Part shown: positions 1 to 30,016 of the stretch, in pieces
Numbering within the stretch: position 1 is the stretch's first letter
Layout: the number at the start of each line of letters is the position of its first letter
Virus record (IMG/VR): IMGVR_UViG_3300025137_000177
Span: 1 to 30,016 of that record
DNA from: a virus
Length of the DNA: 30,016 bases
Reading direction: 5' to 3' (one strand)
The notes under the pieces: model-generated
The model's input: the letters and a program-made list of their open reading frames with translations, nothing else
Database searches by the model: none
What the model was told of the DNA's origin: nothing
Translations under genes and position numbers: made by a program

Positions 1-497
1 CCAGAATACAAGGTGAACAACAAGGTTGGCTAGACGTTGATGGGATTGACGTTAAAACAATCCATTACATTGATTTCAAAACAGACAAAAAAATGGTCGA
101 TTTAAAAACCAGTTATCCAAAAAGAAATCCAATCAAAAAAGATGGTACTTTCACTTTTAGAATACCAAAACCATTATCTGTTCCAACAAGAAATCAAGTT
201 ATACAACAGGCAGTTTATTGGAAAGCAACAGGATTAAGTCCTGCTGTATTATCTGTAACGCCAGAGGGTTTTAATATTATAACGCCAGAAACAAGCGATT
301 TATTAAAAAAAGATAGCCTTGAATATTATTTTAACTTTATAAGACAGCGTTGGCTTGTAAGGCAGAACCTACTTAAAAATGCAAACGGTTCATGGAATAC
401 TTTGTTTCAATTAGTTGAGCCAGACTTAGATAGAATAAAAGCTTATCATGGAAACGACATTCACAAAATCGCAGAATTACAATGGGGGATAAAATGA
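1..497 (+). CDS. PD-(D/E)XK (RecB/Cas4-like) nuclease, C-terminal part
   Basis: The reading frame is open to the left edge (first full codon at position 3), so the start lies outside the window. The visible part carries the signature of a PD-(D/E)XK nuclease: VDLKTS (D and K being the metal/catalytic residues) near residue 33, and a downstream QAVYW, matching the QxxxY motif of RecB/lambda-exonuclease-like enzymes. Such phage enzymes resect double-stranded DNA 5' to 3' to give single strands for annealing. It is followed within a few bases by a coiled-coil protein, a possible annealing protein and an SSB-like protein, which fits a recombination role. It could instead be a Cas4-like nuclease of unknown role. 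Family confidence is good; the exact substrate is inferred. Confidence 0.75.
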   Translation, partial: RIQGEQQGWLDVDGIDVKTIHYIDFKTDKKMVDLKTSYPKRNPIKKDGTFTFRIPKPLSVPTRNQVIQQAVYWKATGLSPAVLSVTPEGFNIITPETSDLLKKDSLEYYFNFIRQRWLVRQNLLKNANGSWNTLFQLVEPDLDRIKAYHGNDIHKIAELQWGIK

Positions 498-676
498 AAA
501 TAGATGATTATAATGATTTACAGCAACAAATTGATGTTATGACTATTCATCTTAAATCTTTAAATGAAAAGGTTGAAAAGCAAACCATAGAGATAAACAC
601 GTTTGTTAATTTGTTAAATACTCAGCAAAGATTAAAAAGAGAAATCGAAAACATAAGGAATAAAGACTATGAATAG
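494..676 (+). CDS. small coiled-coil protein of the recombination operon
   Basis: I do not recognise this 60-residue protein. It is rich in Leu, Glu, Lys and Gln with heptad-like spacing (for example LKSLNEKVEKQTIEI) and is probably one long helix or coiled coil. An ATG at 482 is in frame, but 494 is preferred: a GGGGG ribosome-binding stretch lies 5 bases upstream, and this ATG overlaps the TGA of the nuclease gene (ATGA), which suggests translational coupling. The 3' end overlaps the next gene by 8 bases. It may be an accessory or dimerisation factor for its neighbours, but nothing in the sequence shows this directly. Confidence 0.65.
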   Translation: MKIDDYNDLQQQIDVMTIHLKSLNEKVEKQTIEINTFVNLLNTQQRLKREIENIRNKDYE

Positions 677-1379
677 AAGGCAAGTTCCAAATCATCTGGT
701 CGAGTTAATTGGTGAAATAGGTATGAATGTTCAAGACGCTACATGGGATTGTCATGGTACGCCTGTCATATATCACGATGCATTAGAGAGATTGGCAGAA
801 CATTTAGGAATTAAATTTTCTCCACCAGTTATCATAGAAAACAACTCAGCAGACAGAATTGTTGCTTTGATGGTTGAAGGTTTTTGCGGTGAGAACCATG
901 CGTGGTCGATTGGTGAATGTAGCCCTGCAAACATTAAAAATGCTTATCCATATGCAATGGCAGAAAAACGTGCAAAGGATAGGGTCACTTTAAAGCTTAT
1001 AGGTGCATCAGGTTTTGTTTATTCAGAAGAAGAAAGCGATGATTTTAAAAATCCTAATCGTTTTGAAAACAAGCAACAGTCACAGCGACAGCCAGAACAA
1101 AAAGAAAAACCTCAAGCGCAAGGTGAAGAACCAGAAGGATTTTCATTTATTAAAGATATAAATTCTGATGAAGATAAAAGAAATTTAGAATCTTACCAAT
1201 TAAAAATACATGAATTTCCTTGGCATATAGACAAGTTTGTTACATATGCCCATGCAAATACATGGTGGAAACATGAAGAAGTTTTCTTGATGGAAATCAA
1301 AGAAAAACATCCTAGAGATTTTTGGATAATTCAAAAACAATTTCGTGAAAAATGGGCAACATTAAAAACAGGAGTGTAA
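669..1379 (+). CDS. possible single-strand annealing / recombination protein
   Basis: The 236-residue protein has a conserved-looking N-terminal domain (about 1-125), a Gln/Glu/Pro-rich linker (about 135-158) and a Trp-rich C-terminal domain (about 160-236). The segment YPYAMAEKRAKDRVTLKLIG (about 93-112) followed by a YSEEE stretch recalls the alanine/arginine-rich helix (AETRAxxRAL type) of ERF/Rad52-like phage annealing proteins. No single residue proves that family, so the call rests on this resemblance and on position between a PD-(D/E)XK nuclease and an SSB-like protein, the usual place for an annealing protein. AAGGA lies 9 bases before the ATG. A different DNA-binding role is possible. 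Confidence 0.45.
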   Translation: MNRRQVPNHLVELIGEIGMNVQDATWDCHGTPVIYHDALERLAEHLGIKFSPPVIIENNSADRIVALMVEGFCGENHAWSIGECSPANIKNAYPYAMAEKRAKDRVTLKLIGASGFVYSEEESDDFKNPNRFENKQQSQRQPEQKEKPQAQGEEPEGFSFIKDINSDEDKRNLESYQLKIHEFPWHIDKFVTYAHANTWWKHEEVFLMEIKEKHPRDFWIIQKQFREKWATLKTGV

Positions 1380-1380
1380 A

Positions 1381-1686
1381 ATGCCAACATATAATAAAAT
1401 CGTAGAAATAACTTTGTTCGAACCAACAGAGAAAAAAGATACATCGCCTATCTGTCAGAATACAACGAAAGTAGGTATTTGGAATAAAGTAACAAAACAA
1501 ATTGATGGGCAACAAATTGTTTTCGATCCAAATAAAAAATATTCCTTTCAAGTTTATGAAAGCCAATATAAAACTGATAGAGGAAAGACTAAATTTAATA
1601 TGCGTATTTCAGAAGTTATCGATGATGGGTCAAGTTATGGTTCTGGGTTTACACCTAATGTAAACAAGTTTGACGCACCGTTTTAA
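1381..1686 (+). CDS. SSB-like small protein with DAPF C-terminal tip
   Basis: This 101-residue protein starts 1 base after the previous stop, with AGGAG 7 bases before the ATG. Its body alternates beta-type segments (VEITLFEP, GIWNKV, KYSFQVYESQ, FNMRISEV), consistent with a small OB-like barrel. It ends in a Gly/Ser/Asn-rich flexible stretch and the terminal residues KFDAPF. SSB proteins end in an acidic tip plus a Pro-Phe pair (DDDIPF type) that recruits partner enzymes; DAPF is a good match to its last part. With the nuclease and the possible annealing protein it would complete a recombination module. The OB fold is inferred, not demonstrated. It is the last gene before a hairpin region. 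Confidence 0.5.
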   Translation: MPTYNKIVEITLFEPTEKKDTSPICQNTTKVGIWNKVTKQIDGQQIVFDPNKKYSFQVYESQYKTDRGKTKFNMRISEVIDDGSSYGSGFTPNVNKFDAPF

Positions 1687-1695
1687 CAGGAATGG

Positions 1696-1733
1696 TGGCT
1701 ATCTTGTGACGAAGGACTAACACAAGATAGCCA
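1696..1733 (+). other. 13-bp perfect hairpin downstream of SSB-like gene
   Basis: TGGCTATCTTGTG (1696-1708) pairs perfectly with CACAAGATAGCCA (1721-1733) around a 12-base loop. On the plus strand it is followed by a run of A, not T, so it is not a standard intrinsic terminator for the recombination operon. It may protect the 3' end, be a processing site, or be part of a structured RNA together with the next hairpin. Confidence 0.6.
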
Positions 1734-1734
1734 T

Positions 1735-1772
1735 AAAAAACCCTACTGCCCGAAAGGTAAAAAGCAGTAGGG
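1735..1772 (-). terminator. intrinsic terminator, minus-strand reading
   Basis: CCCTACTGC (1741-1749) and GCAGTAGGG (1764-1772) form a GC-rich 9-bp stem. Read on the minus strand, the stem is followed at once by TTTTTT (1740-1735), the textbook form of a rho-independent terminator. It would stop leftward late transcripts that pass the terminator at 2057-2092 before they run antisense into the recombination genes. Confidence 0.65.
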
Positions 1773-1820
1773 TCAAGGGATTATCTCTCTTGTCTAATCA
1801 CAATCGAAAGATGATATATT

Positions 1821-2054
1821 ATGAACATATTAGAATTAACAAGTCAAGAGTATAAAGAAGAATTGCAAAGACTTCACAATAATGTGATTTATTTCACAAA
1901 AAAGAAGTGGGCTAGAATACCAGATTGTTATGGTATTAAACAAGAAAAACAAGAAGAAGTGCCTAGTCAATTATTAAAACACAAGAAAAGATTAACAGGT
2001 GTTCACAATAAATATAAAGCAAAAATTAAAAAAGGGAATGATGGAAGATTATAG
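1821..2054 (+). CDS. small basic protein of unknown function
   Basis: I do not recognise this 77-residue protein. It is highly charged, with a Lys-rich C-terminal half (LLKHKKRL, KYKAKIKK) and no membrane segment, so it may bind nucleic acid. The ribosome-binding site is weak (GAAAGATGA 6-14 bases upstream). It lies alone between the two-hairpin region and the convergent terminator at 2057-2092 and is the last rightward gene before the leftward late operon. Confidence 0.55.
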   Translation: MNILELTSQEYKEELQRLHNNVIYFTKKKWARIPDCYGIKQEKQEEVPSQLLKHKKRLTGVHNKYKAKIKKGNDGRL

Positions 2055-2056
2055 TA

Positions 2057-2100
2057 AAAAGAAGCAGGGAAAATTTTAACCCTGCTTCTTTTATTTCTTT
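2057..2100. terminator. bidirectional terminator at the convergence point
   Basis: AAAAGAAGCAGGG (2057-2069) pairs with CCCTGCTTCTTTT (2080-2092) around a 10-base AT loop. The plus strand continues with TTTTATTTCTTT; the minus strand continues with TTTTT. The hairpin can therefore end both the rightward gene finishing at 2054 and the leftward late operon whose last gene finishes at 2103. Confidence 0.85.
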
Positions 2101-2102
2101 AG

Positions 2103-2219
2103 TTATTTTTTCTTTTTCTTATCTTTTTTCTTAGCCATTGTCATTAGTCGTGACATAGAACCTTTGCTTGGCTTTTTCATTACAGCTTTTTTTCCTCTTG
2201 AACTACCGCTACCGTACAT
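2103..2219 (-). CDS. 38-aa Lys-rich miniprotein, last late gene
   Basis: A 38-codon frame starts with an ATG at 2219 and has a good ribosome-binding site (AGGAGAG about 4 bases upstream). It begins MYGSGSSRGKKAVMKKPS and ends in a stretch dominated by Lys (KKKDKKKKK). It follows the gene ending at 2229 by 9 bases and ends 11 bases before the convergent terminator, so it is the promoter-distal gene of the late operon. The start signal and spacing support a real gene. No function is recognised; the charge suggests nucleic-acid binding. Confidence 0.65.
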   Translation of the reverse strand: MYGSGSSRGKKAVMKKPSKGSMSRLMTMAKKKDKKKKK

Positions 2220-2228
2220 TTCACTCTC

Positions 2229-2522
2229 CTATGCTTTTTTCTTGGCTTTGTTGCGCTTGCTTATTGCTCTACCTTTTGCTCTTGCATCGGCTTTGCTACT
2301 TGCACCCCACGCTCTAAGCGCAAGCAATAATCTGGTTGGCTTCCCCTTGCTGTCCCTCTCTGGTCCTTTGTTACCGCCCATTCTTCGCAGAAAAGACCCA
2401 CGCCTTGGATTATCGCCTTTTTTAACAGGTGCTTTTAGATTTGCGCCTGTAGTTCTTTTAAAATGCTCTCTACCAGCCTGATTAAGACCGCCACTAGGGT
2501 TTTGGAATCTTTTAGCTACCAT
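2229..2522 (-). CDS. conserved phage protein, DUF6321-like
   Basis: The 97-residue protein contains GGLNQAGREHFKRTTGANLK near the N-terminus, then a Pro-Val-Lys stretch, SFLRRM, and KGKPTRLLLALRAW. This series matches, as far as I can recall it, a small family frequent in marine phages and cyanophages (DUF6321 type). Its role is unknown to me. It is strongly basic and ends in a Lys-rich tail. The ATG overlaps the 3' end of the lysozyme gene by 11 bases, with GAGAG upstream inside that gene, so the two are probably co-translated. The open frame on the opposite strand here is a shadow. Confidence 0.7.
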   Translation of the reverse strand: MVAKRFQNPSGGLNQAGREHFKRTTGANLKAPVKKGDNPRRGSFLRRMGGNKGPERDSKGKPTRLLLALRAWGASSKADARAKGRAISKRNKAKKKA

Positions 2523-2961
2523 CTATCGCTCTCATTCTATCTGCTAGTCTGTTAGCTCTATTAGGCGTTTGTTTTGCCCACCGACTATCTAACATCTGTA
2601 CCGAAGCTTCTAACCAATTTGAATTTAACACTGCATCCCTCATATTACTGAAAGCACTAAGCCTTGGTCTGCCTAATTGAAAACACATATTAGCAATGAT
2701 TCTTTGTGCTTCTTCTGGGAAGTCATAAAAGTTTGGGTATATTTTTATACAGTCATTTATAACTACTGCAACGTCATGTTCAAAAGCTTCATGCACTCTT
2801 GTTGAACTTACCTCTGTTCCAATAGGTTGACCATATTCGGGGTCATCTTGTGTTATTAAATGACCAATCCCAAATGTCTCATGGTCAAGAGAACATTTAT
2901 AAATTCTATTTATCTTGCCTTCATCGGCTTCTATTTCTAATCTAAGTTTATCTATTTCCAT
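2512..2961 (-). CDS. T4-type lysozyme (GH24 endolysin) with Cys at the Asp20 position
   Basis: The 149-residue protein matches T4 lysozyme along its length: DEG near the N-terminus, TFGIGHLIT (about 29-37), FQLGRPRLSAF and the C-terminal SRWAKQTPNRANRL. It would cut the N-acetylmuramic acid to N-acetylglucosamine bond of peptidoglycan at the end of infection. The catalytic Glu11 equivalent is E14 and the Thr26 equivalent is T29. The residue at the Asp20 position (9 after E14, 6 before T29) is Cys23. No signal peptide is seen, so it should depend on a holin. The ATG at 2961 is chosen over an upstream GTG (3000) because it fits the T4 length and lies just inside the end of the small gene at 2948-3067. 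Confidence 0.9.
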   Translation of the reverse strand: MEIDKLRLEIEADEGKINRIYKCSLDHETFGIGHLITQDDPEYGQPIGTEVSSTRVHEAFEHDVAVVINDCIKIYPNFYDFPEEAQRIIANMCFQLGRPRLSAFSNMRDAVLNSNWLEASVQMLDSRWAKQTPNRANRLADRMRAIDGS

Positions 2962-3067
2962 TTTTCTTAGGTTTCTTTTTGAGTTTTTTAAAATCAGCAC
3001 CAGTAATTTTGTTGCGTGGTTCGGCTACTCTTGCAATTTTCTTTTGTCCAGCAGATAACTTTTTCAT
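2948..3067 (-). CDS. 39-aa basic miniprotein upstream of lysozyme
   Basis: The frame starts with an ATG at 3067, preceded by AAGGA. It encodes MKKLSAGQKKIARVAEPRN, then KITGADFKKL and a Lys-rich end. Its stop overlaps the first codons of the lysozyme gene (start 2961), suggesting translational coupling. The sequence looks like a compact, conserved-type phage protein rather than random reading (ordered charged helix, ITGADF motif), but I cannot assign a function. Confidence 0.65.
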   Translation of the reverse strand: MKKLSAGQKKIARVAEPRNKITGADFKKLKKKPKKNGNR

Positions 3068-3078
3068 TGATTTTCCTT

Positions 3079-3333
3079 TTATGAACGTGGGTTTTTCTTT
3101 TTAGCTGTTCGTGTTCTAGCAAAAGAACGGTTTTTTGACGGATTTTGTACCTTTAGATTACTTCTTCTGTTGTCAGTAGGATTGCCATTCTTATGTGCTA
3201 CATCCATACCTTTTACTTTTACACCACTTTTAACTAGCTTTGCCCTTGCTGAATTACGCGATGCTCTACGTTTTTTCTGGATTTCAGAAGCGTGGTATCG
3301 GTCATACTCTTTACGATAATCGCGCTTTGGCAT
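3079..3333 (-). CDS. HNH-like small phage protein
   Basis: The 84-residue protein has an Arg/Lys-rich N-terminal half and a core DVAHKNGNPTDNRRSNLKV followed by NPSKNRSF. The order Asp-x-x-His ... Asn-x-x-Asp-Asn ... Asn-Leu resembles the second half of an HNH nuclease motif. A first-strand His pair and zinc-binding cysteines are not evident, so activity is uncertain. Small proteins with this pattern are common in phage late regions and are usually annotated as HNH endonucleases. The start overlaps the previous gene (TAATG), and AAGAAG lies upstream. It may nick DNA during packaging, or be an inactive DNA-binding relative. Confidence 0.6.
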   Translation of the reverse strand: MPKRDYRKEYDRYHASEIQKKRRASRNSARAKLVKSGVKVKGMDVAHKNGNPTDNRRSNLKVQNPSKNRSFARTRTAKKKNPRS

Positions 3334-3458
3334 TACTTCTTGCCCTTTTTCTTTAACATCGCAGTTAAAACTTTAGCCTGACCAGCGTGTGATTTAGAAG
3401 CTTTACGCAAACCAGAAGCTACTTTTTTTACTTTTGCTTTTTGTTTTGGATTCATCAT
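3333..3458 (-). CDS. 41-aa Lys-rich miniprotein
   Basis: The frame starts at ATG 3458, overlapping the TGA of the upstream gene (ATGA). A second in-frame ATG follows directly at 3455. Its TAA overlaps the ATG of the HNH-like gene (TAATG). It encodes MMNPKQKAKVKKVASGLRKA, then SKSHAGQAKVLTAM and a Lys-rich end. It is an amphipathic, very basic short helix-forming protein. The double overlap is strong evidence that it is translated; the function is unknown. Confidence 0.65.
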   Translation of the reverse strand: MMNPKQKAKVKKVASGLRKASKSHAGQAKVLTAMLKKKGKK

Positions 3459-3700
3459 TTCTTTTTACTCGCTTTCTTTTTCTTGCCACCTCTAATTAAA
3501 TCAGAATCAGCTTTTCTTGCTCCACCTTTACCAGTAGCAAAACTTCTTACTCGACCAGCCGCCCAAGCATGAGCAGAAACTTTTGGTCTACTGCCACTAG
3601 AATAGTACGCACCTAAACCTCTTTTATAAACCTTGCCTAATGTTGCTGACGATATGCCAGATGATTTAGAATACTTTGCTATTACTGCCGACTTGCTCAT
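3455..3700 (-). CDS. conserved small phage protein, DUF5824-like
   Basis: The 81-residue protein contains YKRGLGAYYSSGSRPKVSAH, then AWAAGRVRSFATGKGGARKAD, and a Lys-rich C-terminus. The YxRGLxAYYSSGSRP...HxWAxxRVxSF...GARKADxDL pattern is familiar from many marine phages (DUF5824 type, from memory). The function of that family is not established to my knowledge. The gene overlaps both neighbours by the ATGA arrangement, and AAAGGA lies at the end of the upstream gene as ribosome-binding site. Confidence 0.7.
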   Translation of the reverse strand: MSKSAVIAKYSKSSGISSATLGKVYKRGLGAYYSSGSRPKVSAHAWAAGRVRSFATGKGGARKADSDLIRGGKKKKASKKK

Positions 3701-3876
3701 CCTTTGCTCCTTTGTTTACTGATTCTGTCCATCATAGCTGGGGTAAGTTTTCCTTGCCTGTAAAGTTTGGCTGTCCTCTTTATCTCCGCTTCTCTTGCCT
3801 TTGGATTCTTTGCTCCACGAACATATTTTTTTGGTACACCAGATTTAGTCTTTGCTACTTTTTTAAATTTTCTCAT
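3697..3876 (-). CDS. 59-aa basic phage protein
   Basis: The frame runs from ATG 3876 to TGA 3697. The ATG overlaps the TGA of the 3TM-holin gene and the TGA overlaps the ATG of the next gene, both as ATGA. It encodes a basic protein with KSGVPKKYVRGAKNPKAREAE and KLYRQGKLTPAMMDRIS. The first segment resembles short proteins seen repeatedly in marine phage lysis/late regions, but I cannot name the family with certainty. A plus-strand frame over this stretch is a shadow. Confidence 0.65.
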   Translation of the reverse strand: MRKFKKVAKTKSGVPKKYVRGAKNPKAREAEIKRTAKLYRQGKLTPAMMDRISKQRSKG

Positions 3877-4238
3877 TTCTTTTTCCCATTCAAAAAGCCT
3901 TCTACTGCACCACCGCCAAAATAAAAACCAAGTATTATAAGCATAGCATAGTTTAAGCTAAACTGTTCCATGACTTGCGTAACTTCATTAGCATTACCCT
4001 TGCCAAGAATAGTCATAGTCAAAGTAAGTATGTAACTAGACAAGAAAACAAACGCGAACATAATGGCTAACACACGTTGAGCTATCTTGAATGGCGCATA
4101 CGCACCAAGTAAATCTGTCTTAGCTTTTGCCTTGACCTGTATTTCTTCTTCTGTGCTTGTATGCATATCATCAATAAGATTCATGCCTTTAGATACAATG
4201 TCACCACTGCCTAAAATAGTTTTGAGTACACCAATCAT
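3873..4238 (-). CDS. GTA-type / 3TM holin family protein
   Basis: The 121-residue protein has an amphipathic N-terminal region with GSGDIVSKGMNLIDDMHTS, a charged middle (TEEEIQVKAKAKTDLL) and two clear hydrophobic segments (about 58-80, VLAIMFAFVFLSSYILTLTM, and about 92-112, YAMLIILGFYFGGGAVEGFL), then a short Lys tail. This layout fits the 'holin of 3TMs' family first described in gene transfer agents. Such proteins sit in the inner membrane and release the lysozyme. AGGA lies 7 bases before the ATG. It lies in the same operon as the lysozyme, which supports a lysis role. A second holin candidate lies at 4701-4862. Confidence 0.7.
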   Translation of the reverse strand: MIGVLKTILGSGDIVSKGMNLIDDMHTSTEEEIQVKAKAKTDLLGAYAPFKIAQRVLAIMFAFVFLSSYILTLTMTILGKGNANEVTQVMEQFSLNYAMLIILGFYFGGGAVEGFLNGKKK

Positions 4239-4248
4239 TAATTAATCC

Positions 4249-4701
4249 TCATGCTATTATTACAATCATTACGCATAGAACAGTTATACCTATAGTCAAA
4301 GCAATACCGCCTAGTTTAATAATCTCGTTGCGTTCTTGAATTTGTCTACGTTTGAGAACACGTTGTCGCTTTTCTTCTTCTTTAGCTTCTTGCATCATCT
4401 TGGCTCTTGAGTTTATGATACTAGCCCAAGTGCCAAAACCAAAACGGTTGTCTATAAGCTGACGCATTTCATCTAGTTCTTCTTCAAGAAGTTTTGCATC
4501 TATAGTAGCTGACGCTACATTTTTTATACTAAATGCATCAGATTTATTTTTATCTTTGTTTACTTGGTCACGACCATTCAGCATATCATCTATGCTACTA
4601 GCAAACGCAGAAACATCTTTAGCTGTGTTAATATTGCTTTTTATAAAGTCTACACTCTGTTTAAATAAAGCTATACCTGTCAGTATTTCACCGACTACCA
4701 T
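4249..4701 (-). CDS. C-terminally anchored phage protein of unknown function
   Basis: The 150-residue protein starts with a weakly hydrophobic helix (MVVGEILTGIALFKQSVDFI), has a long charged helical middle (LLEEELDEMRQLIDNRFGFG, then Lys/Arg/Glu-rich 100-125) and ends in a strongly hydrophobic segment (IALTIGITVLCVMIVIIA) with no tail. It is probably a membrane-anchored coiled coil. Related-looking proteins occur next to the lysis genes of T7-like cyanophages, but I know of no established function; a spanin-like role is only a guess. The ATG at 4701 is preferred over one at 4782 because it has GGAAAG upstream and the earlier segment is the out-of-frame reading of the gene at 4701-4862. Confidence 0.65.
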   Translation of the reverse strand: MVVGEILTGIALFKQSVDFIKSNINTAKDVSAFASSIDDMLNGRDQVNKDKNKSDAFSIKNVASATIDAKLLEEELDEMRQLIDNRFGFGTWASIINSRAKMMQEAKEEEKRQRVLKRRQIQERNEIIKLGGIALTIGITVLCVMIVIIA

Positions 4702-4862
4702 TAATCTTTCCGCTTCATCATTTCGAATATACGCATAGAAGCAAGTACAATACCAAGTATAGCACCAATAAATACAAGCCAAGCGTTAGCACCATCTAGC
4801 CAAACAGGTGCTGTAATAGTTGCTGATGCTACCGAGAAATCTGTTATTGTTTTGCTATCCAT
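4701..4862 (-). CDS. 53-aa one-TM protein, T7 gp17.5-like (class II) holin candidate
   Basis: The frame starts at ATG 4862, overlapping the TAA of the upstream gene (TAATG), and ends at 4701. It encodes MDSKTITDFSVASATITAPV, a stretch with WLDGANAW, one membrane segment (LVFIGAILGIVLASM) and the tail RIFEMMKRKD. The layout of a soluble N-terminus, one central helix and a short Lys-rich C-terminus follows T7 holin gp17.5 (67 aa), which also lies just after the fibre genes. It would permeabilise the inner membrane for the lysozyme. Sequence identity to gp17.5 is not obvious; the call rests on topology and place. Confidence 0.6.
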   Translation of the reverse strand: MDSKTITDFSVASATITAPVWLDGANAWLVFIGAILGIVLASMRIFEMMKRKD

Positions 4863-5353
4863 TAGTCTTCTCTGTCATGCCAGTTATGTATAGGTGCTAT
4901 TTCTGTGCCATCTTTGCCCATATAAAACAGTGCTATGAAACCATCTAGGTCTGATGCATTGGTAATTGCTGTTTCTATATTTGTGCAATCTGTACGAAAC
5001 TTATTGCGTTCTGTAGTTATAGAAGAAGGTATTGCTGTATCTGCTTCTGCCTTACGAGTAATGTACCAATCAGTTGTGGATAACTTTTGGTTGCAGATTG
5101 CTTTGCTTTTAAGTATCCAAGTAGCTTTTAATTCTGCTAAATCTTTGGGTATTAATGTACCATCTGATTGTCTACCACTGTAAAATGTGCTATCAAATGG
5201 TTCTTCGGATGCTGGTGGGTCTTCCCAAGTAATACCAATATTAGCTTTCTCAGAATCACTGTACCTCATCCATACTTGAGGATATTGTGTACCGTCTGTA
5301 CCTATAAAACCTCTACCAGCCTTAATTGTTTTGCCATTGTATTTCCAAGGCAT
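4862..5353 (-). CDS. tail-assembly-chaperone-like protein
   Basis: The 163-residue protein has an N-terminal part with GFIGTDGTQYPQVWMRYSDS and a helical C-terminal part with LKATWILKSKAICNQKLSTT, DWYITRKAEADTAIP, ITTERNKFR and TNASDLDGFIALF. The LxxTDWYxxRKxExxxxIPxxxxxxRxxxR pattern is typical of phage tail-fibre assembly chaperone families (Phage_tail_APC type), which are encoded directly after the fibre they help to fold, as here. AGGAG lies 6 bases before the ATG. It may instead be a minor virion component. It overlaps the holin candidate by one base. Confidence 0.6.
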   Translation of the reverse strand: MPWKYNGKTIKAGRGFIGTDGTQYPQVWMRYSDSEKANIGITWEDPPASEEPFDSTFYSGRQSDGTLIPKDLAELKATWILKSKAICNQKLSTTDWYITRKAEADTAIPSSITTERNKFRTDCTNIETAITNASDLDGFIALFYMGKDGTEIAPIHNWHDRED

Positions 5354-5362
5354 TATATTCTC

Positions 5363-7786
5363 CTATCTTGCATTACCAAATTTAAAAGGCATCTCAGCAA
5401 ATGCCATGTATATATAAACGTCACCTGTTGTATTATGTTGATTGGCACTGCTTGTACTAGCACCACGAAGTTTAAAACCATTAGATAAAAAATCTAATTC
5501 TGCTCCTGTACCTTCTACGGCATTATCGCTTGGTCTTAATATTTGTGTTATTTCATTATGAACATCTCGTTTGTTATCATACATTAGCCAATCACCTGTG
5601 CCACCAGACGATACTTTCTGCATTACAAAAGCAGGACGAAAGCCTGTGTGAACATAAGTGCCATCATTAGCAGAATTACCTTTGTAAAAACCAAACCTAC
5701 TAAATCCCTCAACAGGTGCAAAACAGTAGGCTATGTGATTTTTATTGTTACCACTTATATTAGAACCATTGCCAATAGTGACTACGCTACTGGTAGGGAA
5801 AGTGCTTGCAAAATTACCTGTTGATACTTGTGCGGCAGTCACATCTAATTTAATTTTATTAGCATTACCGAGTGACCTATGATAAATAATCCAGTCAGTT
5901 GAATTAGCATCCCTATTTTTAAAGATAATCATTCTAGGTGCAACACCTAATTCATGCGGTATTGTATGACCCGAAGTATCGTTGCCTACATAATTAATAA
6001 TAGAAAAACCAGATTCTGTACTTACTCTACCTGTATAGGTTTTAGCTGTACCGCTACCGCTTGTATTACCTGATACTGCTGTAGGTGCTAACCAATTCCA
6101 TGAAACATAACTTTCATTATTATCATTATATCTAAGATCATCACCAACAGTAAATCCATCTGTTCCAAATGCAGTCAAACCATCATCATTAGTAGCTTCA
6201 TCATTCTTACTATTAGAATCTAATTGTTTGGTTACACCTCGAACGCTGTCGATTAAGTTGTGACCATACGTGTCGGTAGACGATCCAGCCGTATCAACTC
6301 TGTTCTTAATCCATACCCAATCAGGCTGGAATCCTACACCAGTTATTGCCTGTACTGAACCATCACCTACATATAAAACAGTATTAAAATATTCTGAGCC
6401 ATCAATAATTTCAACATCAGGCAAGCCAACGCTACACAATGCACTAAAGCCTGACGGTACAGCTTGATTAAATACACCAGTGCCAGTCTCATCTGTGTTA
6501 GTTGCGGCAGTTTCAGTACCAGCAAATGTACTGTCTGCACCAAAGTTTAAGCCAATGTCAAACGTCTTTGAGCCGCTACCATTACTAATAAAAGGAACAT
6601 ATACTACACTGTCAGTCATAGTATAAGCTATTGCGCCCTGACTAGCACCATTCTTAAAAAATGTAACTTCATTATCATCAGCATTTATAGCAACACCTAC
6701 GGTATCACCTACTGCAATAGTCGCGCCATATGATGAGTTCGAACCATTTACATTTTTTGTTCCGTTCGTTATATAACGACAATCATTAGTATGACTAAAA
6801 CTATTATCTTCGTGGACTTCCGCAATACCCATTCTAACATTGTCACCTATAGCACCACTCTGAGAAATAATGTGTATTTCAAAATAATACTTGCCAGTTT
6901 GGGGTATTTCAAAAGTACCTTTGGCTGTAGTTGCACCTAAATCATCTAATGTTAAATTACCTTGTGTCGTAGTAATAGATGAATTAAATGTATCTAATTT
7001 GTTTATTGTGCAAAAATTATTTGTTGGACTGTCTACCATTACGTCATGTGCTGATAGGTTGACTACTGTGTAATCATGCCCTTCACCGCTTGTATCGTCA
7101 CCGATAGCTGTGCTATCACCAAACTCAAGCCTAAAGCCGTTGTTTCCAAATGTTAAACCACCTGTGTTTTTTGGTATCCATACCCCTGATTTAGTTTCGC
7201 CAAAACTTGCAGGAGTAAGTGCAGTACCGTCAATAAAATTAACGTCAGCCATGTAGCCATCAAGTTCCTGCGCACCATCTACTGCCGCACCAACAGTTAG
7301 CACACTACTGTCTTTGTTTATTGGTAAATCTGTACCTGAGCCTAGACTATTAGTGTTAGTTGCAAAACTTGTTACTTGGCTTCCATTCACATACAACTTT
7401 ATTCTGTCTGCTTGTGAAGATTCTGTAGTATCACCAACTAAAACTATATTGTACCAATTAGCAATATCTCTAAAAACTTGCGTAGTAATTTTTTGGACTA
7501 CTAATGAATTACCTATGTAAGATACTATTTCAATCTTATTATTTGAATCAAAACGTATGCCAATACGATTAGCATCATTCTGTCTGCTCTCCATAAAAAA
7601 TTGAGCAGAACCTATATTCGAGCGTTTTATCCAAGTGCTAAAAGAAAAAATGTCTCTGTTTCCAGCAACTTCGGTTCTTTTTAAATGGTCAGTAGAGGCA
7701 TCATCAAAACGTAAAGAAGCTCCTATCTTATGCGGATAGAAACCTGTGCTTACTTCACCTGCGCCATGTGCTTTAATTATACTCAT
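5363..7786 (-). CDS. fibre-tip / receptor-binding protein with LamG, SPRY-like and repeated C-terminal modules
   Basis: The 807-residue protein has a LamG/concanavalin-A-like domain at about 25-205 (LRFDDASTDHL, FSFSTWIKRS, LYVNGSQV, ELDGYMADVNFIDG), a SPRY-like domain at about 265-415 (GKYYFEIHI, NVRMGIAEV, GDTVGVAINADDNEVTFFKN) and a C-terminal region at about 470-800 made of related beta modules (DUF7483-like). Three stretches share the pattern yxG...GFxPxxxxxK...DW. It should bind a host surface glycan at the distal tail. It follows the gp17-like fibre by 8 bases, which suggests the fibre supplies the attachment and this protein the receptor-binding tip. Its many Gly, Ser, Thr and Asn residues fit beta-rich trimers. 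Confidence 0.8.
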   Translation of the reverse strand: MSIIKAHGAGEVSTGFYPHKIGASLRFDDASTDHLKRTEVAGNRDIFSFSTWIKRSNIGSAQFFMESRQNDANRIGIRFDSNNKIEIVSYIGNSLVVQKITTQVFRDIANWYNIVLVGDTTESSQADRIKLYVNGSQVTSFATNTNSLGSGTDLPINKDSSVLTVGAAVDGAQELDGYMADVNFIDGTALTPASFGETKSGVWIPKNTGGLTFGNNGFRLEFGDSTAIGDDTSGEGHDYTVVNLSAHDVMVDSPTNNFCTINKLDTFNSSITTTQGNLTLDDLGATTAKGTFEIPQTGKYYFEIHIISQSGAIGDNVRMGIAEVHEDNSFSHTNDCRYITNGTKNVNGSNSSYGATIAVGDTVGVAINADDNEVTFFKNGASQGAIAYTMTDSVVYVPFISNGSGSKTFDIGLNFGADSTFAGTETAATNTDETGTGVFNQAVPSGFSALCSVGLPDVEIIDGSEYFNTVLYVGDGSVQAITGVGFQPDWVWIKNRVDTAGSSTDTYGHNLIDSVRGVTKQLDSNSKNDEATNDDGLTAFGTDGFTVGDDLRYNDNNESYVSWNWLAPTAVSGNTSGSGTAKTYTGRVSTESGFSIINYVGNDTSGHTIPHELGVAPRMIIFKNRDANSTDWIIYHRSLGNANKIKLDVTAAQVSTGNFASTFPTSSVVTIGNGSNISGNNKNHIAYCFAPVEGFSRFGFYKGNSANDGTYVHTGFRPAFVMQKVSSGGTGDWLMYDNKRDVHNEITQILRPSDNAVEGTGAELDFLSNGFKLRGASTSSANQHNTTGDVYIYMAFAEMPFKFGNAR

Positions 7787-7794
7787 GTTAAACC

Positions 7795-9126
7795 TTATGT
7801 TAAGGCGGCTGATGCCGACACTAAGATTGTGTTATTGCCACTAGCCGCACTACAATAATACGCTAAATGATATGTTCCTGTTGCAGATATAGCTGTTAAT
7901 GTTGCGGTGGATACAGCTACAGATGCGTGTGCCGCTATAGCGTGATTGCCACCATTGATAAACATAATATTGCCAGACTGTCCTGCTAATGGATTTGTAA
8001 ATGTGAGAGTCAACCCACCTGCTGTTGTGCATTTAAAATCATTGCCTACGGCTAAATCAAAACTACCATCGTCATCTGTTGTTACATGACCTGATGCACG
8101 ACCAGCTACTGTAATATCATCACCTACTACTGCGTCACCAGATACGTCTAAATCGCCATCAAAATCTATTGTGTTTGCTGTAATTTGAAACGTGCCACTA
8201 CCATTAGGTGCGATAGAAATCAATCCATTTGCACCGTCTGCGATGGTGATAGTACCAGAGTTTGTGCCAGAGTTTGTATTTAAAATTAAATCACCAGTGC
8301 CGTTTGTAGTGATTGTTGCATTTGCATCAGCATCACCAATTTTTACAGTGTCAGCAGATAAATTAACGTCACCTGTACCATTAGGAATAAGGTTTATGCT
8401 TCTGTTCGAAGTTGTAATAATATTATGTGTAACTAAATCTAAGTTACCGCCTAACTGCGGTGACGCATCACCAGCTAAATCTGCACTACTGCCTGTTGCA
8501 CCTGTTGCACCTGTTGGCAATCCTAACGCAAATGCAAGTGCGCCACTAGAAGCTGTGTAAGACACCGTTGCTGTTGGACTACCACCTACTGATACAGCAG
8601 AAGCAGATATTGTTACAGAATCTACTTTACCTTCTGTTACAGTTAATTCACCACTTCCATCAAAGCCAAGTATTTGATTTGCTCTGTTTGTTGGCGTTGT
8701 TGCAAACTCTGTCGAAGTCATAGAATTACTGCGAGATAGTTTTATAGCGCGATTTAATTCTGCTTGTATATCCTGAGTAACGAGAGTTAGTTTATCTAAT
8801 GCGTCTTCATGCGTTGCGGCAGGAAAAGGGTCATTTGGGGTGTAATCTGTTAATTGACTTAACGCTGTACTTCTTATTAGTAGAATAGTTTGTGCGCTTG
8901 TTGGTACATTTCCACTTGTAAAAGTAACATTGCCACCACTTGTTGCGCCAACGCCAGATACAGCGTAGTGAGTAGTTTTTGTCTTGACTGCTTCTGCACC
9001 TGTTGCAGTAGTTTTAATAATAACTACAATATCGTCATCATCAAAAATCTTAAAGTCATAGGCAAACTCGGTAGTGCTACCATCGCCAGTATAACTTTTA
9101 CTTGTATTAGTGCTACTTACAGTCAT
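7795..9126 (-). CDS. tail fibre with T7 gp17-like N-terminal domain
   Basis: The first 140 or so residues match the T7 tail-fibre attachment domain: SYTGDGSTTEFAYDFKIF, a DDIVVII strand, GNVTFTSG, LIRSTALSQLTDYTPNDPFP and a final helix (AATHEDALDKLTLVTQDIQ). This domain docks fibre trimers on the tail tube. A short collagen-like stretch (PTGATGATG) lies near residue 210. A beta-rich middle (250-340) has repeated NGTGD/NGSGT turns, and the C-terminal 100 residues form another beta domain. At 443 residues it is shorter than T7 gp17 (553) and its C-terminus differs, as expected for host-range variation. AGGAG lies 6 bases before the ATG. Confidence 0.9.
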   Translation of the reverse strand: MTVSSTNTSKSYTGDGSTTEFAYDFKIFDDDDIVVIIKTTATGAEAVKTKTTHYAVSGVGATSGGNVTFTSGNVPTSAQTILLIRSTALSQLTDYTPNDPFPAATHEDALDKLTLVTQDIQAELNRAIKLSRSNSMTSTEFATTPTNRANQILGFDGSGELTVTEGKVDSVTISASAVSVGGSPTATVSYTASSGALAFALGLPTGATGATGSSADLAGDASPQLGGNLDLVTHNIITTSNRSINLIPNGTGDVNLSADTVKIGDADANATITTNGTGDLILNTNSGTNSGTITIADGANGLISIAPNGSGTFQITANTIDFDGDLDVSGDAVVGDDITVAGRASGHVTTDDDGSFDLAVGNDFKCTTAGGLTLTFTNPLAGQSGNIMFINGGNHAIAAHASVAVSTATLTAISATGTYHLAYYCSAASGNNTILVSASAALT

Positions 9127-9181
9127 TTTTTTGCTCCTACCCTACTCTGTTTATATCAGATAATTGGCTTGTTTAATAGTG

Positions 9182-12100
9182 CTACTCAACTTTGGTTGTT
9201 GTCGGTAAATCTTCTATAAGTTTATTTATAATATTTTTTATAATTAAGGCATTATTTAAAGGAACTATAGATGCTAATGCTCTAGCTTGCCCTTGTGAAT
9301 ATTGTAAATCTGGATTTAATGCAGACCTAGATAAAGCTTGTACGCTGTTTATTCCTCTACCCACAAGCTGAACAGATGGATTACCTGTTATAAAATCTGC
9401 GCTTAATCCAGAACTTCTATATGCAAAATAAGGGTCATCCGTAAAAAACATTGCGCCTGTATCTACTAAAGCTGGGAACAAAGCCGCCCAAGAACTTCTT
9501 TGGAAAGCCGCTTTACCTATTGATTCAGATGATAATCTTTCTGCTAAAAATTCTTCTTTATCAGCCCTACCGATAGCATTTAAATGTTGTTGCGTTGCGT
9601 ACGATAAACCAGCGAATAAACATCCAAACATCATTGCTGAATATGCTTGAAAATCATTTGCTTTTATATTGTGCAAAAATTGCTTTGAATGAGACACTAA
9701 CATAAATGTTCTAAACTGGGTCAGTATTGTTGCTGTTGTATCAGTCATAAACAAAGCCAAGTTTCCAACATCGTTTTGTTGAATTGCCCTTCTTGACCAT
9801 CTGACAACAGCAGTTGTTAAAACTCGTCTTGCTTCATCATCATCAAAACCAACCATATTTGAGAATTTAACTTTTCTATTTCCAAAAATAGCTGATGGTT
9901 GTGTAATCGAGTGTGTTCTTATTTGCGATAATATTCTGTCTAACATTGTATTACCGTCTTCATTTTTTATGACATCATCAATACCAAGCATTGCCAGTCT
10001 TTGCCTAGTTTTCTGTTTACCCATAAACAACCCTAAGTTTTTTTCACCAAACGCCATATCTGTGAATTTTTGCAACACTATTCTAGCAGTCATTCTTTCA
10101 AGACCAGATGTTATTGGGGCTAATCCAGAAGCATCAGCTATAAATCTTTTCATTGGTTGCAATGCAAATAATGCTTTATCTAAAAAATCACCCCTGCCTT
10201 CACTGAAAACAGCATGGGGGTCAACTCTGTTCATAGCTTGATTAGTAAGTCTTTCACCGCCTATTCCAAATATATTTTCTACTTCCCTAGAGAATGGGTC
10301 TAGCAATTCGCCATCTTTCATTCTTTTAATTGTTTTGCTAAATTCTGGTATGGCTTGAAGTAAACCCCTAACACCACCTATAGAAACAGCATTGCCGAGT
10401 TCTCCAATCTGAGGAAAACCAACTTGCCCCATTAGTCTTAGAAAATTATAGTCTTTAACTAATCTAGCAGTCCTAGCATAAGTTCCGCTTGGGTCTGCCG
10501 CCAAAGGTGCTTTTCTATTAATAATCATGTTAAACATTGTTTGAGCAATCAGAACATCTTTATCTGCTCTTTTTCTACCAGAAGCACCTTCGCGATCCCC
10601 TGCTTCTGCTCTTAGTCTATCCACTATTTTGTTAAACATTCTTTCGCTTGGTATGCCTATTTCTGCCATAGCATTTCTGCCAGATAGTTCTGCCGCATAC
10701 TGCAAAAATACTTGTTCTGCATCTCTATCTTGCAAATCTTTTATTCTGAGTGTTTCAATTTTGCCTTGCTTGGTTTTAACTTGAATAGAATGATTCATAT
10801 CAAATCTTAGTCTTCTTTTTGCTCTTGCAATTTTGCCGTTTGGTTTTTGTGCAAATAAGGCAAGAAAACTATCTGCTTGTTCTTCTGACATAAATTCTTC
10901 ATCAATAAGAATATTGCGCATGACATCCCTGTCTTGTGCATTAAACAAACGTGATGCGCCACCATCCATGCCAGAAGATGCAAGTCTTAATTTGTTTGCC
11001 ATACCTGTTGCTAAAGCATTTGCCGCTTCTTCGGTTAAATCTTCTGTACCTCTTATTAAAGAACCAGATAATAATTTTATTAATTTGTCTGTGCCAAATC
11101 TTATCTCAGAATCATCAAACTTTATTGAATCCCATAAGTGTGAAAAATAACTTAAATCTTCTGGTATGTTTTCGAAACCTTCTAATCTAACTCTTTTGGA
11201 TTCTTTTAATATTTCTGATTGTAAGTCTGCTTGCTTTTTAGCCGCCCTGCCAACAGGTGTTCCGTCAAAGTTTTTTGCTTCTATAGCATCCGCTACTAAT
11301 TCACCAAATTGCCTACGAGGAACATTAAACATTCTGCTTGCAACATTTATTTTTTCTGACTTTGCCCAATCTTTATAAGCTATGTCATAAGTTCTTAGAT
11401 AACTTTGTGTGTATAATCTAAGATTAGTTCCTTTTATTCGGTCAGCAGTATCTTTAGAAACAATATTTTTATCTTGAGTAAAACCTATTGGGTTTTCACC
11501 TAATATTCTGCCAAGATAATTTGCTATTCTATTTGGACTTCTTAACAAAGCATTGGTCATATCAAATGAAACTGGTATTGGTAAATCGTCAAATGCTGGT
11601 CTTACTTCTTCTCCATCTGTTAAATCATCTAAAAAATCATCCACATCGCTTCTTCGGTCTTTTATTTGGTTTGGTAAGCTATCTGGGTTTACAGCCGCGC
11701 CAACCGATAATTGCTCTGTGTCATCAAGAACTTCACGATTTAATGCTTCTGTTACTTCTATCTTTTGAGAATTATCAGCGTGCCTTGCAATTTTTGCCAA
11801 TGCTTTATTTACAGGGTCTACATTATCATTTCTGCCCAATGAACCTATGCCACCACCAAGCAATACACCAGCAGAAATAGCGTAAAGAACGTCATAAGGG
11901 TCTTTAAATTCATTTTGTGAGACAAGATAACTTTCTATAGCACCGTTAGTTACACCTGCACCTGTTGCACCTCTAATTATCTTGCCAAGTCTACTGAGTT
12001 TATTGCCAAATACTAAAGGTGCGGCAACACCTTCTGTACCTAGAGCAACAAATATAGCAAATGGGTCTGCTACAGTAAGCCCCATCCTAGCAAGCACACC

Positions 12101-13507
12101 TTTCCAACCTAAAGAACTTATTTCTTCGTCAAACTTTTGTTTTCTAAGTGCTTCTTCTTTTAAACTTCTTGCTTGACCTTCGCTTAGACTGTTTTCTAAT
12201 ATGTCTAATTGGTAATCAGGATTAATTCCTTCAAGTATTTCTTCTTGTAACTCTGGTGTAAATACAAAATTTGGGTCAGGTTCTAAATCTTCATTGCCTT
12301 GCAAAGCATAAGAAATCATCCAATCTTCCGCGACAATATTTTTTATTATTTCAAAATTTAATTTTGATGGTTTTTCTTGAACTTCTAACGGCTCTTGAGA
12401 TTTTAGTTCTTGTGCAGATATTTTAGTAGGAAAAGAAGGGATAGATTTTTTTATATTAAAGCTGTCTGGTAATTGAGAAAATTCTGGCGTATCAATACCA
12501 ATTGAAACACTCTCTATAATCGCTGTATTTTTTTCTCTTTCTTGTTTTTCTTCTTCTGTTTCATCAATTATTATAAATTCATCAGGTGTTGTTACCGATG
12601 GTAAAATTCCTGTCTCTCGTTTTTCTGTTTCTTGTTTAACAGTTTCTATAGTAGATTGAGCAATTCTTTCGTCTTTAATTATTTCTGGTTGTGTTGGTAC
12701 AATTTCAGCTTGAGTAGGTTCTGGTTGCGCTTCCGAAGTTCCAGTAAACTCCATTGTGCCAATTGGTAATGGTGCATCTGGTACTGGTGGTCTTAATTGT
12801 TGTGTTCTCTCAGTTATAATTTCTGGTTGCGCTTCTGATGTACCAACAAATTTAGGTTCACCAACAGGTTTCATTGTTTCTGGTACTGGTGGTCTTGTTG
12901 GTATTGTACCTGTTACAGATTCTGCCATTGTAAGACTATCTGATGTATCATCTCTTTTGTCTTTAGCTTTAGGCTGTCTGTCGGTTGTATTAGCAAGAGA
13001 AAGTTTAGATTGAACATCAGCCAAAGATGATACAACACCAGAATCATATAAAACTTTGTAAACTCTATTGTCTAAACCACGCACAGGTTTTCCATCAACG
13101 ACTCGTCTGGATTCATTTACAACAGCAGTTCTATTATCTGAGGTTGGAGAGCTTTGGAAGTTGTTTAAGTTTTTAGCAAGATTAGAATAATTAACACCAG
13201 TATTAAACTTAGCATCAAGAACAATAGCCTGATACTTTGGGTTTAATTGTGTAAAATTATCTCCTAACGCATTAGATAATTCTGTAAAGTCTTGTTTTGC
13301 TCTTTCCCTCACTATCTTCTTTGCATTACTTAAAGATATATTTTTATCTAATGTAATATCTAAACTATTAGCTATAGATTGATTTTGTTTATTAGCAATA
13401 ACAATGCCTAATGGTGCAGTCTCAATACCTGTTATATCTGTATGAAAAAACTCACCCTCGTATTCTGCTAATCTTTCTAAAAAGATATTTATTGTTTGGT
13501 TAGACAT
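9182..13507 (-). CDS. giant internal virion protein with N-terminal muramidase-like domain
   Basis: At 1441 residues and in the place of T7 gp16 (1318 aa), this should be the large core protein ejected into the cell envelope at the start of infection. Residues 1-165 look like a GH24-type muramidase: AEYEG (Glu17), HTDITGIET (Asp24, Thr30), DAKFNTGVNYSNL, and KPVRGLDNRVYKVL near the end of the domain. T7 gp16 carries a lytic transglycosylase instead. Residues 170-340 are a Pro/Glu/Thr-rich linker with a tandem repeat (RPPVP...GTSEAQPE at 205-229 and 239-263). The rest is long and mainly helical, with hydrophobic patches near 480-560 and 1280-1310. The start is 3 bases after the previous stop, with AAGGG upstream. 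Confidence 0.8.
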   Translation of the reverse strand: MSNQTINIFLERLAEYEGEFFHTDITGIETAPLGIVIANKQNQSIANSLDITLDKNISLSNAKKIVRERAKQDFTELSNALGDNFTQLNPKYQAIVLDAKFNTGVNYSNLAKNLNNFQSSPTSDNRTAVVNESRRVVDGKPVRGLDNRVYKVLYDSGVVSSLADVQSKLSLANTTDRQPKAKDKRDDTSDSLTMAESVTGTIPTRPPVPETMKPVGEPKFVGTSEAQPEIITERTQQLRPPVPDAPLPIGTMEFTGTSEAQPEPTQAEIVPTQPEIIKDERIAQSTIETVKQETEKRETGILPSVTTPDEFIIIDETEEEKQEREKNTAIIESVSIGIDTPEFSQLPDSFNIKKSIPSFPTKISAQELKSQEPLEVQEKPSKLNFEIIKNIVAEDWMISYALQGNEDLEPDPNFVFTPELQEEILEGINPDYQLDILENSLSEGQARSLKEEALRKQKFDEEISSLGWKGVLARMGLTVADPFAIFVALGTEGVAAPLVFGNKLSRLGKIIRGATGAGVTNGAIESYLVSQNEFKDPYDVLYAISAGVLLGGGIGSLGRNDNVDPVNKALAKIARHADNSQKIEVTEALNREVLDDTEQLSVGAAVNPDSLPNQIKDRRSDVDDFLDDLTDGEEVRPAFDDLPIPVSFDMTNALLRSPNRIANYLGRILGENPIGFTQDKNIVSKDTADRIKGTNLRLYTQSYLRTYDIAYKDWAKSEKINVASRMFNVPRRQFGELVADAIEAKNFDGTPVGRAAKKQADLQSEILKESKRVRLEGFENIPEDLSYFSHLWDSIKFDDSEIRFGTDKLIKLLSGSLIRGTEDLTEEAANALATGMANKLRLASSGMDGGASRLFNAQDRDVMRNILIDEEFMSEEQADSFLALFAQKPNGKIARAKRRLRFDMNHSIQVKTKQGKIETLRIKDLQDRDAEQVFLQYAAELSGRNAMAEIGIPSERMFNKIVDRLRAEAGDREGASGRKRADKDVLIAQTMFNMIINRKAPLAADPSGTYARTARLVKDYNFLRLMGQVGFPQIGELGNAVSIGGVRGLLQAIPEFSKTIKRMKDGELLDPFSREVENIFGIGGERLTNQAMNRVDPHAVFSEGRGDFLDKALFALQPMKRFIADASGLAPITSGLERMTARIVLQKFTDMAFGEKNLGLFMGKQKTRQRLAMLGIDDVIKNEDGNTMLDRILSQIRTHSITQPSAIFGNRKVKFSNMVGFDDDEARRVLTTAVVRWSRRAIQQNDVGNLALFMTDTTATILTQFRTFMLVSHSKQFLHNIKANDFQAYSAMMFGCLFAGLSYATQQHLNAIGRADKEEFLAERLSSESIGKAAFQRSSWAALFPALVDTGAMFFTDDPYFAYRSSGLSADFITGNPSVQLVGRGINSVQALSRSALNPDLQYSQGQARALASIVPLNNALIIKNIINKLIEDLPTTTKVE

Positions 13508-13510
13508 CTA

Positions 13511-16252
13511 TTAAAACCCTTTTGCTCTTAGTCTTTCTCTCTCTGCGGCTTTTCCTTCTTCTACTTTTTTGCCAATATCGTTTATGAAAGCAACCATAGC
13601 TGGTCCTGTTTTTAATGCACCCTCACTTATTAATTTAAAAGCTTTTACATGATTCTCAGGTGTTGCAAGTGCGTTTAGAATATCATTATCTGACGTAAAG
13701 TTTGCTTTAAAAAAGTCTCTTACAAATTTTCCAGTAGCTTGACCAGCATTTTCTATTTTAGCTGTAATTGAATTTGGGTTTAATTCTAAAAGTAATTTAT
13801 TTCTTAGCAGGTTTGCTTCTCTTGCACTAAGCCCTTCAAAACGTCCAGTAAGTGATTCATATTCAATATTAATTTGCCCTGTTGCTGTAGCTTGTGCAAT
13901 TAGTTTATCTTGTTTGTTTTTGTTTTGTGTTTGCAACATTCCGAACAAGCTATCTTTAGGGAAAGTTCCTGCTAAAGCTATTCCAGCTATTTCCGCAATA
14001 TCTTGATTTCCAAAAATAACTGTATCTTCATTATAAGATTCGCCCAAATCAAAACTTACCATTTTATCATCACTAAAAACAGGCACACTTCCGTTACTTA
14101 CAACCATCCAATTAGTAGGACTGTCAGCGTTTCTTGGAATTATAGTTAAATCGTCTGGTTCAAATTCATCTGCCAACTTAGAATTATTTAATAAAACTTG
14201 ATCAATTGCTGTTTCTGCTAATTCATTCATAGTTTCTGAATCTGGCATACCACGAGTTCTTCTAACCATGTGGTTTCTAATTCTCATATGATTTCGGTCA
14301 TAAGCGTCTAAAGCCATTGTTAAAGCTTTGTCTGGTTCAACTCCATATTTAGTTAAAGTTTTTGCATAGTCTTTAACTGTGTTTTGAACTTGAGACAAAT
14401 TTGTAATTGTAAATTTAGGGTCATTAAAAGGAATATATTTAGAATATTCCTTTGATGCATTTGCTTTGGCAAATTTGTCTACCTCGGCCTCAATTTTTTT
14501 ATTTGATACTGTGGAATCAAAATTATCTTTTGCATTTCTTACAATTCCCACTGAATTTTCTAATGTATAAATCTCCGTTAAATCAAGCAAGGACTCATAA
14601 TAAGCTTCTGCATCTTGGTTTATTATATGGTTGCCTAAAACAGTCCCACCTTTATTTTTCATTGCTTGAAAAAGTGCTAAACCTTGTTCTATTATTTCTA
14701 GGTTTTCTTGGTTAGTAGCGTCACTTCCCAAAATAAAACCATTACTAAGAGCTTGCGTAAACGTAGAATATTTTTCATTATTTATATTTAATATATTTAA
14801 TTGGTCTTCTATAGGTCTTCCAGTTAAAGCTTGTTCCACAGCGATTCTTTTTTGTTCAGAGGTAAAAAGGCTTGCTGTTGTTATTGCATTACCATCGAGT
14901 AAATTTTTTAGATATGAACCTATCTCTTGCGTATTTGTAATTGATGTTCGTTGTTTTTCTCTAAAATTTCCTATTTGTTTTAATATTTTGTCTGATTTGT
15001 CTTGTGCTGTACCACCCATTTGTGAGTATGGAACTTGTCCACCTATAGAAGTGTTTAATATATTTATTGCTTCTGCAAATATTTCATTCACTTGTCTTGT
15101 GCTAACTGCCTTAGGGTTTATGTCTAACGTAGAAGATAGCTTAGATATTCGGCTAGATATAAAATCTAAGTTAGTGTCAGTTTGTTGTTCTTTTGTTAAA
15201 GATGACGTGCGTGCCATTAGTTGCATTTCCTGTAGTACATTATCTGTATTACTTAAACGAAAATTTGCGGCTGTTTGATTTTCGTTAAAAACATCGTTTG
15301 CTCTGTTATTAAGAGTAGCAACTAAAGTTGGAAGTTGGCTTGGATTTACATTTGTTAAATTTAAAATGTCTTCATCAGGCAAAGTTACTATTTCACCGTT
15401 TAAAATTTGTTGTTCTATTATTTCTAACTGTGACGAATTTATATCTGTGCTTAGCGCAGTTACTAAAGCGGTTTCAAACGCTTCATTGCGTAAATCAGCA
15501 ATTTTTGAATCAATAACTGCTATGTATTGTTTTTTTACTTTATTAGTAAGTTCTGGATTTTTTGATATTGATTCACTTTCTTCTTGTAAATTTTTTACAT
15601 TATTAGCATTTGATGCTTCTATTGAAAACACTTCAAAATCAACCCCTGCATCCCATTCTGCAAAGGTTTTGTCAACATTGTTTGATGCACCTGTTTCATT
15701 AAGATTGTCAAATATAGTTCTTGCTTCTGCCGTTAAGTTATCTCGATCTCCTCCTGCTCTTATTTGTGAACTGATTGAATCCAATGCAATTATGGCGTTT
15801 TCCGCTTGTTTACCAATCATTCTATTATGTGTCTGTGTTTTGCCATTAATAGATTGTTGAGTAAATCTAGCGTTGGTAGAATTGATTAAAGCAGATTTAA
15901 GGTTTGAGTTAATCCCTGTGTTTGATTCTATTTTTGCTAGTTGCCTACCTCTAATTTTTTCTGATTTTTGATTAAATTCTACTTGGTCAATGATTTGTTC
16001 TTTTTCTAATTCAAAAAACTCATTGTCTATGCTAGAAATAATTTCTGTGTCTAATGTATTAGCTTTTATTTTTTGATTAGCTAGTTCAAAATCTCCTGCA
16101 ATTTTTGCTATGCCAGAGATGTTTTCACTCATTCTTGCTTGTGCCAATGCTGGGGCAGTAAAAGCGGCTGTGTTTGCTCTTGGCGATAACTGACCTGTTG
16201 CTAAGTTTTGTGTAGCCCCTGCACCTTGATTGTATAATGGTATCTGTGGCAT
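13511..16252 (-). CDS. internal virion protein (T7 gp15 position)
   Basis: The 913-residue protein lies between a gp14-like and a gp16-like gene, the place of T7 gp15 (747 aa). It begins MPQIPLYNQGAG and is then almost wholly helical, rich in Glu, Lys, Asn, Gln and Ile, with long coiled-coil-like stretches and no membrane segment or recognisable catalytic motif. Members of this position build the inner core and, after ejection, part of the channel through the periplasm. The ATG overlaps the TAA of the gp14-like gene (TAATG). Function is inferred from gene order and composition; large rapid divergence is normal for these proteins. Confidence 0.75.
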   Translation of the reverse strand: MPQIPLYNQGAGATQNLATGQLSPRANTAAFTAPALAQARMSENISGIAKIAGDFELANQKIKANTLDTEIISSIDNEFFELEKEQIIDQVEFNQKSEKIRGRQLAKIESNTGINSNLKSALINSTNARFTQQSINGKTQTHNRMIGKQAENAIIALDSISSQIRAGGDRDNLTAEARTIFDNLNETGASNNVDKTFAEWDAGVDFEVFSIEASNANNVKNLQEESESISKNPELTNKVKKQYIAVIDSKIADLRNEAFETALVTALSTDINSSQLEIIEQQILNGEIVTLPDEDILNLTNVNPSQLPTLVATLNNRANDVFNENQTAANFRLSNTDNVLQEMQLMARTSSLTKEQQTDTNLDFISSRISKLSSTLDINPKAVSTRQVNEIFAEAINILNTSIGGQVPYSQMGGTAQDKSDKILKQIGNFREKQRTSITNTQEIGSYLKNLLDGNAITTASLFTSEQKRIAVEQALTGRPIEDQLNILNINNEKYSTFTQALSNGFILGSDATNQENLEIIEQGLALFQAMKNKGGTVLGNHIINQDAEAYYESLLDLTEIYTLENSVGIVRNAKDNFDSTVSNKKIEAEVDKFAKANASKEYSKYIPFNDPKFTITNLSQVQNTVKDYAKTLTKYGVEPDKALTMALDAYDRNHMRIRNHMVRRTRGMPDSETMNELAETAIDQVLLNNSKLADEFEPDDLTIIPRNADSPTNWMVVSNGSVPVFSDDKMVSFDLGESYNEDTVIFGNQDIAEIAGIALAGTFPKDSLFGMLQTQNKNKQDKLIAQATATGQINIEYESLTGRFEGLSAREANLLRNKLLLELNPNSITAKIENAGQATGKFVRDFFKANFTSDNDILNALATPENHVKAFKLISEGALKTGPAMVAFINDIGKKVEEGKAAERERLRAKGF

Positions 16253-16782
16253 TAATTATCTCCAGAAATATCAGATATTTGTAAGTAAGATGGTGTAGGT
16301 GTACGGTCAAACAAACCTAACTGCTGACCTGTTGAAGCACCGCCAGTAAAACCAGAAAGTAAGCTTTGTTGCGCCTGACTTCTAAATGCTTGTGCTTGAG
16401 CGCGACCCTGTAATCTTATTAAGTTTGCTTCATTTTGTTTTTGTACTTGTTCAATACTAGAAGCGTATTGTATTCTTGCCGCATCTTTCTCTGTGTTGAA
16501 ATAAGTATCCGCTATCGCTTGCAACGGACTGCCAGACATAGTTATACCAGATTTAGCTGTTGCCACTCTCTGCGTTGCTAAAAGACGATTAGACTGGTAT
16601 CTAAGACTAGCTTCTTGGTCTGATTTTGCTCTGGACAAAACATCTGCTTCATTTTCTGCCGCTTGTGCATTATACTCTGCTACTTGTTGTGATATTCTTG
16701 CCGCATTATTTGAGCCTTTTGCGCCCATTACACCGCCAAGAACCTGACCACCTACGGCTATTGCTGTTAATGGATCAACCAT
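16252..16782 (-). CDS. internal virion protein, T7 gp14-like
   Basis: The 176-residue protein has a glycine-rich hydrophobic N-terminus (PLTAIAVGGQVLGGVMGAKG) and then a long Ala/Gln-rich helix (YNAQAAENEADVLSRAKSD, RLLATQRVATAKSGITMSGS, IQYASSIEQVQKQ). This matches in size (T7 gp14 is 196 aa) and texture the small internal core proteins that insert in the outer membrane after ejection. It is followed directly by the gp15- and gp16-like genes, giving the standard order. The start overlaps the upstream GNAT gene by 8 bases. Confidence 0.75.
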   Translation of the reverse strand: MVDPLTAIAVGGQVLGGVMGAKGSNNAARISQQVAEYNAQAAENEADVLSRAKSDQEASLRYQSNRLLATQRVATAKSGITMSGSPLQAIADTYFNTEKDAARIQYASSIEQVQKQNEANLIRLQGRAQAQAFRSQAQQSLLSGFTGGASTGQQLGLFDRTPTPSYLQISDISGDN

Positions 16783-17203
16783 TTGTTATCCTCGCCACTC
16801 TATAGTAATCGTCACCATCAGGACCATACTTTCTCATTATCCCTTCGAACTCAAACCCCAACCATTTAGCAAACTTCAAAGCTTTATCATCGGTTGATGC
16901 AATACTTGCTTGAAGCCTAATTATATTTTCTTGAGAAATCATATTATCAAAAAGAACAAATGTGTATTTTGCTACTGTAAAAGGTTTTTTTCTGCCTGAC
17001 TTAGAAAGCATAATCCAACACTCTCCAACACCTTCCCATAATGTATGAACACCGCCAACCGCTAGAATATCATCGTTATTAAACAACGTAACTCCTTTGT
17101 AGGCTTCATTGCCTATAAAACCACTTTTTGTTTCTTTGGGCATTTCATAACCCAAATCTATTTGGTCTAAATGGTTTTTTGTAAAATTCTCAAATCTAAG
17201 CAT
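16775..17203 (-). CDS. GNAT-fold protein, T7 gp13-like
   Basis: The 142-residue protein has the layout of a GCN5-type acetyltransferase: a strand with ILAVGGVHTLWEGVGECWIM in the middle and the C-terminal signature ALKFAKWLGFEFEGIMRKYG (about 108-127), followed by DGDDYYRVAR. That motif packs against the acetyl-CoA site in active enzymes. The canonical pyrophosphate-binding loop (RxxGxG/A) is not clear, so it may be inactive. T7 gp13, needed for virion maturation and lying between the tail tube and internal core genes, belongs to this fold, and the position here is the same. It overlaps both neighbours by 8 bases. Confidence 0.7.
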   Translation of the reverse strand: MLRFENFTKNHLDQIDLGYEMPKETKSGFIGNEAYKGVTLFNNDDILAVGGVHTLWEGVGECWIMLSKSGRKKPFTVAKYTFVLFDNMISQENIIRLQASIASTDDKALKFAKWLGFEFEGIMRKYGPDGDDYYRVARITNG

Positions 17204-19943
17204 CGAATGTATTTGACCTTCTCATTATTGCAGATATAGTCATCGGCAAAGGTTGGTTTTGTCTTACTACGATACGCGGATTGTTATCATATCCAGAAGG
17301 AAAAGATATTTCTTTATCGCCTGTAAACAATGGTACTGCTTCATCCATATTCATAGAACTGTCTCTAAACGGTATTCTATCTAAATTATTTATGTCTGCG
17401 CCTAACTCAGCACCGACTGTTTCTAAAAATCTTACTGTTGCGCCATGTATTCTTTTAATTTTGCCCTGAGATACGCCATCTTCTGCACCAGCTTCTAATT
17501 CTAAGGTTTCAAGAACAGACTCATAATTATAACCAAACTGAATTGTTGATGCGTTTCTGTCCAATGTTACAATACCCTGAGAAACAACCTTGTTTGGATG
17601 TATTGAACCATCTGCTAGTATTGATAAAGATTCACCCTCTAAATGAGCAAGACCATTAATTGTTGATGTAGCTGTGCTATCGTAAGTCAAACCACTATCG
17701 ACATAGAAACAATCTGTAATATCACTACTAAAGTTTAAACTTGTTAAGCGTTCGATATGCCTTACAACAGATAGATTAACAATACGCTTTACAGATAAAT
17801 ATACTTCATCCTCTGCTCCACTAGGTATAGCAGTAATAGATTCTACTATTGCCGCAAGTTCATTAGTTGTAGCAAGCCTTGTTGTGTCTGAACTTACAAC
17901 TGTAAGAAGCTTCCCTGCCACTGGTTTTAACTCTTGTATTGTTACAACTGCGGCTGATGGATTTGCTACATAAAAATCTTCGTGAGCATTAATCGCAGTA
18001 AATAAATTATCAGCAGTAGTGTTATTAGCTTCGTTTGGTCGAAACCCATTTGCATTAACTGGGGCATCTCCACTGACTGCTTCTGAGGTAAACGTAACTG
18101 TTGAACCATCACCTTTTGTAAATGTAAGCGTTGTTCCAACTGCAATGTTTGAGAAGTCTGAAACTGTTATTGTGCAATTCTGAGATACACCACCTAACTT
18201 ATGGTCATGCCAAGCTACTGTATTATTAGGTGGGTCATAACTCAAACCAACTAAATTTCCATCTGCTCTAACAAACCACAAAATAAGTTCTGGCTCTTGT
18301 TGCCAAACCATATCTGTTAGGCCACCTCTTGTAATATGCTCCGCAAGAACTGTTAAATCTCTACCAACTAATCCATCAGCATCTAAGTTAAATGTTATTT
18401 CTTTAACTTTTTCTGTGCCTTTCTGAACCATAATTGTTGATGTTCCAGCCCTAACAGGACGAACAGAAGAAGTGCCAAAAGTTGTCTCTCTCAAAACATT
18501 TACATTAGTAGGTGTTACAGCAGATGAACCTGTGCCACCTGATAAAGTAAACTCTGAACTTGTAGTAAGTATCTGTAAAAATCTAGCTGGTATTAAATGC
18601 TTTATTACATTTACTTGGTCAGATGCAATAGTTACGTTTATTGCTCCATCATCTTCTGTGCTTGGTGTTTGGTTTTCAAAGTCTCCACTAACAGAGCCAA
18701 ATATTGTCTGTGGTTGTTCAGTAGTTCCAGCAAAAAATAACCGTTCTTCATAAAAAGCAACCGCTTTAGGAAAACCCTTTCGCAATGAAAAAGCACCCCT
18801 AGACCATCTAGTAGTACCTCCTGTGGCGCAAACAGGTAGCACTAGCTGGTTTACTCTGCTATCAACTGCTACCTGCTGAACTGTTGCTGTGGCTGTTGTG
18901 GCGTTTGTTACTGCTGTTATAATACAATACCCTGTGCCACTGTGCTGATACTGCCAAGTATGATTGCCATAAACCTCTGAGCCAGAAGTGTGAACAGGCG
19001 GTTGTAACCCTGTAGATTCACCACTTCCAGCATCAGTTTTTTTGTAAACATTACCATTAAACCTAACAATATCATTCTGTGAATAGGTTGCAGAAGTAAG
19101 CCATTCATCATGCGCTACTTCTATAATGTCTCTAAATCTTACAACAGAACCTATGTCTGTTGACGCAAATAAATCTGCCGATGCTGTCAAAGTCATACTA
19201 CCAGTATTAGCACCTGCTGTAATAGTTGTTCCTGTAATGTTTTCATCTTCATAAGGACCATCTACAAAAGCTACATCAGCAATAGCAAAAGCAGTAGATG
19301 ATGTTCTTGTTATCTTTGCTGGTTCGTGTGAAGGATGCGCAAGGTAAATAACGTCAGCAGATTGCGCAAAGTTAATCTGGAATATATCAGTAGCATTATA
19401 GGTAGTAGTTATTTCTACTATTTTTCCTGCTGTGCCGCTATCATTATATGCTGTGTAATCAGTGCTGTTTTCGTCTGTTAAATCAAAAGTATTAGTAGCT
19501 GTGCTAACGACAGTAAACTCCCTGTTGTTTAACTCTACCATGCCTGTTATGCCTGAGAGAAACACCCTGTCACCGTTACTAAAACCATGCCCATTAGATG
19601 TTACTCTTGCAGGATTAGCTTTTGATATACCAGTAATGTTCTTTACTGATTCGGTAAGCAATCCACCGTCTTTAAAAAATCTAACGTATGTATTCCCAAA
19701 TTCAAAAACATATGCTTGCTCATCGCTGAACTCAAACGGCATAAGCCTTACTTTACCGCCATCTTTTGTTGTTCCTGCAAACTTTGTACCGCTTCTTCTG
19801 GTCGCTCCACCTTGAGGATAAACCAGCATATTTTCTAATTGTTTGACTGAACTATTGTAAAGTGACGCATCAATCCTACCGTATAATCTAGGAGTAATTT
19901 CACCTGACGTAAAATTAGTTATGATTGTGGAAACTCTAGCCAT
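17196..19943 (-). CDS. tail tubular protein B (T7 gp12-like nozzle)
   Basis: The 915-residue protein opens with the family signature TNFTSGEITPRLYGRIDASL, then LENMLVYPQGGATRRSGTKF, and has the internal stretch FYEERLFFAGTTEQPQTIFG with SGDF after it. These are typical of the podovirus nozzle (T7 gp12, 794 aa), the distal part of the tail tube that binds fibres and controls DNA exit. It is beta-rich throughout, as expected for a propeller-type protein. It starts 1 base after the tail tube A gene ends, the normal partner arrangement. The added length relative to T7 lies in the beta-rich middle (about 230-380) and later inserts. Confidence 0.9.
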   Translation of the reverse strand: MARVSTIITNFTSGEITPRLYGRIDASLYNSSVKQLENMLVYPQGGATRRSGTKFAGTTKDGGKVRLMPFEFSDEQAYVFEFGNTYVRFFKDGGLLTESVKNITGISKANPARVTSNGHGFSNGDRVFLSGITGMVELNNREFTVVSTATNTFDLTDENSTDYTAYNDSGTAGKIVEITTTYNATDIFQINFAQSADVIYLAHPSHEPAKITRTSSTAFAIADVAFVDGPYEDENITGTTITAGANTGSMTLTASADLFASTDIGSVVRFRDIIEVAHDEWLTSATYSQNDIVRFNGNVYKKTDAGSGESTGLQPPVHTSGSEVYGNHTWQYQHSGTGYCIITAVTNATTATATVQQVAVDSRVNQLVLPVCATGGTTRWSRGAFSLRKGFPKAVAFYEERLFFAGTTEQPQTIFGSVSGDFENQTPSTEDDGAINVTIASDQVNVIKHLIPARFLQILTTSSEFTLSGGTGSSAVTPTNVNVLRETTFGTSSVRPVRAGTSTIMVQKGTEKVKEITFNLDADGLVGRDLTVLAEHITRGGLTDMVWQQEPELILWFVRADGNLVGLSYDPPNNTVAWHDHKLGGVSQNCTITVSDFSNIAVGTTLTFTKGDGSTVTFTSEAVSGDAPVNANGFRPNEANNTTADNLFTAINAHEDFYVANPSAAVVTIQELKPVAGKLLTVVSSDTTRLATTNELAAIVESITAIPSGAEDEVYLSVKRIVNLSVVRHIERLTSLNFSSDITDCFYVDSGLTYDSTATSTINGLAHLEGESLSILADGSIHPNKVVSQGIVTLDRNASTIQFGYNYESVLETLELEAGAEDGVSQGKIKRIHGATVRFLETVGAELGADINNLDRIPFRDSSMNMDEAVPLFTGDKEISFPSGYDNNPRIVVRQNQPLPMTISAIMRRSNTFDA

Positions 19944-19944
19944 C

Positions 19945-20541
19945 TTAGAACCTTATGTTTACAAAATCATTTGCAGTTATTTGCTCTGGGAAACCTTCTT
20001 TAGCATCAATAGACCTTGCTTCTGATAATGCAGAAGTATGAGTTATTTTCATTTGTTGGCTTAGTGCATTGCTTCCTGTAATTGCGTAAGCCGTTTCTGC
20101 CGCTATACCTGTGGCAAGCGCAAAACGAAAAGAAGCGTCATATTGCTCTGTGTCAGTTATTCTGCCGATATAAATAATTTGGCAAGAAGCTTCATTTGTT
20201 AAAACTTTCCTACCTTCAATCTTAAACATAATCCTAGAATCGTATGCGGCTACATCACTGTCTACGTCAGAATCGTGAAAAGAAATGACCCTTAAACAAA
20301 AAGGGTCTGTTGGTAATGAGAATTGTGCTGTAAATCCAAAGGGTGGAGTTTCTTCATCTTTGGCTAATTGTTTTCTCACAATAGCCCAATTCCAGCTATG
20401 CCCTCTGAGTATCGAATCTCTTACTAAATCAAAGTTTCGTGCGCATAAACGTGATTCTTTTGAATTTTCTGTTAGAGAAGTTATTGTTGAAGCACCCAAC
20501 ATATCCATTGCTTCATTACAAATATCAACTACCGAAGCCAT
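19945..20541 (-). CDS. tail tubular protein A (T7 gp11-like adaptor)
   Basis: The 198-residue protein has almost the same length as T7 gp11 (196). It begins VVDICNEAMDMLGASTITSL, then RLCARNFDLVRDSILRGHSW with NWA following, the helical signature of this family, in which the A-R-x-F-x-x-x-R-D-x-x-L-x-x-H-x-W-x-F/W-A series is diagnostic. It forms the ring joining portal and nozzle. The C-terminal half (about 130-195) is a second helical region with FRFALATGIAAETAYAITGS. AGGAGA lies 4 bases before the ATG, and a hairpin lies just upstream. Confidence 0.9.
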   Translation of the reverse strand: MASVVDICNEAMDMLGASTITSLTENSKESRLCARNFDLVRDSILRGHSWNWAIVRKQLAKDEETPPFGFTAQFSLPTDPFCLRVISFHDSDVDSDVAAYDSRIMFKIEGRKVLTNEASCQIIYIGRITDTEQYDASFRFALATGIAAETAYAITGSNALSQQMKITHTSALSEARSIDAKEGFPEQITANDFVNIRF

Positions 20542-20564
20542 TATTTATTCTCCTGATAAGGGTA

Positions 20565-20600
20565 ACGAAGGCAAGGTTATTACCCTTGCCTTCGTATTTT
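20565..20600. other. 12-bp hairpin between decoration-type and tail tube A genes
   Basis: ACGAAGGCAAGG (20565-20576) pairs perfectly with CCTTGCCTTCGT (20584-20595) around a 7-base loop, in a 61-base gap of an otherwise tightly packed operon. On the plus strand ATTTTGTTT follows; on the minus strand, the direction of late transcription, TACCC follows. It is thus not a standard terminator for the late operon. It may reduce read-through, act as an RNase stop that stabilises the capsid-gene message, or block antisense transcription. Confidence 0.6.
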
Positions 20601-20602
20601 GT

Positions 20603-21082
20603 TTAGTCTACCGAATATTCAACGATAAATGCCAAGTCACCAGCAGTTCCACCTGATGCGGAAAAAGTAACCGCTAAGTAAAACTGTGTTGAAGTGTCTG
20701 CACTTAAACCGCCAAGTTCAAATAACTTTTGACCTGTTGTATTAAGGTTAAGAACCTCATAACGAAGTTCAGCAATAGCCGCACCGTCAGCAACAAGTGT
20801 TGCAATACAGTCTTCGTCAATAACAGAGTCATCTAAGTTATATAGACCTACGTTGAAAGTACAAGAACCACCCAAGCCATCTGTACCAATCCTACATGAA
20901 ATAAGATTAGCATGAGAAGGAAGTGGGCATAAGTAAACAATATCATTGTCTGTGCTGTCACCAGCAAGCAATGCTACGTTACCAGATGCTACACGAACTC
21001 TGCCACCCATTTCACTAGCTGGATTAGCTACCTGTGGAAGTGCAAGATAGTTGGCTACAATGCCAGAATTTCTAATTGTCAT
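20603..21082 (-). CDS. beta-rich protein, probable head decoration or fibre protein
   Basis: I do not recognise a named family. The 159-residue protein is small-residue-rich and beta-type throughout (RVRVASGNVALLAGDSTDN, CTFNVGLYNLDD, FYLAVTFSASGG, DLAFIVEYSVD). It follows the major capsid gene by 16 bases with its own strong AGGAG site and precedes a hairpin. Genes in this place in tailed phages often encode capsid decoration, head-fibre or head-completion proteins, so a virion role is likely. The N-terminal 40 residues look flexible and could be the capsid-binding part. Confidence is good that it is a gene, low on its exact job. Confidence 0.6.
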   Translation of the reverse strand: MTIRNSGIVANYLALPQVANPASEMGGRVRVASGNVALLAGDSTDNDIVYLCPLPSHANLISCRIGTDGLGGSCTFNVGLYNLDDSVIDEDCIATLVADGAAIAELRYEVLNLNTTGQKLFELGGLSADTSTQFYLAVTFSASGGTAGDLAFIVEYSVD

Positions 21083-21098
21083 TTTCTATTCTCCTATC

Positions 21099-21977
21099 TT
21101 AATCTGGGGTTTCATCACAGAAGATTTGAACAACTTTGTTTTCTTCCATTCTGGTTGCGCCAATATCCATACAATAATAAACCTGAGTCGCATAACCTTT
21201 ATCGTTACGCTCATCAATTCTTGCGGATACATCTTTGCCTATACCTAGAGTAATGCCATCTTCTGCCCATGCAAAGCATGAACGGACATCTGTGGCAGAA
21301 ACAGCCAAGCGATTTGACATAATGAAGTTAAAGCCCATAAACGCTGTAACATCACCTTGAGCCAAAGCTTTAACAGTATTGAAGTCAGAACTTGTTACCT
21401 GAGTAGTACCAAGTAAGTCTTCAATTTGCTTTGGCGCAACAGCAATATAACGTGGGATAGACGGGTCAACATCTTGTACGTCAAGCTTACGCTTTGCTTC
21501 TAGCAACTTAGCAATAGTCAGTCCATCGTTAGAAGAAGCTGAACCTACTGTGTTAGTTGTAGCATCTAAGTCTGCTGTGCCTGAGCCTGTTTCACCAGTA
21601 GCCGAAGTTCCAAGTGCGGCTGTGATAATAACATCATCCATTGCACGACCCATAGCATTAGCCGCCGCTTGTGCGTACATAGATGTTGGATCAATTAACA
21701 TACGAACCTTATCCTGATCATCAATCAAGTCTGCGTATTCATATGATGCTAAAGACAACCTACGTCTTGCGTGTGGTGTGTCCATTTGCGGTGTGTCACC
21801 ATGTCGGCTTGTGCGAAGCTGTGCTGTTGCTTTGCCGATTTGGTCAATAAAAGCGTTCTTTCCAACTACATTCTCTATACGGACTGCATCACGCAAACGG
21901 CTACCCATTTGCTGTGACAACATTTGCACGTTTGCAGAATATTGTTGTACGAACCCTGTTGTGATTTGTGAAGACAT
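21099..21977 (-). CDS. major capsid protein (HK97 fold)
   Basis: The 292-residue protein follows the scaffold gene, as in T7-like phages, and has the strongest ribosome-binding site of the operon (AAGGAGAG). It starts with a helical region (FVQQYSANVQMLSQQMGSRL), then a basic segment around the expected E-loop (SRHGDTPQMDTPHARRRLSL), a spine-helix-like MYAQAAANAMGRAMDDVIIT, and C-terminal A-domain stretches (RYIAVAPKQIEDLLG, AFMGFNFIMSNRL). This matches a large family of phage capsid proteins seen in marine genomes. It is somewhat shorter than T7 gp10A (345). The family assignment is from pattern and context; no search was run. Confidence 0.85.
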   Translation of the reverse strand: MSSQITTGFVQQYSANVQMLSQQMGSRLRDAVRIENVVGKNAFIDQIGKATAQLRTSRHGDTPQMDTPHARRRLSLASYEYADLIDDQDKVRMLIDPTSMYAQAAANAMGRAMDDVIITAALGTSATGETGSGTADLDATTNTVGSASSNDGLTIAKLLEAKRKLDVQDVDPSIPRYIAVAPKQIEDLLGTTQVTSSDFNTVKALAQGDVTAFMGFNFIMSNRLAVSATDVRSCFAWAEDGITLGIGKDVSARIDERNDKGYATQVYYCMDIGATRMEENKVVQIFCDETPD

Positions 21978-22011
21978 TTTGTCTCTCCTTTATTCACAAG
22001 TTGCGTTGATA

Positions 22012-22245
22012 CTAATTCAATGTGCTACCCTTACGGACACCTCTAGGCTTTGTAGTCGCCTTATGACTATCGTCTTTCCGATTGTCTTCGGGACGATTTT
22101 CATCGCTACCCCTAATAATCCAACTCCAAATGATATCTGCTTTGGTTTCTAGTTGGCTTATATCTAAAATATCCCTATTTGCGCAAGTTTGCAATAGGTT
22201 ACACATTAATTCATTTCTTGTAACAATTAAGGTTTCTTTATCCAT
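22012..22245 (-). CDS. small protein between scaffold and capsid genes
   Basis: I do not recognise this 77-residue protein. The N-terminal half is helical (MDKETLIVTRNELMCNLLQT, then a TKADIIWSWI stretch) and the C-terminal half is a charged, disordered tail (ENRPEDNRKDDSHKAT, RGVRKGSTLN). The start overlaps the scaffold gene by 8 bases, indicating coupled expression with the head genes. It may be a minor head or assembly factor. The gap to the capsid gene holds only that gene's ribosome-binding site. Confidence 0.6.
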   Translation of the reverse strand: MDKETLIVTRNELMCNLLQTCANRDILDISQLETKADIIWSWIIRGSDENRPEDNRKDDSHKATTKPRGVRKGSTLN

Positions 22246-23077
22246 CTGTATGTATCATTTCCATTAATTCATTTACACGACTAATAGCTTTCTGTCTGCC
22301 GACATAATTCTTCCTGTCAGTGTACTCTGGGGAACGCATAATAGCATCAACCTCTGCTTGCGCTTCTTGTGGCGTAAATGCTCTAGGATTAGTTTGCTCT
22401 GCAATGGTATCTTCACTTGTTACAGACCTACGAAACTCTGCAATGTTTGCAAATGCTTTGATAAACTCTGGATGGTTTCCTACCAAAGTACCGTCAGAAA
22501 GTGTCATGTTAAGAATATCAGAAGACGCAAACTGCTCAACAACACTACCAGCTTCTTGTATTTTCTGGTCGTATGCTTTGCCCCATTCTTTTTTTAACTG
22601 ACCTTCAATATCATTTCTTTGTGCTTCTAAGTCTGCTGAAACTGTTTCATTGGAATTAGTTACTACTGATTTGTAGTATTCTAATACACCGTTTGCTTGG
22701 TCAGGAGTAAGACGTAGTTGATGCGCTACATCTTTATAACTGTTTGCTACATCTTCTGTGACTATGTTACCGTCTACTGCAATTTCATAACCATCAGATG
22801 TTTCTGGTCTGCCTAATCTATTAGCTATTCTGTCTAAATCATCAGAAGTTGGATTTGCTGGTAGTGGTACTTTATCTGCACCTATTAATCTTTGTGCATT
22901 TACAAAAGATTGTGCTAAATTACCAACGTCTTTTATTGGTGATAAGCTTGGATGTTCGCGTAATTCTTCTGGAATCATACTTAAAAAATCGCTACCAGAA
23001 CCGCCTTGCGCTGTTTCTGCTGGTGTTTGTAACATTGTTTGCGGCTGTTCTACCTGTTCAACTGTTCCTTCTTCCAT
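22238..23077 (-). CDS. capsid scaffold protein (T7 gp9-like)
   Basis: The 279-residue protein lies between portal and capsid genes and has scaffold composition: an acidic, Gln/Pro-rich disordered N-terminus (MEEGTVEQVEQPQTMLQTPA), a segment EELREHPSLSPIKDVGNLAQ followed by SFVNAQRLIG, a helical core (LTPDQANGVLEYYKS, LKKEWGKAYDQKIQEA) and a C-terminal helical end (VGRQKAISRVNELMEMIH). The PIKDVGNLAQSFVNAQRLIG type segment is common in podovirus scaffolds. It guides capsid shell assembly and then leaves. T7 gp9 is 307 residues. AAGGA lies upstream, and the start follows the previous gene by 2 bases. Confidence 0.8.
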   Translation of the reverse strand: MEEGTVEQVEQPQTMLQTPAETAQGGSGSDFLSMIPEELREHPSLSPIKDVGNLAQSFVNAQRLIGADKVPLPANPTSDDLDRIANRLGRPETSDGYEIAVDGNIVTEDVANSYKDVAHQLRLTPDQANGVLEYYKSVVTNSNETVSADLEAQRNDIEGQLKKEWGKAYDQKIQEAGSVVEQFASSDILNMTLSDGTLVGNHPEFIKAFANIAEFRRSVTSEDTIAEQTNPRAFTPQEAQAEVDAIMRSPEYTDRKNYVGRQKAISRVNELMEMIHTDG

Positions 23078-23079
23078 CT

Positions 23080-23283
23080 TTAATCCTTATCTGTTAATTG
23101 TTTAATAAATAGAAAAACACTACGCTTGCCTTCTTCAAAAGCAGTAGCGTGTGAATCTCCTTCAACAAACGTGGTATTGTTGTAACTACACCTATTTGCT
23201 AAATCTTGAAGAACTTTTTTACCATTCTCGGAATCAAATATTTGTTTATATGATTGAGTTATTTGCTCTATTCTTTTATCCAT
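23080..23283 (-). CDS. Bbp19-like small phage protein
   Basis: The 67-residue protein contains YKQIFDSENGKKVLQDLANR, then EGDSHATAFEEGKRSVFLFI. The pattern (F...G..VL.DL......F...D...T.F.EG.R...L.I) matches a small family named after Bbp19 of Bordetella phage BPP-1, which also lies next to the portal gene. Its function is not established to my knowledge. The start overlaps the portal gene by 8 bases, and GGGGAG lies within the end of that gene as ribosome-binding site. A role in head assembly is suggested only by position. Confidence 0.65.
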   Translation of the reverse strand: MDKRIEQITQSYKQIFDSENGKKVLQDLANRCSYNNTTFVEGDSHATAFEEGKRSVFLFIKQLTDKD

Positions 23284-24880
23284 CTGCTCCCCCTACCATT
23301 CTTACTGCTTGTGCGCCCTGTGCAATATTACTTATATCTTCTGTTGTTTGCTGACGCTCTGTTAATTCTTGCTGTTGTGCCGCTTGTTGTTGCCTTGATT
23401 CATCTACTTCTCTTTGTGACTTCAAGGTAGTCTTTGGAACTCCAAGACTGTCTGTGATATGACGAACTAATCCATCAGGGTCTAAGTGGTCTGCAACTGG
23501 CAAGGTTTGAGACAATGGCAACAATATCTCTAGTGCTTTCATTGTATTGTTTAAAGAACTAGATTTTTGCGCTCTTGCAAGGGGTGATACATACTCAATA
23601 TCTATATCACGACCTTGTAATATTGCTGGTGCTGGGGCTAACATATCTGCCCTTAACATCAACCCAAATACTCTATCAATTAACGGACGTAGCATTTCAT
23701 TCATTAATCTACCAAGAACAGGTCCGATAACTCGCATACGTTCTTCTTGTCTTTGCACTACTTCTGTCGCAGTCATATTTGGATTACCACCAGTAAGAAG
23801 CTGGTCAACATAAAAAGCAGAACGAATAGCACTTCTTCTTTGTTCTTCCATAGCCAAACCAACTTGAATGTTACTTCCACTGTTCAAAGGTGTGATTGTA
23901 TCCCTTGTTCCAGAACGGTAGAAATTTAATCCGCCTGGCTGGGTACGAACAGGAAGCAGGAATCCATCGTCAGGAACAAGCAAAGGTGGGTCTATGGTCT
24001 TCTGTGCCGCTTGAATAATGGTTTTAGACATAAGATTAAGCATCTTCACATCTGGTAGTGCAATCATAGCTGGTGAGCGACCCATAACTTCGCCTGTTGA
24101 TTTTAAAAATCTTGGTACAGCATATGGCATTTCTTCAAAGCCACCTTGACTCAAAACCATCTTGCTCTGCATACAAACGTAAACAGATGAGAAAGGCATA
24201 TTAGTATTATCTAATTTAGTTATATCTCTTTCATCGTTTGGCGTAACAACGTGCATTATGTCAACGTGTTCATCTGGCTTCTTCTCAAAAGTTTTCTTAA
24301 TAAAGTCACCAACATTTTCTATGCCAAATCGTTTGATTGCTGTGCTTGCGGTAGTGCTATACTTCCTAAACACCGTATCAACCATTCCAAACTGGTCTTC
24401 TTCAACATAAAATTCAGATATGTGTCTTGTGCTAAAACGTAATCTTTTGTCATCACTTAGTTCTGTAAACACACATCCAGTGCCAAATACAGAAAGGTCT
24501 ACATATATCTCATGTATTTCTGTTTCAAAGTTAGATTGGTTAAATGCTCTCATCATTCGCATAGAACTGTCTTGAAGCCACTCGCGGACTTCATCATCTC
24601 TATTAAGGTCTGTGTCTTTTACATCTAAGTGAAACCAAGGTGATGCACCACTTGTAAGCATACCATGTAAACTTGCAGATAATAAATCTACAGCTTGCAG
24701 TGCAGTGCCATCATAAATTAACTCTGTGCGTTTCTCACCCTTAGACCGTTTTTTTACAATATCAGATTTACGCGGAAGCATATAATCGGATAACTCTTGA
24801 TAATGAGTATCCCAATTATCTCTTTGCATTGTAATATAATCAAAGCGTTTAATTAAACTGCCTATGCGCTCATCTACCAT
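23276..24880 (-). CDS. portal (head-tail connector, T7 gp8-like)
   Basis: At 534 residues it equals T7 gp8 (536) in length. Typical family stretches are WDTHYQELSDYMLPRKSD near residue 25, LIYDGTALQAVDLLSASLHG with MLTSGASPWF after it, IHEIYVDLSVFGTGCVFTEL, then VMGRSPAMIALPDVKMLN and TATEVVQRQEERMRVIGPVL. The C-terminal 50 residues are Gln-rich (QQQAAQQQELTERQQTTE). The dodecameric portal is the packaging and ejection channel at the capsid vertex. It lies after the terminase block and before the scaffold, the standard order. AGGA is found 6 bases before the ATG. Confidence 0.92.
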   Translation of the reverse strand: MVDERIGSLIKRFDYITMQRDNWDTHYQELSDYMLPRKSDIVKKRSKGEKRTELIYDGTALQAVDLLSASLHGMLTSGASPWFHLDVKDTDLNRDDEVREWLQDSSMRMMRAFNQSNFETEIHEIYVDLSVFGTGCVFTELSDDKRLRFSTRHISEFYVEEDQFGMVDTVFRKYSTTASTAIKRFGIENVGDFIKKTFEKKPDEHVDIMHVVTPNDERDITKLDNTNMPFSSVYVCMQSKMVLSQGGFEEMPYAVPRFLKSTGEVMGRSPAMIALPDVKMLNLMSKTIIQAAQKTIDPPLLVPDDGFLLPVRTQPGGLNFYRSGTRDTITPLNSGSNIQVGLAMEEQRRSAIRSAFYVDQLLTGGNPNMTATEVVQRQEERMRVIGPVLGRLMNEMLRPLIDRVFGLMLRADMLAPAPAILQGRDIDIEYVSPLARAQKSSSLNNTMKALEILLPLSQTLPVADHLDPDGLVRHITDSLGVPKTTLKSQREVDESRQQQAAQQQELTERQQTTEDISNIAQGAQAVRMVGGADG

Positions 24881-24883
24881 TTT

Positions 24884-25096
24884 TTATCCTAACAAAGTTG
24901 GTGTGCCGCGTGTAGCACGTTTATCATCTTGCAATGCACCAGCAACGATTGTTGAACCCCTGCCCTTACGCAATCTTCTTTCAGAAGCTAAAGCTTCATC
25001 TGCCATAGCCGCAGACCTTGCCATATCTGGAACTGGCGGTGGTGGCGGTGGTGGTGGCGGTGGTATTGTAAGTCGTGTTGGTCGAAAACTAGACAT
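24884..25096 (-). CDS. small protein with polyproline stretch, next to portal
   Basis: The 70-residue protein has ten consecutive prolines near its N-terminus (about 12-21), then a helix (DMARSAAMADEALASERRL) and the C-terminal signature RRLRKGRGSTIVAGALQDDK ending in TLLG. The R-K-G-R-x-S-T-I...TLLG ending is common in short proteins beside the portal genes of many phages, so this is a real conserved gene, but its role is not known to me. The proline codons form a run of CCA/CCG/CCACCG repeats. AGGAG lies 6 bases before the ATG and the portal follows after 3 bases. Confidence 0.7.
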   Translation of the reverse strand: MSSFRPTRLTIPPPPPPPPPPVPDMARSAAMADEALASERRLRKGRGSTIVAGALQDDKRATRGTPTLLG

Positions 25097-25097
25097 T

Positions 25098-25628
25098 TTA
25101 TTCTCCTAATAGGCTTTTATAGTTTACTGACGCTCCACCTCTATTTGTGACTTGTCTTGAAGTTGGTGGATTGCTAGAAACATCCATTTGCGCTGTTTCG
25201 CGTTTTCCTGTTGGCGTTTGACTTTTTGTGGTTAAAATAGTGCTAGGTGGTTTTTTTGGGCTTGTATCTCTTTTGTTTTTAGAGTTTGGCTTAGATAATG
25301 GATTGAACATAGATTGACCACTATATGTTTTTACTATGCCACCAGATACAGCACCCACTACTTGACCTTGTGCATTTTTAACAGCAGTGCCACCCTTTTG
25401 TAAAACTCTTATAATATTTGCGTCATTAAGACCGCCAATACCTCTAAGAGCAACGCCCAAGGCACTCGGTATTTGTTGACCGTTTATTTCTAGTCTTGGA
25501 ATAGAATTGTCACTTCTTGTTTGCATTTCTTCTATTGCTTCAACATCTACTCCTGCCGACAATCTAGCCTGTGTATTAGTTGGCGTTCTTTCAAGTTCTC
25601 TTTTGCTTTTTTTCTCTCGACTACCCAT
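25098..25628 (-). CDS. unknown head-region protein
   Basis: I do not recognise this 176-residue protein. The N-terminus is strongly charged (GSREKKSKRELERTPTN). A central ordered segment (about 48-105) reads IPRLEINGQQIPSALGVALR, then ANIIRVLQKGGTAVK and VVGAVSGGIVKTYSG. The C-terminal part (110-176) is Ser/Thr/Pro/Lys-rich and probably disordered, ending in NYKSLLGE. The LLG-type end is shared with the next gene (TLLG). It overlaps the upstream gene by 8 bases. The ribosome-binding site is weak. Position between terminase and portal suggests a packaging or head function, without direct evidence. Confidence 0.6.
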   Translation of the reverse strand: MGSREKKSKRELERTPTNTQARLSAGVDVEAIEEMQTRSDNSIPRLEINGQQIPSALGVALRGIGGLNDANIIRVLQKGGTAVKNAQGQVVGAVSGGIVKTYSGQSMFNPLSKPNSKNKRDTSPKKPPSTILTTKSQTPTGKRETAQMDVSSNPPTSRQVTNRGGASVNYKSLLGE

Positions 25629-26019
25629 GCCTGTGAAACCCTATTCTACCATTTTTGTCTCTTAACCAATAACATTCATTGTACCCCATTGACAATACTT
25701 GTAACTTTATTTGTCTAAATGTTCTTATTAAACTGTTAAAATCACCATCAACAACCAAATCAATAATCCACATACTGTGACCATCACTCATAAAAGCATC
25801 AGGGTCTAGCACCCAATACTTTTGGTAAATGTATAATTCTTTCCAATCAGGAGTAGCAAAAGTTGCAAAATAAGAACAAGTCGGGTCTGTTATAAATTTA
25901 CCTAAAGTAATTGGTACTTGTATGTAATCGTAAATCCACTGAGCGTCTTGGATACAATACCCATCTGAGTTTGCAAGCAAATACAATAATCTTTCATATT
26001 GAAAAGGGGTTATAGTCAT
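25621..26019 (-). CDS. HlyC/GNAT-like acyltransferase-fold protein, tentative
   Basis: The 132-residue protein reads LLYLLANSDG near residue 11, CSYFATFATPDWKELYIYQK in the middle, DPDAFMSDGHSMWIIDLVVD (about 72-91), then an Arg/Lys helix (LIRTFRQIKLQVLS) and ECYWLRDKNGRIGFHRH. This order resembles toxin-activating acyltransferases of the HlyC family, a GNAT-like fold with a conserved W-I/V-D-x-V/I motif carrying the catalytic Asp; here Asp87. The HlyC catalytic His (residue 23) would fall near residue 18-20, where no His is found. If related, it may be inactive or use another residue. It overlaps terL by 26 bases. Phage-specific GNAT families are the alternative. Confidence 0.4.
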   Translation of the reverse strand: MTITPFQYERLLYLLANSDGYCIQDAQWIYDYIQVPITLGKFITDPTCSYFATFATPDWKELYIYQKYWVLDPDAFMSDGHSMWIIDLVVDGDFNSLIRTFRQIKLQVLSMGYNECYWLRDKNGRIGFHRHG

Positions 26020-27283
26020 TTACAGCTACTTGTTGTGGGGGCTTTATCATTCTCTCTCTTTGGTTTAAACCTGTGGCAAGATACCTAAATGCATCTGCTG
26101 AATGTGAAGTATAGTCATGTCTTGGCTGGTCACGAAAGATTTTTTTTCTTTCATCCCAATCTTGTCGGTACTGGCGCAAGTAATCTATACCTTCTTGACA
26201 CTTGTCTCTGTCAAAATAGCATTTTGGCAATAGCAATCTTACAGCGTTAATACCATCTATTATTTTCATTCTTGGAATTACTTTGAACCTGATACCCAAC
26301 GACTGAGCCGTTTCAAGACGCGATTTACCAGTCCCAAGTTCTCTGACTTCGATGTCGTGTGGGGCGAGATGCTCACCGTAAAAGTAGTCTTTCCTGTCAA
26401 TAATTTCAGCATAGTGAGATAAACCGACTCCACTATTTTCGTAATAATCGATGATATGTATTGCACCACCGCGATTAACTTGCGCAAACCAAATTGCTGT
26501 AGCATCATTAACTCCTAAATCCCATGCAGTATGAACTGGCAAAGAAGGGTCATAAGGTACTTTAGTTATTCTTCCAGTGTCTTCTGCTTCTGTTACTAAT
26601 TTACCATAATAAGCACCAATAATGCTTGCTGTAAAGGAACACTCATATTCTTGCTCGTATTGCTCCTCAGTCATTTGCTTTTGAGCCGCTTCTAATTCTT
26701 CTTGTTTTACAATCTTACTTTCAGAAGCTTTGATAATATTCCAATACCATTTGTCAGAACCTTCTTGAACTTCGCTTCTAGCTTGTTGCAGTAAATCAAA
26801 AAAATGATTATGTCCGTTTGGCGTACCTAAAAATATAGCACCACCCTCTCTATCGGATAGTGCTGGTCTTACAACCTCCCCCCATACTCTAGGATTCATC
26901 ATCCCAAACTCATCGAAGATTGCTAAATCTAAATAAATACCTCTTAAAGAATCTGGATTCTCAGCAGACAATAACATTAATCGTGCGCCATTAGGAAAGT
27001 CTACCCTTAGTTCAGTCTCATTAAACTGTATGTTTGGAATAACACTGGCGTAATACTTTACATAATCCCATGCAATTCTTTTAGCCTGTGTAAAAGTAGG
27101 CGCAATAAAAGCAACTCTTGGTCTGGGTAATTGACATATTAAACATTCTTTTATTAAATGATTGATTGCAAATACCGTCTTACCAAAACGTCTATGCATT
27201 ACTAATACATTCCAACGCTTAATGCTGTTATGCATCTCTGCCTGTGTGCTTCTTGGCTTATACGGTATCGTTACTTGAGCCAT
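25994..27283 (-). CDS. terL: terminase large subunit
   Basis: From the ATG at 27283 the protein has 429 residues. The ATPase half has a variant Walker A (HRRFGKT, about 30-36), Walker B (LDLAIFDEFG, about 118-127) and coupling motif (FLGTPNG, 151-157). The nuclease half has the RNase H-like acidic residues AWDLGVND (Asp255), HLAPHD (Asp310) and HSADAFRYL (Asp397). It packages DNA into the prohead through the portal and cuts concatemers. The start at 27283 is chosen over an upstream ATG at 27319 because GGGAGA lies 6 bases before it. It overlaps terS by 26 bases. It is shorter than T7 gp19 (586) and looks like the general TerL family. Confidence 0.93.
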   Translation of the reverse strand: MAQVTIPYKPRSTQAEMHNSIKRWNVLVMHRRFGKTVFAINHLIKECLICQLPRPRVAFIAPTFTQAKRIAWDYVKYYASVIPNIQFNETELRVDFPNGARLMLLSAENPDSLRGIYLDLAIFDEFGMMNPRVWGEVVRPALSDREGGAIFLGTPNGHNHFFDLLQQARSEVQEGSDKWYWNIIKASESKIVKQEELEAAQKQMTEEQYEQEYECSFTASIIGAYYGKLVTEAEDTGRITKVPYDPSLPVHTAWDLGVNDATAIWFAQVNRGGAIHIIDYYENSGVGLSHYAEIIDRKDYFYGEHLAPHDIEVRELGTGKSRLETAQSLGIRFKVIPRMKIIDGINAVRLLLPKCYFDRDKCQEGIDYLRQYRQDWDERKKIFRDQPRHDYTSHSADAFRYLATGLNQRERMIKPPQQVAVNDYNPFSI

Positions 27284-27686
27284 CGCCTGTCTCCCATGTA
27301 TAAGTGACCTCTGTATCACCCTGAGTTATCTTCATCATCTGCTTGGCTTTCTCACCAAACTGGTCTGAATTGCAATGAGACTCCAACCAACGACTATGAC
27401 TACCCATCTCCCTCAATGCCATTACATCAACATCCATTGTCTTTGTAACCGCGCCAACAAGCAAGTTCTCAAAGTTACTTCTGAACTCACTACTAAAACT
27501 ACTCTTAGCTAATTCATAAGCGTTCTTTAACTCAATATTATTATTTAAATAATTATAAAAAGTATTCCTACTTATACTCATACCCTTGCATATCTCCGAT
27601 ACACTAATACCGTCAGATACCATCTGGATAATCATATCCTCACTCTTTACAATCTTTTGCACTAAAGTCTGCTTCTTACGACCCAC
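27258..27686 (-). CDS. terS: terminase small subunit
   Basis: The 142-residue protein starts with GTG at 27686, supported by AGGAGA 6 bases upstream. It has a helix-turn-helix near residues 27-47 (GISVSEICKGMSISRNTFYN), a middle oligomerisation-type helical region (LAKSSFSSEFRSNFENLL) and a C-terminal tail (VTYTWETGDGSS). TerS rings recognise the packaging site and recruit TerL, which is encoded next with an overlap. It is the first gene of the leftward late operon, directly after the control region 27687-28145. The HTH could also let it bind nearby DNA, including the GC island at 27755-27840. Confidence 0.85.
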   Translation of the reverse strand: MGRKKQTLVQKIVKSEDMIIQMVSDGISVSEICKGMSISRNTFYNYLNNNIELKNAYELAKSSFSSEFRSNFENLLVGAVTKTMDVDVMALREMGSHSRWLESHCNSDQFGEKAKQMMKITQGDTEVTYTWETGDGSSNDTV

Positions 27687-27754
27687 TATACTCTCCTTCT
27701 GCTATAACTTCCTTTGTGTGTGTAGAACTATTGATTAACACATATAGTATATGG

Positions 27755-27840
27755 TCGCGCACGTCAGGGGATACGGTTTTTTTTACAAGCCCCCCTACCT
27801 ATATATCTCGCGCATGAATTGTAGTACGCTATCCGCGTGA
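27755..27840. other. GC-rich island upstream of terS, possible packaging or control site
   Basis: TCGCGCA occurs at 27755-27761 and again at 27808-27814, with CCGCGTGA at 27833-27840 and a G-run (27767-27770) facing a C-run (27790-27795) across a T8 tract. This base composition is unlike the surrounding AT-rich DNA. Packaging sites (cos or pac) often lie beside terS, so this is a candidate, but no direct proof is visible. Confidence 0.4.
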
Positions 27841-27890
27841 CACTGATTAAAGCTGTATGATTATTATATAAATAAAAATACTCATTAATA

Positions 27891-27907
27891 TGATTAGCAT
27901 ATAATCA
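27891..27907. repeat. inverted repeat TGATTA-5-TAATCA
   Basis: TGATTA (27891-27896) and TAATCA (27902-27907) form a 6-5-6 inverted repeat. Further direct copies of TGATTA lie at 27732-27737, 27844-27849 and 27858-27863. The arrangement fits an operator or origin element for a dimeric DNA-binding protein; in AT-rich DNA some copies may be chance. Confidence 0.4.
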
Positions 27908-27981
27908 TTGAACTAATTAATATAGTGATATGAGCGCTTTACATATTGACTATATAATAGGTATTAATCTCTCAACGCTAT

Positions 27982-27999
27982 AAGTCTATAAAGTCTATA
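27982..27999. repeat. tandem 9-bp direct repeat
   Basis: AAGTCTATA occurs twice in direct succession (27982-27990 and 27991-27999), between the TGATTA elements and the first rightward gene. A tandem site of this spacing (just under one helical turn) could bind a regulator; no function is proven. Confidence 0.5.
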
Positions 28000-28145
28000 C
28001 AAGATACCGTATTGACTGACAACACCTGCAAGCAATTTTATATCGGTATAAAATAAAGTTAAATTAATTTACTTTTATGCTTTACAAGCACTGTTGCAAT
28101 ATGTTACAGATTAAATAACTACAATTAAAAAAGGGATTTTAAGCA

Positions 28146-28349
28146 ATGCAAACTTACACAATAACCGCAATAGATGAAGCAACAAAAACAAGAATATCAA
28201 GCACTTTTTCATCAATGCAAGAAGCAAGTTACTTTAGTATTTGGTGTAAACAACATAACATTAAAACGGTTGTTGGCGCGTATATTAGTATAGTTGACAC
28301 GCAATCAGCAATCGATCATGCAATGTTCTGCTTTAACATTGAAGAATAA
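28146..28349 (+). CDS. small protein, first gene of rightward operon
   Basis: I do not recognise this 67-residue protein. It begins MQTYTITAIDEATKTRISST, then FSSMQEASYFSIWCKQHNI and a beta-type stretch (TVVGAYISIVDT), ending FCFNIEE: a small alpha/beta protein without membrane segment. AAGGGATT lies about 6 bases before the ATG, in a leader resembling those of the next two genes. It is the first gene after the control region, so it is probably expressed early. Host-takeover proteins of phages are often of this kind, but nothing shows that here. Confidence 0.6.
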   Translation: MQTYTITAIDEATKTRISSTFSSMQEASYFSIWCKQHNIKTVVGAYISIVDTQSAIDHAMFCFNIEE

Positions 28350-28353
28350 AAAC

Positions 28354-28371
28354 AGAAACAATTAAGGGATT
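28354..28371 (+). repeat. 18-nt repeated leader, copy 1
   Basis: AGAAACAATTAAGGGATT lies in front of the gene at 28378 and contains its ribosome-binding site AAGGG. It is identical to the sequence at 28563-28580. Similar but shorter versions lie before the genes at 28146 (28121-28138) and 28809 (28791-28800). Confidence 0.8.
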
Positions 28372-28377
28372 TAAACA

Positions 28378-28563
28378 ATGATAACATTATACTTTATTCA
28401 AAAAACAGTTTACGGAAAAGAATTATTCTATCCAGATTGTGAAGCTACAAAAAATTTAGCTATTTTAGCTAATCGCAAAACATTCGATTTGAATAGTTTG
28501 AAGCTTTTAAAATCAACATATTGTTTTGACGTTCAATTAAACTCAGAACAAATTGCAATATAA
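28378..28563 (+). CDS. small unknown protein of the rightward operon
   Basis: This 61-residue protein is not recognised. It starts with a beta-type stretch (MITLYFIQKTVYGKELFYPD), has a helix rich in Ala, Asn and Leu, and ends YCFDVQLNSEQIAI. The start at 28378 is fixed by the AAGGGAT site of the repeated leader, 6-7 bases upstream. The likely role is unknown; its neighbours are of similar size and equally unassigned. Confidence 0.55.
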   Translation: MITLYFIQKTVYGKELFYPDCEATKNLAILANRKTFDLNSLKLLKSTYCFDVQLNSEQIAI

Positions 28564-28580
28564 GAAACAATTAAGGGATT
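28563..28580 (+). repeat. 18-nt repeated leader, copy 2
   Basis: AGAAACAATTAAGGGATT is an exact second copy of 28354-28371, again placing AAGGG at ribosome-binding distance before a start codon (28588). It begins within the stop codon of the previous gene. Confidence 0.8.
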
Positions 28581-28587
28581 AAAAACG

Positions 28588-28803
28588 ATGGAAAAATTTA
28601 AGATGAGTGCTTTCGAGAGGGTTTTAAAATCTGGATTAATTAATCACATTGAACAATTAGAACAGATGAAAGATTATATCTTAAACATTGAAACCAAGGT
28701 CGGAACAAAATTAGATGATAAGGCAAGAGAAGCTTTCTCATCATTAGATCAAGCGCAAATTGATTTAACAAACTTCACACGATTACACATAACAAGGGAT
28801 TAG
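28588..28803 (+). CDS. small helical protein of the rightward operon
   Basis: This 71-residue protein is not recognised. It is mainly helical and charged (MSAFERVLKSGLINHIEQLE, MKDYILNIETKVGTKLDDKA, FSSLDQAQIDLTNF), consistent with a helical hairpin. The start follows the second exact leader repeat. Its last codons (AGG GAT TAG) are also the ribosome-binding site of the next gene, which starts 5 bases later, so the two are tightly linked. Confidence 0.55.
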   Translation: MEKFKMSAFERVLKSGLINHIEQLEQMKDYILNIETKVGTKLDDKAREAFSSLDQAQIDLTNFTRLHITRD

Positions 28804-28808
28804 AAACG

Positions 28809-29189
28809 ATGGAAAACTTTTTCAAATACAATGAAATCAAAACACATTTTGACGATTTTTTATTAGAATGTGATTCAATGTGGTTATATAATAACTGTTT
28901 AGATGAATTACATCACGAATGTTTTAACATGGATTATTATATTATAGGAACTTATCAGGCTAAACAATGGCTAGGCGATAATGCTCTTGATATTATCAAT
29001 ATCATAAAAGAATATGAGCAAGAAAATTTTGGTCAGGTATCAACCGACCTATCTAACGCTGAACAAATCGTCAATATGTATGTTTATATAGTAGGTGAAC
29101 ATGTGGTCAATGAGTACATTGAAGAATTGCATAAAATTTCTGATGGTTATCAATTAGCTATTCTGTCTAAATCAGCAGAAAGGGTTTAA
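28809..29189 (+). CDS. acidic unknown protein of the rightward operon
   Basis: This 126-residue protein is the largest in the visible rightward operon and is not recognised. It is acidic and helical, rich in Asp, Glu, Tyr and Asn (YNNCLDELHHECFNMDYYII, GTYQAKQWLGDNALDIINII, VVNEYIEELHKISDGYQLAI). The acidic surface and lack of catalytic motifs would suit a protein that binds a host protein or mimics DNA, but this is speculation. The ribosome-binding site AAGGGAT overlaps the end of the previous gene. Confidence 0.55.
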   Translation: MENFFKYNEIKTHFDDFLLECDSMWLYNNCLDELHHECFNMDYYIIGTYQAKQWLGDNALDIINIIKEYEQENFGQVSTDLSNAEQIVNMYVYIVGEHVVNEYIEELHKISDGYQLAILSKSAERV

Positions 29190-29192
29190 ACA

Positions 29193-29399
29193 ATGGATGA
29201 AAGAAAACAAAATGTTAACGGTACATTATTTTCTATTAATGAATTAATAGACTTATATTTAGATTGGTTTAATAATTTTATCACAATAAGTGCCTTTGCA
29301 TCTTATTATCAATTAACCGAAGATACAGCGTCAATAGTAATTAAAGAAGGTCGAGAGATGCATGAAAGAAAAGTATTTAAGGGGTTCAACAATGAGTAA
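29193..29399 (+). CDS. small HTH-like protein (NNFxTxxxFAxxYxLxxxxA pattern)
   Basis: The 68-residue protein contains LIDLYLDWFNNFITISAFAS, then YYQLTEDTASIVIKEGREMH. The pattern D-W-x-N-N-F-x-T-x-x-x-F-A-x-x-Y-x-L/I-x-x-x-x-A-x-x-x-I-x-x-G-R-x-x-H is familiar from small proteins of proteobacterial phages, plasmids and chromosomes, and the middle part has the spacing of a helix-turn-helix. Its function is not known to me. The start has AAGGG 9 bases upstream within the previous gene's end (gap of 3 bases). It overlaps the next gene by 8 bases. Confidence 0.6.
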   Translation: MDERKQNVNGTLFSINELIDLYLDWFNNFITISAFASYYQLTEDTASIVIKEGREMHERKVFKGFNNE

Positions 29400-29652
29400 A
29401 ACAAGAAATATAATTTGGTATCATTCATCATCACCTCCGCAAATAATAGGAAATCATAGTAACGGGTGTTATATAGGTAATTATGACGGTTTGCATACTT
29501 GTTTAATAAACGCCAACAAACACAAGTGGAAATCCGTCACAGTATCACAAGATATTTTTGGAGATTATCATTTATTTCAAACAGAAAAACATTGGTTTAA
29601 ATATCCTAGTAAAAAAAATTTTATGGCAAACTATGAAACAATAAAAGTTTAG
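29392..29652 (+). CDS. unknown small protein of the rightward operon
   Basis: This 86-residue protein is not recognised. It is aromatic- and His-rich (IIWYHSSSPPQIIGNHSNG, CYIGNYDGLHTCLINANKHK, DYHLFQTEKHWFKYPSKK) and looks beta-type and compact. The ATG at 29392 is chosen over an in-frame one at 29362 because AAGGGG lies 6-7 bases before it. It overlaps the previous gene by 8 bases. A hairpin region follows its stop. Confidence 0.55.
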   Translation: MSKTRNIIWYHSSSPPQIIGNHSNGCYIGNYDGLHTCLINANKHKWKSVTVSQDIFGDYHLFQTEKHWFKYPSKKNFMANYETIKV

Positions 29653-29661
29653 TGTTTATGA

Positions 29662-29729
29662 TTACCCCTAGTTTTATAGCTAGGGGTAACGATAAGCGAC
29701 TAGGACACGCTTAAAACGCCACTAATGGC
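29662..29729 (+). other. cluster of three hairpins between small genes
   Basis: TTACCCCTAG (29662-29671) pairs with CTAGGGGTAA (29680-29689). A shorter stem, AAGCG/CGCTT (29694-29698 with 29708-29712), and GCCA/TGGC (29718-29721 with 29726-29729) follow. None is followed by a clear T-run, so this is not a standard terminator. It may be a structured leader of the next gene, a processing site or a small RNA. Confidence 0.5.
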
Positions 29730-29753
29730 ATAATAAAAAAGAAAGGTCATACA

Positions 29754-30008
29754 ATGAGTTATTATATTATAAATATCAAAGGCAGATATGAAATTCAAGA
29801 TTGGATTAATAGCAATCAAGAAAAAAATATGAAAGTGTTTGATTTATTGGCAGGCGGTATTGCATCGGAAATAAATAGAGATTCATTTCTTGATGAAGAT
29901 TTAAAAAATAATCAAGAGTTCGAATATGAAACACGTCTAAAAGACGGTAGGGGATACCCACTTAACATAAGACTAGGTTTAAATTGTTTCGATAAAATCG
30001 AAGCATAA
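29754..30008 (+). CDS. unknown small protein downstream of hairpin cluster
   Basis: This 84-residue protein is not recognised. It reads SYYIINIKGRYEIQDWINSN, then VFDLLAGGIASEINRDSF and a C-terminal half with ETRLKDGRGYPLNIRLGLN: an alpha/beta protein without membrane segment or visible catalytic motif. GAAAGG lies 8-9 bases before the ATG. Its own leader with hairpins sets it apart from the closely spaced genes before it, so it could be separately regulated. Confidence 0.55.
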   Translation: MSYYIINIKGRYEIQDWINSNQEKNMKVFDLLAGGIASEINRDSFLDEDLKNNQEFEYETRLKDGRGYPLNIRLGLNCFDKIEA

Positions 30009-30011
30009 ACA

Positions 30012-30016
30012 ATGAT
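30012..30016 (+). CDS. possible start of next gene, cut by window edge
   Basis: An ATG at 30012, 3 bases after the previous stop and in the sequence TAAACAATG also used before the genes at 28378 and 29193, may start the next gene of the operon. Only five bases are visible and no strong ribosome-binding site is seen. Confidence 0.3.

Follow-up and report, generated by a model that had tools for sequence, protein, structure and literature searches.

A probable phage single-strand-annealing operon with a candidate Rad52-like annealing protein and exchangeable annealing cores

The window, a virus record of 30,016 bases from a marine phage, carries at its left end four + strand genes that very probably form a phage single-strand-annealing recombination operon of the λ-Red/YqaJ type, with an unclassified annealer of the Rad52 superfamily and exchangeable cores. 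Gene order, homology, a core swap and a shared tail were shown, and a predicted fold of the core adds to these. The original prediction of a recombination module with a non-standard annealing protein and an extra coiled-coil component is thus supported by gene order, swap and context, the coiled-coil gene being conserved. The features are:

3-497, + strand: putative nuclease fragment, C-terminal 164 aa (reading frame, invariant active-site residues, annotated distant homologues)
494-676, + strand: coiled-coil protein, 60 aa (heptad score, homology to the L086 protein)
669-1379, + strand: candidate single-strand annealing protein, 236 aa (AlphaFold2 model, structural matches, slot, core swap)
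669-1043, + strand: putative exchangeable annealing core of the 236-aa protein (invariant residues of alignment A2)
1164-1376, + strand: C-terminal helical tail of the 236-aa protein (shuffle-tested scores against L086 and a third family)
1381-1686, + strand: SSB-like candidate, 101 aa, with a DAPF end (alignment A5, model, fold searches, weak PHROG SSB match)
1696-1773, + strand: two perfect stem-loops (arms of 13 and 10 nt, folding z -6.5)

All four reading frames were verified. The start of the coiled-coil gene overlaps the nuclease stop by ATGA, the coiled-coil and 236-aa genes overlap by 8 nt, and the 236-aa and 101-aa genes lie 1 nt apart, which bears out the earlier description of overlapping or abutting genes. 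The order of all four genes is kept in related phages, excluding chance reading frames. None of the four proteins has a significant match to Pfam or PHROGs, and searches of the window proteins and family alignments against Pfam, PHROGs, NCBIfam and PDB sequences returned nothing significant.

Relatives of the 236-aa protein were found in 111 viral stretches, the best 80 of which share 34-58% identity with it, and the viral similarity lies mainly over the first ~125 residues. Four annotated phages encode a relative, the copy in Pseudanabaena phage Pam5 being labelled 'recombination protein'. A further 123 bacterial genome stretches contain relatives, the best 80 mostly from Methylobacterium and Microvirga; genomes of Methylobacterium, Methylorubrum and Microvirga often encode window-type relatives (L177-L256), and one MAG with a relative is labelled Euryarchaeota (L179). 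Alignment A2 reveals a conserved core motif, NAYPYAMAEKRAKDRVxLKL, with W26, G30, H36, E40, G82, E83, N91, Y93, A96-R101, D104, R105 and K109 invariant. Neither the window protein nor its family alignment found anything in Pfam, PHROGs or NCBIfam, and the window protein matched none of the known annealer family profiles. Neither the window protein nor any of 28 homologues matched SSAP_Sak (PF06378). The curated cut-offs of the RecT/Redbeta, ERF and Rad52 Pfam profiles were not reached, the sole contact being that of one of the 28 homologues with RecT (E 0.0064).

An AlphaFold2 model of the 236-aa protein, based on 28 family members from viral loci only, predicts a core of helix, three strands and helix, followed by a disordered linker and a helical tail. 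The core spans approximately residues 1-125 and the tail residues 167-233, with core blocks at pLDDT 81-98 over residues 1-120 and above 90 for most of the core. When the model was compared with a set of solved structures, the best fits were RAD52 entries (Z 7.5-7.8 over about 102 residues; 3.6 Å for the Z 7.8 match), Mgm101 (Z 7.2) and Sak of phage 80alpha (8pq8; Z 7.0), each with an alignment spanning nearly the whole core. These are, however, tied with dsRNA-binding domains (dsRBDs), one of which (5npg) gave the best single match, Z 8.1 over 81 residues, with many further dsRBDs following; Z scores in this range may reflect no more than a shared arrangement. Foldseek searches against solved structures were weak (best E 0.024, no PDB match at E ≤ 0.001), and matches in a viral predicted-structure library include proteins named SAK3, ERF and RecT. 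Given the tie with dsRBDs and the weak Foldseek result, the predicted fold fits a Rad52-type annealer but is by itself undecisive.

A natural exchange of the core was observed in the operon of contig L086, which contains a nuclease 60% identical to that of the window together with a coiled-coil gene and a homologue of the 101-aa protein. The annealer slot of L086 is occupied by a 212-aa protein that matches Pfam SSAP_Sak (E 3e-33) and is Sak-like in PHROGs. At the DNA level, L086 and L088 are 86.5% identical over the nuclease and coiled-coil genes (1-838) and 85.7% identical over the tail, the 101-aa gene and beyond (1219-1898), while the stretch in between is unalignable. The L088 annealer has a core of the window type, and the L086 and L088 annealers are alike in their tails only (81 of 115 aligned residues). 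From 838 to about 1230, L086 is 95-97% identical over most of the stretch to the Sak-type operons L258-L263; these come from other phages and contain the 101-aa homologue, together with the nuclease in the two that reach that far. L086 matches L088 outside and L258-L263 inside, and is therefore a mosaic of two parents. One crossover falls where the coiled-coil gene ends and the other within the linker ahead of the tail, so that one core exchange is visibly placed at this linker.

A census of 79 loci with both a 101-aa homologue and a slot gene upstream of it found 22 window-type, 55 phrog_11717-type and two Sak proteins (the latter on one contig). The nuclease tree (79 rows) requires a minimum of four changes of core type and places the window type in two separate clades. 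The window tail aligns with the L086 tail at a score of 107 (≤ 64 in 5000 shuffles) and with the phrog_11717-type tail at an hhalign score of 38.9 (≤ 16.5 in 200 column shuffles). These homologies across families indicate that the tail accompanies three types of core, yet not in every operon: the tail of the L016 clade (four window-type operons) has no detectable relation to that of the window. A profile comparison of the window and phrog_11717 cores gave no core match.

The phrog_11717-type protein occupies the annealer slot at L106:1448-2149 and at 54 other loci, with the motif SALENCETSAIGRALASIGL. phrog_11717 is listed in the library as of unknown function; by its position this protein likely represents another annealer family.

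The wider genetic context fits an annealer role of the window-type protein. The genes upstream of distant members of the window-type family encode a YqaJ nuclease in all five cases tested (E 3e-6 to 4e-16), and other neighbours include canonical SSBs, NinB and Gp157. A strict acidic-PF tip was found on the immediate downstream gene in 8 of 27 representatives, against a background of 10/1469 in which those 8 are counted. The nuclease and SSB neighbourhood of Rad52-superfamily annealers is thus present for the window-type family; ssap-ssb is a standard module, and Erf-ssb, Rad52-ssb and DUF1071-ssb modules, with Gp157 near erf, form a familiar annealer pattern (PMC8093625). Small proteins of 81-99 aa directly follow the annealers in L010, L011, L035, L265, L270 and Phage C72C1 (L332:3621-3878), most of them acidic-PF-tipped, and constitute another SSB-like family at this position. 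Taken together, slot, core swap, neighbours and predicted fold support the proposal that the 236-aa protein is an unrecognised and highly diverged annealing protein; we consider it a candidate annealer from a widespread, unclassified branch of Rad52-like annealers.

The dsRBD matches allow for a different reading, in which a dsRBD-like fold makes the 236-aa protein a regulator that binds dsRNA or dsDNA, its recombination neighbours being incidental. We consider this very improbable: the alignments with RAD52 and Sak take in the N-terminal helix and, at about 102 residues, extend beyond those with the dsRBDs, the DUF1071 (Sak3) annealers have themselves been described with a dsRBD-like domain (PMC8093625), and the core is exchanged at the domain level with that of a Sak annealer. 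Slightly more improbable still is a core that serves as a mediator of recombination and, in the manner of Orf/NinB, loads host RecA or a host annealer without itself annealing. While a mediator would presumably also adjoin a nuclease and an SSB, NinB is found near the window-type protein in L085, not replacing it, and the slot is held by the annealer family Sak in L086 and L258-L263.

The role of the 101-aa protein is less clear-cut. It had been predicted to carry an SSB-like tip and an OB fold. The DAPF ending is real, but alignment A5 shows family tips that are mostly DDDIPF or similar, in contrast to DAPF, MPQF, MPLM and RRL in the window clade, and the acidic tip is lost in several sister phages; on this comparison DAPF is a degenerate or eroded version of the wider family's acidic DDDIPF tip. 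The OB fold was not borne out: the model (mean pLDDT 65) has three confident strands only, with no OB fold predicted and no match in fold searches. A pattern search with the 101-aa protein alone found no relatives, which were recovered with an alignment. Both the eroded tip and the model would agree with an adaptor or annealer regulator that does not bind ssDNA, a reading that is otherwise compatible with the annealing operon proposed here and that we hold to be possible, if the less probable one. Against it, the gene sits at the SSB position and its relatives bear DDDIPF tips, which is compatible with an SSB role; 2 of 28 relatives have a weak PHROG SSB match (E 0.0036); and the family profile weakly resembles small phage proteins, one of them annotated 'single strand DNA binding protein', at a score above column shuffles (25.6 versus ≤ 17.3). 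Moreover, neither the window nor any of seven related, possibly incomplete records yielded a canonical SSB (PF00436). The 101-aa protein is thus plausibly SSB-like.

The nuclease reading frame is open at its 5' end since the record starts within the gene; relatives are about 290-300 aa long, and the 5' part of the window gene lies beyond the record edge. The fragment contains both VDLKTS and QAVYW, which had been read as a PD-(D/E)XK motif. This reading is supported by an alignment of 18 family members, in which E5, D24, D33-L-K35 and Q68 are invariant and follow the active-site pattern E...D...(D/E)xK...Q. No Pfam or PDB sequence match was found for the family. Pelagibacter phages encode distant homologues (25-30%) that bear the annotation 'putative nuclease', and in several of these phages they precede an annotated 'putative single strand-annealing protein'. 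The product of 3-497 is accordingly described as a putative PD-(D/E)XK-type nuclease. In contig IMGVR_UViG_3300029319_000214 the same nuclease gene is present at either end with a few differences (L097 and L104), which suggests that the genome is circular or permuted and that its assembly drew on a mixed population. On a sister contig, a C5 cytosine methyltransferase-like protein is encoded upstream of the nuclease (L108:1644-2858, - strand), in a stretch that is expected to be missing from the window.

The coiled-coil protein would be 64 aa long if begun at an upstream ATG, 482. Its heptad score exceeds all 300 shuffles, and it aligns with the L086 protein at a score of 90, reached by none of 3000 shuffles. 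A heptad-rich gene lies immediately upstream of the annealer in most of the 22 operons checked, which include the window, Sak and third types. Its proposed status as an accessory subunit therefore stands as far as a conserved operon gene is concerned, while binding to a partner is inferred.

In the mechanism that we propose, the nuclease would resect double-stranded ends, and the Rad52-like core of the 236-aa protein would coat the exposed single strand and pair it with a complementary strand, the 101-aa protein handling single-stranded DNA. The helical tail would dock the core onto the nuclease, the coiled coil and the SSB-like protein. Such docking would explain why cores can be exchanged so long as the tail stays, the annealing core behaving as a separate evolutionary cassette swapped with Sak-type and phrog_11717-type cores. 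In Redbeta, the C-terminal domain is required for recombination and for exonuclease contact, and heterologous pairs fail (PMC5052646). Whether three or more core families, of which two lack a described function, share one docking tail and the same partners, making the pairing engine changeable and possibly allowing escape from host factors that attack annealers, is to our mind an evenly balanced question. That annealers are in an arms race with hosts is no more than a suggestion, drawn from published work on defences directed at phage recombinases (PMC8093625, PMC11846896).

A PD-(D/E)XK nuclease adjoining an annealer, often with an SSB-type gene, is shared with the lambda Red/RecET and YqaJ-SSAP systems. 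The window differs from these in that its annealer core and nuclease families are absent from Pfam, a conserved coiled-coil gene intervenes, and the core is swapped between annealer families on a common tail. SSAP_Sak/Sak3 proteins (PF06378, DUF1071) occupy the same slot in a sister phage as a single protein with a homologous tail, and the predicted window core resembles the Sak 80alpha structure; in contrast, it has no detectable PF06378 profile match and possesses other conserved motifs. The predicted core topology is also similar to that of the eukaryotic RAD52 and Mgm101 N-terminal domain, with about 100 residues superposing, although identity is about 10% and the window protein, a small one from a phage, differs in its C-terminal part. 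In Pelagibacter phage HTVC024P (gp20-gp21-gp22) and Phage C72C1 (CDS45-47), a homologous nuclease is followed by an annealer and then a small protein, that of C72C1 being annotated SSB with the tip DDEIPF, but the annealers belong to other families and no coiled-coil gene lies between nuclease and annealer. Searches of the literature for annealers of Pelagibacter phages yielded nothing of use.

Phage annealing modules and shuffled annealer C-terminal domains are already known (PMC8093625), and C-terminal shuffling between distinct annealer families had been proposed for Firmicutes SSAPs (Steczkiewicz 2021, PMC8093625). Here, by contrast, the swap shows in the DNA itself, breakpoints included, both parents are represented by close relatives, and the moving part is the core. 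Within the libraries and papers searched, a domain swap traced in DNA to identified relatives of both parents is new, as are an annealer family missing from profile libraries and, by implication, a function for phrog_11717. Two putative annealer families, the window type and phrog_11717, are identified by position and swap, and are not so described in public profile libraries; both provide new candidates for recombineering. The operons also represent a natural experiment that separates the annealing core from its presumed partner-docking tail, and with such chimeras the source of partner specificity within an annealer becomes directly testable.

Immediately past the operon, the window has three consecutive predicted stem-loops (1687-1800), the two with perfect stems being located at 1696-1733 and 1740-1773. 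Sister phages possess hairpins of differing sequence at the corresponding position, and the stem-loops are a probable transcript end. Further along, short and very basic proteins (97, 84, 81 and 59 aa) are clustered on the - strand (2229-3876) around a lysozyme-like gene (2512-3000).
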